This document shows positions 1 to 64,000 of a stretch of 64,000 nt of DNA, in pieces. A model generated the notes under the pieces. The model was not told the origin of the DNA, searched no databases, and saw only the letters and a list, made by a program, of their open reading frames with translations. Position numbers and translations under genes: made by a program. The first letter of the stretch is position 1. Each line of letters starts with the position of its first letter. Origin of the DNA: Aliterella atlantica CENA595 (GTDB lineage: Bacteria > Cyanobacteriota > Cyanobacteriia > Cyanobacteriales > Chroococcidiopsidaceae); contig NZ_JYON01000001.1 of NCBI RefSeq assembly GCF_000952155.1, positions 310,001-374,000 on the forward strand, written 5' to 3'.

Positions 1-232
1 CGCCTGGGCGTAATTTTGCCCATTTGCCATTTTCTTGCTTAAAACTCAAGCAACCAACAACATCCCACTCCATTTGAATTTCATCTTCAGTTGTGCGGAT
101 GTTCACATTGATTGATGGTTCGTTTGGTTCAAAATCAGGTGTTTCGCTCAGGTGCGGCTGTTGGTGCTGGTGTTCTACTGCATTGTAGGTGATGCAGCGA
201 TCTACATAATGGCAGTTTACGCAAATACACAT
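1..232 (-). CDS. ycf34: Ycf34 family protein (3' end beyond window)
   Basis: The reverse strand from 232 to the window edge encodes an open frame that begins MCICVNC and continues with the Ycf34 signature: YVDRC, HQHQQPHL, then EWDVVGC and GKWAKLRPG. The closely spaced N-terminal cysteines (Cys2, Cys4, Cys7, then Cys13) are the feature by which this cyanobacterial and red-algal plastid family is thought to bind an iron-sulfur cluster. Its cellular role is poorly defined; a link to photosynthetic electron transport has been proposed. The ATG at 232 is preceded by a GGAGA ribosome-binding site about 7 bases upstream. The stop lies off the left edge. It is divergent from the CCA-adding enzyme gene, with only 63 bp between the starts, so the promoters must overlap or abut. 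Confidence 0.9.
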   Translation of the reverse strand, partial: MCICVNCHYVDRCITYNAVEHQHQQPHLSETPDFEPNEPSINVNIRTTEDEIQMEWDVVGCLSFKQENGKWAKLRPG

Positions 233-295
233 AAATCTGTCTCCAAAGGCTTTTCTGCTAATCTAGCTCAATTGACAGTTAGTTGATGGCTATTT

Positions 296-1537
296 ATGTC
301 TCTTTCTGCATTATCTCCCGAAACTTGGTGTTTTGACTTAGCGTGGATACCCCAAAATGCTTATTTGGTAGGTGGTGCGGTACGCGATGCAATCTTAAAG
401 CGCGAATCTGAATATTTAGATTTGGATTTTGTTCTACCAGATGTAGCAGTACAAGTAGCCAGAAAAATCGCTAGTCACTATAAGGCTGGTTTTGTTTTAT
501 TAGATAGCGATCGCCAAATTGCTAGAGTTGTATTCAAGCAAGCTACGGTAGATTTTGCCCAGCAGCAAGGGGAAAGGCTAATAGATGACTTGCATAGACG
601 AGATTTTACAATTAATGCGATCGCTTATAGTCCCCATACTCAAGAATTTATCGATCCCCTAAAAGGATGTAACGATTTGCAGCAGCGCATTATCCGTATG
701 GTATCGCCTGCAAATTTACAAGACGATCCTTTAAGACTACTACGAGCTTATCGCCAAGCTGCTCAACTTGGGTTTGAAATTGAAGCAGAAACTCAAGCAG
801 CTATTGTTAATTTTGCACCTTTACTGAGTAATATAGCGGCGGAAAGAGTACGAGTAGAACTTGGCTACTTGTTAAATAGTTCTATGGGTAGTCGAGGGTT
901 GATAAGTGCTTGGCAAGATGGATTGCTAAAAACTTGGTTTGCTAATACCGAGCGATCGCATTTATCTAAATTAGCTCTAATAGATGCAAGTGCAATTACT
1001 CTCAAGCAACTGCCATTATCGCAACCTTTGAGCGACACGATCAAAACTACTTGGTTAGGCATTGCTAAATTAGCGTGTTTAGTTACTCATAGCATTGAAT
1101 TAGCAGAAATTGAACTACAACAACTAACCTACAGCCGCGCCGAAATTCGTGCTGTAACAACTGTGTTGAAACTACTGCCACAATTACAAGCTACAGCAGG
1201 CGATCTGAGCTTAAAAGAGCAATATTTGTTATTTCGTCAAGCTGGAGTAGTTTTCCCCGCCTTAGCGGTGCTAGCAGCAGCAAATGGGATGTCAAAAGCA
1301 GACTTAACCCCGTTAACAGATCGCTATCTCAACCCCACAGATCCAGTTGCTCATCCACAGTTACTTGTAAATGGTAAAGACCTGATGCAAGCATTGCAAA
1401 TAGCTCCTAGCCCTTTGGTGGGAGAATTGTTGAATAAAATTGCGATCGCCCAAATTGAAGGTAAAATCTCTACACCTATTCAAGCTATAGACTTAGCAGC
1501 TACCTTGCTAAAATCTGCGGGAACTATAGACCGATAA
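296..1537 (+). CDS. cca: tRNA nucleotidyltransferase / poly(A) polymerase family (CCA- or partial-CCA-adding)
   Basis: A 413-residue class II nucleotidyltransferase. The head domain carries the GG..RD motif (LVGGAVRDAI, near residue 25) and the catalytic carboxylates in LDLDFV. These are followed by RRDFTINAIAY (near residue 101), the RD.T.NA motif of this family, and by DDPLRLLRAYR, part of the nucleotide-selecting region. The family adds CCA, or CC or A alone, to tRNA 3' ends in the cytoplasm. Some cyanobacteria split the job between two enzymes, so whether this one adds all three bases cannot be told from sequence. The length fits the family. No strong ribosome-binding site precedes the ATG. 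The beta-lactamase gene follows after 40 bp. Confidence 0.9.
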   Translation: MSLSALSPETWCFDLAWIPQNAYLVGGAVRDAILKRESEYLDLDFVLPDVAVQVARKIASHYKAGFVLLDSDRQIARVVFKQATVDFAQQQGERLIDDLHRRDFTINAIAYSPHTQEFIDPLKGCNDLQQRIIRMVSPANLQDDPLRLLRAYRQAAQLGFEIEAETQAAIVNFAPLLSNIAAERVRVELGYLLNSSMGSRGLISAWQDGLLKTWFANTERSHLSKLALIDASAITLKQLPLSQPLSDTIKTTWLGIAKLACLVTHSIELAEIELQQLTYSRAEIRAVTTVLKLLPQLQATAGDLSLKEQYLLFRQAGVVFPALAVLAAANGMSKADLTPLTDRYLNPTDPVAHPQLLVNGKDLMQALQIAPSPLVGELLNKIAIAQIEGKISTPIQAIDLAATLLKSAGTIDR

Positions 1538-1577
1538 ATTTCTACTAGGTAAACGACTAAATTGCAGAGGTAGTTAA

Positions 1578-2441
1578 ATGTCTTTACTTCGTGGGATTGC
1601 GATCGCATCAGCTTGTCTTATTTTGCTACCATCTGCGATGCCGAAGGCGGTTCGCCCTGCGACCATCGCTACAGCTTCACCTACTCAAGTTTTACTTACT
1701 CAGCAGACAAAAAGTACCTGGCAAGAACGCCCAGATTTTGCTAAATATTTTCAAAAAGCAGGTGTCAAAGGTACTTTTCTACTGTATAACCGCAAACAAA
1801 ATCTATATCTTGTCTATAATCGTCAAAGCGCTAACTCTCGCGTCGTTCCTGCTTCTACTTACAAAATTCTTAACTCCCTAATCGCCCTGGAAACTGGCGC
1901 AATAGCAGATGAAAATGAGGTTATCAAATGGGATGGCGTAAAAAGAGAATTTCCAGTTTGGAATAAAGACCAGACAATGAGAACTGCAATTAAAGACTCT
2001 GTTGTTTGGTTTTACCAAGAACTAGCAAGGCGTATCGGTCAACAGAGGATGCAACGCTATATCAATCTAGCAAATTATGGTAATCGAGATATTAGCGGCG
2101 GCATCGATCGCTTTTGGCTAGATGGAGGTTTGAGAATCACCCCTAAAGAGCAAATAGATTTTTTGGTGAAGTTGCAACAAAATAAGTTACCTTTCTCTGA
2201 ACGTTCGATGGCGATCGTCAAAAATATTATTATCAACGAAAAAACCAGCGATTACGTGCTAAGAGGTAAAACAGGCTGGCAAAAACAAGTTGGTTGGTAT
2301 GTAGGCTACTTAGAACGCGGTAGTGATGTCTATTTCTTTGCTATTAACATGGATATCGCTAAACCAGAGGATGCTAAAGCTAGAGTGGCTATTACCAAAA
2401 GTATTTTGCAAGATTTGGGATTAGTAGCAAAAACTAAATAA
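1578..2441 (+). CDS. Class D (OXA-type) serine beta-lactamase / penicillin-recognising enzyme
   Basis: The 287-residue product has an N-terminal hydrophobic stretch (residues 5-22), read as a signal peptide, so it should act in the periplasm. All class D motifs are visible in order: STYK with the nucleophile serine and the lysine that is carbamylated in OXA enzymes, SVV in DSVVWFYQ, YGN in INLANYGN, and KTGW. WLDGGLRI, typical of OXA proteins, lies between YGN and KTG. Family members hydrolyse beta-lactams; the native role in cyanobacteria is unknown and could be self-made peptidoglycan turnover. AGAGGT precedes the ATG. A palindromic repeat (1635-1669) lies inside the sequence coding for the signal-peptide region. 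Resistance activity is inference. Confidence 0.9.
   Translation: MSLLRGIAIASACLILLPSAMPKAVRPATIATASPTQVLLTQQTKSTWQERPDFAKYFQKAGVKGTFLLYNRKQNLYLVYNRQSANSRVVPASTYKILNSLIALETGAIADENEVIKWDGVKREFPVWNKDQTMRTAIKDSVVWFYQELARRIGQQRMQRYINLANYGNRDISGGIDRFWLDGGLRITPKEQIDFLVKLQQNKLPFSERSMAIVKNIIINEKTSDYVLRGKTGWQKQVGWYVGYLERGSDVYFFAINMDIAKPEDAKARVAITKSILQDLGLVAKTK
1635..1669. repeat. Palindromic repeat embedded in the beta-lactamase signal-peptide region
   Basis: The segment begins GCGATG and ends CATCGC, with an imperfect GGCGG/GCCCT-type stem between, so the whole 35 bp can fold as one hairpin. It is GC-rich against AT-rich flanks and resembles the short dispersed palindromes common in cyanobacterial genomes. 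Translated in frame it reads AMPKAVRPATIA, at the junction between signal peptide and mature enzyme. Calling it a mobile repeat rather than ordinary coding sequence is inference from composition and symmetry. Confidence 0.55.
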
Positions 2442-2533
2442 ATCCACCATGCGGACGTTCCCTAAATCTAGCTTCTAGAGCCAAGATGCAAATTATCCGC
2501 TTTTTTGAGCTAGAAATATTTGCATCTATACTC

Positions 2534-3874
2534 ATGACATTTGACTACGATCTATTTGTAATTGGTTCGGGTTCAGCAGGAATAGCAGCTTGCAAACAAG
2601 CTGTCACCTATGGGAAGCGCGTCGGCGTTGTCGAACAAGAAGATTTTGGCGGTACTTGTATCAATCGCGGTTGCATTCCTAAAAAATTTATTGTCTATGC
2701 TGCTGATTTTGCCTTGCAAAACCAAGTTGCATCTAGTTATGGATGGGATAACATTCAAGGTAATTTTGACTGGGGACGTTTTATTCAATCAGTACACCAG
2801 CAGATTGCCAAGCGCCAGCAGTCATACTTGCAAAAGTTACAAGCAACCGGAGTAGAAATGCTCCAAGGTAAAGCAACTTTCGTCGACGCGCATACTGTAG
2901 AAATTAGCGATCGCAAAATTACAGCAGACAAAATTATTATCGCTGTAGGTGGAGAAGCGATAAAACTAGATATACCAGGTGCAGAGTACGCCATTACCTC
3001 CCGCGAGATGTTTCTGCTAGAACAATTACCCAAACGTTTAGCAATTGTTGGCGGCGGCTATATCGGCGTGGAATTTTCTAGCATGATGAATGCTTTTGGC
3101 GTTGAAGTTACCTTGATGGATAACGACGAGTTGATTCTATCGGGCTTTGATGGCGATATTCGCTCTGGCGTACAATCAGGGCTAATGAAAAGGGGAATAA
3201 AGTTTCTTGGCAAAACTACAGCCGAAGAGATTGAGAAAACCGATCGAGGATTGCAGTTAACTTTATCAGGCGATCGCAAAACAATTACTGTAGATACTAT
3301 CTTGTTTGCTACTGGTAGAAGCCCCAAAACCAAAAATCTCGGTTTAGAAAATGCAGGGGTAGAAATTACCGAAAAAGGTGCTGTGCAAGTAGATGAATAC
3401 AGTCGCACTACTCAAGATAATATATTTGCAATTGGCGATTGTACTAGCCGCATTCCTCTAACTCCCGTTGCTAGAGCAGAAGGTAAAGCTGTTGCTAAAA
3501 CAATTTTTGACAGCAGTTCTGTCAAGCTAGATTACAATTGCGTCCCCTCGGCTGTATTTGCGCGTCCAGAAGCCGCTAGCGTGGGTATGAGCGAGGCGAA
3601 AGCCAAAGAAAAGTTTGCAAGCGTTCAATGTCATCGCACTGAGTTTGAGGCATTATTTGAAAGCATGACAGAGCGAGAAGATTGCACGATGATGAAGTTG
3701 GTTGTAGATGGTAGTAGCGATCGCGTTTTAGGCGCTCACATGGTAGGAGAACGCGCTGCTGATATTATTCAATCTCTGGCTGTAGCCATCAAAAAGGGCA
3801 TAACTAAACACGATTTTGATGCGACAATTGGCATCCACCCGACCACAGGAGAAGAGTTTCTAGTGCTAGATTGA
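2534..3874 (+). CDS. Glutathione-reductase-like pyridine nucleotide-disulfide oxidoreductase, divergent paralogue
   Basis: A 446-residue flavoprotein with an FAD-binding GSGSAG motif near residue 11, the redox disulfide Cys42/Cys47 in GGTCINRGC, a second GGGYIG nucleotide-binding fold at residues 173-178, an FAD-contacting ATGR and the active-site HPT..EE at the C terminus. The start at 2534 is chosen because MTFDYDLFVIG matches the start of the next gene; an ATG at 2486 would add 16 residues with no counterpart. It aligns without gaps to the downstream paralogue through the cofactor-binding region. The two arginines that bind the NADPH 2'-phosphate in glutathione reductases are Asn197 and Ser203 here, with Asp196 and Asp198 beside them. 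A conserved glutathione-binding arginine (human Arg347) is lysine. It is therefore probably not an orthodox NADPH glutathione reductase. The true substrate is unknown. Confidence 0.85.
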   Translation: MTFDYDLFVIGSGSAGIAACKQAVTYGKRVGVVEQEDFGGTCINRGCIPKKFIVYAADFALQNQVASSYGWDNIQGNFDWGRFIQSVHQQIAKRQQSYLQKLQATGVEMLQGKATFVDAHTVEISDRKITADKIIIAVGGEAIKLDIPGAEYAITSREMFLLEQLPKRLAIVGGGYIGVEFSSMMNAFGVEVTLMDNDELILSGFDGDIRSGVQSGLMKRGIKFLGKTTAEEIEKTDRGLQLTLSGDRKTITVDTILFATGRSPKTKNLGLENAGVEITEKGAVQVDEYSRTTQDNIFAIGDCTSRIPLTPVARAEGKAVAKTIFDSSSVKLDYNCVPSAVFARPEAASVGMSEAKAKEKFASVQCHRTEFEALFESMTEREDCTMMKLVVDGSSDRVLGAHMVGERAADIIQSLAVAIKKGITKHDFDATIGIHPTTGEEFLVLD

Positions 3875-3909
3875 ACTCAAATGCAGCTATAAGGGGTATC
3901 AGGTAAGTC

Positions 3910-5286
3910 ATGACGTTTGATTACGATCTTTTTGTAATTGGTGCGGGTTCTGGGGGTTTGGCAGCCTCTAAACGCGCCGCTAGCTATGGGGCGAAAGTGG
4001 CGATCGCCGAACAAGATTTAGTCGGCGGTACTTGTGTTGTGCGCGGCTGCATTCCCAAAAAATTAATGGTTTACAGTTCTCACTTTCCCCAACTAATTGA
4101 TGGTGCAGCAGGATACGGTTGGCAAGTGGGCGATCGCCAGCTAGATTGGCAGCATCTAGTTAAGGTTGTAGATAATGAAGTCCGACGATTATCAAATTTG
4201 CATATCAATTTTTTAGAAAAAGCTGGCGTAGAACTTATTCCCAGTCGCGCTACTTTGTTAGATCCTCACACTATAGAAGTTGACGGGCGCAAAGTTACTG
4301 CTGACAAAATTTTAATTGCTGTAGGCGGTCGTCCTGTTAAACCCAATTTACCAGGTATGGATCTAGCAATTACATCTAACGAGATGTTCCACTTACCAGA
4401 AAAACCCAAGCATATTGCAATTATTGGCGCTGGCTACATTGGCGTAGAATTTGCCTCGATTATGAGAGGTTTGGGTTGTGAAGTTACGCAAATTATTCGT
4501 GGCGATTTGATTTTACGCGGGTTCGATCGCGATATCCGTAACGAGATTCAACATGGCATGAGCCATCATGGTGTCAAAATTTTAACTAACACTGTAGTCA
4601 AGCAAGTAGAAAAGGTAGCAGAAGGATTAAAGCTAACTTTAGCTGGCGAGCAAGAAGAACCTATAATTGCTGATACTTTCCTAGCTGCAACCGGAAGAGA
4701 TCCTTATTTAGAGGGATTAGGTTTAGAAAACGTCGGAGTTGAAGTTATTTCTAGTCACGTCGATGGACTTGGCTATAGTACCAGAAGCGCGATCGCTGTC
4801 AATGAATTTAGCCAAACTTCCCAGCCAAATATCTTCGCTGTAGGCGATTGTACAGATAGAATAAACCTCACTCCCGTAGCAATTGGCGAAGGTAGAGCGT
4901 TTGCTGATACCGAATTTGGTAACAATCGGCGATCGCTCAGTCATGAAAATGTCCCCTCTGCAGTATTTTCAACGCCTGAAGCCGCGACTGTAGGCATGAG
5001 CGAAGATGATGCCCAAAAACAATATGGTGACGATATCAAGTGCTATCGCGCCCGTTTCCGCCCGTTATTTCACAGTCTCACCGGACAAGATGAAAAAACA
5101 ATGGTGAAGTTAGTAATAGATGCTAAAACCGATAAAGTTTTAGGCGCTCACATGGTAGGCGAAAACTCAGCCGAAGTAATTCAAGGCGTAGCGATCGCTG
5201 TTAATATGGGCGCAACCAAAAAAGACTTCGATGCTACTGTAGGCATTCACCCATCTACAGCCGAAGAATTCGTTACCCTGCGCTAA
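3910..5286 (+). CDS. gor: Glutathione-disulfide reductase (NADPH)
   Basis: A 458-residue cytosolic flavoenzyme that reduces oxidised glutathione with NADPH. It has GAGSGG for FAD, the redox cysteines Cys42/Cys47 in GGTCVVRGC, GAGYIG for NADPH, both phosphate-binding arginines (Arg197 and Arg203), the conserved Arg in VAIGEGRA that contacts glutathione, and HPSTAEEF with the catalytic His-Glu pair. Length and motifs match cyanobacterial glutathione reductases, which use GxGYIG rather than GxGxxA. The gene starts 35 bp after its divergent paralogue and ends 3 bp before the esterase gene, so the three are likely co-transcribed. It is the one of the pair to regard as the true Gor. Confidence 0.95.
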   Translation: MTFDYDLFVIGAGSGGLAASKRAASYGAKVAIAEQDLVGGTCVVRGCIPKKLMVYSSHFPQLIDGAAGYGWQVGDRQLDWQHLVKVVDNEVRRLSNLHINFLEKAGVELIPSRATLLDPHTIEVDGRKVTADKILIAVGGRPVKPNLPGMDLAITSNEMFHLPEKPKHIAIIGAGYIGVEFASIMRGLGCEVTQIIRGDLILRGFDRDIRNEIQHGMSHHGVKILTNTVVKQVEKVAEGLKLTLAGEQEEPIIADTFLAATGRDPYLEGLGLENVGVEVISSHVDGLGYSTRSAIAVNEFSQTSQPNIFAVGDCTDRINLTPVAIGEGRAFADTEFGNNRRSLSHENVPSAVFSTPEAATVGMSEDDAQKQYGDDIKCYRARFRPLFHSLTGQDEKTMVKLVIDAKTDKVLGAHMVGENSAEVIQGVAIAVNMGATKKDFDATVGIHPSTAEEFVTLR

Positions 5287-5289
5287 CAG

Positions 5290-5922
5290 GTGGATTATAT
5301 TTATCTTCACGGTTTTGCTTCTAGTCCTAGTTCTACCAAAGCTAGGTATTTGCGCGATCACTTTGCAGAACTAGGCATTGACTTAAAAACACCCGATCTA
5401 AATCAAGGCGATTTTTCGCAACTTTCCATTACGCGCCAAATTCTGCAAATAGCGGCAGAATTTCCCGCAAATTCTGCGCCTGTAACTCTCATCGGCTCTA
5501 GTTTAGGTGGTTTAACGGCAGCTTGGCTAGCAGAAAAATACTTGCAAGTTCAGCGCTTGGTACTGCTAGCACCTGCATTTGAGTTTCTATCTCACTGGTT
5601 GCAGCAATTAGGCGCAGACAAGCTAAAGCAATGGCAATTAGAGCAATATTTGCCGATCTATCACTACGGTGAGGGGCGATCGCTTCCTCTTAGTTACAAT
5701 TTCCTCTTAGATGCTGCTAACTACCAAGATCGGCTATTACGTGCTGTTCCAACTTTGATTCTGCATGGCGTTGGCGATGAAGTTATCCCCATTGAGGCTA
5801 GCCGTAATTTTGCTAAGTCGCATCCACAAGTTAAGTTAGTTGAATTAAATAGCGACCATGCGTTAGGCGATGTCATGGTAGACATTTGGCAGCAAATTCA
5901 AGTTTTTTGTCAGTTATATTAA
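5290..5922 (+). CDS. YqiA/YcfP-family alpha/beta-hydrolase (esterase)
   Basis: The 210-residue product starts [13 protein letters not shown], the oxyanion-hole HGF motif of the YqiA family. The nucleophile elbow GSSLGG lies near residue 75, an acid in HGVGDEVIP near residue 160 and the catalytic histidine in NSDHAL near residue 190. YqiA-type proteins are small cytosolic esterases acting on acyl-CoA or short esters; the physiological substrate is not known. The start is GTG, 3 bp after the stop of the glutathione reductase gene, and the stop is 1 bp before hisC. That tight packing implies an operon and translational coupling. Confidence 0.85.
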
Positions 5923-5923
5923 A

Positions 5924-7057
5924 ATGCTTCCATTCATTCGTTCGGACTTAGATGATATCCGCGCTTACAAAGCCCACCCTGGCAGTACGAATAGCGCACC
6001 TGTAACCTCTACAATCGATCGCTTAGATACCAATGAAAATCCCTACGATTTGCCTAGCGACATCAGACAAAAGCTAGCTTGGACTTATCAAGAAATTCTA
6101 GAAAACAATCGCTATCCCGATGGGACACACGAACACTTAAAAGCTGCGATCGCTAAGTACGTTAGCGAGTCAGCAGCTACAAATATTACTACTGATAATA
6201 TCTCTGTAGGTAATGGTTCAGATGAAATTATCCGCTCGATTTTAATTGCTACTTGTGCGGGTAAAGAAGGTACAGTTTTGGTTGCCAATCCTACCTTTAG
6301 TATGTACGCAGTTTTGGCGCAAGCTTTAGGTATTCCTGTCGTTACCGTAGAGCGATCGCTTGTTGATTTTTCTCTAGATATAGCTGCTGCCAATAAAGCG
6401 ATCGCTCAGACTACTAACCCGCCTATCCGCGTCGTGTTTGTCGTTCATCCCAATTCGCCTACAGGGAATGCTTTAACTAGCCAAGAACTATCATGGCTAA
6501 GGAGTTTACCAGAACATATTTTAGTAGTAGTTGACGAAGCTTATTTTGAATTTAGTCAAAATACTGTATTAGGTGAATTATCAAAGCGTCCTAACTGGAT
6601 AGTATTGAGGACATTTTCTAAAGCCTTTAGACTTGCCGCCCATCGCGTCGGTTATGCTATTGGACACATAGATGCGATCGCTGCTTTAGAAAAAATTCGC
6701 TTGCCCTATAATATTCCTAGCTTTTCTTTAGCTGCGGCTTTAATTGTGCTGCAAAACCGCCAACAGTTACTCAATGTTGTTCCCCAAATTTTAGATGAGA
6801 AGGCTAAATTAACTCAAGCTTTAACTCAACAGCCTGAATTACAATTCTGGGAAAGTGCAGCTAATTTTATCTTCGTACGCCTGAACCCCAGTTTTGGGCT
6901 AGCAGAAGAACAATTAAGTCATATCCACGCCCAATTAATGTCTAACGGTACTTTGGTTCGTTACGTTAGCGGTGGATTGCGAATTACTGTCGGTAGTCCC
7001 CAAGAAAATCACAGAACGATAGAACGCCTACAAACGGCATTGAAAAATTATCGTTGA
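5924..7057 (+). CDS. hisC: Histidinol-phosphate aminotransferase
   Basis: A fold-type I PLP aminotransferase of 377 residues that converts imidazole acetol phosphate to histidinol phosphate in histidine synthesis. Visible motifs are [10 protein letters not shown] at the N terminus (substrate recognition), GNGSDE, the PNSPTGN loop, DEAYFEF with the PLP-ring aspartate, and [14 protein letters not shown] with the Schiff-base lysine and phosphate-binding arginine. It begins 1 bp after the esterase stop, so it ends a likely esterase-hisC co-transcript. Many cyanobacteria have a second hisC-like gene, and the substrate could be broader (for example phenylalanine or tyrosine precursors), but the motif set is that of HisC. 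Confidence 0.92.
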
Positions 7058-7083
7058 TATAAATGACGTACCCGTACGTACCC

Positions 7084-7112
7084 GTAGAGACGTAGCATTG
7101 CTACGTCTCTAC
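7084..7112. repeat. Perfect palindromic intergenic repeat, probable bidirectional stem-loop
   Basis: Fourteen-base arms (GTAGAGACGTAGCA and its exact complement) surround a single T. It sits between the convergent ends of hisC and the 7166-7726 gene, directly after two copies of ACGTACCCGT, and could act as a transcription stop for both. A degenerate copy lies at 18338-18363 beside bioB. GTAGAGACG-type palindromes of this kind are widespread between cyanobacterial genes. Confidence 0.75.
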
Positions 7113-7165
7113 ACCGATGGCAATCCCACGTTTGTTTGCGACGACAATCCCACATCGCCCACGCA

Positions 7166-7726
7166 TTATTTTTTCTGATTCAAATTGTAAGAACGGCGTA
7201 CTGCATTAACTGTTTGCGGTAATACACCTACTAATAGTGCAAATGCCTCATCAGGTAATTGGGCTACAGTCTCCGCGTCGAAATATTGCTCAAACTGTTC
7301 TAAAATTTTCTGTACGCGCTGCTGGGGTACGGGTTTTTCGGTTATTTGCTTCAGCAGGCGAATCCACTGTCGCCTAATCAAATACGCTTTTTGCCTTTCT
7401 TCATGAGATTCAGGAGATAGTAAAGAAAGATTACCTACTGGCAAAGCTAATTTACAATCTTGGTCGTAGATACTGCCAACTGCTGCCCCAGGTCCAGCAA
7501 ATTCTGCATGAAAATCTTTGTAGAGAATCAAGCCATTGCGACGACGACTGTTCACTACTAGCACTTGTCCGCTGTGCAGCATTTTCACAATTTCTGGAGC
7601 ATTTTTTTCTTTACTAGGGTTGGTCATTTCACTAGCGCCCACAGAACTAGCGCTCCGAGTACCTTGGGCGGCAAAATCAGCTAATGCTATGGCGGCTTGA
7701 TAGCGCTGATAGTTTTCGCTATCCAT
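7166..7726 (-). CDS. Conserved hypothetical cyanobacterial protein
   Basis: A 186-residue soluble protein that I do not recognise. It begins MDSENYQRYQAAIALADFAAQ, has a Ser/Thr-rich linker, then a central region of beta type (GQVLVVNSRRRNGLILYKD, LALPVGNLSLLSPESHEE). The C-terminal third is helical and charged and ends in VGVLPQTVNAVRRSYNLNQ. No signal peptide or membrane segment is visible. The start at 7726 is preferred over an ATG 16 codons upstream because AGGAAA lies just upstream of 7726 and the extra residues look like non-coding sequence. It stands alone, convergent with hisC, with a long AT-rich upstream region (7727-8209). Confidence 0.7.
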   Translation of the reverse strand: MDSENYQRYQAAIALADFAAQGTRSASSVGASEMTNPSKEKNAPEIVKMLHSGQVLVVNSRRRNGLILYKDFHAEFAGPGAAVGSIYDQDCKLALPVGNLSLLSPESHEERQKAYLIRRQWIRLLKQITEKPVPQQRVQKILEQFEQYFDAETVAQLPDEAFALLVGVLPQTVNAVRRSYNLNQKK

Positions 7727-8209
7727 TGGGTTTCCTGTGAGTTTATGCACTACGAACAACCGAAAGCAAAACAAAAGTTTTGCTTTTCCTTCATATATTG
7801 GTACTATGACAATCGAGTTAATAAAAACAAGATTAGTCTTTGAATAGAAACAAAGGTAACTATATTTTATTGCATTTAGCTGGACTAATTCTCAAACAAC
7901 ATTCCTAAAACTTGAAGCCTTAATAAAGATTAGTTAATAAGAATGTAAACCTTTCGTAAAGTAAAATAAAATACCTACACAAATAGTTTGAGCGCATTGA
8001 TTTTACATTTGTTAACAAAAACAATACTGTATAACTTTAGTAGCAATTAATACTAATATTTAAGTGAAAATCAAGCTCTAATAATGTTAATTCGTGTAAA
8101 AAAAGCTACCTAAATGAAAAGTAGATAGCAAATATTACAGATATAATTTATAGCTATATTAGTTGAAAACATTGGTTAATTTACTTGCAATCCTATTAAA
8201 CGCGATCGC
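7727..8209. other. AT-rich intergenic region, no gene seen
   Basis: This 480 bp stretch is very AT-rich and has no open frame of note on either strand. It is the upstream region of the minus-strand gene ending at 7726 and the downstream region of the acetyltransferase gene. I see no convincing terminator hairpin or known RNA motif in it. It may hold promoter elements for the 7166-7726 gene. Confidence 0.5.
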
Positions 8210-8836
8210 TTACTTCAAGCATTTATGTAATAATATTTGCCTCGGTCGTCCCCATAACCAACTACTCCAACCAGCATCTATTTGATGCAACTGATAGCCT
8301 AGTTTGAAATAAAGCTGTCGTGCTTGATAGTTATTTTCTAGAACGTGCAAGTATATGTCATGAAATCCCCATTCTAGGGCAGTACGTTCGCAAGTTAGGA
8401 GTAATTGTTCGCCAATACCGCGTCGGCGATCGCGCGAATGGACTGCTAAATTTGATAAATACGGGTATTTATTGCCTCCCCACAATCCAGTGGTAGGGCG
8501 CACCGCCATTTCTACGGTTCCAGCTAGGGTTGAAGGACTACAGACATAGGAATGAGCCAAATTATTTACTTGAGCAGAACCATACGTTGCTACCAAACAA
8601 ACATGATGGGGCGCTGAATTTTGCAAGCGACTACGCAAATCCTCATAAATACCTAAACGTAGTAAAGGATAAGCCCATCCAAACGTTCCTTCTTTAGAGT
8701 GAAAGCTATCACAGAGGATTTCCGCAACATCGCTCAAATCTTGATGCTCTACAGCCCGTACTTGTACGTATAATGAGCCATCAGCTTGACTATCTTCGGC
8801 TGGCTGACGATCTGTAAAAGAAGACAAGGGTTTCAA
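8210..8836 (-). CDS. GNAT-family N-acetyltransferase
   Basis: A 208-residue protein whose second half is a GNAT fold. The acetyl-CoA-binding motif A is seen as YLSNLAVHSRDRRRGIGEQLL (near residues 125-147), followed by WGFHDIYLHVLENNYQARQLYFKLGYQ, the motif B region. The first 25 residues are polar and look disordered. The annotated start is TTG, and no ATG or GTG in frame upstream gives a better one, so the N terminus is uncertain. GNAT enzymes transfer acetyl groups to amines or protein N termini or lysines. Related cyanobacterial and plastid proteins acetylate proteins, but the target here is unknown. It is monocistronic, upstream of a tRNA gene on the other strand. Confidence 0.82.
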   Translation of the reverse strand: MKPLSSFTDRQPAEDSQADGSLYVQVRAVEHQDLSDVAEILCDSFHSKEGTFGWAYPLLRLGIYEDLRSRLQNSAPHHVCLVATYGSAQVNNLAHSYVCSPSTLAGTVEMAVRPTTGLWGGNKYPYLSNLAVHSRDRRRGIGEQLLLTCERTALEWGFHDIYLHVLENNYQARQLYFKLGYQLHQIDAGWSSWLWGRPRQILLHKCLK

Positions 8837-8996
8837 AAGTAAAGATACACGCCGTCAATATCCTAAACGATTTCTCAGCTAAGTGAAGAAAGGAAAAGGC
8901 AAGGATTGAAAGGAAAGTTTCACTTTTTCTCCATAAGTATGCAATTGTGATGAAATCGTGTTATTATTATATTTCTGCAATATCCAATATTGAATT

Positions 8997-9067
8997 GCGG
9001 GCGTAGTTTAGTGGTAAAACCTTAGCCTTCCAAGCTAATGATGCGAGTTCGATTCTCGCCGCCCGCT
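8997..9067 (+). tRNA. trnG-UCC: tRNA-Gly (anticodon UCC)
   Basis: A 71-nt cloverleaf with acceptor stem GCGGGCG/CGCCCGC, D-loop TAGTTTAGTGGTAAAAC, anticodon stem TTAGC/GCTAA around the loop CTTCCAA (anticodon TCC), a T-arm with GCGAGTTCGATTCTCGC and T as discriminator base. CCA is not encoded. It decodes GGA and GGG glycine codons. No strong terminator follows; only a weak hairpin near 9138-9166. Confidence 0.96.
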
Positions 9068-9280
9068 TAATTAAGAACATTGAATTAGAAGAAGATCGCT
9101 TAGTGCTAGCGATAAATACGATCGTACATAACAAAATACCCCACAGCTAACATAAGTGTAGGGTAGGGAGTATTTCAAGGCTTTCTAGCAGTAATGAATG
9201 CCAAATGCTACTGCTGCCACAAATAAGTCGCGATCTTGAGAGGTTTTGAACGTAACAAAGCGATCGCCCAACTACAGCAA

Positions 9281-9658
9281 TTAATCTTTATCCTTTTTGC
9301 CAAGAATTCCTTCTAGGAAATTCTTAGACTTGTCTTCAACGGAAATAGCATCTCCAGAATTTTCAGGGCGATTCATTTGATCGATATCAGCAGTTCCCTG
9401 AATTTCATTAAGACCTTGATTAGCCTTAGCTGTAGTTTCCTCTCGCGAATAAGGATCTTTTAAAACTGCTTTTTGTGCTTCCTTTTCAATAGATTGAAGA
9501 TTTGCTTCGCCTTGTTGAGGAGAACTGCCCCTTGCAGTCGGGTTTACAGGATCGCTGAATGCAGGTGAAGCGTTAGAGAGTAACAATAAAGCGCAAACAC
9601 AAGCAGCGACTAAGAAACGGACTGGACGTAGGTTAGACAAATTGAAGCGGATACGCAT
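9281..9658 (-). CDS. Small exported hydrophilic protein
   Basis: A 125-residue product with a clear signal peptide: basic N terminus MRIRFNLSNLRPVR, a hydrophobic core of about 17 residues, then an Ala-x-Ala-like site near SPAFSDP. The mature part is short, charged and low in hydrophobic residues (QSIEKEAQKAV, NQGLNEIQGTAD, ending GKKDKD), which suggests a disordered periplasmic or thylakoid-lumen protein. It resembles proteins labelled low-temperature-induced in filamentous cyanobacteria, but I hold that only as a weak resemblance. It is a single gene with AT-rich DNA on both sides. Confidence 0.7.
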   Translation of the reverse strand: MRIRFNLSNLRPVRFLVAACVCALLLLSNASPAFSDPVNPTARGSSPQQGEANLQSIEKEAQKAVLKDPYSREETTAKANQGLNEIQGTADIDQMNRPENSGDAISVEDKSKNFLEGILGKKDKD

Positions 9659-9828
9659 ATCGACTTTCTCCTAGCAATATCAATTATTATTCAGGCTTTT
9701 ATGAACTAAAACTAACTAAAATCCCGAACAATGATATATGTTAGCCTACTCTCTTGTCATTAATCCATCTACATCAAGATAGATATGTTTATTAATATTT
9801 TTCGTTCGTGAATAATCAATAAAATTAT

Positions 9829-10122
9829 TTAACTTTTAGCTACAAAATTGATGTTTGGTAGTATTGGATCTTGCACTATTCCTACACCCTTGAAGCCCCA
9901 CCTTTGCATTAAATTAGCTATTTGAGTTGCCGCAATAGACTCCACCGCAAAGCGATCGCTTACATCTTTGCCATGAGTATTAAGATAACTCAAAGCATCA
10001 AAATGTTCGTTAAACATCAACAAATAATTAGAGGTTTTAGCTGCTGGTGCTTCATCATTATTTATTCGAGCAACTAAGTAGCTACCATCAGCTTTAGAGC
10101 GAAGAAGATAATAAACTTGCAT
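9829..10122 (-). CDS. Conserved hypothetical protein, 97 residues
   Basis: A small soluble protein that I do not recognise. It starts MQVYYLLRSKADGSYLVARI and has a central segment about a DALSYLNTHGKD helix, then MQRWGFKGVGIVQDPILPNINF. Alternating strands and helices suggest a compact alpha/beta fold. No signal peptide, membrane segment or metal-binding cluster is seen. It lies 46 bp downstream of the DppB-like permease gene on the same strand and could be the last gene of that transcript, although nothing in the sequence points to a transport role. Confidence 0.65.
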   Translation of the reverse strand: MQVYYLLRSKADGSYLVARINNDEAPAAKTSNYLLMFNEHFDALSYLNTHGKDVSDRFAVESIAATQIANLMQRWGFKGVGIVQDPILPNINFVAKS

Positions 10123-10168
10123 AACATATACTAACGTGAGCGCTTTCCAACTTGAGCGATCGCACGAA

Positions 10169-11212
10169 CTAACTATTTTCTAGACGAATGCGCGGATCTA
10201 CAACTTTAAGTAACAAATCAGCAAGCAAATTGCCCACAATTAACATCACAGCGCCCATAATTAAACTTGCCATTACCAAATAAATATCTTGAGCAGTTAC
10301 AGCTTGCAAAATTAATCGCCCCAAACCTGGCCAATTGAAGAAAAATTCAGCAATAAAAGCGCCACTTAACAAACTAGCTAACTCAAATCCCAACAGTGTA
10401 ATTAAAGGATTAATTGCATTTCTGAGGGCGTGAACGTAGATAACTCGATTTTCTGGTAATCCCTTAGCACGTGCTGTTTGAATATAATCTTGGCGCAATA
10501 CATCTAACAATTCCCCGCGCGTAATGCGTTGCAAGCCAGCAAAGCTAGTAATGCTCAAAGCAATAGTAGGCAAAATCATGTGCCAACCGATATCTAAAAT
10601 TTTACCAAACGGCGATAAATCTGCATGATTGATACTCGTCATATCTCCTACAGGAAATAGAGGAGAGACATTTTGCGCCAGAATTAACAGTAATAAAGCT
10701 GTAATGAAGCTAGGAAAACCTTGTCCGGCGTAGCTAATAACTTGCAAAATCCTATCTATCAAACGATTTTGTTTGACAGCGGCGAGAATACCTAGCGGAA
10801 TAGCGATCGCCCAAGTAACAATTAAAGAAGAAATAGCTAGCAGCAGCGTAGCCGGAACGCGCTCCCATAATAGCGAAGCTACCGAACGTTGATAGACAAA
10901 ACTCTGACCAAAGTTGCCTTGAGTTACTACTTGCACTAGCCAACGCCTATACTGTTCTAGCCAAGGTAAATCTAAACCAAATTGGACTCTTAATTCTTCA
11001 ATACGTTCTGGAGAAATTTTGGGATTAGCCTTCAGCGTACTCAGATAATCGCCAGGAGCTAGCTGAATGATAAAAAAGCACAGAAACGAGGCTAACAGCA
11101 GCGTCAACAAAGCTTGCAACACTCGCTTAACTACATAAACGAACGTCTCGTTATTGATTAGTCCATTCAACCAGTCCCAAGCTGCCGTTACGGATACTTT
11201 AGTAGAAGTCAT
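10169..11212 (-). CDS. ABC transporter permease, DppB/OppB family
   Basis: A 347-residue inner-membrane protein with an N-terminal helix in VVKRVLQALLTLLLASFLCFFIIQLAPGD, the hallmark opening of DppB/OppB permeases, then GLDLPWLEQYRRWL and five further hydrophobic segments. The ABC-coupling EAA loop is seen as DYIQTARAKGLPENRVIYVHALRNA. Such permeases import peptides, nickel or other small solutes with a partner DppC permease, two ATPases and a binding protein. None of those is nearby, so the transporter genes are scattered, as is usual in cyanobacteria. The substrate cannot be told. It is downstream of apt on the same strand, separated by 245 bp. Confidence 0.9.
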   Translation of the reverse strand: MTSTKVSVTAAWDWLNGLINNETFVYVVKRVLQALLTLLLASFLCFFIIQLAPGDYLSTLKANPKISPERIEELRVQFGLDLPWLEQYRRWLVQVVTQGNFGQSFVYQRSVASLLWERVPATLLLAISSLIVTWAIAIPLGILAAVKQNRLIDRILQVISYAGQGFPSFITALLLLILAQNVSPLFPVGDMTSINHADLSPFGKILDIGWHMILPTIALSITSFAGLQRITRGELLDVLRQDYIQTARAKGLPENRVIYVHALRNAINPLITLLGFELASLLSGAFIAEFFFNWPGLGRLILQAVTAQDIYLVMASLIMGAVMLIVGNLLADLLLKVVDPRIRLENS

Positions 11213-11457
11213 ATCTTAATTAGCTTTCGCTTTCCTGCCAGAACCCAGAAGCTTGATAATTCGTAATTAATTTGGGTACAAGCCCCATCAAAAATCTTTG
11301 GTGCAAGGAGGTTTTTGATTGGTAGCGCTTTTTTACTTTCACTGATTGTAATGCGCGAATGTGCAAATTATCAATTACAGATTGCGGCTTGGCGCGATCG
11401 CTAGCCGAGCCTCCTGTAGTCCCTTTTGTCTAGTGAATCATAGGCTTATGAAAAGCT

Positions 11458-11970
11458 CTAGTATTCTACCAGCGTTACAATCGGCACATCGGGCAGGCGA
11501 TCGCGTCCTTGTAAATCTCGTAGCTCAATAATGAAACCAAAACCTACCAATTGACAGCCGATTTGTTGGACTAACTTTGCTGTAGCGCCAGCAGTACCGC
11601 CTGTAGCAATTAGATCGTCTACAATTAGCACGCGAGTTCCTGGTTTTAAAGCATCTTGGTGTACCTCTAAGCAATCCATCCCGTACTCTAGCTCGTACTC
11701 GATGGAATGAACTTCACCAGGCAACTTACCAGGCTTGCGGACGGGAATAAAGCCTACATCTAACTTGTAAGCTAAAGGAGCGCCGACAATAAACCCCCGC
11801 GACTCCATCCCGACAATACACTCAGCGCCCAAACTCTCAGTTTTTTCTGCCAAAGTATCAATCGTATAACGCAACCCAGCCGGATCGCGCAACAAAGTAG
11901 TAATGTCTCGGAACATAATCCCAGGTTTGGGAAAGTCAGGAATATCGCGAATTAACGACTGTAAATCCAT
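11458..11970 (-). CDS. apt: Adenine phosphoribosyltransferase
   Basis: A 170-residue purine-salvage enzyme that makes AMP from adenine and PRPP. It begins [18 protein letters not shown], the Apt N-terminal signature, followed by [11 protein letters not shown], then [15 protein letters not shown], and the PRPP-binding motif [17 protein letters not shown] near residue 120. Length is normal and the product is cytosolic. It is divergent from the DUF3038-DUF4335 pair across 318 bp that hold an inverted repeat (12135-12165). Confidence 0.96.
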
Positions 11971-12134
11971 AAGCTTGATGAGCGCAAAGATAACTTAACA
12001 AAGATATACAATGAATTGCTTGAGCCAACTAGATAGGCTCTGAAAATCGTACACTAGAAAGTTATATTGGTTTGAATTATCTATTTTTATTGACTATTGT
12101 TGACTTATTACCTGTAAATTTACTAGGACTGGGT

Positions 12135-12165
12135 TTTAACGGTATCAAACTATGACACCGTTAAA
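12135..12165. promoter_or_regulatory. Inverted repeat between divergent apt and DUF3038 genes, possible operator
   Basis: TTTAACGGTATCA and TGACACCGTTAAA form 13-base arms with one mismatch around AACTA. It lies in the 318-bp divergent intergenic region, 165 bp from apt and 123 bp from the plus-strand gene. There is no T-tract, so it does not look like a terminator. A role as binding site for a dimeric regulator is inference. Confidence 0.4.
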
Positions 12166-12288
12166 TTATCTGACACAAAGAGTTTAAATTAAAAAACAAA
12201 AAGCCCCAGTAACCGAACCGATAAAGTAAAACTTGATTAGCCACTTACCTAGATGGAGACGATTAGGGAAAAGTTGGCGAAAATATAA

Positions 12289-12960
12289 ATGCTATTGTGG
12301 CTAAGTGCCTATGCACCTGTCCAGTTTGTGAGGATTAATGCTTTTGTGAACGTAAAGCCGTTAGATAGTTCACCTGTTGAATCGCTACCGATAATTTTAG
12401 ACAGTTTGCCCAACTTATCTGTCGAGGAAAAACCGTGTCCGCAAAGAATTAGGGTACAGATTGACCTAATTTTACTAGCTATTGAAGCTTTGGAGCTTGG
12501 CTCTTCAGAGGCAATTTTAGCTGTGGCTGAAGAATTAGAACTCCAAGACATTATTAAAAATAGAGTAAATCTGTGGCGATTACGCAGTACCAACCCTTTG
12601 AGAAGGGCGCATACTCGTCGCCCCTTAAGCGTTATTGAAGCCAAAGCCCTAGTAATTATTGCCTGTTATTTGGCGCGGCGATTGACAGTTGTAATTCGCC
12701 AATTAGTGCTAGCCAATCAACAGATGAGCGATAAACAAATTCCCTTAGAACAAAATTTACGCCTAGCTAATTACTTAGAGCGTTTTCAAGCACACTTTAG
12801 AAGCCGCATGAATCCTCGACGTTCGGGAGCGATCGCCTATAATACCAAAGAAAAATCAAATCAATTGGCTTTGAGCCTCTTAGAACAACTACTATTTTGT
12901 ACGGGAACGGCGGGAATGCAACGGTTTTGGGTTAGTCTGTTTGACGGTGAAGTAGAATGA
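12289..12960 (+). CDS. DUF3038 family protein
   Basis: A 223-residue cyanobacterial protein. The core has LPIILDSLPNL, QIDLILLAIEALELGSSEAIL, WRLRSTNPLRRAHTRRPL and the following EAKALVIIACYLARRL. This matches the DUF3038 family as I recall it. It is helical, and no signal peptide or catalytic motif is seen. Function is unknown. The true start may lie later than 12289, since the first 25 residues are poorly conserved in style and no clear ribosome-binding site precedes this ATG; GTG codons at 12328 and 12349 are alternatives. Its stop overlaps the start of the DUF4335 gene by 4 bp (ATGA), which implies translational coupling. Confidence 0.8.
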   Translation: MLLWLSAYAPVQFVRINAFVNVKPLDSSPVESLPIILDSLPNLSVEEKPCPQRIRVQIDLILLAIEALELGSSEAILAVAEELELQDIIKNRVNLWRLRSTNPLRRAHTRRPLSVIEAKALVIIACYLARRLTVVIRQLVLANQQMSDKQIPLEQNLRLANYLERFQAHFRSRMNPRRSGAIAYNTKEKSNQLALSLLEQLLFCTGTAGMQRFWVSLFDGEVE

Positions 12961-13916
12961 CGATTCAACGCAAGTACAGCCTACCAAGCTGCATATTAAT
13001 TTTAGAAGGATTAAGCGAGGCAAATGCCCAGTCTCCTACAGATGGGCGATCGCTAATTTCGATGTTAGTCAATGCTGAGTGTCATTTCCCCAATTCCCAG
13101 CAACAGCCTTTAACTGGCGGTAGAGACTTTTTAGAAAGTTTAGTTAAAGCCGTTAGCGCTTACGCCCAGGAGTTTTTAAGTAAAATTCCTCACCCTGAAG
13201 CCCACAACTTCGAGCAAGAGTTAGTACAGGTACAAAAAGTAGAGAAAAATCGGCATAGATTGACTGTACGCTCTAACCCAGCAGGTCCAAGCGATAATTC
13301 TGACTCGGCTGTAGTCAGCGTAGATTTAACCACAGTACAACTATTTGACTTAGTTGAAGCAGTAGACCAATTTTTAGCCGATAGTCGCACATTACCAAAC
13401 TTATCGCTAGCGATCGCACCTGTTTCCCAGCGCCATGTAGCTTCGCGTCAAGACATGGCAAAACAAGCCGTACCTGCAACAGTTGGGCTATCAAGTTTAG
13501 CACTAGCAGCGATCGCCTTTTTCTTCGTCCCAATTCCTGAAGTTCAGCCACCCAAGCCAGTACCCCAATCTAGCAGCCAGTCTAGTTCTCCTAGCCCAGC
13601 GCCAGCAATTACCGATCCCACCCAAATAGAAGCTTTGAATAAAAAGCTATACGAGCAGCTAAACACAGCTTGGAAAACCCGCGCTACATTAGATCGGGAT
13701 TTAAGCTATCAAGTAGTCGTATCTCCCCAAGGTGCGATCGTTGGGTATAAGTCTGTTGATGCTACAGCTAACGAGCAAATAGAGCGCACTCCCCTCCGCA
13801 GCTTGCTTAAGCCGCCTTTAAATACACCTAATTCCACACCCCAACCAGTAGCCCAGTACAGAGTAGTATTCACCAAAGGCGGGCAGGTACAAATTACCAA
13901 TTGGGAAACTAAATAA
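12957..13916 (+). CDS. DUF4335 family membrane-anchored protein
   Basis: A 319-residue protein starting MTIQRKYSLPSCILILEGLS, the opening typical of the cyanobacterial DUF4335 family. Residues 1-155 form a soluble domain. A single membrane segment follows (VGLSSLALAAIAFFFVPIP), then a Pro/Ser linker and a C-terminal domain (about residues 215-319) ending GGQVQITNWETK. The arrangement suggests a cytoplasmic N domain and an external C domain. It is coupled to the DUF3038 gene by a 4-bp overlap, so the two probably work together. Function is unknown. The stop codon is the first three bases of a 7-bp tandem repeat. Confidence 0.8.
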   Translation: MTIQRKYSLPSCILILEGLSEANAQSPTDGRSLISMLVNAECHFPNSQQQPLTGGRDFLESLVKAVSAYAQEFLSKIPHPEAHNFEQELVQVQKVEKNRHRLTVRSNPAGPSDNSDSAVVSVDLTTVQLFDLVEAVDQFLADSRTLPNLSLAIAPVSQRHVASRQDMAKQAVPATVGLSSLALAAIAFFFVPIPEVQPPKPVPQSSSQSSSPSPAPAITDPTQIEALNKKLYEQLNTAWKTRATLDRDLSYQVVVSPQGAIVGYKSVDATANEQIERTPLRSLLKPPLNTPNSTPQPVAQYRVVFTKGGQVQITNWETK

Positions 13917-13947
13917 TTCGTAATTCGTAATTCGTAATTCGTAATTA
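13914..13947. repeat. Heptanucleotide tandem repeat (TAATTCG x4 plus a partial unit)
   Basis: Four exact TAATTCG units run from 13914 to 13941 and a fifth decays to TAATTA. The first unit supplies the TAA stop of the DUF4335 gene. The array fills the 40-bp gap between two convergent genes. A single related TAATTCGTAATTA occurs near 11257. Confidence 0.85.
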
Positions 13948-13956
13948 TCAGGGGGA

Positions 13957-16224
13957 CTACTGCACAACGCGCCGCATATAGTTGCCCCACAGCCTTGCTG
14001 CTTGAGCGCTACTACCTGATGTGGGCGAATTGTTGTCATTTCCTAGCCAAACTCCAGTTACAAGTTGGCGACTGGGGACAAAGCCTATAAACCACAAATC
14101 TACGTTGTTGTTGGTAGTACCAGTTTTTCCGGCTTCTCGCCAACCGATAGCCGCACTTTTACCTGTACCCCGTTGCACAACGCCTTGGAGCATATCAGTC
14201 ATAGTATCGGCAACTCCTGGCTGCAATACCTGGACATTCGCATCAGTGCTTTGATTAAAAGAGTAAATCACGCGACAAGTTTTGAGATTATTGCGATCGC
14301 GACAATCGCTGCTATCAAGTATGCGGCTAATTAAATGAGCGCGATTCCATTTGCCATTGTTAGCTATTGCTCCAAACGCCCCTGTCATTTCTAAAACGCT
14401 AGCTTCACTTTGCCCCAAAACTAAGCCAGGTACGGGATTTAAGGGCGATGTAATTCCTAGCCTCTCAGCCATGCGGACGACTTTATTTAGCCCTACATCT
14501 CTTGCTACCCGCAGCGCGATCGCATTTTCTGATAAAGCCAGCCCTGTCGCCATATCTACGCTACCACTCGATCGCTCGCAACCCCGATAAGCCTGCCCTT
14601 GCCAACTAATCGGCGCACAGGAATATATTTTTCCTGGCGATATGCCTTGCTCAACTGCTGCTGTATAAGTAAATAGTTTAAATGTCGAACCAGGTTGGCG
14701 TTTGGCTTGAATCGCCCGATTGAATTGGCTGGCTTTGTAGTTTTTGCCGCCTACTAGCGCCACTACTCCCCCAGTGCTAGAATCAAGCGTGACAACAGCC
14801 CCTTGAGAAAAACCATAGCTACCGCCTGCGGTGCTGACAGTGTTTTGCAAGGCTGCTTCGGCTTGTGCTTGAACTTGAGGATCGAGTTGAGTTTCGATAA
14901 TATAATTGCCTTCTGTTGCCAATTCCTTGCCTAATATGCGTTGCAGTTCTTGAAATACTGAGGCGTAGAAATATGGCGCAATGGTACTAGCTTGACGTTC
15001 GCAGACTTTGCGGCTAATTGTTACAGGCGATCGCCTAGCTCTATTTGCTTCTTCTTGGCTGACTTTGCCTTGCTCTAGCATCCGCGCAATCACTCGGTTG
15101 CGGTAGTCTATAGTTTGGAAGCTACTGCCATCATTACCGCAGAGATCGAAACCGTTGGGTGCAGGCAAAATTCCTACTAAAGTAGCTGATTCTGCCAAAG
15201 TTAAATCTTTAGCTGATTTATCGAAGTAATAGCGTGCAGCATCCTCAAAGCCGAAGGTATCTGCACCTACATAAATCCGATTTAAGTAAGTTAATAGCAA
15301 AAAGTCTTTACTGTAAAACGTCTCTAACTTGAGCGCAACTACAGCCTCTTTAAGTTTGCGTCCTAAAGAATCTTCTGCACCTACATAATCGCGAAATAAG
15401 CTACGAGCAACTTGCTGGGTGACAGTGCTAGCCCCTTGCTGAAATCCTTTGCCTTGAATGTTGATAACTACAGCCCGTAAAATCCCGATCGGATCTACGC
15501 CAAAATGCCAGTAAAAACGGCTATCTTCTGAGGCAACTACAGCATCTGGAAGATAAGGCGAAAAGTCAGATAAACGTTGCATATCTACGTGCGCTGTGTT
15601 GCGGGGCTGACGTAGAGGCGTTTCCCCGTCGCGGGCGTAAATAACTACAGGTCCTTGGGTGGGAGTAGGTAGAGGTGTAACTGCAAATTTTGTCCACTCT
15701 ACACCAATTGCAAGAGCTAATAACGCGGTTACGCCACCAACGCCGTAAGCTGCCCATGCCGCCGCTTTAAGGTAGCTGGGTGGTGGATCGAAGTATTGGA
15801 CTTTTACTGCCGCTGCAAGCTCCGGCGGACCGAGGCTAAATACATCTCCATGACGCAGTTCTAAAGTGTTGACGCGGCGCTTGCCGATATAAATGCCATT
15901 AGTGGAGTTTTCATCCTTGATGACGAAAGGCGATCGCGCTTTATGTGAATCTCTAGATATTGATAGATGAATTTGGCTGACAACTGGATTACGCACCACA
16001 ATGTCACAGGATTTTGAACTGCGACCTAGTAAGTAGCGATCGCCCAATAAGGGGTATATTTCCGCCTTGTCTGCTCCCGCCTCTTGTACCCACAGTTCCG
16101 GCACTTTTGCCTTGGGGTTGAGTGCTAATGCCTGAAAATTTACTTTTGCCTGAATTGTTTGTACTGCTTGAGTTACTTGACTCAAGATTGTTTTCGGCTT
16201 GTTGGGAGGCGAAGGAGAACTCAT
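13957..16224 (-). CDS. Class A penicillin-binding protein with N-terminal FHA domain (transglycosylase/transpeptidase)
   Basis: A 755-residue bifunctional peptidoglycan synthase. Residues about 60-130 form an FHA domain with GRSSKSCDIVV, SQIHLSI and NSTNGIYIGKRRV. A membrane helix follows near residues 150-175. The GT51 glycosyltransferase has EDSRFYWHFGVDP and QGASTVTQQVARSLF. The transpeptidase has the catalytic STFK near residue 511, SEN, and KTGT near residue 701. FHA domains bind phosphothreonine, so the cytoplasmic end probably recruits the enzyme to, or controls it by, a phosphoprotein. The fusion is known in cyanobacteria but not in E. coli PBP1A. It is monocistronic and convergent with the DUF4335 gene. 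Confidence 0.93.
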   Translation of the reverse strand: MSSPSPPNKPKTILSQVTQAVQTIQAKVNFQALALNPKAKVPELWVQEAGADKAEIYPLLGDRYLLGRSSKSCDIVVRNPVVSQIHLSISRDSHKARSPFVIKDENSTNGIYIGKRRVNTLELRHGDVFSLGPPELAAAVKVQYFDPPPSYLKAAAWAAYGVGGVTALLALAIGVEWTKFAVTPLPTPTQGPVVIYARDGETPLRQPRNTAHVDMQRLSDFSPYLPDAVVASEDSRFYWHFGVDPIGILRAVVINIQGKGFQQGASTVTQQVARSLFRDYVGAEDSLGRKLKEAVVALKLETFYSKDFLLLTYLNRIYVGADTFGFEDAARYYFDKSAKDLTLAESATLVGILPAPNGFDLCGNDGSSFQTIDYRNRVIARMLEQGKVSQEEANRARRSPVTISRKVCERQASTIAPYFYASVFQELQRILGKELATEGNYIIETQLDPQVQAQAEAALQNTVSTAGGSYGFSQGAVVTLDSSTGGVVALVGGKNYKASQFNRAIQAKRQPGSTFKLFTYTAAVEQGISPGKIYSCAPISWQGQAYRGCERSSGSVDMATGLALSENAIALRVARDVGLNKVVRMAERLGITSPLNPVPGLVLGQSEASVLEMTGAFGAIANNGKWNRAHLISRILDSSDCRDRNNLKTCRVIYSFNQSTDANVQVLQPGVADTMTDMLQGVVQRGTGKSAAIGWREAGKTGTTNNNVDLWFIGFVPSRQLVTGVWLGNDNNSPTSGSSAQAARLWGNYMRRVVQ

Positions 16225-16431
16225 GGGCTGATGTTGTCAGTGCTAGGCGACAAAAAATGTTGCTTTTTAACCATTTTACTTATAACCCACGAAACTAAGT
16301 ATTAGACTATACTTCACCGCTTTAGCGATCTCTATTTATACCTATGTTATTTACACATCCCCTTTAAGGTAGATTTTTCCGAGTGCTTCGTTTGTTGTAA
16401 TATTCCCAGAGCCTAATTGAGGTTAATTGGT

Positions 16432-17067
16432 GTGAAGGCAAAATATTTAACGATCATTTGTACGACATTTGCATTAGCGGTAACTGGAAGTGTAGCGATC
16501 GCGCAATCCAGCACTACTAATGAAAAACCTGAAGAAATCGAGCTTTCTCCTGAAGGCAGAGAAATTCTATGTAAGCGCTTCCCGCTTAACTCCCGTTGTC
16601 AAGGAAGTGCTGAAGGCACAACTGGTGGCGACACTAGCGGTTCTGGCACTACTGAAACTGAAACAACTCCACCGACCGATACAACATCGCCTACTGTCCC
16701 TGGTGGAGCAGATCCTAACGCTCCTGGTAGCACTACAGGTCCCGGCAGCACTGACTCGACAACTCCATCTCCTGAAGCATCACCTGCGCCAACTGACGGC
16801 ACAACTCCACCGACTGATACACCACCAGCAGGCGACAACACGCCAGATCCGAACAATCCAGCGCCAGACACAACAGCGCCTACAGATGGAACCACAGTGC
16901 CACCTACAGACGGAACCACAGCGCCACCTACAGACGGAACCACAGTGCCACCTACAGACGGAACCACAGTGCCACCTACAGATGGAACCACAGTGCCACC
17001 TACAGACGGAACCACAGTGCCACCTACAGACGGAACAACTACTCCAACTCCTGCTCCTTCTCCCTAA
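16432..17067 (+). CDS. Secreted Pro/Thr-rich repeat protein
   Basis: About 211 residues. The GTG at 16432 is preferred to the TTG at 16417 because it puts a normal signal peptide (KAKYLTIICTTFALAVTGSVAIA) at the N terminus and has GAGGT 8 bases upstream. The mature N-terminal part includes ELSPEGREILCKRFPLNSRCQ, a two-cysteine motif I associate with small exported cyanobacterial proteins. The rest is disordered Gly/Thr/Pro/Asp sequence that ends in near-perfect 8-residue repeats of DGTTVPPT, encoded by a 24-bp minisatellite. It is probably a surface or periplasmic linker or wall-associated protein. No function can be assigned. It is convergent with lspA across a strong hairpin. Confidence 0.75.
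   Translation: MKAKYLTIICTTFALAVTGSVAIAQSSTTNEKPEEIELSPEGREILCKRFPLNSRCQGSAEGTTGGDTSGSGTTETETTPPTDTTSPTVPGGADPNAPGSTTGPGSTDSTTPSPEASPAPTDGTTPPTDTPPAGDNTPDPNNPAPDTTAPTDGTTVPPTDGTTAPPTDGTTVPPTDGTTVPPTDGTTVPPTDGTTVPPTDGTTTPTPAPSP
16882..17025 (+). repeat. 24-bp coding minisatellite, six complete units
   Basis: Units of ACAGAYGGAACCACAGYGCC plus ACCT, 24 bp each, run from 16882 to 17025, with a partial seventh beginning at 17026. Units differ only at two silent or near-silent positions (GAT/GAC, GTG/GCG). Such homogeneity points to recent expansion or gene-conversion-like slippage; copy number probably varies among strains. Confidence 0.9.
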
Positions 17068-17130
17068 TTAAGCAGAAGCAACAAGTAGAGTGAAAATTTA
17101 ATAGAGTTACAACTAGCTCTGTAAAGTTAA

Positions 17131-17176
17131 TTGCCCAGATTTAAAGATGAAATTAGTTTTTCATAAATCTGGGCAA
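17131..17176. terminator. Bidirectional terminator hairpin
   Basis: Thirteen-base perfect arms, TTGCCCAGATTTA (17131-17143) and TAAATCTGGGCAA (17164-17176), enclose a 20-base loop that can itself pair weakly. T-rich sequence follows on the plus strand and A/T-rich sequence on the minus. It sits between the convergent ends of the secreted repeat protein and lspA and can serve both. Confidence 0.8.
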
Positions 17177-17197
17177 TATTTTATTAAAAAATAACAT

Positions 17198-17674
17198 TTA
17201 TCGAGGATTGCGACTAGAATTTGATGGCTCAGAAAAATTAGCAATTAACCAACAAATGATCCCAATATTAATAAATACATCTGCAAAGTTAAATACCGGA
17301 AATCTAATTAAGCGAAAATCTAGAAAATCTACAACGCTACCAGCAATAAATCTATCGATTCCATTGCCTAAAGCTCCTCCTAATAAAAAACCATAACCAA
17401 TTTGTTCGAGCTTTTTGAGCTTGTTGCCAAACAAAGCGTATGCCATCAAACATAAGCTGACAAGTAAAGATAGCCAACGCAATATATCTGCTCTGCCAGC
17501 TAAAATACTAAAAGCTGCACCTGTATTTGTGACATACGTAAGGTGAAAGAATCCCACAATCAGCGGTCGAGTTTCTCCCAAGTTAAAGTTTTGGACTACC
17601 CAATATTTAGTTAATTGATCGAAAACAAAACTAATAACAGCAACAATCCAAAATATACTATTTTTAAAATTCAT
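17198..17674 (-). CDS. lspA: Lipoprotein signal peptidase (signal peptidase II)
   Basis: A 158-residue inner-membrane aspartyl protease that cleaves prolipoprotein signal peptides. Four hydrophobic segments are visible. The family motifs NTGAAFS, GGALGNGIDR (first catalytic aspartate) and VFNFADVFINIG (second catalytic aspartate) are all present. Length is normal. It lies 49 bp downstream of bioY on the same strand and could share its transcript, but the functions are unrelated. In this window PstS has a lipobox and is a plausible client. Confidence 0.95.
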   Translation of the reverse strand: MNFKNSIFWIVAVISFVFDQLTKYWVVQNFNLGETRPLIVGFFHLTYVTNTGAAFSILAGRADILRWLSLLVSLCLMAYALFGNKLKKLEQIGYGFLLGGALGNGIDRFIAGSVVDFLDFRLIRFPVFNFADVFINIGIICWLIANFSEPSNSSRNPR

Positions 17675-17723
17675 ATTAATTAGTAGCTAGCTAGCTTCCT
17701 GCTGTGTGTAAATAGTTAATATC

Positions 17724-18308
17724 TCAATAAAACATTAAATGTCTCAAGCAGTAAGCTAGAACAGTAACGGCACAAACTACTACTAGCTGCCCTGGTAAAG
17801 GATATAACGAATATTTTAGGACAGTTTGAAATATTGATAAATTTTGCGGATTCATCCAGTTAAAAACGTAACTAGAAACCAAATAGATCAGTCCAGTAAT
17901 GTGAATAGCAAATAAACCACAAATGCAACTAATAGCAAGCGATTCTAACTTCGGCTGGGCTTTAAAGGCAAGCCATCCACAAATCCAAGCACCAGGAATA
18001 AATCCTAATAGGTAGCCAAAATAAGGCTGTTTTAAGTATTCTAGTCCTCCCCCTTGAGCAAAGATAGGCAGCCAAGTTAGACCGAGGACTAAATAGGCAA
18101 TTTGGGCGATCGCCCCTGCATTTTTGCCACCCACACAACCAACTAATAGTACAGCGCCAACTTGATAAGTAACGCCAATATCAAAAGATTGAACGCCATT
18201 ATGGTTCCAATTCCAAGGCGAACTGGTGAAATAAGCTTCTAGGAAAGTTCCTCCAATAGTTAGGAGTAAACCAATAAAAGCCCATAGTAGTTGATTGGGG
18301 ACAGCCAC
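17724..18308 (-). CDS. bioY: Biotin transporter BioY (S component of ECF transporter)
   Basis: A 194-residue integral membrane protein with about six hydrophobic segments. The BioY signature is seen in YQVGAVLLVGCVGGKNAGAIAQIAYLVLGLTWLPIFAQGGG and FGYLLGFIPGAWICGWLA. BioY binds biotin and works with EcfAT ATPase and coupling proteins, or alone at low rate. The start is GTG. It lies about 90 bp downstream of bioB on the same strand, so uptake and synthesis of biotin are linked here. A degenerate palindromic repeat lies between the two genes. Confidence 0.92.
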   Translation of the reverse strand: MAVPNQLLWAFIGLLLTIGGTFLEAYFTSSPWNWNHNGVQSFDIGVTYQVGAVLLVGCVGGKNAGAIAQIAYLVLGLTWLPIFAQGGGLEYLKQPYFGYLLGFIPGAWICGWLAFKAQPKLESLAISCICGLFAIHITGLIYLVSSYVFNWMNPQNLSIFQTVLKYSLYPLPGQLVVVCAVTVLAYCLRHLMFY

Positions 18309-18337
18309 TATTGTTTAGAAAGTAGGGAGCAAAAAAT

Positions 18338-18363
18338 GTAGAGACATAGCAGTGCTACGTCTA
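18338..18363. repeat. Degenerate copy of the GTAGAGACG palindromic repeat
   Basis: GTAGAGACATAGCA faces TGCTACGTCTA across one base, matching the perfect palindrome at 7084-7112 with a few changes. It sits between bioB and bioY and could fold in the transcript, so it may attenuate or process the message; that is inference. Confidence 0.65.
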
Positions 18364-18400
18364 AGGGACAAAGCAGGGGTTGATAAATTTTCTTTCTAAA

Positions 18401-19546
18401 TTATTCCCGATCTTGCTGCCATTCACCAGGAATTGGAGCTTCGCCGCCAGTAAGTCCAAGTTCTTTGAGCATTGCTCGATCTTGTTCTGGTGGTTGTCCC
18501 ATTGTGGTGAGATAATGACCGACTAGCATAGCATTTATGCCTGCTTTTAAACCTAATGCCTGGAGTTCTCCCATTACAGCTTCGCGCCCGCCAGCGTAAC
18601 GTAAAATTTGCTTGGGTAGTATGAGGCGGAAAATAGCGATCGCTTTGAGTGCTTCGTAAGGATCTAGCTTGGGGCGATCGCTTAGTGGCGTTCCAGCACG
18701 AGCATTGAGCAAATTCAAGGGTACTGATTCTACTTCTAGTTCCCTCAACGCCAAAGCTAAATCTACTCTATCTTCCCAGCTTTCACCTAAGCCCATAATT
18801 CCCCCACTACAAGCTTGAATTCCTGCTGCTTTGAGGTTTTTAATCGTAGCGACGCGATCGCGCCAACTATGGGTAGTAACTATCTGCGGGAAAAAGTCCT
18901 CTGCTGCTTCTAAATTGTGGTTGTAGCGGGTTACTCCTGCTGCTTTTAGCGCTTGTGCTTGTTCTGGCGTTACTTCTCCTAAAGCACAGCAGGGTTTAAT
19001 ATTTGTCTGGGCTAAAATTTGCTTGACAGTTGCCAAAATTTGCTCGAACTCTGTGGATTTAGAGTTAGCATACTTAGGACCGCGCCCTTGGCTGACTAAG
19101 CAAAAACGCTTTGCCCCCGCAGCTTCGGCGGCTTTGGCTTGAGCGATAATTTCTGTTTCTGACTTTAAGCCGTAAATTGGAGAATCGTTACCAGGATGAT
19201 GCGCTGATTGCGAGCAAAAGCCGCAATTTTCCGAACAATTTCCTGACTTGACGTTGACAATGCTGCATAAATCTACCGTGTTACCACAGCAAGCTTGACG
19301 TACTTTATCCGCTGCTTGGCACAGCAGTAAAATATTTTCTTGCCCTTCTATTTGGGTAAGCGCGATCGCTGTTTCTCGCTGTAGTAATTCTCCAGCAATA
19401 ACACTATCAGCTAAATTATCGAGCCACAGTTTTAGTTCTGCTTGACTACTTAGCTGAGGATCGACGCGATCGCACTTTGTTGATGGGGGTGCTTGAACCA
19501 CTTTTTGCCCCTCGGTTGCATGACTTAGGTGTTGGCATTTTACCAC
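18401..19546 (-). CDS. bioB: Biotin synthase
   Basis: A radical-SAM enzyme that inserts sulfur into dethiobiotin. The [4Fe-4S]-binding motif CSENCGFCSQ is followed by HHPG, as in BioB. YNHNLEAAEDFFPQI, CSGGIMGLGES and NLLNARAGTPL match the family, and LRYAGGRE carries the conserved arginine that binds the [2Fe-2S] cluster. The annotated GTG start gives 381 residues, about 40 more than usual. The extra N terminus is polar and has no domain, so a later start is possible. No biotin riboswitch is known for this family and none is seen. It is the first gene of bioB-bioY. Confidence 0.95.
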   Translation of the reverse strand: MVKCQHLSHATEGQKVVQAPPSTKCDRVDPQLSSQAELKLWLDNLADSVIAGELLQRETAIALTQIEGQENILLLCQAADKVRQACCGNTVDLCSIVNVKSGNCSENCGFCSQSAHHPGNDSPIYGLKSETEIIAQAKAAEAAGAKRFCLVSQGRGPKYANSKSTEFEQILATVKQILAQTNIKPCCALGEVTPEQAQALKAAGVTRYNHNLEAAEDFFPQIVTTHSWRDRVATIKNLKAAGIQACSGGIMGLGESWEDRVDLALALRELEVESVPLNLLNARAGTPLSDRPKLDPYEALKAIAIFRLILPKQILRYAGGREAVMGELQALGLKAGINAMLVGHYLTTMGQPPEQDRAMLKELGLTGGEAPIPGEWQQDRE

Positions 19547-19726
19547 TCGATTTGTCCTGGTTACTACAAGCTAAAATAGAAAGTAAGAGAATACATCAAT
19601 ACTGGCTATTTATTTAAGTAACTTATATTGCTAACTCTGTTATTGACATCTAATAACATTTGATACATCAATGGAATAGATACATTAATTAAATTAAATT
19701 AATCTTCGGCAACAGCTTTTTTTATC

Positions 19727-19756
19727 GTTAACCTTTTCTTTACCCTGTGTTTACCA
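19727..19756 (+). promoter_or_regulatory. Pho box upstream of pstS (three 8-bp direct repeats)
   Basis: Three imperfect direct repeats, GTTAACCT (19727), CTTTACCC (19738) and GTTTACCA (19749), are spaced exactly 11 bp apart. Cyanobacterial SphR/PhoB sites are tandem CTTAACCT-like octamers separated by 3 bases, which is what is seen here. The site ends 50 bp before the pstS ATG, suited to activation under phosphate starvation. Confidence 0.8.
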
Positions 19757-19806
19757 CAAAGCGCTAATGTCGAAACGAATACTCGTAAAAGTACGCAGAG
19801 CTTTTT

Positions 19807-20907
19807 ATGTTTTCTCGCATTGACTCAACTCGTAGAGCCTTTTTGCTGCCTATAGTAGCGCTTTCTTTTGGTATAGCTTCTTGTCAGCCGCAGACTTCCA
19901 ACGCTCCGAGTGCAAATACTAATACATCAGCTAGCCCCGCAGCCAACACAACAGGCGGCGATAGCGTAACTTTAAATGGTGCTGGAGCATCATTTCCCGC
20001 TCCGCTATATCAGCGTTGGTTTGCTGAGTACAACAAAGAAAACCCCAATGCCAGAATTAGCTATCAATCAGTAGGTAGTGGTGCTGGAGTCAAACAGTTT
20101 ACTGCTGGAACGGTAGATTTTGGTGCTAGCGATACTGGCATGACTAAAGAAGAAATTGCTAAGGTATCGCGTGGAGTTCTTTTAGTCCCAGCGACAGCAG
20201 GTAGCGTCGTACTTGCCTATAATTTGCCTGGCGTAGAAGGTTTGAGACTATCGAGAGACGTTTATCCAGATATTCTCTTAGGCAAAATCACCCGTTGGAA
20301 CGACCCAAGAATTGCCAAAATTAACCCTGATTTGAAGTTACCTGATGAACTGATTACAGTTATTTATCGTTCCGATGGTAGCGGTACAACTGCAGTATTA
20401 ACCAAACACCTCAGCGCTATTAGTCCAGCGTGGAAAAACGGACCGGGAGAAGGCAAATCTGTTAGTTGGGCAGTAGGCACGGGAGCTAAAGGGAACGAGG
20501 GAGTCACCGCCCAAATTCAACAAACCCAAGGTGCGATCGGTTACACTGAGTACGGCTACGCCACCCAGAATAAAATTCCTTTTGCTACTTTGGAAAACAA
20601 AGCAGGGCAGTATGTAGCAGCAACTCCAGAGTCAGCATCAGCAGCACTTGCGTCAGTAACGCTACCAGAAGATTTCTTAGGTTTTGCGCCCGATCCAGCA
20701 GGAGATAAGTCCTACCCCATAGTGTCTTATTCTTGGATTATGGCTTACAGAACCTACGACGACCCCACTAAGGCGCAAGCAATGGAAAATATGTTGAAGT
20801 GGGGCTTGAGCGAAGGACAAAAGTTTAGTAGCGAACTTGGTTACGTACCTCTACCAGAAAATGTAGTTAGCAAAGTCGAAGCAGCAGTAGATACTCTGAG
20901 TAAGTAG
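19807..20907 (+). CDS. pstS: Phosphate ABC transporter substrate-binding lipoprotein
   Basis: A 366-residue periplasmic phosphate-binding protein. The N terminus ends in the lipobox-like GIASC (Cys27), so it should be lipid-anchored. A Ser/Ala/Thr linker follows, then LNGAGASFPAPLYQRW, the phosphate-binding opening of PstS, then YQSVGSGAGVKQF, VDFGASD and RSDGSGTT, which supply phosphate-contacting Ser, Asp, Arg and Thr. The C terminus is typical (FSSELGYVPLPENV). It is the first gene of pstSCAB and lies downstream of a clear Pho box, so it should be induced by phosphate limitation. Confidence 0.96.
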   Translation: MFSRIDSTRRAFLLPIVALSFGIASCQPQTSNAPSANTNTSASPAANTTGGDSVTLNGAGASFPAPLYQRWFAEYNKENPNARISYQSVGSGAGVKQFTAGTVDFGASDTGMTKEEIAKVSRGVLLVPATAGSVVLAYNLPGVEGLRLSRDVYPDILLGKITRWNDPRIAKINPDLKLPDELITVIYRSDGSGTTAVLTKHLSAISPAWKNGPGEGKSVSWAVGTGAKGNEGVTAQIQQTQGAIGYTEYGYATQNKIPFATLENKAGQYVAATPESASAALASVTLPEDFLGFAPDPAGDKSYPIVSYSWIMAYRTYDDPTKAQAMENMLKWGLSEGQKFSSELGYVPLPENVVSKVEAAVDTLSK

Positions 20908-20958
20908 AGTAGTTTGCAGCCAATAAATGCCCCCACAAGTCTATTTTGAAATCAACCT

Positions 20959-21918
20959 ATGAGTTCGTTAGCTCCAGAAGCTCAAACAACTATCAAACCA
21001 CGCGCTAGCTGGGAAAAAAATCTCGATAGGGGTTTTGTCTGGCTGACAAGATTGTTAGCAATGGCGATCGCTGGGGTATTGCTGTGGATCGCTTTGGAAG
21101 TAGCGATCGAAGCATTCCCAGCAATTCAAAGATATGGTTTAGGATTTCTTAGTTCCACAGCTTGGAATCCTGTAGCTGAAGAATACGGCGCATTACCTCA
21201 AATTTACGGTACTTTAGTCACTGCCTTTATTGCTTTGCTCTTGGCTGTACCAATTGGAGTCGGAACAGCAATAGTGGTGAGCGAGAACTTTCTACCCGCA
21301 TCGGTGCGAACTGTAGTTGTATTTCTCATCGAACTACTAGCAGCAATTCCTAGCGTAGTATATGGCTTGTGGGGCATTTTTGTCTTAATTCCCTTTCTCA
21401 ATCCTATAGGTAGATGGCTTCATAACTACTTAGGTTGGCTGCCGATTTTCAGCACTCCCCCAGTAGGTCCAGGGATATTGCCTGCGGGTATAATTTTGAC
21501 AATTATGATCTTGCCAATTATCACGGCGATATCCCGCGATGCCCTTGTCTCTCTGCCTCCCGACTTGCGTCAAGCAGCTTACGGGCTAGGGGCGACACGC
21601 TGGGAGACAATTTTCCGAGTTTTGCTACCAGCGGCAACATCTGGCATTGTAGGAGCGACAATGCTAGGGCTAGGTAGAGCAATGGGGGAGACAATGGCTG
21701 TTACCATGATTATCGGCAACTCCAACCGGATTAGCCCTTCTATCCTGACTACAGGCAATACAGTTGCTTCTTTGCTAGCAAATCAATTTGCAGAAGCAGA
21801 TGGCATTCAAATTTCCGCATTAATGTATGCAGCGCTAATTTTGTTCGGGCTAACACTGCTCGTAAATATTTTGGCAGAGTTGGTAGTCCGCAGAGTTGGA
21901 CGCATCCGATCGCATTGA
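20959..21918 (+). CDS. pstC: Phosphate ABC transporter permease PstC
   Basis: A 319-residue inner-membrane permease. It has about six hydrophobic segments and the coupling-loop sequence LPPDLRQAAYGLGATRWETI, the EAA loop of this family. The segment ELLAAIPSVVYGLWGIFVLIP with its Pro-Ser-Val-Val-Tyr-Gly motif is typical of PstC and PstA. It partners PstA to form the phosphate channel. It follows pstS by 51 bp and precedes pstA by 31 bp on the same strand. Confidence 0.95.
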   Translation: MSSLAPEAQTTIKPRASWEKNLDRGFVWLTRLLAMAIAGVLLWIALEVAIEAFPAIQRYGLGFLSSTAWNPVAEEYGALPQIYGTLVTAFIALLLAVPIGVGTAIVVSENFLPASVRTVVVFLIELLAAIPSVVYGLWGIFVLIPFLNPIGRWLHNYLGWLPIFSTPPVGPGILPAGIILTIMILPIITAISRDALVSLPPDLRQAAYGLGATRWETIFRVLLPAATSGIVGATMLGLGRAMGETMAVTMIIGNSNRISPSILTTGNTVASLLANQFAEADGIQISALMYAALILFGLTLLVNILAELVVRRVGRIRSH

Positions 21919-21949
21919 AACGCCACCTTAAAGCAAAAATACATCAAGT

Positions 21950-22840
21950 ATGGTATCTAAAAAACAAGAGCGGTTTGCATCTTCAGGCGGAAAACAAAAT
22001 TTTATTGGTGCAACGCAGCCTCATAGAGCAATATTTGGCAAGGTAATGAGTGCGATCGCGTTTGCCTGCGCGGCGATCGCTCTTATCCCTCTAGTGGCAG
22101 TTTTAAGTTACGTCACGATTAAAGGCTTGAGTCGGCTAAATATCAGTGCTTTTACCGAACTACCGCCCCCTCCTTTAGTAGAAGGCGGCGGCTTTGGTAG
22201 CGCAATTGTTGGCACTTTAATAATGGTAGGAATTGCTGCTTTAATTAGCATTCCTATTGGTGTATTGGCGGCAATATATCTCACTGAATTTAGCAGGGGC
22301 AAAATAGCTGACGCGATCAGGTTTGCAACTAACGTTCTTAGCGGCGTACCTTCGATTATTGCTGGGGTATTTGCTTATGGTGTAGTTGTACTAACTATGG
22401 GTAGTTTTAGCGCGATCGCAGGTGGGATTGCACTGTCAATTTTAATGTTGCCAATTATTGTCCGGACTACAGACGAATCTTTGCAGTTAGTTTCTCAAGA
22501 CTTGCGTCAAGCTGCTGTAGGAATTGGTGCAACAAAGTTTCAAACTGTTGTTCAAGTCGTTTTACCAGTAGCTATTCCAGCTATTGTTACTGGCACAACT
22601 TTAGCGATTGCGCGGGCAGCAGGAGAAACTGCACCTTTGTTATTTACTGCTTTATTTACGCAGTTTTGGCCTACTAGCTTAACAGAGCCTACACCTTCTT
22701 TAGCCGTTTTGGTTTACAACTTTGCGATCGTGCCATTCGACAACCAACAAGAACTTGCCTGGGCTGCTTCTTTAGTTTTGGTCATGTTAGTTCTAATTAC
22801 TAGCATTATCTCTCGCCTGGCTACCCGCAAACGTTTCTAA
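21950..22840 (+). CDS. pstA: Phosphate ABC transporter permease PstA
   Basis: A 296-residue inner-membrane permease with about six hydrophobic segments. The signature GVPSIIAGVFAYGVVVL and coupling loop VSQDLRQAAVGIGATKFQTV are present, and LARAAGETAPLLFTA-like sequence near the C terminus is typical of PstA. It pairs with PstC. The gap to pstB is 199 bp, longer than the other gaps in the operon, so pstB could have its own promoter as well. Confidence 0.95.
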   Translation: MVSKKQERFASSGGKQNFIGATQPHRAIFGKVMSAIAFACAAIALIPLVAVLSYVTIKGLSRLNISAFTELPPPPLVEGGGFGSAIVGTLIMVGIAALISIPIGVLAAIYLTEFSRGKIADAIRFATNVLSGVPSIIAGVFAYGVVVLTMGSFSAIAGGIALSILMLPIIVRTTDESLQLVSQDLRQAAVGIGATKFQTVVQVVLPVAIPAIVTGTTLAIARAAGETAPLLFTALFTQFWPTSLTEPTPSLAVLVYNFAIVPFDNQQELAWAASLVLVMLVLITSIISRLATRKRF

Positions 22841-23039
22841 TTAGTGTCAAAATACTGAAAGTAAACAGCATCGCTCTAAAGATAGAAATATATATATCCT
22901 CGCGTTAAGTTTTAAATTTTTAGTAAGTATGTTTGCTTGTCATAGGCACTAATTTAATTAGCCAAAATTTTATTGCTCCTGTTATCTTGCGCGCTCGCTC
23001 ATTACTACTGTCTACAACCAATCTCAAACCCAATCCTAT

Positions 23040-23846
23040 ATGGCTACTACAACCCCAACGCTCAATCAAACGCAGACTGTTTTGCGTACAGAAAATCTGA
23101 ATGTCTACTACGGCAATTTCCTTGCTCTTAAAAACATTTGCCTAAATATCCCCAAAAACAAGATCACGGCTTTTATCGGTCCTTCAGGTTGTGGTAAAAG
23201 TACCTTATTGCGCTGCTATAACCGTCTCAACGATCTAGTTGATAGTTTTCGCTGTGAGGGCAAGGTTTATTACTACAATCAAGACCTTTATGCCTCTAGC
23301 ATCGATCCTGTAGAGGTACGCCGACAAATTGGGATGGTATTTCAAAAACCGAACCCATTTCCCAAGTCAATTTACGAAAATATCACCTTTGGCGCTAAAA
23401 TTAACGGCTATCGCGGCGATATGGATGAATTGGTAGAGCGATCGCTCAGACAAGCTGCTTTATGGGATGAAGTTAAAGATAAACTCAAGCAAAGTGGTTT
23501 ATCACTCTCTGGCGGACAACAACAACGCTTATGTATTGCGCGTGCAGTTGCAGTCCAACCGCAAGTAATTTTAATGGACGAACCTTGCTCTGCTCTCGAT
23601 CCAATTTCTACCATCAAAATCGAAGAACTACTGCAAGAACTCAAGGAACAATACACAATTGTGATTGTTACCCACAATATGCAACAAGCCTCGCGGGTAT
23701 CTGACATGACAGCTTTTTTCAACGTCGAACCTACAGGTAAAGGTGGGAGAATGGGCTACTTAGTAGAACACGACAACACAGAAGTAATTTTTCAAAATCC
23801 TCAAGAAAAATCAACTCAAGAGTACGTCAGCGGACGTTTTGGCTAA
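23040..23846 (+). CDS. pstB: Phosphate ABC transporter ATPase PstB
   Basis: A 268-residue cytoplasmic ATPase that powers the PstCA channel. Motifs in order: Walker [11 protein letters not shown]-loop [11 protein letters not shown] (PNPFP is typical of PstB), signature LSGGQQQRL, Walker [14 protein letters not shown] and H-loop [18 protein letters not shown]. Length is normal. It closes pstSCAB and is followed by a stem-loop at 23863-23893. Many cyanobacteria carry a second pstB; none is in this window. Confidence 0.97.
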
Positions 23847-23862
23847 AGCTTCACAGTTATAG

Positions 23863-23893
23863 CAATAGGAGCAAGCAACAGTTGCTCCTATTG
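23863..23893 (+). terminator. Stem-loop after pstB
   Basis: Twelve-base perfect arms, CAATAGGAGCAA and TTGCTCCTATTG, surround a 7-base loop 17 bp after the pstB stop. The following sequence is AGCAAAAATT rather than a T-run, so it is either a weak terminator or a 3'-end protecting hairpin for the pst message. Confidence 0.7.
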
Positions 23894-24055
23894 AGCAAAA
23901 ATTAATTCTACAATTATCTTTTATTTAAAAAAGTAACCCGCACCTCAAGATAAGACTTGTCTTCAACCTGAGATTGTTCGGTCAACAACCGCTAGCAATT
24001 AGCTACAGTATCAATGGCACTGCATAGCTTGTTCGACTAACTGCATTAAAACTCA

Positions 24056-25717
24056 ATGATTAAGAAAAGTAAATCTTCTCTGCTATTGACTATAGGGGCA
24101 GCTAGCTTGCTCGTAGGTGGTGGGATAGCAGCTTACTGGTTATTAATTCAACCGCAGAAATTAGCTGAAAATTTGCCCCCTGGCATTAATATTGTGCCGC
24201 AAAATGCTTTGTTAGTAGTTTCTGTCTCTACCGAACAAGCTAAGTGGCAGCAATTACGCAGCTTTGGCACGCCTCAAACCCAAGCTGCGGTAGATAAATA
24301 TCTAGTAGAGATGCGCGATCGCTTTTTAACCGCCAACGGTTACAACTACCAGCAAGACATTCAACCTTGGGTAGGCGAAGAAATAACTCTAGCAATTGTC
24401 CCACCACAAGCTAATCCATCAACGCCTACAGGGACGCAGCAATCAATAGTAGCAGTATTACCAATTGCCAAACCCGATGTTGCTCAACAGATTCTCGCTC
24501 AACCCAAATCGGGGAAAAGTCGCAACTATAAAGGCGAAGAAGTCAAGGAAACCAAAGGTTATTCAGCAACAGTATTGGATCGGCGTTTTTTAGTAGTCAG
24601 CGACAATCCCCAAGCTACAGAAAGAGCCATCGATACCTTTAAAAATCGTAATTCCCTAACTAAGCTAGCTGGTTACAGCGAAAGTTTAAGTAAAATTAGC
24701 GATACCGATCGCTTTGCCCAAATATATGTCAACGTTCCTGCTGCCGCTACAGTAGTTAATAACAATCCTCGGCGATCGCTTTCACCGCAAGCGTTAGCCA
24801 AACTCCAGCAAAATCAAGGTTTAGCAGCGACAGTTGACCTAAAACCAGAAGGCATAGAATTTAAAAGTATTTCCTGGTTGAAACCAAATAGCGATCGCAC
24901 TCATGTAGTCCAAAATAATGCTGGCAAAATGCAAAGCCGCCTACCAGCAGAAACTCTAATGATGCTCTCTGGGGGTAATTTACAGCAGTTATGGCAAGAC
25001 TACGTCAAAGGAGTAAACGCTAATCCCATTGCGCCCTTTCCGCCCGAAAATCTGCGTTCCGGTGTCAAAAGCCTGACAGGTTTGGATCTAGACGAAGATT
25101 TGCTCAGTTGGATGAACGGCGAATTTTCACTTGCTGTAATTCCAGCTACGGCTAAAACAGATTCTACACCTAATGATTTTGCGCTCTCGCTAGCATTTTT
25201 AGTCCAAGCAAGCGATGCTGGTAAAGCTAAAGAAGCAATTGGGAAACTAGATCGAGCAATTAGCGATCGCTATCAATTCAAAATCCAACAAGCGCAAGTT
25301 GCGGGTAAACCAGTCACAAACTGGGTAGCTCCCTATGGCACAGTTACAGCCACTCACGGATGGTTAGATGATAATGTCGCTTTCTTTGCTTTGGGCGCAC
25401 CTGTAGCCGAAAAAATTCTTCCTCAATCACCTGCTAACTTAGCAAGCACCGAGGAATTTCAAAAAACTGTGCCTTCCGAACTTAAAGCTAATAACGGGCA
25501 GTTTTTCTTAAATATAAATCCTACTTTCAAAGCCCTACCGCTACCGCAATTTATCCCCAATCAACAAGATTTCCTAGCCGCAGTGCGCTCTATAGGAGTA
25601 ACAACCGCCGTTAGCGATCCCCGCAGCATCCGCTATGACGTATTTATGATGCTCAACAAAGCCGGAAATCCTCAGCCCTTACCAAGCCCTAGCGTACCAG
25701 CCACACCGTCGCCTTAA
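24056..25717 (+). CDS. DUF3352 family membrane-anchored protein
   Basis: A 553-residue protein with one N-terminal membrane segment (residues about 9-30) and a large extracytoplasmic part. Typical DUF3352 features are VPQNALLVVSVSTEQAKWQQL near residue 48, WVGEEITLAIVP near residue 105, an LVVSDNPQATERAI segment and a Pro/Ser tail. The family is widespread in cyanobacteria and its function is not established. The beta-rich repeats suggest a scaffold or binding protein at the cell envelope. It stands alone between pstB and the cytochrome c assembly gene on the same strand. Confidence 0.8.
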   Translation: MIKKSKSSLLLTIGAASLLVGGGIAAYWLLIQPQKLAENLPPGINIVPQNALLVVSVSTEQAKWQQLRSFGTPQTQAAVDKYLVEMRDRFLTANGYNYQQDIQPWVGEEITLAIVPPQANPSTPTGTQQSIVAVLPIAKPDVAQQILAQPKSGKSRNYKGEEVKETKGYSATVLDRRFLVVSDNPQATERAIDTFKNRNSLTKLAGYSESLSKISDTDRFAQIYVNVPAAATVVNNNPRRSLSPQALAKLQQNQGLAATVDLKPEGIEFKSISWLKPNSDRTHVVQNNAGKMQSRLPAETLMMLSGGNLQQLWQDYVKGVNANPIAPFPPENLRSGVKSLTGLDLDEDLLSWMNGEFSLAVIPATAKTDSTPNDFALSLAFLVQASDAGKAKEAIGKLDRAISDRYQFKIQQAQVAGKPVTNWVAPYGTVTATHGWLDDNVAFFALGAPVAEKILPQSPANLASTEEFQKTVPSELKANNGQFFLNINPTFKALPLPQFIPNQQDFLAAVRSIGVTTAVSDPRSIRYDVFMMLNKAGNPQPLPSPSVPATPSP

Positions 25718-25824
25718 CTATTGCTAACGATTTCTTTAACAATCAAATCGAGACTAAAACCTAACTTGAGGATAGGATCGAAACAAATACTAATTTTTAG
25801 TACCCGATCGGGAGAACGCACTAT

Positions 25825-26823
25825 ATGAACCTAGTTTTACTACAAAATTGGCTAGATAACGCCTCTTTTGCTGTTTTATTTGCCACCATGCTCGTTTACT
25901 GGATTGGGGCAGCATTTCCGCAACTAAACTATTTACCTGCTTTAGGTACAGCCGGAATGGCGATCGCTAATTTGTGTATTGCCACATTGTTAGGCGCAAG
26001 ATGGATAGAAGCTGGCTATTTCCCTTTAAGCAATCTCTACGAATCCTTATTTTTCTTAGCTTGGGGCATTACTACCATCCACCTGATTGCGGAAAACAAC
26101 AGCCGCAGCCGTTTGGTTGGAGTTGCTACCGCACCTGTAGCAATGGCGATCGCCGCTTTTGCTACCCTAACTTTACCTTCAGAAATGCAAACATCGGAAC
26201 CATTAGTTCCAGCGCTGAAATCAAACTGGCTGATGATGCACGTCAGTGTCATGATGCTGAGTTATTCAGCTTTGATGGTAGGTTCGTTACTGGCGATCGC
26301 TTTTTTAGTCGTAACTCGCGGCGCAAATGTCGAATTGCATGGTAGTTCTGTAGGTACTGGCGGCTATCGCCTGCACCGCGCTACTGATTTAGCTACGAAG
26401 CCGCAAGTTAATGCTGCTGAATTTAATGGTAACGGTAATACTGCCGTACTCAAGCTGGCAACTGCAACTGAGTCTATAGCAGCACCGCTTTCACCTCAAC
26501 GCCTCAGCCTTGCTGAAACTTTAGATAACATTAGCTATCGGATTATCGGGCTAGGTTTTCCCCTCCTGACAATTGGTATTATTGCTGGCGGAGTTTGGGC
26601 GAACGAAGCTTGGGGATCTTACTGGAGTTGGGACCCCAAAGAAACTTGGGCATTAATTACCTGGCTAGTATTTGCTGCTTACCTGCATTCTCGCATTACA
26701 CGCGGTTGGCAAGGTCGTCGTCCGGCTATCTTAGCTGCTGCTGGGTTTGTAGTCGTTTGGGTTTGCTATTTGGGTGTCAACTTATTAGGCAAAGGCTTAC
26801 ATTCTTACGGCTGGTTCTTCTAA
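25825..26823 (+). CDS. ccsA: Cytochrome c biogenesis protein CcsA (heme-handling WWD-domain protein; also named CcsB in some databases)
   Basis: A 332-residue thylakoid/plasma-membrane protein of system II cytochrome c maturation, which brings heme to apocytochromes together with Ccs1. It has eight or so membrane segments. The WWD signature is seen as [24 protein letters not shown]. Heme-ligand histidines are in [23 protein letters not shown] and [14 protein letters not shown] hydrophilic insertion of about 55 residues (near residues 170-225) lies between helices. It is followed by a clear rho-independent terminator. Confidence 0.94.
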
Positions 26824-26842
26824 GCAATTAGCAAAAATTAAG

Positions 26843-26880
26843 TAGCGGTCAGCAACAGTAGAAGCTGACCGCTATTTTTT
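26843..26880 (+). terminator. Rho-independent terminator after ccsA
   Basis: Eleven-base perfect arms TAGCGGTCAGC (26843-26853) and GCTGACCGCTA (26864-26874) are followed directly by six T residues. It lies 19 bp after the ccsA stop. Confidence 0.9.
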
Positions 26881-26916
26881 GGGAATTATAGTTTTTAGTC
26901 ATTCAAGGTTAAATAT

Positions 26917-27255
26917 ATGGAATTTGAGTTTATAGATAACGAAGACACTGTCTTGTCCGTACCAAAATCTAATGAAAGAATATGGCTCTCTCATCCTATG
27001 TTTAAGACAGGCGAATTGTTAAAACACATAAATTCAAAAGCAATAGGAATAGATTTTCATCATTGGGAAGATGAAAACGCTTATAAAGAGCGAAAAAGAT
27101 GGTATGAGGAGGGTGTAGATTGTGAAATGCTTCAGCCTAACAGTAATTGGAAAAAAGGCAAGTTAAAAATCCGCATTAGTCTAGAATTTCGCCCCGATCG
27201 CCCAGAATCACCTTTAGACGATATCCGCCAGCAAATTAAAGCTTTAGAAAACTAA
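26917..27255 (+). CDS. KGK-domain protein
   Basis: A 112-residue acidic cytosolic protein. The C-terminal half has NWKKGKLKIRISLEFRPD, which fits the small cyanobacterial KGK family named for that Lys-Gly-Lys motif. The N-terminal half includes EDTVLSVPKSNERIWLSHPMFKTGELL. Function is unknown. Its stop codon abuts the ATG of tilS, so the two are co-translated or at least co-transcribed. The base composition is more AT-rich than tilS. Confidence 0.7.
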   Translation: MEFEFIDNEDTVLSVPKSNERIWLSHPMFKTGELLKHINSKAIGIDFHHWEDENAYKERKRWYEEGVDCEMLQPNSNWKKGKLKIRISLEFRPDRPESPLDDIRQQIKALEN

Positions 27256-28242
27256 ATGAGCGCTCGCCCCCCTTGGACTTCTCTACACGCTCAAATCCAC
27301 CGTACTTTGCGATCGCGCCACCTCTTACCCCGCGATCGCCGCTTGCTAGTTGCTGTATCTGGGGGACAAGACTCTTTATGCTTAATTAAGTTACTTTTAG
27401 ACTTACAACCCAAATGGGGCTGGTTTCTGGCGATTGCTCATTGCAATCATCGTTGGCGTGATGATTCCGCCGCCAACGCCCAACACGTAGCCAACTTAGC
27501 TAAAACTTGGGCAATTCCCTTTTACTGCACTACCGCCGATCGCTCTTTACCTAGCGAAGCCGCAGCAAGAACGTGGCGCTATCAAGCCCTGAGCGCGATC
27601 GCCTGCCAAAATGACTATCAATACATAGTTACAGGTCATACGCAAAGCGATCGCGCGGAAACACTCCTCTATAACCTCATGCGTGGTAGCGGTGCAGATG
27701 GATTGCAAGCTTTAACTTGGCAACGCGATTTTAGCGATCGCCTCCAGCTGGTACGCCCATTGTTGGAAGTAAGCAGACATACAACAGCGCAATTTTGTCA
27801 AGATATGCAGTTGCCTATTTGGGAAGATGCTACCAATCAAAATTTACAATACGCCCGCAACCGCATTCGCCTTGAATTAATTCCTTACTTGCAAAATAAC
27901 TTTAACCCGCAAGTAGAGCAAGCCTTAGCCCAAACTGCAGAACTATTACACGCTGACGTAGAATACCTAGAATTTGCAGCCCAACAACTAAAGCACCAAG
28001 CAACACATCCCCAAGATCCGCTTAAATTAAATCGTCACATTCTGCAAACTGCACCTTTAGCCCTCCAGCGCCGCGTTATGCGCCAGTTTCTATGTCAAGC
28101 TTTAGATCGCAGCCTTACCTTCGAGCAAATCGAGAAACTAACAGCCCTGATAACTGCTCCCAACAAAGCTCAAACCGACCCTTTTCCTGGAGGAGCGATC
28201 GCTAAAGTAGAAACAGGCTGGATTTATTTAGTTTTGAGTTAA
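27256..28242 (+). CDS. tilS: tRNA(Ile)-lysidine synthase
   Basis: A 328-residue N-type ATP pyrophosphatase that attaches lysine to C34 of tRNA-Ile(CAU), changing its decoding from AUG to AUA. The P-loop AVSGGQDSLCLI, the HCNHRWRDDS motif near residue 70 and the TGHTQSDRAETLLYNLMRGSGADGL region are all present. It lacks the long C-terminal domain of the E. coli enzyme, as do other short-form cyanobacterial TilS proteins. The ATG follows directly after the stop of the KGK gene. Confidence 0.94.
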   Translation: MSARPPWTSLHAQIHRTLRSRHLLPRDRRLLVAVSGGQDSLCLIKLLLDLQPKWGWFLAIAHCNHRWRDDSAANAQHVANLAKTWAIPFYCTTADRSLPSEAAARTWRYQALSAIACQNDYQYIVTGHTQSDRAETLLYNLMRGSGADGLQALTWQRDFSDRLQLVRPLLEVSRHTTAQFCQDMQLPIWEDATNQNLQYARNRIRLELIPYLQNNFNPQVEQALAQTAELLHADVEYLEFAAQQLKHQATHPQDPLKLNRHILQTAPLALQRRVMRQFLCQALDRSLTFEQIEKLTALITAPNKAQTDPFPGGAIAKVETGWIYLVLS

Positions 28243-28269
28243 GGTTTGAGTTTTAAGTTTTTTCCTAAT

Positions 28270-29991
28270 TTAACCAGCCATCATACTTAGCAACCGCTCG
28301 CGCATTTGACTGACAGCTTGTACTTGATGTTCTCCTGTATCTTGGACGTGTTCTATAGTCGCCGCTATTGTTTCTAATTTATGCCTCAACTCATCCAAAT
28401 TATCTTGAACTGGTTGAAGCATCTCTTGGTAAAGATTTACCCTACCCCAACATTGGGCCGTTGCAACTTTTAATGACAGCAAGCTTTCTTCCCAACTTTG
28501 CAACTCTTGGCGTTGCGTTTGCTGCTCGTTACTTTGGCGATTTACATCCTCCTGCATTGGTTGTAGTTTCGCTCTCAATTGCTCAACTTCTTGCTCTCCA
28601 AATTGCAGTTCGTTCGCCTGTTGCTGTTTGAGGGCATCCACCTGAGCGATTATTGGACTTAAATCAGTTCTATAGTCATCCTGCTTATTTCCTGGTGCAA
28701 GTCCTTGTCGCCGCCACAATATTGCCTGATGCTGGCTTAAAATTTCCTTACGTTCGTGGAGATTTTGCCGCTGACCAACTAATGTTTCGTTGAGAAATTG
28801 GTAGGTGTCGCGCTCATCAGCTAGTTCTGCTTCTATACTAAAGCGATCGCTATCGCTAGCTTGTCCCAACTTGCCTTGCAGTTGATCGATTGTTTGCTGC
28901 TGCAATCTTAGTTCTTCTTCTTGATCGTTAACGAAACGAGAAGCGCTATCTAGTTCTCTTTGCAAATCTTGGACAACTTGCTGTAGCTGCTCTACAGGCA
29001 TTTTTTCCAAAGCTTCTACATCTACCTTGACATCGCTGCTAGGCTCGATCAAACGGTAAATTTGTTGATAGATTTCTTCTTGCTGGCGCAGTTTTGTTCC
29101 TAGCGTTTGCACGTAACTTTGCCTGCAATTGAGCATCGCAGTTTGCGCCTGTAATTGCGCCTGTGCTTGCTCAAAAGCCGCTTGTGCTTGCTGCCATTGG
29201 TCGCGACGGCTTGCTAGGCTAGCACTTTGACGATCGACTTCTGCTTGCTGAGTTTCCGCCGTCCCGCGTTGCTGCTCTAAGTTTTGCCAGTGCTGGTTTA
29301 AAATATTTTGTTGGCTGGCGATCGTCTCAAATGAGAGGCTTATTTGCTCTCGCAAAGTCACTATCGGCGGCACACTACCAGATAAACGGTCTAATAGTTC
29401 TTGTAACTGCTGCTTAGTCCCTTCATCTAAGACCGTGCTTTGCTGTTCCTCCATACGCCGCTGTTCGCCTCGCAAGTGTTCCCAAGCGCCTTCTAGTTCG
29501 CTGCGATTGCGATCGATTTCTGCTTGCAGTTCGGCTACAGTTTGCCTATTTGCTTCTACTTCTTGCTGCTGTACTTCTAGCCTCTGCACATCTTCTTCGA
29601 TATGCTGCAACTGATCTAACCGCGCTTCCATTTCCATATTGCGGCGGTTTAGTTCCTCACTTTGATAAGTTAGAGACTGTTTCCATTGCTCGATTTCTTC
29701 TTCCTGAGCTTTGGACTTTTCTAATTGGCGAGAAAATGCCTGTAAAATCCCAACTAAAGGTCGTCCCGCTTCTCTAACTTGCTGCACTTGCCGATTGGGA
29801 TTTAAATCTGCTAGGACTAATGCCCCAGGATTTAAGTGGTTTACCTCCTCTGCGGCGATCGCTTCTTCTCCCGGTACGGGAGTCCAACTTTGATCCGCTC
29901 GTTGATAAGCTAGTAGTTTTAGTTCTGCTTTGGCAGAACCCATAAATCCAGACTTTACTTTTTGCTTTTGTACTTCTGCTAGATACAGCAC
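28270..29991 (-). CDS. hmpF: HmpF-family coiled-coil protein of type IV pilus motility
   Basis: A 573-residue cytoplasmic protein. The first about 90 residues form a conserved globular part (MLYLAEVQKQ, KAELKLLAYQRADQSWTPVPGEE, LNPGALVLADL). The rest is a very long Gln/Glu-rich coiled coil. This matches HmpF, first described in Nostoc punctiforme hormogonia, where it is needed for activation and placement of type IV pili. The start is GTG. It is divergent from hmpBCDE across 1.17 kb of non-coding DNA, so the locus is organised as a regulated divergent unit. Confidence 0.85.
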   Translation of the reverse strand: MLYLAEVQKQKVKSGFMGSAKAELKLLAYQRADQSWTPVPGEEAIAAEEVNHLNPGALVLADLNPNRQVQQVREAGRPLVGILQAFSRQLEKSKAQEEEIEQWKQSLTYQSEELNRRNMEMEARLDQLQHIEEDVQRLEVQQQEVEANRQTVAELQAEIDRNRSELEGAWEHLRGEQRRMEEQQSTVLDEGTKQQLQELLDRLSGSVPPIVTLREQISLSFETIASQQNILNQHWQNLEQQRGTAETQQAEVDRQSASLASRRDQWQQAQAAFEQAQAQLQAQTAMLNCRQSYVQTLGTKLRQQEEIYQQIYRLIEPSSDVKVDVEALEKMPVEQLQQVVQDLQRELDSASRFVNDQEEELRLQQQTIDQLQGKLGQASDSDRFSIEAELADERDTYQFLNETLVGQRQNLHERKEILSQHQAILWRRQGLAPGNKQDDYRTDLSPIIAQVDALKQQQANELQFGEQEVEQLRAKLQPMQEDVNRQSNEQQTQRQELQSWEESLLSLKVATAQCWGRVNLYQEMLQPVQDNLDELRHKLETIAATIEHVQDTGEHQVQAVSQMRERLLSMMAG

Positions 29992-31164
29992 ACCGATCGC
30001 CTCTTAAATATATTTAATGCCCGATGTTAGGGCTAAACCTTGCCTCAATGGTTTAGTCCGTCTGCTTGAATCTAAATTTAAGCGCCAACAACAGATTAGG
30101 ATTTCTGCCCTGTTATTGGCGTGCAGACTACGCCAGCAAAACCATCTCACTTCTATTTTGAATTAGTGACGGCAATTACAACTACTAATAACCTGTAACT
30201 ACTTATAAGTAAGTAATTTGTGCAACCAGACACTAGAGGTATCCGGCTTAACACCACAATTTAATTATTGCTCTAATCTATTTTGCACTGTTTGCTAAGA
30301 ATTGTCGCCTATTTCCTCATACTTATTTCTATATGGTAACAAATTTATTCATTTTAGATATTATTTATACCCGTGAAAACATGGAACAATATCGCGGGTA
30401 AACTTAACTTGCGATCGGGACTTTTCACCTGCGGGCGCTTGGACATAAACAGATGCAGCCATTTCTACATGGCTATAGATAATTAAAGCTATCCCCCTGA
30501 AACTACCTTTCGCTTATAAACCGATGGATGACTCAAAGCCACCTGCTTTTCCACCCTACGTTAAAAAAGTTACTTTCAGCACGTAGTTAAACTTGCGATC
30601 GCTTCTTTGGCAGACTCAGGCGACGTGCTGCCTACTTGAACTATTACCAGCGCTATTTTATTTATGCTGGTAGAAAAACAGCTAAAGATCAGTAGCATTA
30701 ATGAGGTCAATCAAAGCTAGCATTTAAAGGCTGGGATAACCAACATGAAGTATTATCTTATATCTCCGTACATCCACTGACCTAAAACCTTACTGTAGGG
30801 GAAACGAAGCCACTTCTCAGTGAAATTTCGCTTGGATACATAGCATCGATAGCGTTAAGTTTAACTTGTACTTTAGTTGTGTAGGCTAGTTGAAAACAAC
30901 CGCGTGCGTTCCAGCATTATTCTTTTTTAAGCTGAAGCGTTTAATTTATACATTTTCTGCTGGATCTCAGTTCTATTAAGCATTAATACTTGAAAATCCA
31001 TGAAATAAACAGCCCATTACAAAATCTAGTTTACATTTCATTTTTACTGTTTAGTCAAAAAAGTAATCTACTAGGCTACTAAATTGATTAATCATTATTT
31101 ACGATAAATCATGGTAGTTCGTTCCTCGGCTGGAGCGTTGAAACCACAAGGCAAATTAACAATT
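29992..31164. promoter_or_regulatory. Long structured intergenic region between hmpF and hmpB
   Basis: 1.17 kb without any open frame of note on either strand. Two stem-loops stand close to the hmpF start: GGGCTAAACC/GGTTTAGTCC (30030-30039 and 30050-30059, one G-U) and CGCCAACAACAG/CTGTTATTGGCG (30083-30094 and 30110-30121, one mismatch). The rest is of mixed composition with no tRNA-like or repeat structure that I can identify. It occupies the place where hmpA/pilG is found in related loci. It could hold a long 5' leader, a small RNA or several promoters. Confidence 0.55.
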
Positions 31165-31530
31165 ATGAGTACAGTTTTAGTTGTAGAAGATAGTCCTACC
31201 CAAAGAGAGATGATTACCGATCTGCTTAAAGGTAATGGATTAACAGTCAAGATCGCTCACGATGGGATGGAAGCTTTGGAGCAAGTTCAAACTTTTCGTC
31301 CAGATATAGTAGTCCTAGATATCGTCATGCCCAAAATGAACGGCTATGAAGTATGTCGGCGGCTGAAAACCGACCCCAATCTTCAAGGCGTACCAGTAGT
31401 TATGTGTTCTTCCAAAGGCGAAGAATTCGATCGCTACTGGGGCATGAAACAAGGTGCAGATGCTTACATAGTCAAGCCGTTCCAACCAAAAGAATTGGTC
31501 GGAACAGTCAAACAACTACTACGAGGTTAA
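31165..31530 (+). CDS. hmpB: CheY-like response regulator (PilH/HmpB type)
   Basis: A 121-residue stand-alone receiver domain. Acidic residues are in VVEDSP (Glu8, Asp9), the phosphoacceptor is Asp52 in VVLDIVMPKMNG, and the conserved lysine is in IVKPF. I chose the ATG at 31165 because MSTVLVVEDS is the usual start; the ATG at 31111 would add 18 atypical residues. In the Pil/Hmp chemotaxis-like system it receives phosphate from HmpE and controls type IV pilus activity. hmpC follows after 11 bp. Confidence 0.88.
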   Translation: MSTVLVVEDSPTQREMITDLLKGNGLTVKIAHDGMEALEQVQTFRPDIVVLDIVMPKMNGYEVCRRLKTDPNLQGVPVVMCSSKGEEFDRYWGMKQGADAYIVKPFQPKELVGTVKQLLRG

Positions 31531-31541
31531 CTAGAGGTGGC

Positions 31542-32078
31542 ATGATGGAAAATCCAGGCTCTTTAACAACAAGTAGTAAAAAGCACAATCTGACTGAATT
31601 CCAAGATTTAGAAACAAAAGAAGGCGAACTATACTTGCGTTTTTACGTTACTGCGGAGCGGGAATTTGCGCTACCAGCAACGATAGTTCGAGAAGTGATT
31701 TCCGCTCCCTTAGATCGAATTACACCAATTCCCAATGCCTCCTACTCGTTACTAGGGACGATGAATCTACGCGGTAGAGTCATCTGGGTAGCAGACCTTA
31801 GCTATGTAATTGGGGAAACAAGCCCCCTGAATACAGAGCGCTCGGAAATGCCTGTAATTGCGATCGCCGAACAAGACACAATGGTAGGGCTAGCGGTTGA
31901 CCGAATCGTGGGAATGGAATGGTTGGATGGAGAAAAAGTGCAGACGCACCAGCAGGCTTTGTCAGAGAAAGTGACAAACTTTGTCAAGGGCGAGTGGTTG
32001 CTAGATGAACGTACCCACAAAAGTCTGCAACTGTTAGATCAAACAGCAATTATACAGAGCGAACTGTGGGCAGCATAA
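31542..32078 (+). CDS. hmpC: CheW-like adaptor (PilI/HmpC type)
   Basis: About 178 residues with a CheW domain: [52 protein letters not shown] and [25 protein letters not shown]. It couples the receptor HmpD to the kinase HmpE. The start is taken at the ATG at 31542, just after AGAGGT (31533-31538); a second ATG is at 31545. The open frame runs further upstream but overlaps hmpB and is not the real start. hmpD begins 23 bp after the stop. Confidence 0.87.
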
Positions 32079-32101
32079 TATCTAAGCAAGCAGAGGGGCA
32101 A

Positions 32102-34729
32102 ATGACATCAAGTATAAATCACGAGCAAGAATATCAAGCGGCGCAAAAAGCTTATATTCAAGGTAATTATCAAGAAGCGGCAACTTTAGTTGACCGTTTA
32201 ATCGAACACTTTCCATCCGACGCGAACAGTTGGCTGTTAAGAGGTCACATCTACTGCATTTTAGAGCAGTACGATGTAGCTCACAAGCAGTATGAAACAG
32301 TATTAAACTTAACTGACGACATCGATCTAGTTGATTGCGCTAAAAGCGGCTTAGAAGCGGTCGAGCAATATCAAACATCGGAGCCATCAAGCAACGCTGC
32401 ACCTGCGGATGCAGAGCTAGAAAATACATTTTTAATTGGTAGCGATTATTCTGAGCCGAGCGCAAATGGCTCGTCAGTACAGCACCAAGAAGATGTAGCA
32501 CCATTTGCCGATTTTGAGGCTAATAGTTTTGATATTGACTCAAATATTCAACCAGAACAGCCTTTTGGTAGTTTTGACAATGCCGAAGACAGTTACAATC
32601 AGCAAGCAGGCAACCTGGACGCGCTAGAAACTTATGCTAACCCTTTTGCTTGGGACCAACAAGCAGAAGCGGACGACCTAGAGCAACCAACAGATAATGC
32701 CTTTAGCAATGATGATAATTACAGTAGCGATCGCCCATTTGCAGACAATGAAGTAGATGCTGGCGATGATGAAGATCCCACCTTGTTGATTGCTGGTACA
32801 AATGCACCAGATACATTTACGCAAGAGATTTCCTTCGAGCAGTTTCGTTTGGTTAACTCAGAGCAAGCAGTAGATTTTGGCGAAACAGAGGACTACGAAC
32901 ACAATTCCCACAACGGTCATCACAGCCAAAACGGCTCATCTCAAAACGGTGCGTATTTGGAAGCTAATGCTGCCAACGATTTGCCCCTAGAGTACGAAGA
33001 TCGGGAAGAAATCATCGAGCAACCCGATAGCAATAGTAATTTTGCTGACGCAGATGATTATGTCACGCCGTTAGGTATGTCGTATGCAGCAAATATGAAT
33101 GATGCCTATATGCCAGATTCGTCTTTAGAAGATATGTCGGGGGCGCTATTGCTACCTGACGACAATGACGAACCAACTAGCGGCTTTTTCTTAGAAGATA
33201 ATACAACTAGAGATCCTGAAGCCGAAGTATTTAGTATTAATAGTTCTGAACCTACCAAATATCTTAAAAATAATTCTCTAAATCAAACAGACGCAAATTC
33301 TACAACCCAAGCTCAATCTTTAGCACCTTGGGACAATGCATCGCTAAACAAAAAGCAACTGCTAACAGCCGGAACGGTAGGCATTGTTTCTGCTTTAGTA
33401 GTAGCTGCTGTAACTTTAGGCGGACAGTTACTTTCACCAGTTAATAGTCGCGCGGCAGTCCGTAACAGCGGTTTAGCAATGGCAGCCGCCGCCGGAATTG
33501 CTGGTTTTGCTACTAGCAAAGTGCTAGAAGGTAGATCGGCAAAGCGCTTGCAACAAACAACAGCCGACCTCAAAGCACAATTTGAAGTGTTGCAATCTGG
33601 CAACTTTAACGCTCAAGCAACGGTTTACTCTCAAGATGAATTTGGGCAGTTAGCAGCAGATTTCAACGCGATGGTCAAAGGGCTATCTCAAACTACTGGG
33701 GAAGCTCAACGCAAAGCGCAAGAACAAGAGCAAGCTAAAGAAGAACTGCAACGGCAAGTAATTCGCTTGTTAGACGACGTAGAAGGAGCCGCGCGGGGAG
33801 ACTTGACAGTTCAAGCTGAAGTTAGTGCAGACGTTTTGGGTGCTGTTGCCGACTCCTTTAACCTAACAATTCACAACCTGCGTGAAATCGTGCAACAAGT
33901 AAAAACAGCCGCCCAGCAAGTAAACCAAGGCGCAACAGATAGCGAACTATTTGCTCGCGATTTATCGTCAGATGCCTTGCGTCAAGCTGAAGAACTCGCT
34001 GTCACCCTCAATTCTGTACAAGTGCTAACAGATGCGATTCAAAGGGTAGCAGAAAATGCTAAAGAAGCTGAAATCGTTGCTCGTTCTGCCTCAAGTACAG
34101 CCCAAAAAGGCGGTGAAGCAGTAGATCGGACGGTAGCAGGTATTTTAGAAATCAGACAAACAGTAGCCGAAACAACTCGAAAAGTAAAACGTTTGGCAGA
34201 ATCTTCGCAAGAAATCTCCAAAATAGTTGCTTTAATCTCGCAAATCGCTTCGCGCACCAACTTACTCGCTCTCAATGCCAGTATTGAGGCAGCAAGAGCC
34301 GGAGAAGCAGGTCGAGGTTTTGCGATCGTAGCTGATGAAGTCCGCCAGCTAGCCGATAGAGTTGCTAAAGCACTCAAAGAAATCGAACAAATCGTCAGAC
34401 AAATCCAAAGCGAAACGGGTTCGGTTATGACAGCGATGGAAGAAGGTACTCAACAAGTTATTCAAGGAACAAACCTAGCCGAACAAGCCAAAAAGTCTCT
34501 CGATGACATCGTGCAAGTGTCCAATCGGATTGATAGTATAGTCCGTTCGATTACTGCCGATACCGTCAAGCAAACTGAAACATCGCGCACAGTAGCAACA
34601 GTAGTACAATCTGTAGAACTAACAGCCCAAGAAACGTCTCAAGAAGCTCAACGAGTTTCTGGTTCGCTGCAAAGCTTGGCAGGAGTAGCAGGCGACTTGC
34701 TGACCTCTGTAGAACGCTTCCGAGTGTAA
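32102..34729 (+). CDS. hmpD: Methyl-accepting chemotaxis protein with N-terminal TPR (PilJ/HmpD type)
   Basis: An 875-residue receptor. The ATG at 32102 is chosen for its AGAGGGG ribosome site; the open frame begins 12 codons earlier inside the end of hmpC. Residues about 8-75 look like a TPR pair ([41 protein letters not shown]). A long acidic low-complexity region follows to about residue 410. Two hydrophobic segments (about 420-445 and 453-475) are joined by a very short loop, then comes a HAMP-like region and an MCP signalling hairpin centred on [29 protein letters not shown] near residue 706. There is no periplasmic sensor domain, so the signal is probably cytoplasmic or sensed in the membrane. 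Confidence 0.9.
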
Positions 34730-34846
34730 CAACTTGCTGCGTCTGGTTTATCTAGCCGTAGGTTAACTACGGTAAGCAGGCGGTAGGTAACACCAAATGC
34801 CGCCTTAAATTTATCTCTTTTTAAAACCCCATACCCCAAACCTACT

Positions 34847-37800
34847 ATGCTGCCGGAACAACAACAGCGTATCTTGGGCTACTTTATTGAGGAAGCCAAA
34901 GACCACCTTATCACCATTGAGCAAGGTTTGCTAAACCTGCAAACTACGCTGCAAGACTCGGAAATGCTGAACGATATTTTCCGAGCCGCTCATTCGATTA
35001 AAGGCGGAGCCGCGATGCTAGGACTTAATAGCATTCAGCGTACGGCTCACCGCCTAGAAGACTTTTTTAAAATTCTTAAAGAATCTGGCAAGATTCAAGT
35101 TGACCAAAATTTAGAATCGCTATTACTGCAAGTATTCGATACTCAGCGCGACTTGTTAGAACATCTCGAAAGAGGCGCTTTAACTGAAGAAGTATCAAGT
35201 GCGCTGATGGCAAAAGTAGAACCAACTTTTGGCAAAATTGACATTCATTTGACCTCGCTGGCAAGTTCCGGTAGTAGTGCAACCGCTGAAAACTCAGCGC
35301 TAACAGCATTCCAGACCAAAGTACCGCAACAACTGCGCCAGATGTTGGAGCTATTTAAGCAACCACCAACGCCTACTTCTCGCCAGCAACTTCAAGATTA
35401 TTGCCAGGAACTTGTTGCCTTGGGTAGAGAGTTTGACTTAGCAAATTGGTGTCAGTTATGCGAAAGCGCTCAAGCTGCGATCGCTAAACCTAAAAATACT
35501 TTCCGCACTTTAGCACCAATTATTATTAAGGAGCTTAAACAAGCCCAAGAATTAGTCGCTCAAGATAGTGCTGCAGATATTATTCCCAGCAGGCAGTTAC
35601 AAATTTTAGGGCAAAAAGATTCAGCAGTCATCAATGATTGGGGCGATCACGATACTGATGACTTGGGCGATTTATTTGCTATGAATGAGTCCTCAGATGA
35701 CGATCTTGTAGGTCTATTCGATGCCACCCTTGACGATGAAAATAGTTATATGGGAGCAGATGCCGACTCTGTAGAGGAGATGTTGGCGTTAGATCGTTTA
35801 TTCAATGAAACTCCCGCCGAGGCTGAAGAATCTACATCTGAAGAATTTAACTTTATCGATTTATTTGCGGATTCAGAAACAACTGCAACAACTGATGATG
35901 AGTCTCTAGGCGATTTGTGGCAAGTAGAAGCCTCTGCACCTATTGAAGAAAGTACCCAATTAGATTTAGATGCAGACTTATTTGTTAGTAATAGCGATGA
36001 TTCCTTAGAATTGCCACCAGTTTCCCTAAATGGAGAATTTAGCTATGACGAACAACCGCTAGAATTTAGCTTCAATCTCGAACCTGCTCAAGACTTGCCA
36101 GATGAATCTGTTGATAGTCATTGGGAAGCAGAAGCAGATGAAGCCTTTGAAGACTTAGATAAGCTGCTAGAACCAGAAATTACCTTAGTTGAAGTAGAAG
36201 TTCCAGAGGCAAATACAGCAGAACCTAACGCTGCTGCAAGTCCGCGCCGAGCAGTATTTGAACAAATGATGCGAGTGCCAGTTAAGCACTTAGACAACAT
36301 TGGTAACTTAGTCGGCGAATTAGTTGTATATCGTAATAGCTTAGAACAAGACCAACTCAGGCTCAGACAGTTTTTAGATAACCTGCTCAACCAAGTGCAA
36401 CAACTTAGTGAAGTAGGCTTCAAGATGCAAGAATTGTACGAGCGCAGTTTGCTACAAAACTCGCTGCTCAATCGCAACAAAGGAGCGAACAATGCTGTTA
36501 ACGCTGAGGAATCTACTCACTCTACAGGTGTTAACTTTGATGCTTTAGAAATGGATCGCTTCACTGGCTTCCATACCTTAACGCAGCAAATGATCGAGTT
36601 GATTGTTAGGGTGCGCGAGTCTTCATCAGACATCGAATTTGTTACCGAAGAAACCGACCAAGTAGCGCGTCAGTTCCGCCAAGTGACAACTCATTTACAA
36701 GAAGGTGTAGCGCAGTCGCGGATGATCCCATTTGCCGAAATTGCCAATCGTTTGCCGCGTGCAGTGCGCGATATTTCGATCAAATCTGGCAAGCAAGCAG
36801 AGTTGATTATTGACGGCGAACAGACCTTAATTGATAAGGTACTCTTAGAGCAACTGTACGATCCGATGAGCCATTTAGTAAATAATGCGATCGCTCACGG
36901 CATCGAATCTCCAGAGCAACGCGAGGCTTTAGGTAAGTCAGCTACAGGCAAAATTACGCTGCAGACTTTCCACCAAGGCAACCAAACAATTATCTCGATT
37001 AGCGATGATGGCGCAGGAATTGATACCGAGAAAGTCAAAGCCAAGGCAATGCAAAAAGGCTTGATTACCGCCGAAAAAGCTCAAACAATGTCTGATTTGG
37101 AAGCTTACGACCTACTTTTCCATCCTGGCTTTAGTATCAAAGATACAGTAGACGAATTTGCTGGGCGAGGTATTGGCATGGATGTCGTTCGCACTAGCCT
37201 AAGTCAAATTCGCGGCACAATCAGCACTGATTCAACTTTGGGCAAGGGTACGACATTTACTATCCGCTTACCTTTGACTCTGAGCATTTGTAAAGCGCTA
37301 TGCTGCTTGAGCGATAAGGCACGTATTGCTTTCCCAATGGACGGTGTAGAACAAATGCTCGATATTCCTGCCAAGGATGTCGTTACTAATGGCGAAGGCA
37401 AATCTTGCATAGTTTGGCGCAATGGAATGTTACTGCCATTCCAACACCTCAAAGAAATTCTCACCTACAATCGCCACCTCAGTCGCGGTAGTATTTATGG
37501 CAGCGGTCGTTCGGAAGATACCATTTCGATTATCGTGCTGCGTAGCGGTGGAACTTTCCTTGCCGTTCAAGTAGACCAAGTATTGGGCGAACAAGAAATT
37601 GTAATTAAGCAATTTGAGCGCCCAGCGCCTAAACCATTAGGAGTTGCAGGTGCAACGGTAATGGGAGATGGTCGCATTATGCCGATTGCTGACGTACTGG
37701 AATTGATTGACTTATCGACAGGTAAGCTGCAACGCAAGCTAGACGACTTGACAGCTAATGGGGAAGCCAGAATTCCTGTTATGCCTGCGGCTAAGAGCGA

Positions 37801-38197
37801 ACCAATGGTACTCATTGTTGATGACTCGATTACGGTGCGAGAACTGCTATCGATTACTTTTAACAATGCTGGCTACCGTGTAGAACAAGCTCGTGACGGT
37901 CAAGAAGCTTGGGATAAACTCAATGACGGGTTGCCCTGCGATATCGTATTCTGCGATATCGAGATGCCGAGAATGGATGGATTAGAGTTGTTATCGCGCA
38001 TCCACGAACATCCCAATTTACAAAATCTACCGATCGCTATGTTAACGTCGCGCGGTTCTGACCGTCACAGGCAAATGGCAGTGCAATTAGGTGCAAGTGG
38101 TTACTTTATTAAGCCTTATTTGGAAGAAGCTCTGTTAGATGCAGCCCAAAGAATGCTTAAAGGTGAAGTGCTAGTTACTGCTCCTAGTAACGTTTAA
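34847..38197 (+). CDS. hmpE: Hybrid CheA-type histidine kinase with receiver (PilL/HmpE type)
   Basis: An 1116-residue kinase. A single HPt domain at the N terminus carries His49 in FRAAHSIKGGAAMLG. An acidic, poorly conserved linker spans about residues 250-460. The dimerisation helix region follows, then a HATPase domain with HLVNNAIAHGIESPEQR and DDGAGI near residue 675-730, GRGIGMDVVR, a CheW-like domain (SIIVLRSGGTFLAVQVDQVLGEQ), and a receiver near residues 985-1105 with MVLIVDDS and FCDIEMPRMDG. It phosphorylates itself and the receivers of the Hmp/Pil system. It follows hmpD by 117 bp and ends the operon. Confidence 0.93.
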   Translation: MLPEQQQRILGYFIEEAKDHLITIEQGLLNLQTTLQDSEMLNDIFRAAHSIKGGAAMLGLNSIQRTAHRLEDFFKILKESGKIQVDQNLESLLLQVFDTQRDLLEHLERGALTEEVSSALMAKVEPTFGKIDIHLTSLASSGSSATAENSALTAFQTKVPQQLRQMLELFKQPPTPTSRQQLQDYCQELVALGREFDLANWCQLCESAQAAIAKPKNTFRTLAPIIIKELKQAQELVAQDSAADIIPSRQLQILGQKDSAVINDWGDHDTDDLGDLFAMNESSDDDLVGLFDATLDDENSYMGADADSVEEMLALDRLFNETPAEAEESTSEEFNFIDLFADSETTATTDDESLGDLWQVEASAPIEESTQLDLDADLFVSNSDDSLELPPVSLNGEFSYDEQPLEFSFNLEPAQDLPDESVDSHWEAEADEAFEDLDKLLEPEITLVEVEVPEANTAEPNAAASPRRAVFEQMMRVPVKHLDNIGNLVGELVVYRNSLEQDQLRLRQFLDNLLNQVQQLSEVGFKMQELYERSLLQNSLLNRNKGANNAVNAEESTHSTGVNFDALEMDRFTGFHTLTQQMIELIVRVRESSSDIEFVTEETDQVARQFRQVTTHLQEGVAQSRMIPFAEIANRLPRAVRDISIKSGKQAELIIDGEQTLIDKVLLEQLYDPMSHLVNNAIAHGIESPEQREALGKSATGKITLQTFHQGNQTIISISDDGAGIDTEKVKAKAMQKGLITAEKAQTMSDLEAYDLLFHPGFSIKDTVDEFAGRGIGMDVVRTSLSQIRGTISTDSTLGKGTTFTIRLPLTLSICKALCCLSDKARIAFPMDGVEQMLDIPAKDVVTNGEGKSCIVWRNGMLLPFQHLKEILTYNRHLSRGSIYGSGRSEDTISIIVLRSGGTFLAVQVDQVLGEQEIVIKQFERPAPKPLGVAGATVMGDGRIMPIADVLELIDLSTGKLQRKLDDLTANGEARIPVMPAAKSEPMVLIVDDSITVRELLSITFNNAGYRVEQARDGQEAWDKLNDGLPCDIVFCDIEMPRMDGLELLSRIHEHPNLQNLPIAMLTSRGSDRHRQMAVQLGASGYFIKPYLEEALLDAAQRMLKGEVLVTAPSNV

Positions 38198-38207
38198 AGC
38201 AGTGACC

Positions 38208-38296
38208 AGTGACCAATGACCAGTGACCAGTTATTAATTGTCGGGTAGTATAGTGGGGGCTTAAACCTTGCGCTCTTGACTGATAACTGGTCACTG
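38208..38296. repeat. GTGACCA tandem repeats with a 14-bp inverted repeat
   Basis: Short direct repeats of CAGTGACCA type run from about 38199 to 38232. CAGTGACCAGTTAT (38221-38234) is exactly complementary to ATAACTGGTCACTG (38283-38296) across 48 bp. It lies between the convergent ends of hmpE and the site-2 protease gene, and could serve as a transcription end for both. Such repeats are frequent between cyanobacterial genes. Confidence 0.7.
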
Positions 38297-38304
38297 TTAA
38301 ACTA

Positions 38305-39789
38305 TTACGTTCCGATACCTAAGCGCCCTGCTAAGGCTGGGGTAAGGGGTAGAAGGACGGAAATCATTAAGAACAAGGCGAGCAGTCCTAATGCGGCTCT
38401 AGCATCGTCTGGTTCGGTGATTTCGTTGAGGCTGGGGCGTTCTGCATCTCGTTGTAGAAAGACAATGACGATTGCCCAGTACATGGCGACGGGATTGGCT
38501 AATGAAGCGATCGCTAGTACAATTAAGGTAGCAAAAGTTGTACGTCCTGCTGTTTTGCGTCCGTATATAGCTTGAACAATCCTTCCTCCATCCAATTGCC
38601 CAGCAGGCATTACATTTAAAGCTGTAATTACTAATCCCAACCAACCGACTACAGTTAGCGGATTGACATCAATTAACTGATTGTGTACTTCGGAACCCAA
38701 AATTACCCGCGCTAGGGTTCCAACTAAAATTGAACCTTGAAAAAACTCCACTGGCACTTGAAATAAACTGCCTGGATGAGACAAGATTAATCCAACTATC
38801 AATATTAATAAAGATAGCGCCCCGCCTGCAGCAGGTCCTGCAAAAGCAATATCAAATAAGGCTTTGCGGTTAGGAACTAATGACAAAAAGCGTGTAATTG
38901 CCCCAAAGGAGCCTATTTGCAAAGTTGGGAGGAAAAATGGTGGGCTTAAAGTGACTTGATAGCGTCTGGCGATAACTCGATGGGCAATTTCGTGGGCGAT
39001 TAAAACTGCAATGATGCCAATACTAATTGGTAAAACTTCTGGCAGCCTAGCAGGATTGGTGAAGAAATCGAAGTTTAATAACAAGCCTGCTGTTTCTAAA
39101 CTTGTGGCGATTGTGGCTATAAATAGCAGCGCTGCAAAGATTTTTTGCCCTAAAGTAATCGATCGCAAGTCAGTACGGCTAGGAAGGACAATTACTACAG
39201 GTTTAGCATCTAAATTTTCGACTAAAAACAGGCGGTAGCTATCGCCTAATTTTTCGTGCAAGCGTGCAGTTAAGCGTTGGTGTACTTCCTCTGCTTCTCC
39301 TCGCAGGTTGCCTTTACAAATTACACCTTCTTGGTAAGGAATTGTTTCTACGGCAAAATATGTGTCGATGCTAAAAATTCCTTTAATTGCAGCTAAATCT
39401 TCGGCTGGAATTGGGGCTATTTGCTCTACAGGTGTTTGTTCGGTAGACTTAGGATCTAGCGTAACTGGTTGACCATTGGGCATTGATGCTTTGGGTTCTT
39501 CTTTGCGCAGGATGTTTTGCGCGTTTTCCGCCCGCAATCGATTGCCAATAAATACATAGGCGATCGTTGAAGCTACAATGAGTAGCAAAATTCCGGCAAG
39601 ATTTATATAGATACCTGCGGCGAAGGAACCAAAAAAGAGTAACCAGGGAGCAATTAATACAACGGACTGCAACCACGCAAGAATGCCTAGTTTGCCAAAA
39701 GGTTTGGCGCGGTAAAATCCCCAACCTAATATACCAAAAGCCACCAGCACAACTAAGGCGATGACTGTAGATTCCGATCCTGTGTACAT
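38305..39789 (-). CDS. Site-2 protease family (M50) zinc membrane protease, EGY1-like
   Basis: A 494-residue multi-spanning metalloprotease. Two N-terminal membrane helices are followed by a soluble region that contains CKGNLRGEAEEVH, the GNLR motif shared with plant chloroplast EGY proteases. The zinc motif is HEIAH in LIAHEIAHRVIARRYQ, and the third ligand region is NVMPAGQLDGGRI. Six or more further membrane segments are visible. Such enzymes cleave membrane-embedded substrates in regulated intramembrane proteolysis; in plants EGY1 is needed for thylakoid development. The substrate here is unknown. It is convergent with hmpE. Confidence 0.92.
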   Translation of the reverse strand: MYTGSESTVIALVVLVAFGILGWGFYRAKPFGKLGILAWLQSVVLIAPWLLFFGSFAAGIYINLAGILLLIVASTIAYVFIGNRLRAENAQNILRKEEPKASMPNGQPVTLDPKSTEQTPVEQIAPIPAEDLAAIKGIFSIDTYFAVETIPYQEGVICKGNLRGEAEEVHQRLTARLHEKLGDSYRLFLVENLDAKPVVIVLPSRTDLRSITLGQKIFAALLFIATIATSLETAGLLLNFDFFTNPARLPEVLPISIGIIAVLIAHEIAHRVIARRYQVTLSPPFFLPTLQIGSFGAITRFLSLVPNRKALFDIAFAGPAAGGALSLLILIVGLILSHPGSLFQVPVEFFQGSILVGTLARVILGSEVHNQLIDVNPLTVVGWLGLVITALNVMPAGQLDGGRIVQAIYGRKTAGRTTFATLIVLAIASLANPVAMYWAIVIVFLQRDAERPSLNEITEPDDARAALGLLALFLMISVLLPLTPALAGRLGIGT

Positions 39790-42316
<2,527 letters not shown>

Positions 42317-42323
42317 AATAATA

Positions 42324-42341
42324 TGTACCTAATCGCGTACA
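42324..42341 (+). promoter_or_regulatory. YefM-type operator (paired TGTACA-like motifs)
   Basis: TGTACC (42324-42329) and CGTACA (42336-42341) are two five-of-six matches to TGTACA with centres exactly 12 bp apart, together forming one larger palindrome. E. coli YefM binds TGTACA cores with 12-bp spacing, as I recall. The site ends 6 bp before the antitoxin ATG, where autorepression would be expected. Confidence 0.6.
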
Positions 42342-42347
42342 TTAGTC

Positions 42348-42650
42348 ATGTTTTATTACGAAATTACTTCTCCAACCGATGCTAGAAACGGATTTTTTCA
42401 GTTACTAGAACAAGTAGTCGAAAACCATCAAGTATATATTATCAATCGCCGCGATGGTGAAAATGTAGCAATGATAGCAGAGTCAGATTTAACAAGCTTA
42501 GTTGAAACAGTGTATTTATTACGCAATCCTGCTAACGGTCGTCGCTTGCTAGATGCGATCGCTGAATCAAAAGCAGGCAAAATTCAACCTCAATCCATAG
42601 CAAAACTCAAACAGGAGTTGAATGCTGTAGTTACTTCTAATAATTGTTAA
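42348..42650 (+). CDS. Phd/YefM-type antitoxin without adjacent cognate toxin
   Basis: A 100-residue protein with the Phd/YefM DNA-binding fold: EITSPTDARNGFFQLLEQVVENHQVYIINRRDGENVAMIAESDLTSL, followed by a helical tail (residues 60-100) that in this family wraps the toxin. The YefM-type operator is just upstream. No YoeB, Doc or PIN toxin follows: the next frame is on the other strand and belongs to a separate RelE/ParE pair. It may be an orphan antitoxin, act in trans, or be what remains of a broken yefM-yoeB module. Confidence 0.85.
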   Translation: MFYYEITSPTDARNGFFQLLEQVVENHQVYIINRRDGENVAMIAESDLTSLVETVYLLRNPANGRRLLDAIAESKAGKIQPQSIAKLKQELNAVVTSNNC

Positions 42651-42651
42651 T

Positions 42652-42686
42652 TGCGGCTCTAAAATTACTATTTCGGCAACTAACAT
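42652..42686 (-). pseudogene. Short echo of the murQ 3' end
   Basis: TGCGGCTCTAAAATTACTATT (42652-42672) matches 43301-43321 inside murQ at 19 of 21 bases, and CTAACA follows in both after a small gap. On the minus strand it encodes RNSNFRAAI against murQ HNGNLRAAV. It is probably a remnant of a murQ C terminus, lying on the far side of the toxin-antitoxin pair. Confidence 0.5.
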
Positions 42687-42709
42687 AATCTCGTAAAATA
42701 TAAATTTAT

Positions 42710-42982
42710 CTATAAGTTTCTTAGCAGCCGATCGTAGTTGCTATGTGAGCCAATCCAAAACCACACAATTGTATCAGGGTTTTTCATTACTGCTACAGCA
42801 CGCCAGCCAATACCTGCCCTCACTGAGTATATCGGTTGCTTCGTATTGAGTTTTTTGAACTCTAAACTTGGATGTAAAGGATTCTGCTGCCAAAGTTTGT
42901 AGTTTTTTCTTGCTGCTTTTTGAACTCTTTCAGGTAACTGTGCAAAGTATTCGATAAACTCTTCGGTCAATTCTGACTTCAT
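42710..42982 (-). CDS. RelE/ParE-superfamily toxin
   Basis: A 90-residue basic protein with a compact RelE/ParE fold: ELTEEFIEYFAQLPERVQKAARKNYKLW, then HPSLEFKKLNTKQPIYSVRAGIGWRAVAV and DTIVWFWIGSHSNYDRLL. The final IGSHSNYD segment places His and Tyr where RelE-like toxins have catalytic or binding residues. It overlaps its antitoxin gene by 4 bp. Whether it cuts mRNA (RelE) or poisons gyrase (ParE) cannot be told. Confidence 0.85.
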   Translation of the reverse strand: MKSELTEEFIEYFAQLPERVQKAARKNYKLWQQNPLHPSLEFKKLNTKQPIYSVRAGIGWRAVAVMKNPDTIVWFWIGSHSNYDRLLRNL

Positions 42983-43209
42983 AGTTCGTCAAAACCTAAT
43001 GCCTTAGTTTTTCCATTGATAGAATCGCTTAAAGCTTTTGCTGCTAATTCTTCCAGTTTCGCGTTTTGTGGTTGAGATAGCGATCGCTGCCATTTTAGCT
43101 CGTTTTCAACATCATCAATAAGCTGCTCGGCAAGTTCGTTTTGCAAATAATCTGGCAGATCTTGTGCTTTTCTAAAAGCTTCTGCTAGTAGGTCGGTCAT
43201 GATGTTCAT
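42979..43209 (-). CDS. Antitoxin of RelE/ParE pair
   Basis: A 76-residue helical acidic protein (EAFRKAQDLPDYLQNELAEQLIDDVENELKW, then EELAAKALSDSINGKTKALGFDEL). The C-terminal half resembles the toxin-wrapping part of antitoxins found with this toxin type. No ribbon-helix-helix or HTH DNA-binding domain is obvious, so regulation may rely on another protein. A second ATG at 43200 could be the true start. It lies upstream of the toxin and overlaps it by 4 bp. Confidence 0.78.
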   Translation of the reverse strand: MNIMTDLLAEAFRKAQDLPDYLQNELAEQLIDDVENELKWQRSLSQPQNAKLEELAAKALSDSINGKTKALGFDEL

Positions 43210-43279
43210 AATGTATCAGAAACTACACTTAGTCAGAATAACTTATTTTACTAACCAATGATTTGAGCTAATTGCGTAC

Positions 43280-44185
43280 TCATTTTTGATGGCTATCAAC
43301 TGCGGCTCTAAGATTACCATTGTGTTGTGCTAACAAGCGATCGCACCCCTCCCTACCTAATCCCGTCCAATGCATCAGCAAAGCTAATTTAACTGACTTG
43401 CCGCTTTGTTCTAATAGTATGCCTGCAGCTTCTCTATTTAAGCCTGTCAAGTCTTGCAACATCCGTAATGCGCGATCGCGTAATTTCTTATTAGTTACCG
43501 CCACATCTACCATGCGATTGCCATAAACTTTGCCTAACTGCACCATTACGCCTGTAGATAGAATATTTAAAGCAAGTTTAGTTGCCGTACCAGCTTTGAG
43601 CCTTGTCGAACCTGCCAATACTTCCGCACCAACTAACAAGCGAATATCAATATCAGCCTCCGCACTTACTTGATTTTCGGGTACGCAAGCCATAAAAATA
43701 GTTGTTGCACCCCGCCGACGCGCTGCTTGCAATGCGCCATGCACAAACGGCGTAGTACCCCCAGCGGTAATTCCTACTACTACATCTAACTCAGTTATTT
43801 GCCGTTGAGAAATCGCTGCTTCCCCATCTTCAGCACGATCTTCCAAATCTTCCGAACTGCGTACCAAAGCCGCCGCACCGCCAGCAATAATTCCTTGTAC
43901 CAATTCTGGCGGACTGCAAAAAGTAGGCGGGCATTCTGCTGCATCTAATACGCCTAATCTGCCACTGGTTCCCGCGCCAATATAAAACAATCTACCGCCA
44001 TGACGTAGTGCCTGCGCTGTGCGCTCAATCGCCTCTGCTAGCTGAGTTTTTGCTGCCGCTACAGCCGCGATCGCTTGTTCGTCTTCTTGGTTGAACAATT
44101 CTACTAATTCTAGGGAACTTAACTTGTCTAAGTTCTGACTATTAGGATTGACTTGTTCTGTAAGTAAATGACCCCGCTGTTCCAA
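43280..44185 (-). CDS. murQ: N-acetylmuramic acid 6-phosphate etherase
   Basis: A 301-residue SIS-domain enzyme that splits the lactyl ether of MurNAc-6-phosphate to give GlcNAc-6-phosphate and lactate in cell-wall recycling. TEQVNPNSQNLDKLSSLELVELFNQED is the classic N terminus. IGAGTSGRLGVLDAAECPPTF and GITAGGTTPFVHGAL are the SIS sugar-phosphate loops, and STRLKAGTATKLALNILSTG is the family signature. The start is TTG with AGAGG about 9 bases upstream. The 3' end has an echo at 42652-42686. Confidence 0.95.
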   Translation of the reverse strand: MEQRGHLLTEQVNPNSQNLDKLSSLELVELFNQEDEQAIAAVAAAKTQLAEAIERTAQALRHGGRLFYIGAGTSGRLGVLDAAECPPTFCSPPELVQGIIAGGAAALVRSSEDLEDRAEDGEAAISQRQITELDVVVGITAGGTTPFVHGALQAARRRGATTIFMACVPENQVSAEADIDIRLLVGAEVLAGSTRLKAGTATKLALNILSTGVMVQLGKVYGNRMVDVAVTNKKLRDRALRMLQDLTGLNREAAGILLEQSGKSVKLALLMHWTGLGREGCDRLLAQHNGNLRAAVDSHQK

Positions 44186-44224
44186 ATTATCAATCCTCTT
44201 CTATTTACTTAGTTTTGAGCTACT

Positions 44225-44596
44225 TTACAACAATCCTTCAAATTGCCGCCGAATGCGATCTAACTCACTATCAGACATTTGTTCATCTACATCCGGTTTG
44301 GGATTATCCTTTTGCCAGTCCAATTCCTCGACATTCGCCTCCGGCGGTACTGCTAAAGCACCTTCAGGCACTATTTCCCAATCGTAGTCAGCACTGGTAC
44401 AAAATTCCTCAAGTTCTTCGCTATCCATAGGTTCTACAGTAGCAGGGGGAAAATCTTGAGCTTCTAACATGAGCGCAAAACGGGTAGCATCGTCCTCTGA
44501 CTCGAACATCAGGAGTTTATTGCGATCGCCTACTCGAATGGTATGAATTCCCTCATTTTCGGTACGGGCATTAAACAGTAAAACAAACACGCGCAT
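44225..44596 (-). CDS. DUF3110 family protein
   Basis: A 123-residue acidic protein of the DUF3110 family, confined to cyanobacteria and plants. It begins MRVFVLLFNARTENEGIHTI and continues with LLMFESEDDATRFALMLEAQDFP, then a Glu/Asp-rich tail. The fold is probably a small ferredoxin-like alpha/beta domain. Function is unknown. It lies 39 bp upstream of murQ on the same strand and may be co-transcribed. Confidence 0.82.
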   Translation of the reverse strand: MRVFVLLFNARTENEGIHTIRVGDRNKLLMFESEDDATRFALMLEAQDFPPATVEPMDSEELEEFCTSADYDWEIVPEGALAVPPEANVEELDWQKDNPKPDVDEQMSDSELDRIRRQFEGLL

Positions 44597-44783
44597 GATG
44601 CGATTATTTTCTCTCTTCTCTAATTGTTATTTATCTTAATGTCATAGATTCCTAGTGCAAACAACTATTTTTATAATTTCTTCCATATATTACTAACTGC
44701 ACTATCTTCAAGTTGGCATTCATGATATACCAGTTGTACTATTTTGGGCAGTGGTGAGCAGGCTGATACATTGTGAGGCGTGA

Positions 44784-47700
44784 ATGACAAAGTTATCTGA
44801 CGAAACCGATAGCCAACAATCATCTAATAATTCCGGCAGGCGTTTCTGGTTAGTATGGTTGAGACGCACAGGAATCTATTTAGGTATCCCGCTAACTATC
44901 GGACTTAGTGCGGGCGCTTGGTGGTTGTGGGTTTTCGTTCAAGAACGTCTAGCGCCTTTAGTAGAACAAAATCTGACTCAAACTCTCAATAGACCTGTGC
45001 AATTAGGCGCAGTTGAAGAATTTTCGCTCTCTGGGTTACGCTTTGGCAAGTCTTCTGTACCAGCAACATCCAGCGATCCAGATCGCGCTAGTGTTGAGGC
45101 AGTAGAAGTAAACTTTAACGCGATTCAGCTACTACTTACTCGCACTCTGCAGTTAGACGTAACTTTAATTAACCCTGATGTTTATATCGAGCAAGATAAC
45201 GAAGGTCGCTGGGTATCTACGACTATTGCCTCCGAGGAAGGAAAAGGCGCTTTTAAAACTCAACTAGATACTATTAATGTTAAAAATGCTGACATAGTAT
45301 TAGTGTCAAATCAACAGCCTAAGAGCAAAAAGCGCGTATCTTTGGCTCAAGTTGACGGTTCTGCTCAGTTTTTGGAAGATAACGAGTTAGTTAAGTTTAA
45401 TGTCAGTGGCAAACCTCTAACTGAGGGGAACTTACTCGTACAAGGAGAAGCACGTCCGCGCTCTTCAGAAATTAACGTGCAAGTGCGGGGACAAAACCTT
45501 TTAGCCTCAGATTTAACTCGATTAATTAAGTTGCCTTTGGAAATTCGCTCAGGTAGAGCCGATGCCAATGTAAGAGTACAAAGTAAACCAGATGAGCCAA
45601 CTTTATTGTTTGGTACTGCCAATATTAGAGCAGTTACAGCCAAGGTGCCGCAATTACCGCAAGCCTTTAACAAGGCTACAGGCACTCTACTATTTAGAGA
45701 AACGCGGATTGGACTGGATAATGTCAAAGCAAGTTACGGTCAAGTTCCAGCGATCGCTAATGGTACGCTCGATCCTGAAGTTGGCTACAATCTGACTGCT
45801 CAAGTACCATCAGTTAGTTTATCAACAGCCCAAAATACCCTAAATTTAAAGTTGCCCGTTGCTACTAGCGGTGTAGTCAAAGCCGATTTGAAATTTGCCG
45901 GACCGATTAAAAAACCCATACTATCAGGCAACGTTGCCACAATTAAGCCTGCTCGGATCGATCGCGTCAACTTTAGTAGTGTGCGATCTCAGTTTGCGTT
46001 TTCGCCAGTAGACGAGGTAATTGCCTTAAGCAACATTCAAGCAAAACCAGCGGTTGGCGGTCAAATTGCAGGTAATGGCATTATTAAACTAGGGCAAACA
46101 CCGCAATTAGGTTTTACAGCAGTAGCAAAAAATATTCCTGGTGATACGCTCGCTCGCCTTTATAATGTCTCTGCGCCGATTAAAATCGGTACAGTCAGCG
46201 CCAAAACCCAAGTTGGCGGCACGATTGATAAATTACAAACCATCGTCAACTGGGAAGCGCCGCAAGCGACTTATCCTGGTAGCGGTCAAATTGTTATCGA
46301 AGACACAAAGACTTTTACCTTCCGCGATACGAAATTGCAAGTAGGCGGAGGTACTGTAAGAGCGATAGGACAACTAGCAGGCGATCGCTTCCGCGCCTCT
46401 GTGCTAGCAAGCAATGTCAGGTTAGGACAAGTATTAACTGTTCCTCCGGCTTTGCAGTCGCCATTAAGCGGTAGATTTAACCTTGTTGGCTCAACCAATA
46501 ACCTTAAACCAGAAGCTATTACTGCTGTAGGTGAAGGTAGATTAAATGTAGGTGGCGGCACAGTTACAGCCACGAATATTCAGCTAAGTCAAGGACGCTG
46601 GCAAACTCAACTTCAAACTCAAAACGTACCTATAGGACAGTTAGCACAAGTTCCCCCGCAGTTGCAAGGCAGGCTAACAGGCTCATTTAAGGTAGCTGGT
46701 ATTACCCAATCTTTTGCGCCAGAGACTATTAATGCTGTAGGTCAAGGGCGCTTAAACATTGCTGATGGGACAGTTACAGCGACTAATATTCAACTAACTC
46801 AAGGACGTTGGCGATCGCAAGTTCAAACCCAAGGCGTGCAAATCGGACAATTATCGCCGCAAATTCCCCCCCAATTTCGCGGTAGATTGACAGGCTCATT
46901 TCAAGTTGCAGGCATTACTCAATCTTTTCAACCCAACACAATTAGCGCTACAGGTCAAGGACGCTTAAATGTTGCCAATGGGACAGTAAACGCTACTGAT
47001 ATTCAGCTAAATCGCGGTCAATGGCAAGCACAAGTTAATGCGTCAGGACTTCAACTCGATCGCTTTTCCGAACAACTACGCGGGCGCTTGAACGGTCAAC
47101 TGCTGGTAGCTGGTAATTTGGATAATCTCAATTTGAGCGGAATTCGCGCTGCTGGTCAAGTGCGCTTTTCTCAAGGCGTGGCTGTAGTCGAGCAACCACT
47201 TACAGCCGATATTCAGTGGGATGGAGAAAAGGTAATAGTCAAAGAAGCAACGGCTCCAGATTTGGTTGCTAGCGGGTTAATATTTGTCGAAACTCAAAAT
47301 ACTCCATCGATTCAAGCGCTGAACTTGAATGTCAAAGCCCAAAATTACAACCTGCAAGATTTACCATTTAAGCTACCTGATACAGTGAGTTTGGCAGGTC
47401 GTGCTGATTTTGCAGGCAGAATTAGCGGGAGTTTGCCATTACCGAATGTCGTCGGTGGTTTGCGCTTGCGCGGTTTGGTAGTAAATAATCTTGCCTTCGA
47501 TCCGGTATTAACTGGTAACGTGCAGGTAAACGATCGCAAAGGTATAAATTTAGATGTTACAGGTACGGGCGATCGCATTGCTGTCAATCTTAACTCCAAC
47601 TATCGCCCCACTTCTTTTATCGTCCAGCGCGATCGCGCGATCGCTAGAGGACAAGCTCAAGGACAAAATCTGCTAGTTAATGTAGAGAATTTCCCCTTGC

Positions 47701-50198
47701 AGACGCTCAAACTAACTTTACCTCCTTCTCCTTTGGGGAGAGGATCTGTAGCTGGATTGCTGACAGGGGATTTTACTATTAATCAAAACACATTTGCTGT
47801 TGCTGGCGATGTGGCGATCGCCAATCCCGTTTTAGGTCAACTTAAAGGCGAGAGATTTTCCGGTCAATTTAGCTATAACGAGGGAGCAATAAGTTTAACT
47901 GATGCCCAATTTGACAGTGGTGATAGTCTTTATGCTGCTTCGGGAAGATTTACGCCTACTGCCAATGGTCCCAAAATCCAAGGTCAACTCAATGTTACTC
48001 AAGGCAAACTTCAAGATGTAATCGCTGCGGCGCAAGCTTTAAATTTCGGCAATTTGGGCAGTTCTAAAAAGCCACCATCAGATGCAGGTGCAGTTGCTTT
48101 AGCGACAGAATCAGTAGGATTGCCGAATGCATCGTTGCAAGCTCAATTGCGCCGTTTCTCAGAAATTAATATGTTGCTAGCGATGCAACAAAACCAGGGA
48201 CCAGGTAATATGTCTCTGCCAGGGCTGGAAGACTTAGCCGGAACTTTCAACGCCCAAATTGCTGTAAATGGCTCCTCTTTAGATGCTGTAGCTGTTAAAT
48301 TTGACGTTACGGGGCAAGATTGGAAATTAGGTAACGATTATACGGCAAGTCAAGTCGTTGCCCAAGGTAGCTATGTTAACGGTATTCTTACGTTTGAACC
48401 TTTGAGGCTGCAATCGGAGAAATCTTTGTTAGCATTCAACGGTCAAATTGGTGGCAAACGGCAATCCGGTCAGTTGTTGGTAAATAATTTTCCTATCCAA
48501 GCGATCGATAATTTTGTCGAATTGCCTGTGGATTTAACAGGTCAACTTAATGCCAAAGCAAGCTTATCGGGGACACTTGCCAATCCGCAAGTGCAGGGAG
48601 AAATTAGTTTAGCAGATGGCACGCTCAATGAAAAAGCGATCGCTTCTGCATTAACAAGTTTTAGCTATAACAACGCGCGTTTGAACTTTGATAGTAATAT
48701 TGTGGTTGATGGACCAAAACCCATTACTATTAGCGGCAATTTGCCTGTGGCGTTGCCTTTTATTGCTGCAAAACCAGACACTAACGCCATTAGCCTTGAT
48801 GTCAATGTCCAAGATGAAGGTTTAGCGTTGCTCAACTTATTTACTAACCAAGTAGCTTGGCAAAGCGGCGAGGGACAGGTAAATCTGCAAGTGGACGGTA
48901 CTTTAAACGCACCTGTAGCAACTGGTATTGTCACAGTCAACAATGCCACGATTACGGCTCAAGCTTTGCCAGAGGCGCTAACTGATGTTACAGGGACGAT
49001 AAATTTCAACCAAGACCGCATTCAAGTAAACAACGTACGGGGGAATTTTTCTCAAGGTCAAGTGGTGACTCAAGGAGTAATTCCCATATTTAAGCGTTTG
49101 AGTGCAAACGACCCAGATTTAGCTAATCCTTTAACAGTCAATCTCGACCAGCTAGCGCTAAATTTGCGCGGATTGTATCGCGGTGGCGCGAGTGGCAATG
49201 TTACCGTTACCGGAGCAGCACTTAGTCCAGTTATTGGTGGTGAAGTGTTATTAGCTAACGGTGAAGTGTTGTTAGGTGAAAGACAAACAGCTACACCTTC
49301 TAGTCAAGTTGCAAATTCTTTGCGTCAAGACAACAATACCAATCAAATCGCTACAGCACCAGAATTTAACAAATTACAACTAACCCTAGATCGAAATATT
49401 AGGATTACTCTACCGCCAGTATTGGAGTTTGAAGCAAACGGCGGTCTTACTCTTAATGGCAGTTTAGACGATCTGCGTCCTAGCGGCACTATTGGCTTGC
49501 GTCGCGGAGGAGTAAATTTGTTTACTACTCAGTTCGTGCTAGCGCGCGGGTATGAGAACAAAGCAACTTTCCTACCGGAAAGAGGTCTAGACCCCAATCT
49601 TGATGTGCGTTTAATTGCGAGAGTTCCAGAAGTTACGCGAGCAAGGGTTCCTGCTTCTGCTGCATCTACAGAAATTTCTGATAACGTATTGGCTTCAGAT
49701 TTGGGGGCTTTAAGTACCGTACGCGTCCAAGCTAGAGTCAAAGGTGCTGCTAGCGAAATTTTTGACAATCTCGAACTAACGAGCGATCCTACCCGCAGCC
49801 AAAATGAAATTATTGCTTTAATTGGTGGTGGATTTGTCGATACTTTAGGGCGGGGCGATAGTACATTGGGACTAGCAAATTTAGCAGGCTCGGCAATATT
49901 AGGCAATTTTCAAGGAACTGTCAGCCGCCTTGGAAATGCGCTCGGACTTGATGAGTTGCGTTTGTTTCCAACTGTTAGTAATTCTGAGGAGTCGCGCAAT
50001 TCGACTTTGGGTTTAGCTGCTGAAGCTAATATCGATGTTACGCGCAATCTCTCTGTTTCTGTATTGCGGATTCTCACAACTAATGAACCTACTCAATTTG
50101 GTCTAAGTTATCGCCTTGATGACAATTTCCGCGTCCGAGCTTCTAGTAATTTATCGGCAGAAAGTTTAGCAATCCTCGAATACGAAAATCGGTTTTAA
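44784..50198 (+). CDS. tamB: TamB-like translocation and assembly module protein (AsmA superfamily)
   Basis: An 1804-residue protein with one N-terminal membrane helix (about residues 28-55, IYLGIPLTIGLSAGAWWLWVF) and then a very long beta-rich periplasmic body. The C-terminal about 350 residues match the TamB/DUF490 domain: ITLPPVLEFEANGGLTLNGSLDD, GTIGLRRGGVNLFTTQFVLARGY and the final GLSYRLDDNFRVRASSNLSAESLAILEYENRF. TamB-type proteins bridge the inner and outer membranes and help phospholipid transport or outer-membrane protein assembly. Residues about 560-775 are near-repeats of about 70 residues (46454-47110). It is transcribed alone, with GAGG before the ATG. Confidence 0.9.
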   Translation: MTKLSDETDSQQSSNNSGRRFWLVWLRRTGIYLGIPLTIGLSAGAWWLWVFVQERLAPLVEQNLTQTLNRPVQLGAVEEFSLSGLRFGKSSVPATSSDPDRASVEAVEVNFNAIQLLLTRTLQLDVTLINPDVYIEQDNEGRWVSTTIASEEGKGAFKTQLDTINVKNADIVLVSNQQPKSKKRVSLAQVDGSAQFLEDNELVKFNVSGKPLTEGNLLVQGEARPRSSEINVQVRGQNLLASDLTRLIKLPLEIRSGRADANVRVQSKPDEPTLLFGTANIRAVTAKVPQLPQAFNKATGTLLFRETRIGLDNVKASYGQVPAIANGTLDPEVGYNLTAQVPSVSLSTAQNTLNLKLPVATSGVVKADLKFAGPIKKPILSGNVATIKPARIDRVNFSSVRSQFAFSPVDEVIALSNIQAKPAVGGQIAGNGIIKLGQTPQLGFTAVAKNIPGDTLARLYNVSAPIKIGTVSAKTQVGGTIDKLQTIVNWEAPQATYPGSGQIVIEDTKTFTFRDTKLQVGGGTVRAIGQLAGDRFRASVLASNVRLGQVLTVPPALQSPLSGRFNLVGSTNNLKPEAITAVGEGRLNVGGGTVTATNIQLSQGRWQTQLQTQNVPIGQLAQVPPQLQGRLTGSFKVAGITQSFAPETINAVGQGRLNIADGTVTATNIQLTQGRWRSQVQTQGVQIGQLSPQIPPQFRGRLTGSFQVAGITQSFQPNTISATGQGRLNVANGTVNATDIQLNRGQWQAQVNASGLQLDRFSEQLRGRLNGQLLVAGNLDNLNLSGIRAAGQVRFSQGVAVVEQPLTADIQWDGEKVIVKEATAPDLVASGLIFVETQNTPSIQALNLNVKAQNYNLQDLPFKLPDTVSLAGRADFAGRISGSLPLPNVVGGLRLRGLVVNNLAFDPVLTGNVQVNDRKGINLDVTGTGDRIAVNLNSNYRPTSFIVQRDRAIARGQAQGQNLLVNVENFPLQTLKLTLPPSPLGRGSVAGLLTGDFTINQNTFAVAGDVAIANPVLGQLKGERFSGQFSYNEGAISLTDAQFDSGDSLYAASGRFTPTANGPKIQGQLNVTQGKLQDVIAAAQALNFGNLGSSKKPPSDAGAVALATESVGLPNASLQAQLRRFSEINMLLAMQQNQGPGNMSLPGLEDLAGTFNAQIAVNGSSLDAVAVKFDVTGQDWKLGNDYTASQVVAQGSYVNGILTFEPLRLQSEKSLLAFNGQIGGKRQSGQLLVNNFPIQAIDNFVELPVDLTGQLNAKASLSGTLANPQVQGEISLADGTLNEKAIASALTSFSYNNARLNFDSNIVVDGPKPITISGNLPVALPFIAAKPDTNAISLDVNVQDEGLALLNLFTNQVAWQSGEGQVNLQVDGTLNAPVATGIVTVNNATITAQALPEALTDVTGTINFNQDRIQVNNVRGNFSQGQVVTQGVIPIFKRLSANDPDLANPLTVNLDQLALNLRGLYRGGASGNVTVTGAALSPVIGGEVLLANGEVLLGERQTATPSSQVANSLRQDNNTNQIATAPEFNKLQLTLDRNIRITLPPVLEFEANGGLTLNGSLDDLRPSGTIGLRRGGVNLFTTQFVLARGYENKATFLPERGLDPNLDVRLIARVPEVTRARVPASAASTEISDNVLASDLGALSTVRVQARVKGAASEIFDNLELTSDPTRSQNEIIALIGGGFVDTLGRGDSTLGLANLAGSAILGNFQGTVSRLGNALGLDELRLFPTVSNSEESRNSTLGLAAEANIDVTRNLSVSVLRILTTNEPTQFGLSYRLDDNFRVRASSNLSAESLAILEYENRF
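46454..47110 (+). repeat. Internal tandem repeats of about 70 codons in tamB
   Basis: Three to four consecutive units, each with GRLTGSFKVAGITQSF-like, GQGRLNIADGTVTATNIQL-like and QGRW-like segments, start near 46454, 46669, 46879 and 47080, about 210 bp apart. The second and third are nearly identical at the protein level. They add length to the beta-helical bridge. Confidence 0.85.
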
Positions 50199-50629
50199 AT
50201 AAAAGCCTATTAGAGGTAGATAGCTATGCATGAATTTGAGAGCGCAAATTTGCAGAAAAATGAACAACGAGCGCTATAAGTGAATTAGGAAGCAAGCGAT
50301 CGCTAGGCTAAGTTTATATGCTTTATACTGAGTCGAAAGTAAGCTCAAATCACCTTTGCTCATACAGAGTAAATGTATATTGTTTATTACACCACAGATA
50401 GATTTTTTGATGTAATCTCATATATATTCAAGCTTATATTACTTGTCAAGATTGAGAAAAGTTATATTTTGCCCGTGAAAGAAAGTTAAAATTAGGTGTA
50501 AGATATTAAGAGAAAATCTCGATCAATAAAAGTTAATTAGTAATAAAATAACTACTTAAATACAAAATATTTTTTAAACAGTTAGGTTAAAAATTTTAAC
50601 ATTTTTACTAATTTTAAAGAGGAGTAATA
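50199..50629. other. AT-rich intergenic region, no gene seen
   Basis: 431 bp of strongly AT-rich DNA between tamB and the PEP-CTERM protein gene. There are no open frames of note and no clear terminator. Its 3' part is the leader of the downstream gene, which has a strong AGAGGAG ribosome site. Confidence 0.5.
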
Positions 50630-51745
50630 ATGCCTGCGCTAAGGAAACTATCAATTGCAAGTCTTGGAACTGCTGTAATTAGTTTGGGAGCAGTTGCACC
50701 AGCTAACGCCGCCGCTTTTTATAACATTACTGGATTAGACTTTTTGCCCTCAGACATCAACGACAAAGGCGAAGTAGTTGGGGAGCAATACTTGTGGCAA
50801 GCTGGCAAGGTGACAGATTTAACAACCATTCCTGGCGCTAACAATAGTCCCATCTCTGCGACAGCTATTAACAACAATAGCAAAATTGTTGGCGGTGGAC
50901 TAAACGCAGGTGGTTTTAGCGATCAACCCTTCATCTTTGACGGTACTGCAATAACAGACTTAGGTAGACCTGGTGATTTTTGCAACGAATTTTGTCCTCC
51001 TACCACTGCTGCTGACATTAATGATGCAAATGTAGTAGCTATAGGCTATGTCTTATATAGTGGTAGTGAAAGACCCGTCACTTATATCCAGGATGAAAGC
51101 GGTACTCAAACAGAGGTGCTTTTTGATACATTTGCAGTAGGAATTAATAATACAAATCAAGTAGTTGGCTATTCTCCTGCTAGAGCAAGAGGTTCTGGTG
51201 AAGGTCGTTTGTGGACTGAGAACAACACAACTACTTTGCTACCTGCTAACGCACCTGAGTTTGCGATTTTTGGGACATCCATAGCAGACATAAATAATTT
51301 AGGTCAAGTAGTTGGTGCTGGACCTGAATTTAGTTTTCCCGATAACAGCCAAGCACAAATATGGAGCGACCCGCTGAATAATTCTATTGGCACTATTTTA
51401 GGTACTCTAGGCGGTAGTACAAGTCGTGCTAATGGAATAAATGACTTAACTCAAGTAGTTGGTGCTTATAGTCTTGCTGATGGCTCTACAGAACACGCTT
51501 TTCTATGGGAGAATGGCGAACTGGTTGACCTCAACACCTTAATTGACTCAGCTTCAGGTTGGGAATTGACCTCAGCAGTCGAAATTAATGAACATGGCGA
51601 TATTATCGGTATCGGCAACTTTAACGGCGAACAACGAGGCTTTATTGCTAGTGCTAAACCAGTCCCCGAACCAACTTCTACTTTGGGAGTATTAGTAGGT
51701 GTATTTGGTCTTGTAAGTTGGCGCAAACGACGAGTAAAGCGATAA
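50630..51745 (+). CDS. HAF-repeat protein with PEP-CTERM sorting signal
   Basis: A 371-residue exported protein. The signal peptide includes LGTAVISLGAVAPANAAA. The body has several HAF-type repeats, each with IND...VVG and a following HAFLWENGELVDLNTLI-like strand (for example at residues about 40, 80, 185, 225 and 265). The C terminus is KPVPEPTSTLGVLVGVFGLV plus WRKRR, a PEP-CTERM signal for exosortase-mediated sorting to the surface. Function is unknown; a beta-propeller-like or biofilm-matrix role is a guess. The start has a strong AGAGGAG. It is convergent with the first TPR-CHAT gene. Confidence 0.85.
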   Translation: MPALRKLSIASLGTAVISLGAVAPANAAAFYNITGLDFLPSDINDKGEVVGEQYLWQAGKVTDLTTIPGANNSPISATAINNNSKIVGGGLNAGGFSDQPFIFDGTAITDLGRPGDFCNEFCPPTTAADINDANVVAIGYVLYSGSERPVTYIQDESGTQTEVLFDTFAVGINNTNQVVGYSPARARGSGEGRLWTENNTTTLLPANAPEFAIFGTSIADINNLGQVVGAGPEFSFPDNSQAQIWSDPLNNSIGTILGTLGGSTSRANGINDLTQVVGAYSLADGSTEHAFLWENGELVDLNTLIDSASGWELTSAVEINEHGDIIGIGNFNGEQRGFIASAKPVPEPTSTLGVLVGVFGLVSWRKRRVKR

Positions 51746-51748
51746 GAA

Positions 51749-51777
51749 GTAGGGTGCGTTTTGAAAACGCACCCTAC
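51749..51777. terminator. GTAGGGTGCG palindrome, probable bidirectional terminator
   Basis: GTAGGGTGCGTTTT (51749-51762) and AAAACGCACCCTAC (51764-51777) form 14-base arms around a single G, just after the PEP-CTERM gene stop and 23 bp before the convergent TPR-CHAT stop. The GTAGGGTGCG palindrome is a common dispersed element in cyanobacteria. Confidence 0.75.
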
Positions 51778-51799
51778 CAAAGAGCGATCGCACTGTATA

Positions 51800-54700
51800 T
51801 TAGCTAGCATCGCCAATGAGAATAAATGGCGACCAATATAAAGGATGTTTGTCAATTAAACTAAGTTTTGCTTGCCGCAACGCTTCACCTTTGGTTTTAC
51901 CTTGTTTGAGGTTTTCGTAGAACGCAATCATTAGTTCTTTAGTCTCCTCATCTTTGGCTAACCACAAACTTGCAATCACGCTATCTGCGCCAGCACGTTC
52001 AAATAAGTAAGCCATACCCGCAAATTCCTCACCATTGGACTTAGCTTGCACTGCTGTTTGACAAGCACTAAGCACAACTAAGTCGGTATTTTTTAACCCT
52101 AACAAAGCTGCATCGGCGATATTGAGATTACGATCGCTAAATAGCAATGTATTCGCCTCCATGTTCAAGTCAGGACAACCTTGAGTCTGAAAACAGCCAT
52201 GAGTAGCCAAGTGCAAAATGGGGAAACGCAGTGATTGATTTTTGAAATTGCTCAAAGTAGCGCGATCGCCAATATATGCCTCGCTGCCTGGTAAAATTGG
52301 CGTAATACTTTCTACTTCTTGTTCTGCACCCGCTAATTTGCGGCGATCGCCAGGAGAAGGATTACCAAGAGCTAGCATAGCGCTCTTTTTCTGTGTTTGC
52401 GGCAATGCGCGACTAGATAAACGAGTCAGATTGTTAACTGGATATTTCTCAATTAGATACTTACCCGTTTTGCTGTCGATTAGCGTTTCAAATGGAATAT
52501 AACGCAGCTTACCTGTAGCAATAATGCTCAATTGTTGGGGATTAGCAGCCTGAATTTGCGCTTCGATAGGACGAATCAAAATATCGTAGAGTTTGGAGCT
52601 ATTGGCGCGGAATCTTTTGGGAAACCTAGCATCAGTAAGTTCGCTGCGGTATTGGGTTACTAATTGGTCAAATAATGCTGGATCGAGCTTTTGTTTGGTA
52701 ACTGTAAGCTTATCTTTAGTAATCACAAATAAAGCGATCGCATTTGGGACATTAGTGACATCAGTAAGTAAAACTGGCTGCACAACTACTGTGTTAGCAG
52801 GAATATTCGCCCGCAACTTGGCAACATCTTGAGGTGTAGTTTCAAATAATTCTGCTACTTCAGGAAACTGGCGAGATATACTTTCTGCTTGTTGGTTAAT
52901 TTCTGCTTGTAATTGGTTAATTTGCGCAGATAGCTCTACAGAAAACTTAGTTTGCAATTGCTGGCGCAGGCTTTCTAAACGCTGATTAGATTGGTTCCAT
53001 TTTTCAATTGCTTGTTGCGCTTGAGGGTTAGCCACTTTTGCGTCAATCAAGCGCGAGTAATCTGCTAAATCGGCTGTAGTAGTCAGGTTTACCCATTGGT
53101 AGGCGCGTTCTGGCTGTTTTTGGTCTATCAGTAAGTCAATCAAACCAATTGCTCTTCCTCTACTTGCGTCTAGAAACTGCTGGCGATTTGCTCTTTCGAG
53201 TCCTTTACGAACTTGCAATGTTATTTCTACTGCTTGTTCGAGGTTTTCGATCGCTTCAGTTGGTCTATTGCTGTCTCGATAGGCTACACCGACATTACCT
53301 AGAGTTGCAGCTTTAATGCTAGCATCGCCGATTTTATTGGCAATAGGTAAAGCTTGGTTATAAAATGTCAACGCTTTGTCAGGCTGAGAGTTTGTATAGT
53401 AAACTAGCCCAATATTATTTAGTGTTGTTGCTTCTCCACTCAAATCGCCTACTTTGCGCCGAATTGGTAAAGCTTGGTTATAAAATTCTAAGGCTTTTTG
53501 TTGCTGTCCTAAGTTTCTATACACTTCGCCAACATTACTCAAAGTAGTAGCTTGGACGCTGATATCTTTGACTTCTTTGAGAATCGGCAAAGCTTGATTA
53601 TAAAATGCTAGCGCCTTTTGTGATTCGCCCATAGCTGCGTAGATTACGCCAATATTGCTCAAGGTACTAGCTTGCTGGGATCTGTCGCCTACTTGCTTGA
53701 ATATCGGTAACGCTTGATTGTAAAACTCTAATGCTCTTTTAGGTTGCCCAATATTATTGTAAACTCCACCAATATTATTTAATAATATAGCTGATTGCCT
53801 TGTATCTCCTACTTGCTTAACAATAGGCAAAGCTTGATTATAAAACTCTAATGCCTTTTGCGGTTGTCCTATGTTATTGTAAACTTCACCAATATTATTT
53901 AATACTGTGGCTTCTTGAGCGCGATCGCCAGATTTTTGCACGATCGGTAAAGATTGATTTAGAAACTCTAAAGCTTTTTGCGGTTGTCCGGTTGCTAAAT
54001 AGATACCAGCAATATTATTAAGCGCAATAGCTTGTCCCGCAGAATTTTGTATAGTTCTAGTTATCGACAATGCTTGATTATATAGGTCGAGAGCCTTTTG
54101 CGTTTCTCCAGTTGCGCGATATACAGCACCAATGTTATTTAGAGTTGCTGCTTCTTTATAGCGATCGCCTGTTTTTCTAAATATTACTAAAGTAGAATTA
54201 AATGCCTCTAGAGCTTTCTGCGGTTGTCCGGTTTCTAGATACAAGCCAGCAAGATTGCCCTGAGTAACTGCTTCTTGACTAGAATTACCTGCTTTTTTAC
54301 TAATCGATAAAGATAAATTGTAAGACTCTAAAGCCTTCTGCGGTTGCCCTGTAGATTTATACAATTCACCAATACTATTAAGAGTATTGGCTTCTCCCCC
54401 AGTATCGCCTACGGCTCTATTGATGGGCAAAGCCGAGTTGAAAAACTCTAGTGCTTTCTGTTTTTGCCCAAGCTGGCTGTAAACTATCCCAATACTATTT
54501 AAGGTATTAGCTTCTTGGGATCTACTGCGAACTTCTTTGAAAATTAGTAAAGCCAAGTTGAAAAACTCTAAAGCCTTCTGAGATTGTCCAGTAACTCGAT
54601 AAATTTCGCCAATATTACTCAATACAGTACCTTGTCCCGATCGATTGTTAATTGCTTTAAAGTTATCTAACGCTCGATTGTAGGCATCTAATGCTTTTTG

Positions 54701-55222
54701 AGTTTGCCCAATATTGTTGTAATTTAAACCAATACCTAATAAGGCTGTAGCTTCAGTTTCTTTGTCATTAACCTGGCGATTGAGTGCTAAAACTTGTTCA
54801 AATGTAGCGATCGCTTGTTGGGGTTGTCCTTGCTTAGTCTGCTGGATACCTTGTTGCAACAATTTTTGAGTGTTACCAGCTTGGGAAGTAGAAGGCTGAT
54901 TTGACGGTGTTTGAGGAGTTGTACTAGGACTTATTGCCAAGAAATTACTAATTAAGTTAATAGCAGCAAGGATTTCTCCTTCTGTTTTCTTATCCTTGAG
55001 TTGTCTGGCTAAGACTAAAGCTTGTTGCAATGTACCAACTGCCTGTTGAAATTGTCCTTGTTCTGTATATTTAACTGATTGCTGTAGTAATTTTTCTAAT
55101 TCTTGCTTGGGCGATCGCGTTTGGGCGGAAGCTATGTGAATTGTTGGCGGTACAGCGATAGAAGCTAGACTAATAGAAACGGTTAAAAGGCTACTCAATA
55201 GTTTTTTTACAGGCTGGCTCAT
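51800..55222 (-). CDS. Exported TPR-CHAT protein, copy 1 (caspase-like protease domain)
   Basis: An 1140-residue protein. A signal peptide (residues about 7-35, LLSSLLTVSISLASIAVPP) indicates export. Residues about 40-130 hold two looser TPRs. Thirteen consecutive 40-residue TPR units follow (motif QPQKALEFYNQALPIxKxVGD then ATLNNIGxVY). A linker rich in NQLQAEINQQAESISRQFPEVAELFETTPQDV comes next, then the CHAT domain. The caspase-type dyad is His1008 in HLATHGCF and Cys1054 in VVLSACQTA. CHAT proteases in other systems cut specific proteins when their TPR part senses a trigger. Copy 2 at 58811-61399 is close in the CHAT part. It is divergent from a decayed DUF2887 gene. Confidence 0.9.
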   Translation of the reverse strand: MSQPVKKLLSSLLTVSISLASIAVPPTIHIASAQTRSPKQELEKLLQQSVKYTEQGQFQQAVGTLQQALVLARQLKDKKTEGEILAAINLISNFLAISPSTTPQTPSNQPSTSQAGNTQKLLQQGIQQTKQGQPQQAIATFEQVLALNRQVNDKETEATALLGIGLNYNNIGQTQKALDAYNRALDNFKAINNRSGQGTVLSNIGEIYRVTGQSQKALEFFNLALLIFKEVRSRSQEANTLNSIGIVYSQLGQKQKALEFFNSALPINRAVGDTGGEANTLNSIGELYKSTGQPQKALESYNLSLSISKKAGNSSQEAVTQGNLAGLYLETGQPQKALEAFNSTLVIFRKTGDRYKEAATLNNIGAVYRATGETQKALDLYNQALSITRTIQNSAGQAIALNNIAGIYLATGQPQKALEFLNQSLPIVQKSGDRAQEATVLNNIGEVYNNIGQPQKALEFYNQALPIVKQVGDTRQSAILLNNIGGVYNNIGQPKRALEFYNQALPIFKQVGDRSQQASTLSNIGVIYAAMGESQKALAFYNQALPILKEVKDISVQATTLSNVGEVYRNLGQQQKALEFYNQALPIRRKVGDLSGEATTLNNIGLVYYTNSQPDKALTFYNQALPIANKIGDASIKAATLGNVGVAYRDSNRPTEAIENLEQAVEITLQVRKGLERANRQQFLDASRGRAIGLIDLLIDQKQPERAYQWVNLTTTADLADYSRLIDAKVANPQAQQAIEKWNQSNQRLESLRQQLQTKFSVELSAQINQLQAEINQQAESISRQFPEVAELFETTPQDVAKLRANIPANTVVVQPVLLTDVTNVPNAIALFVITKDKLTVTKQKLDPALFDQLVTQYRSELTDARFPKRFRANSSKLYDILIRPIEAQIQAANPQQLSIIATGKLRYIPFETLIDSKTGKYLIEKYPVNNLTRLSSRALPQTQKKSAMLALGNPSPGDRRKLAGAEQEVESITPILPGSEAYIGDRATLSNFKNQSLRFPILHLATHGCFQTQGCPDLNMEANTLLFSDRNLNIADAALLGLKNTDLVVLSACQTAVQAKSNGEEFAGMAYLFERAGADSVIASLWLAKDEETKELMIAFYENLKQGKTKGEALRQAKLSLIDKHPLYWSPFILIGDAS

Positions 55223-55394
55223 AAAAACTTTGTCTTGAAAAGAATAATTATCCTAATAAGAGAATAAATGCAAAATAGTCTACCTAAAGACTAAATATAG
55301 TATTATGCTGGCGATAATGCTTAAAAATAGCTGAGTTAACCCTGAAAAGTAGCTGATACTGCTAGGATTTTTCAACAGCTAAAAGAGATCGCCT

Positions 55395-55845
55395 GTGAAA
55401 ACCGACACAATCTTCTACTATTTGTTCCAAGAATTTCCCACTATATTCTTTGAACTCATCGGTCAATCTGCAACACTCGCCAACGACTATCAAGTTAGTT
55501 GTAGAGACTAACAAAAAAGCCACAGCAAAAGCTACAGATCTAATTTCGCAAGCAAGGCAACAAATAGCAGATCGACAAATCCAGTAGCAAATCTTAGAAT
55601 TTATAGAGACGATAGTTATATACAAGTTTCCTCATCTCAGCTGTCAGGAGATAGAAGCAATGTTAGGTTTAGACATAATTAGGAATACTAGAGTTTATCA
55701 AGAAGCCTATGCAGAAGGCGAACAGAAAGCCAAGTTAGAGACAGTACCTCGGCTGTTGAAAATGGAGTTGACTGTAGAGCAAGTAGCGGAAGCTCTAAAT
55801 TTGGATATTGAAGTTGTACAGCAAGCCGTACCAAAACAACCGTAA
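55395..55845 (+). pseudogene. Decayed DUF2887 (Rpn-like PD-(D/E)XK) gene
   Basis: The GTG at 55395 opens MKTDTIFYYLFQEFP, matching the intact copy at 61552. After residue 33 the reading jumps to the part that corresponds to residue 146 of the intact protein; about 335 bp are missing and the frame shifts. A TAG at 55585-55587 then interrupts the second half. The remaining frame (55588-55845) still encodes QILEFIETIVIYKFPHL to AVPKQP. The deletion removes the predicted catalytic D and ExQ residues. It is divergent from TPR-CHAT copy 1, as the intact gene is from copy 2. Confidence 0.88.
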
Positions 55846-55948
55846 GTTGAAGCGATCGCCCAACCTCGAATTATTATCCTGCCGGACTCCAAGTTAGGAA
55901 GTTGAGGCAAAAAGGCAGCACTATCAGTATTTTTGCTTCTGGTACTTG

Positions 55949-56614
55949 CTACCAAGGTAATATTTCACCGTTACTATGCCAAAAAGTACCTGTAGTTTCT
56001 AGCGTCAGTTCATCAATTCGCGCTAACAATCCTCGCACCGATATTTCTGGCGTGATGCCGTTAGCTGTAAAATTAGTCATACGAGTTTGCACTAAGCCTG
56101 GGTGCAAAATAGCAACAGTAATGCCTTGTGGTTTGAGATCGACAGATAAAGATTTACCTGCCATTGATAGGGCAACTTTAGACATCCGGTAGCCGTAGGA
56201 ACTTCCAGAAGTATTATCGGCAATTGACCCCATACGGCTCGTCATCAGTATAACCTTTCCACCCACCTGAAGACGGGGAAGCAATACCTGAGTTACCCGC
56301 AACGCACCCAAGGCATTGACTTCAAACTGCTCTCTAATACTGTCAAAATCAAGATGTTCCAGGGTTACGCGCTTGATAATCCCAGCATTGTTGATTAAGA
56401 CATCAATTTGAGTTTGTCCTAACCGAGCAAGTAAGTCTGCAACAGAATCATCAGAGGTGACATCGATGCCTTCCTCTACTCGGACTCCTAACGCCTTCAA
56501 TTCGTTAGAAGCCGTCCGACAAACTGCGATCGCGCTATCCCCCCGCGCCTGGATTTGACGGCAATATTCGTAGCCGATACCGCGATTTGCCCCTGTAATT
56601 AAGTACGTTGCCAT
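55949..56614 (-). CDS. Short-chain dehydrogenase/reductase (SDR)
   Basis: A 221-residue Rossmann-fold oxidoreductase. TGANRGIGYEY binds NAD(P), LINNAGI is the structural motif, S in MTSRMGSI and the YGYRMSK pair give the Ser-Tyr-Lys active site. The length and TGANRGIGYEYCRQ opening are close to the C-factor (CsgA)-like SDR subgroup. Substrate unknown. It ends about 100 bp from the DUF2887 pseudogene (convergent) and is 54 bp downstream of arfB on the same strand. Confidence 0.92.
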   Translation of the reverse strand: MATYLITGANRGIGYEYCRQIQARGDSAIAVCRTASNELKALGVRVEEGIDVTSDDSVADLLARLGQTQIDVLINNAGIIKRVTLEHLDFDSIREQFEVNALGALRVTQVLLPRLQVGGKVILMTSRMGSIADNTSGSSYGYRMSKVALSMAGKSLSVDLKPQGITVAILHPGLVQTRMTNFTANGITPEISVRGLLARIDELTLETTGTFWHSNGEILPW

Positions 56615-56668
56615 AGTAATTTGACTACTCGCTCCACTCTTTTCAACTTTGGAGAAGCGGAGATTGAA

Positions 56669-57082
56669 TTATTCAGTAACCTTAGCTCTATTTGCTTTAA
56701 TTTGCGATCGCCTGCTTTTGCTATCGAGCCGCTTTAGCTGCGAACTACGAGATGGCAAAGTTCGCCTGCGCTTTTTGGGGACTACAATAGCGCTTTTAAT
56801 TAGTTCTTGCAATCGTTTCAGTGCTTCCTCACGATTTTGTTCTTGGCTGCGGTGTTCCTGTGCCTTGATGACGATTACGCCTTCTTTGGTAATGCGATGG
56901 TCGCTAAGTTGTAATAGCCGCTCTTTATAAGTATTGGGTAGAGAAGAAGCCTCAATATCAAAACGCAGATGGATCGCTGTTGCTACCTTATTGACATTTT
57001 GACCTCCTGCTCCCTGAGAACGGATAGCGCTAAGTTCGATCTCGCTTTCGGGGATGATAACTGTTGGAGAAATTTGTAGCAT
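56669..57082 (-). CDS. arfB: Alternative ribosome-rescue factor / peptidyl-tRNA hydrolase ArfB (YaeJ)
   Basis: A 137-residue protein with the release-factor GGQ motif in [21 protein letters not shown] near residue 25 and a basic C-terminal tail ([30 protein letters not shown]) that reaches into the empty mRNA channel of stalled ribosomes. Together these are typical of ArfB/ICT1. It hydrolyses peptidyl-tRNA on non-stop complexes. It probably shares a transcript with the downstream SDR gene, though no functional link is seen. Confidence 0.92.
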
Positions 57083-57322
57083 ATTTTAATTTTATACTTT
57101 GAATAGGTACTATATCTACCTTCAAATTTAGAGGAATTGCCAAGGGCGATAATTGCTCCTCCTACTTATCTCAAACAGATGAGCAGAAATTTAGTGCAAA
57201 ACTATTGATATTTATGCTAGGTTAGCTACTAAGATTACATTCGGCTGTATAGGTTATTTTTAAATATTATAAGTCTCTCTCCGAATCTAACTCTAAACAC
57301 CTAATGATTCTGGGAATTTTTT

Positions 57323-57625
57323 ATGTCACTGTATGTTGGTAATCTTTCCTACGATGTTGAGGAAGACGATCTCAGACAAGTTTTTGTAGAATACGGAACT
57401 GTTAATCGGATTCAAATGCCTACAGACCGCGAAACAGGTCGCAAACGCGGCTTTGCTTTCGTGGAAATGAGCGCAGAAGCAGAAGAAGATGCAGCAATTG
57501 AGGCGCTTGACAGCGCTGAATGGATGGGTCGGTCTTTGAAAGTCAACAAAGCCAAACCCAAAGAGGATAGAGGTCCTTCTGGTGGCAGAAGAGGCGACAA
57601 TAGTGGCGGCTACTCTAGACGTTAA
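57323..57625 (+). CDS. RNA-binding protein with single RRM (Rbp family)
   Basis: A 100-residue protein with one RRM: RNP2 LYVGNL at the N terminus and RNP1 RKRGFAFVEM near residue 45. A short Gly/Arg tail follows (GGRRGDNSGGYSRR). This is the cyanobacterial Rbp type with glycine-rich tail, several of which are cold-induced and bind mRNA. The 240-bp upstream region lies between it and the divergent arfB gene. It is convergent with the WD40-like gene with only a 4-bp gap. Confidence 0.93.
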   Translation: MSLYVGNLSYDVEEDDLRQVFVEYGTVNRIQMPTDRETGRKRGFAFVEMSAEAEEDAAIEALDSAEWMGRSLKVNKAKPKEDRGPSGGRRGDNSGGYSRR

Positions 57626-57629
57626 TAAT

Positions 57630-58766
57630 TCAGCGCAGAATATTAATGGTTTGGTTGCCTTGTGCGATCGCCATCTGTTGAGCATCGGGGCTAAAGACTA
57701 CGGTCGTTAGCCCACTTGTTGGACTGAGGTTTTGCGGAAAATCCCAAGAGTTTCTAGTCTGGAAATTACCGATATGGTATCCAGTCACATCTCCTCCGTA
57801 GACATACGTTTGTGCGTCAGGACTAAGAGATAAAAGGCTATCGGTGCGATCGATAGGTAGCTCTGACGAGCTTTGTAACTTACCTGTTTTAATTTGCCAG
57901 CGATAAAGGCGGCTAAATATGCCGCCATCGGATGTAAATGCGATCGCCTCTTGTTGATTGGGACTAAAAATAGCATCCAAAATCAACATTACATACTTAC
58001 CATCTAGCGCTTGTAGTTTGGCTTGCAGTTTGCGGGCGCTTAAATTCCACAAGTGCAATTGAGAATTGCCAGTAACAAATCCTAATACCGAACTGTCTGG
58101 GCTGAAGGCAAGCCGATTTATATAGGTTACAGCCGAGCGAGTAATTTGTTGCAGCGTTCCTTGTCTAGCATTCCAGATCCGCACTCCAACTTGAGGGTTA
58201 CGAGAACGGCTGCTGATGCTTGTAGCGAGGAAGCGACTGTTTGGGCTGAACTCAATTTGACAAGCTGGGGTTTCATTGGTTTGGATTGCATGAGTTTGAA
58301 TAGGGCTTGTCCATTGCGCTTGTTTAGTCTTTAGGTTCCAAACTTTGAGTTCGACTTGGCGCTTGGTTGGCAAAGTAGGAGCAGAAAGGGAATACATTAA
58401 GGCAGCCGCCAAATACCCATCAGCACTAAGCGCAACATCACAAAGGGCAAACCCAGATTTTGCTGGAAAGGCGTAGATTTGTTTACCTGTCGTCAAGCTC
58501 CACAGTTCGGCAGATTGTTCGTTAGCGCCGTTGGTTAGTAGCGTTTCACCATCAGCGCTAAATTTGAATTTGGTGGCATTAGTTGGCAAAGAAATCCGCA
58601 GCGTTGGACGTTCCCAAGATTTTGCCAAGGCTGATGCAGAAAGTGCAATGCTGGAAACTTTGGACTGGGTGTTAATCGCTCTACTAGGAATCTGTTGGGC
58701 GATCGCCTTTAGTGAAGCTGCACAAGTGACACCTGACAATAATACAACTGTAACTATAGATTTCAT
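57630..58766 (-). CDS. Exported WD40-like repeat protein
   Basis: A 378-residue protein with a signal peptide (MKSIVTVVLLSGVTCAASLKAIA). The mature part has about seven WD40-like blades: FKFSADGETLLTNG...AELWSLTTGK, CDVALSADGYLAAAL...VWNLKTKQ, IEFSPNSRFLATS...IWNARQG, LAFSPDSSVLGFVTG...LHLWNLSARK, IFSPNQQEAIAF and VVFSPDAQQMAIAQGNQTINIL. It forms a periplasmic beta-propeller, usually a protein-binding platform. It is 44 bp downstream of TPR-CHAT copy 2 on the same strand, so they are likely co-transcribed and may act together. Confidence 0.87.
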   Translation of the reverse strand: MKSIVTVVLLSGVTCAASLKAIAQQIPSRAINTQSKVSSIALSASALAKSWERPTLRISLPTNATKFKFSADGETLLTNGANEQSAELWSLTTGKQIYAFPAKSGFALCDVALSADGYLAAALMYSLSAPTLPTKRQVELKVWNLKTKQAQWTSPIQTHAIQTNETPACQIEFSPNSRFLATSISSRSRNPQVGVRIWNARQGTLQQITRSAVTYINRLAFSPDSSVLGFVTGNSQLHLWNLSARKLQAKLQALDGKYVMLILDAIFSPNQQEAIAFTSDGGIFSRLYRWQIKTGKLQSSSELPIDRTDSLLSLSPDAQTYVYGGDVTGYHIGNFQTRNSWDFPQNLSPTSGLTTVVFSPDAQQMAIAQGNQTINILR

Positions 58767-58774
58767 AGGAAAAA

Positions 58775-58794
58775 TTAGATTGAATTCAATCTAA
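58775..58794. promoter_or_regulatory. Perfect 20-bp palindrome before the WD40-like gene
   Basis: Ten-base arms TTAGATTGAA and TTCAATCTAA meet without a loop. It ends 8 bp from the WD40-like start codon and 17 bp from the TPR-CHAT copy 2 stop. No T-run follows, and a zero-base loop makes a hairpin poor, so a DNA-binding dimer site is the better reading. This is inference. Confidence 0.5.
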
Positions 58795-58810
58795 TGATGC
58801 GATCGCCCAC

Positions 58811-61399
58811 TTAACGAGCATTGCCAATGAGGATAAATGGCGACCAATATAAAGGATGCTTGTCAATTAAACTTAGTTTCGCCTGACGTAATGCTTCTGC
58901 TTTAGTTTTACCTTGTTTGAGATTTTGGTAAAACGCAATCATCAAGTCTTTTGTCTCCTCATCTTTGGCTAACCACAGACTTGCAATTACACTTTTAGCG
59001 CCAGCGCGTTCAAATAAATAGGCAATTCCAGCAAATTCTTCACCGTTGGAATTAGCTTGCACCGCCGTCTGACAAGCGCTGAGGACAACTAAATCTGTGT
59101 TTTTGAGTCCCAGCAGCGCCGCATCAGCAATATTAAAGGAGCGATCGCTAAACAATAAACTATTTGCCTCTAACTTTAAGTCTGGACAACCTTGGGGTTG
59201 AAAACAGCCATGCGTCGCCAAATGCAAAATAGGAAAACGAGGAGCAAGAATTTCAAAATTACTTAGAGTAGCTTGTTTACCAATGGCAGCTTTACTTCCT
59301 GGCAAAATAGTTGTGATATCTTTTACTTCCTCTTCTGCGCCTGCTAAGTTGCGGCGATCGCTAGGAGAAGGATTGCCAATAGCTAAAATTGACGGCTGCT
59401 TATCTAACTTTGATGAATTGAAGCGCTCGGAAAGACGAGTAAGATTGTTGATAGGATATTTCTCAATTAAATACTTGCCTGTTTGGCGATCGATTAGCGT
59501 TTCAAAAGGAACGTAACGCAACTTACCAGTTGCAACAATACTTAATTGTTTGGTAGAAGCTGGAATTTGAGCTTCTATAGGGCGAATCAGAATGTCGTAA
59601 AGATCGCGGCTAGTAGCTTGATACTTGCGAGAGCTTGCAGTTGTTAGTTGAGTACGGTATTGAGTAACTAGCCCGTTAAATACTTTTGGATCGAGTTTTT
59701 GTTGTTTGACAGTGATTTTATCTTTGGTGAGGACAAATAGAGCAATAGTATTTGGTACGCTACTAACGTCTGTAAGTAAAACAGGTTGCACAACTACAGT
59801 ATTAGGTGGAATATTCGCCTGCAACCTAGCAATATCAGCAGGCTTAGTTTCAAACAATTCAGCAACTTCAGGAAACTGGCGAACGATTTCTTCGGCTTTT
59901 TGGTTAGTTTGAGCCTGTAATTGATTGATTTGCGCTGATAATTGAGGCGAAAATTTTTGTTGCAATTGCTGCCTTAATGCGTCTAACTGGCGATTAGCTT
60001 GATTCCAGCCGTCAATTGCTTGCTGCGCTTGAGGGTTTGCAACTTTAGCATTAATTAGACGAGAGTAGTCGGCAAGATCGGCTGTAGTAGTTAAGTTTAC
60101 CCATTGGTAGGCACGTTCAGGCTGTTTTTGAGCGATGAGTAAGTCAATCAAGCCGATCGCCCTACCGCTGTTATTGTCCAAAAACTGGCGACGATTGACT
60201 CTTTCTAGCCCTCCCCGCAGTTGTAAGGTAATTGCTACAGACTGCTCTAAATTAGCGATCGCTTCAGTCGGTCGCTTGAGATCTCGATACACTGTACCAA
60301 TATTCACCAAAGTAGCAGATTCTCCAGCTTTGTCGGCAATTTTTCGCCACAGGGGCAAAGCCGATTTGTAACTGGCTAAAGCTTGTGGTAGTTTGCCCAT
60401 ACTGGCATAGATTACGCCAAGATTATTAGTAGTATTAGCCTCGCCGCTAACATCGCCAACTTGTTTATAAATTGCCAAAGCCGAGTTGTAATACGCTAAT
60501 GCCGATTGAGATTGCCCAAGTTCGTTAGTAATTGCCCCAAGATTATTTAATGATGCGGCAGCACCCAGCCGATTTTCTGTTTTTTGATGAATTGGCAAAG
60601 CCTGTTTGAAAAATGATGCTGCTTGCTGGGGTAATCCAAGTTCGCGGTAGGCTACACCAAGATTATTTAATATTGTGGCATCTTGAGTGCGATCGCGAGT
60701 ATTACGGCGAATCTCTAAAGCTTGCTGAAGAAATTTCAATGCTTGCTGCGGTTGTCCAATAGCTATATATGTTTCACCAATATTATTTAGCGCTGTGGCT
60801 TCTCTGGGGCGATCTTTTACCTCCCTATACAACGGCAAAGCTTGATTGTAAGCTGCTAATGCTTGTTGAAATTGTCCGATATCTTTATAAACAGCGCCAA
60901 TATTATTTAGAGTTGTAGCTTCCCCAGCGCGATCTTTTACTTGTTTGCGTAACACAAGCGACTGCTTGAGAATTGATAAGGCTTGCTGCGGTTGCCCAAG
61001 ATTGAGGTAAATGACGCTTAGATTATTTAGTACGCTAGCTTCGCCATTTAGATCTTTAACTGTTTTGAAGATGGCAAGTGCCTGGTTGTACGACTTCAAG
61101 GCTGATTGGAGTTGTCCGAGAGTGTTATAGTTTAGACCAATTCCTAGTAGCGCGGCAGCTTCAACTTTTGGCTGTTTGAGCTTGCGGGCAAGGGCGATGA
61201 GTTGCTCTAGCGTATCAATGGCTGCACGCGTCTGTCCTTGTTGAGTTTGAGCGATCGCTTTATCGATTAATTGGTTTAATGCTTGAGATTCTGGAGAATT
61301 TTGCGTTTGGGCTGCGACATTTTGAGCTACTAGCAGTAAATGTAGAGGAGTTATGCCAATACTTAGTGCGAGAAAACTACTTAAAAGCTTGTTTGCCAT
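58811..61399 (-). CDS. Exported TPR-CHAT protein, copy 2
   Basis: An 862-residue protein. The ATG at 61399 is chosen because it gives a normal signal peptide (MANKLLSSFLALSIGITPLHLLL); the open frame extends 29 codons upstream with no meaning. One looser TPR is followed by eight 40-residue TPR units, a coiled linker (RQQLQQKFSPQLSAQINQLQAQ) and the CHAT domain with His730 in HLATHGCF and Cys776 in VVLSACQTA. The CHAT part is highly similar to copy 1; the TPR array is five units shorter. It is divergent from an intact DUF2887 gene and 44 bp upstream of the WD40-like gene. Confidence 0.9.
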   Translation of the reverse strand: MANKLLSSFLALSIGITPLHLLLVAQNVAAQTQNSPESQALNQLIDKAIAQTQQGQTRAAIDTLEQLIALARKLKQPKVEAAALLGIGLNYNTLGQLQSALKSYNQALAIFKTVKDLNGEASVLNNLSVIYLNLGQPQQALSILKQSLVLRKQVKDRAGEATTLNNIGAVYKDIGQFQQALAAYNQALPLYREVKDRPREATALNNIGETYIAIGQPQQALKFLQQALEIRRNTRDRTQDATILNNLGVAYRELGLPQQAASFFKQALPIHQKTENRLGAAASLNNLGAITNELGQSQSALAYYNSALAIYKQVGDVSGEANTTNNLGVIYASMGKLPQALASYKSALPLWRKIADKAGESATLVNIGTVYRDLKRPTEAIANLEQSVAITLQLRGGLERVNRRQFLDNNSGRAIGLIDLLIAQKQPERAYQWVNLTTTADLADYSRLINAKVANPQAQQAIDGWNQANRQLDALRQQLQQKFSPQLSAQINQLQAQTNQKAEEIVRQFPEVAELFETKPADIARLQANIPPNTVVVQPVLLTDVSSVPNTIALFVLTKDKITVKQQKLDPKVFNGLVTQYRTQLTTASSRKYQATSRDLYDILIRPIEAQIPASTKQLSIVATGKLRYVPFETLIDRQTGKYLIEKYPINNLTRLSERFNSSKLDKQPSILAIGNPSPSDRRNLAGAEEEVKDITTILPGSKAAIGKQATLSNFEILAPRFPILHLATHGCFQPQGCPDLKLEANSLLFSDRSFNIADAALLGLKNTDLVVLSACQTAVQANSNGEEFAGIAYLFERAGAKSVIASLWLAKDEETKDLMIAFYQNLKQGKTKAEALRQAKLSLIDKHPLYWSPFILIGNAR

Positions 61400-61551
61400 A
61401 TTTACATTGTTATCAATTAGGGCGTAGCAGTATATCTTTTTAAAGACGAAGCGATCGCTTGCGGCAAGCTGACAATATATTGTCACTCGCTCTAAGTATT
61501 ATTATCGCCATGCAACACTAAAAGTAACTTTGGACGATCGCGCGATCGCCT

Positions 61552-62373
61552 ATGAAAACTGATACCCTTTTTTACCGTTTGTTTCAAGAATTTCCCAGCA
61601 TCTTTTTTGAACTAATTAGTCAACCTGCTACTCAAGCCGATGCTTATCAATTTACATCCATCGAACTAAAACAACTTGCCTTTCGCCTAGATGGGTTATT
61701 TTTACCACCTAGCAACCAGCCAAATCTACCAATTTATTTTGTGGAAGTGCAGTTTCAAAAAGATGAGGGGTTTTACTACCGCCTGTTTGCCGAAATCTTT
61801 CTCTATATCTACCAGTACAAACCAATCCAAAATTGGCGTGCAGTTGTAGTTTACCCCCGCCGCAGTGTCGAGGCACAACAGCCAATACAATATCAACTAC
61901 TTCTAGCTAGTAACCAAGTACAAATCCTATATTTAGACGAGTTGGAGGAACTTGCAGAAAACTCTTTAGGGGTAGGTATTGTGCAGTTAGTTGTTGAAAG
62001 CCAACAAACAGCTACCCAAAAAGCCAAGCAACTAATTTCCCAAACAAGACAACAAGTAGCAGATGCGCAAACTCAGCAGCAAATCTTAGAATTTATAGAG
62101 ACGATAGTAATATACAAGTTTCCGCATCTTAGCCGTCAGGAGGTAGAAGCAATGTTGGGTCTAGACTTAATTAGAAATACCAGAGTTTATCAAGAAGCTT
62201 TTGCAGAAGGCGAGCAACAAGGTAGATTAGCTGGCGAGCAACAAGGCGGATTTGTAGCTAAATTAGCAGCAGTACCGCGATTATTAGAGTTGGGTTTGAG
62301 TGTAGAGCAAGTAGCACAAGCTTTAGAATTGGACGTGGAAACTGTCAAACAGGCAGTACCAAAACAGCCATAG
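61552..62373 (+). CDS. DUF2887 family protein (Rpn/PD-(D/E)XK nuclease-transposase-like)
   Basis: A 273-residue protein. The N terminus MKTDTLFYRLFQEFPSIFFEL is typical of DUF2887. Putative catalytic residues of the PD-(D/E)XK fold are Asp47 in RLDGLF and Glu65/Gln67 in YFVEVQF, as in Rpn-like proteins. The C-terminal part is helical (TQQQILEFIETIVIYKFPHL, RNTRVYQEAFAEGEQQGR) and ends with an HTH-like LGLSVEQVAQALELDVETVKQAV. Rpn relatives are DNA endonucleases that promote recombination. It is divergent from TPR-CHAT copy 2 over 152 bp. A decayed second copy is at 55395-55845. Confidence 0.87.
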   Translation: MKTDTLFYRLFQEFPSIFFELISQPATQADAYQFTSIELKQLAFRLDGLFLPPSNQPNLPIYFVEVQFQKDEGFYYRLFAEIFLYIYQYKPIQNWRAVVVYPRRSVEAQQPIQYQLLLASNQVQILYLDELEELAENSLGVGIVQLVVESQQTATQKAKQLISQTRQQVADAQTQQQILEFIETIVIYKFPHLSRQEVEAMLGLDLIRNTRVYQEAFAEGEQQGRLAGEQQGGFVAKLAAVPRLLELGLSVEQVAQALELDVETVKQAVPKQP

Positions 62374-62489
62374 AATTAGTTGATAAGCACTAGATCGCTA
62401 AATTCATCCTAAAAAAGCTTGCATTGAACAATTTTGGAGTGTTAACGTCTATGGCTAGCTATATTGAAAAGTCAAATAGACTTTAGACT

Positions 62490-64000
62490 ATGAAGCGATC
62501 GCTCGTTAGCCTTACTCTAATTTCAACTTTATTTACTCCTGTCGCCTTTGCTGCACCACCTAGAACCCCAGACCAAACTGTAGAGTGTGAAATATTAGTC
62601 GCTGGTGGCGGACTTGCTGGCGTTGCTAGTGCATACGAAGGTTTACTCGCTGGTAAAACAGTTTGCTTAACTGAAATCACCGACTGGGTAGGCGGTCAAA
62701 TTTCCGCTCAAGGAACTTCTGCTCTTGACGAACGACCGACGCAAAGAGCCAAGCTATTATATCCGCGCGGTTATATAGAATTACGCCAACGTATAGAGCG
62801 CAAGTATGGAGAGCTAAATCCTGGGGATTGTTGGGTGAGCGATTCGTGTTTCCTTCCCCATGACGGCGACGAAATTTTGCTTTCCTTGTTAAAAGATGCA
62901 GCCAAAAAAGGCAAGGGGAAGTTTAAATTCTTTCCTGCTACTGTAATTAAAGAATTAAATACCGCCCAATCGGGGAAAATAATCGATAGTGCGATCGCAA
63001 TTACTCACAAACCCGCCAAAGGCGCACCCCCACTCAATACCGAACCGCTATCAAAAACTATTACTGAAGCATATACTTACGCAAATTCCTCGCGGTTCGA
63101 CAAAACTATTGTGCGTTTTGTCCCTGCAAAACCGAAAAAAAATAGTGCTTTAGCAAAAAGCAATGCTCCTAATTGGTACGTTGTCGATGCTACGGAAACA
63201 GGCGAGTTAGTTGCTCTTGCTGATGTCCCCTACCGACTCGGTATCGATGCGCGTTCTTACCTTGAACCATCATCATCTAGCGCTACAAGCGACCCTTACT
63301 GTACCCAAGGCTTTACCTACACTTTTGCAATGGAGGAGACTGAGGAACCGCAACCCCAGAAAATGCCGCCTTTTTATATGCAATACTCCGGCTACTACAG
63401 TTACGAGTTGCAGCGGCTAGCAAGTTTTCCTTTAGTTTTTACCTATCGCCGTATCTGGAGTCCCGATGAAGGTGAAACAATCAGTTTTGGCGGCGTTAAC
63501 TTTTCTGCTCCCGTACCGAAAGATATTTCCATGCAAAACTGGACGTGGGGAAATGACTACCGTCCAGGTACTAGCGCCGATAATTTAGTCTATACTCGCA
63601 ACCAACTACAAGCAACCAAACAACTGCAACCTGGTCAATGGATGGGTGGATTGCGCCAAGAAAGTTTGCGTAAGGCTGAAGAAATTTCTCAAGGCTATTA
63701 TTACTGGCTGGTCGCTGGAACTACCGATTCTCAGCTAGGAACAGGAGTCAAGGAACCTCACCCCAATCACCGCTTTTTAGCTGGCTTAGATTCGCCGATG
63801 GGAACGGTTCACGGCTTATCTAAGTATCCATATATGCGCGAAGGACGACGAATAATTGGTAGACCGAGTTGGGGTCAACCTCAAGGCTTTACTGTCTGGG
63901 AAATTGATATTTCTCGCCGCGATTACAATGACGACTATTACAAACAAACTTTATCGCCAGATACTTATCGGCGGCTGAAAGCAGCGCTAGCAGGTTTAGA
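62490..64000 (+). CDS. Exported FAD-dependent oxidoreductase (3' end beyond window)
   Basis: The open frame from 62490 to the right edge encodes at least 503 residues. A signal peptide (MKRSLVSLTLISTLFTPVAFA) is followed by the FAD-binding CEILVAGGGLAGVASAYEGLLAGKTVCLTE. Later segments are DWVGGQISAQG, which fits the FAD oxidoreductase family that includes BaiN/HI0933-like or TrxB-unrelated secreted forms, and VVDATETGELVALADVPYRLG. Substrate is not known. No stop occurs before the window ends. It follows the DUF2887 gene by 116 bp on the same strand. Confidence 0.85.
   Translation, partial: MKRSLVSLTLISTLFTPVAFAAPPRTPDQTVECEILVAGGGLAGVASAYEGLLAGKTVCLTEITDWVGGQISAQGTSALDERPTQRAKLLYPRGYIELRQRIERKYGELNPGDCWVSDSCFLPHDGDEILLSLLKDAAKKGKGKFKFFPATVIKELNTAQSGKIIDSAIAITHKPAKGAPPLNTEPLSKTITEAYTYANSSRFDKTIVRFVPAKPKKNSALAKSNAPNWYVVDATETGELVALADVPYRLGIDARSYLEPSSSSATSDPYCTQGFTYTFAMEETEEPQPQKMPPFYMQYSGYYSYELQRLASFPLVFTYRRIWSPDEGETISFGGVNFSAPVPKDISMQNWTWGNDYRPGTSADNLVYTRNQLQATKQLQPGQWMGGLRQESLRKAEEISQGYYYWLVAGTTDSQLGTGVKEPHPNHRFLAGLDSPMGTVHGLSKYPYMREGRRIIGRPSWGQPQGFTVWEIDISRRDYNDDYYKQTLSPDTYRRLKAALAGL

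Follow-up and report, generated by a model that had tools for sequence, protein, structure and literature searches.

The first of two tandem glutathione reductase (GR) family genes in a 64,000-nucleotide stretch of Aliterella atlantica CENA595 DNA (hereafter the window) probably encodes an additional, NADH-preferring GR-like disulfide reductase, which stands beside an ordinary NADPH-type GR and has GSSG as its most likely substrate. A gap of 35 bases lies between the two genes, termed copy 1 and copy 2, and both open reading frames, as given in a preliminary description of this DNA, were confirmed on re-reading. The start of copy 1 at 2534 matches that of its homologues, and a further in-frame ATG at 2486 is not conserved. 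The features of the locus are as follows.

2534..3874, + strand: copy 1, a GR-family flavoprotein disulfide reductase of 446 aa, predicted to prefer NADH (PRK06116, 543.8 bits, cut-off 480; clade and residue analysis).
2657..2674, + strand: redox-active Cys42...Cys47 of copy 1, invariant in 66/66 clade members.
3050..3067, + strand: GxGxxG fingerprint of the copy 1 NAD(P) domain (Gly173-Gly178), from sequence and alignment.
3119..3127, + strand: Asp196-Asn197-Asp198 of copy 1, an acidic NAD-type signature after model strand 191-195 (196 is acidic in 58/66 members of the clade and in 0/89 others).
3140..3142, + strand: Ser203 of copy 1, replacing the second phosphate-binding Arg/Lys (basic in 0/66 clade members).
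3473..3487, + strand: Arg314 to Lys318 of copy 1, within model helix 310-325; 318 is the lost Arg347 position, and 314, one turn before it, is where a basic residue was gained.
3836..3853, + strand: His435...Glu440 of copy 1, catalytic acid-base pair of the partner subunit, invariant in 66/66.
3910..5286, + strand: copy 2, an ordinary cyanobacterial NADPH-type GR of 458 aa (TIGR01424, 699 bits, cut-off 606; Arg197, Arg203).
4747..4776, + strand: ten-residue insert of copy 2 (residues 280-289), missing in copy 1 by pairwise alignment.
5290..5922, + strand: esterase/hydrolase-like gene (named by reading), directly downstream of copy 2 and syntenic (neighbour cluster 6).
5924..7057, + strand: HisC-like aminotransferase gene (named by reading), syntenic (neighbour cluster 5, in 22/22 tandem loci).

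Directly upstream of the pair, at 1578-2441, a class D beta-lactamase-like protein with an STYK motif is encoded (named by reading). Elsewhere the window contains a Pro/Thr-rich repeat protein of 216 aa composed of PTDGTTVPP units (16417-17071), whose repeat leaves a second overlapping frame open over 183 aa, and, on the - strand, a pair of closely paralogous large TPR-repeat proteins whose C-terminal ends are CHAT-like (51800-55222 and 58811-61486, named by reading) and which lie a few kilobases apart.

Copy 1 is placed in the GR family by PRK06116, the broader NCBIfam GR model, and falls below the NCBIfam cut-off of TIGR01424 (544.1 bits against 606.05), which copy 2 exceeds. It is likewise below the cut-off of the lipoamide_DH model TIGR01350 (375.2 against 408.8). 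The second redox cysteine is followed by PKK, and the cysteine pair with PKK is invariant in all 66 members of the copy 1 clade described below; the model cut-offs and this motif together rule out a dihydrolipoyl dehydrogenase or a mercuric reductase. The genome encodes six proteins with a Pyr_redox_dim domain and possesses a glutathione synthetase gene, so GSH is probably made. Automatic annotation labels both copies as plain glutathione reductase, which would serve as a warning if the NADH reading is true.

The two proteins share 224 identities overall (~50%) and pair without a gap over residues 1-248, in keeping with the gapless alignment past residue 205 reported initially. Pairwise alignment also agrees with the residue contrast described there, copy 1 having Asp196, Asn197, Asp198 and Ser203 where copy 2 has Ile196, Arg197, Gly198 and Arg203. 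Positions 197 and 203 constitute the NADPH 2'-phosphate site (Arg218 and Arg224 in human GR, the numbering of which follows a human sequence with its landmark residues checked). In the predicted structure of copy 1 (mean pLDDT 87.6, with the final 12 residues poorly modelled), residue 196 directly follows strand 191-195, which is beta-2 of the second Rossmann domain. The residue after strand beta-2 of a Rossmann fold is the classic NAD-type site. The preliminary description had further placed these changes at the positions altered in an engineered E. coli Gor; residue comparison agrees, and the seven substitutions that rendered Gor NAD-dependent include the switch positions of copy 1 (PMC5817062). 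Copy 1 scores higher against the engineered Gor chain than against the wild type (326.6 and 323.0 bits), whereas copy 2 shows the opposite order (320.8 and 325.7 bits), a contrast of a few bits that serves as a consistency check and not as proof.

A scan of named genomes yielded 49 loci, most of them in Nostocales, that are 55-66% identical to copy 1, together with a second set, close to 48-51%, that is nearly all ordinary GR; whole-genome searches recovered further clade members at 54-71% identity. The 31 copy-1-like sequences in a 79-protein tree all fall into a single clade among the cyanobacterial GRs (SH-aLRT 100), which is still single without the NAD domain (100) and from the NAD domain alone (99), these being quick trees without bootstraps that do not fix where the clade branches inside the cyanobacterial GRs. 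A recent tandem duplication is ruled out by the ~50% identity of the copies and by the old clade.

A search for other cyanobacterial GRs bearing the acidic change had been suggested at the outset, and 58 of the 66 distinct copy 1 orthologues prove to have Asp or Glu at position 196, the other eight having Asn. At 203 the clade has Ser, Asp, Glu or Pro, and a basic residue occurs there in none of its members. Among 89 other cyanobacterial GR-like sequences, an acid at 196 is found in none, a basic residue at 197 in 87 and a basic residue at 203 in 62; the two non-basic cases at 197 belong to a third GR-like paralogue, considered below. Given that the E. coli, human and rhizobial GRs have Arg at 197, the acid is the derived state. 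The original proposal that copy 1 is probably NADH-dependent is strengthened by the clade-wide acid and by the loss of the base at 203 in 66/66, and these residues argue strongly for an NADH preference, although the preference itself is still inferred. The Gln noted at the KQ position holds for the pair (Q22 in copy 1, R22 in copy 2, each after K21) but not for the clade, in which position 22 is mostly Lys. Position 197 is still Lys or Arg beside the 196 residue in 37 of the 66 members, some of which may therefore take both coenzymes, and an ordinary Anabaena GR takes NADPH with some NADH activity (PMC10295655), so the gain in copy 1 may be one of degree. Both observations favour a GR with dual or NADPH-leaning coenzyme use, in which the acid would only tune the site; for copy 1, which has acids at 196, 198 and 199 and a base at neither 197 nor 203, we regard this as quite unlikely.

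The clade is present in 19 of 291 genomes, 10 of 121 genera and four families of the window's order at the threshold used, and was not found in five other genomes of the window's genus, three of them incomplete. This distribution is patchy and, together with an in-frame stop in one locus, could be expected of a decaying duplicate without function. Such decay is nevertheless highly improbable for copy 1, since frames are intact in nearly all loci, the median dN/dS of the copy 1 gene is 0.15 (over 103 non-independent pairs), the catalytic residues (Cys pair and His-Glu) are invariant in 66/66 members and one directional change is common to the clade. The dN/dS value and the invariant catalytic residues rule out a pseudogene or drift, and the two copies are an old paralogue pair under purifying selection, with no one-off mutation involved. 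The in-frame stop is in Scytonema sp. RU_4_4, a MAG (L012:4959-6347), where it splits the copy 1 orthologue and leaves the adjacent ordinary GR intact; it represents either decay or an assembly error.

An ordinary GR is also kept in 18 of the 19 clade-bearing genomes, the exception being an 89%-complete draft, which indicates that copy 1 adds to the ordinary enzyme and does not replace it. The copy 1 gene adjoins an ordinary GR in 22 other loci, with the HisC-like gene next in all 22 and the esterase-like gene in most (neighbour clusters were made by BLAST and genes named by reading), and the same adjacency occurs in nine genomes of the window's family. The gene lacks an adjacent GR in most Nostoc, its neighbours there being CHASE2-like, NYN-like and 2-isopropylmalate-synthase-like (named by reading). 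The host names Nostoc, Scytonema, Calothrix, Brasilonema and Rhizonema hint at a possible link to a desiccation-tolerant lifestyle. Two other associations were considered and dropped: nitrogen fixation gave no clear signal (nifH occurs in 11/19 genomes with the clade and in 10/29 hand-picked genomes without it, and the window's genome lacks nifH), and ergothioneine was uninformative, EgtD being nearly ubiquitous in the order.

No plasmid match to the clade was found at 60% identity or above, and the four cyanobacterial plasmid copies examined are a different paralogue. This third GR-like paralogue was seen at L160, L163, L164, L165 and L166, and also at L061 and L110; its plasmid hosts are Chroococcidiopsis thermalis PCC 7203, Gloeocapsa PCC 7428, Brasilonema and Nostoc C052. 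It retains the redox Cys pair and His-Glu. The GxGxxG of its NAD(P) domain is disrupted, reading GSDQIA, GSNHIA or GGNYIP, and in 7/7 loci the charges of the human Lys66-Glu201 pair are exchanged, giving Glu66-Lys201. On the four plasmids a copper oxidase, a four-helix-bundle copper-binding protein or a heavy-metal ATPase is encoded nearby. This paralogue may have lost the normal mode of NAD(P)H use.

The disulfide site of the copy 1 clade combines conservation with change. The redox Cys pair and the equivalents of Lys66, Lys67, His467 and Glu472 are invariant in the 66 members, human position 37 is Lys or Arg in 65/66 (Lys21 in copy 1), and position 114 is Tyr or Phe in 65/66, where other cyanobacterial enzymes mostly have His. 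The retention of Arg37 (as Lys), Lys67, Tyr114, His467 and Glu472 equivalents leaves GSSG as the first-choice candidate substrate, for which these residues argue with moderate strength. Arg347 is one of three arginines named as setting the choice between GR and trypanothione substrates (PMC7221613). The preliminary description had observed Lys in its place, which stands for the pair (Lys318 in copy 1, Arg329 in copy 2) but is not a clade signature, as the position, Arg in 89/89 others, varies in the clade among Ile, Glu, Lys, Arg and more. Four residues ahead of 347 and within the same predicted helix, position 343 is Lys or Arg in 56/66 members. A shifted positive charge that still holds GSSG and a changed substrate would both fit this pattern.

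The second possibility, that copy 1 is an NADH-dependent reductase that acts poorly on GSSG and serves some other disulfide (that of a modified glutathione or of gamma-glutamylcysteine, or else a protein or mixed disulfide), draws on the variable 347 position, on the loss of the C-terminal Arg478 equivalent and on the systematic differences between the clade and other cyanobacterial GRs at positions 113, 117 and 343. It is considered unlikely, because the Cys pair and the glutathione-site residues listed above, Lys66 included, are kept, a base at 343 could stand in for Arg347, the partner gene is a GR itself, and no biosynthesis gene for another thiol was found beside copy 1 in the neighbourhoods compared. 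A more far-reaching idea is that of an undescribed cyanobacterial enzyme class, an NADH-specific reductase for a glutathione-derived disulfide other than GSSG, in an operon with an NADPH GR, so that two coenzyme pools would serve two thiol pools; this we hold to be rather doubtful.

As we envisage it, copy 1 would be an FAD-dependent homodimeric GR-family disulfide reductase with a coenzyme site rebuilt for NADH. Asp196 at the end of beta-2 (Asp or Glu in most orthologues) would hold NADH by bonds to its adenosine-ribose hydroxyls and keep off NADPH by repelling its 2'-phosphate; the second base that binds this phosphate (Arg203) is missing. NADH would hand its electrons to FAD, from which they would reach Cys42/Cys47 and finally a disulfide of the glutathione type, GSSG being the most likely. 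Acid-base catalysis would be provided by His435'/Glu440' from the partner subunit. Alongside NADPH-dependent copy 2, this would make glutathione reducible from the NADH pool as well; that copy 1 serves when NADPH is short is a guess. The Asn at 196 in eight members, the loss of Arg347 and the patchy distribution count against this reading. If it is true, these cyanobacteria can reduce glutathione from both NADPH and NADH, uncoupling thiol repair from light-driven NADPH supply, and the clade provides an old conserved paralogue pair in which to study natural NADPH-to-NADH switches.

NADH-dependent GRs as such are no novelty, having been described from purple sulfur bacteria (PMC4560021; PDB 2rab), whilst a description of this cyanobacterial clade was not found in the literature searched, in which subscription journals were thinly covered. 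An excerpt of a Chroococcidiopsis paper from 2026 mentions five copies of garB/gor for a single strain and offers no analysis of them (PMC13308351). The GR of Allochromatium vinosum, a purple bacterium, has been described as a natural NADH-dependent enzyme (PMC4560021), a property that copy 1 would share. The Anabaena PCC 7120 GR prefers NADPH and has Lys203, as well as an insert of 10 residues close to its nucleotide site, whose removal raised efficiency with both coenzymes (PMC10295655); it shares GxGxxG with copy 1, but its Lys203 and insert are of the copy 2 type. The engineered NAD-dependent Gor (PDB 1ges) resembles copy 1 in its acid at the end of beta-2 and in lacking, at corresponding positions, both arginines, although it is man-made and has its new acids at E. 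coli positions 197 and 200, the copy 1 acids lying at the equivalents of 197, 199 and 200. The top Foldseek match to copy 1 is the glutathione amide reductase of Chromatium gracile (PDB 2r9z, and 2rab with NAD; TM 0.95, 38% identity), which shares the GR fold and the absence of both phosphate-binding arginines and whose structure was solved with NAD. In the tree it groups with proteobacterial GRs, outside the copy 1 clade. We take Glu21, at the human Arg37 position, to be the hallmark of this enzyme (EC 1.8.1.16); copy 1 instead has Lys21, and Lys or Arg occurs there in 65/66 clade members. The amide reductase also keeps Arg347, which copy 1 has lost, and has Ala-Leu-Glu at 196-198 and Phe at 203, its acid lying two positions later than that of copy 1. 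Should the NADH reading be true, copy 1 would thus represent a natural coenzyme switch in a GR, achieved by another route than in the purple-bacterial glutathione amide reductase.
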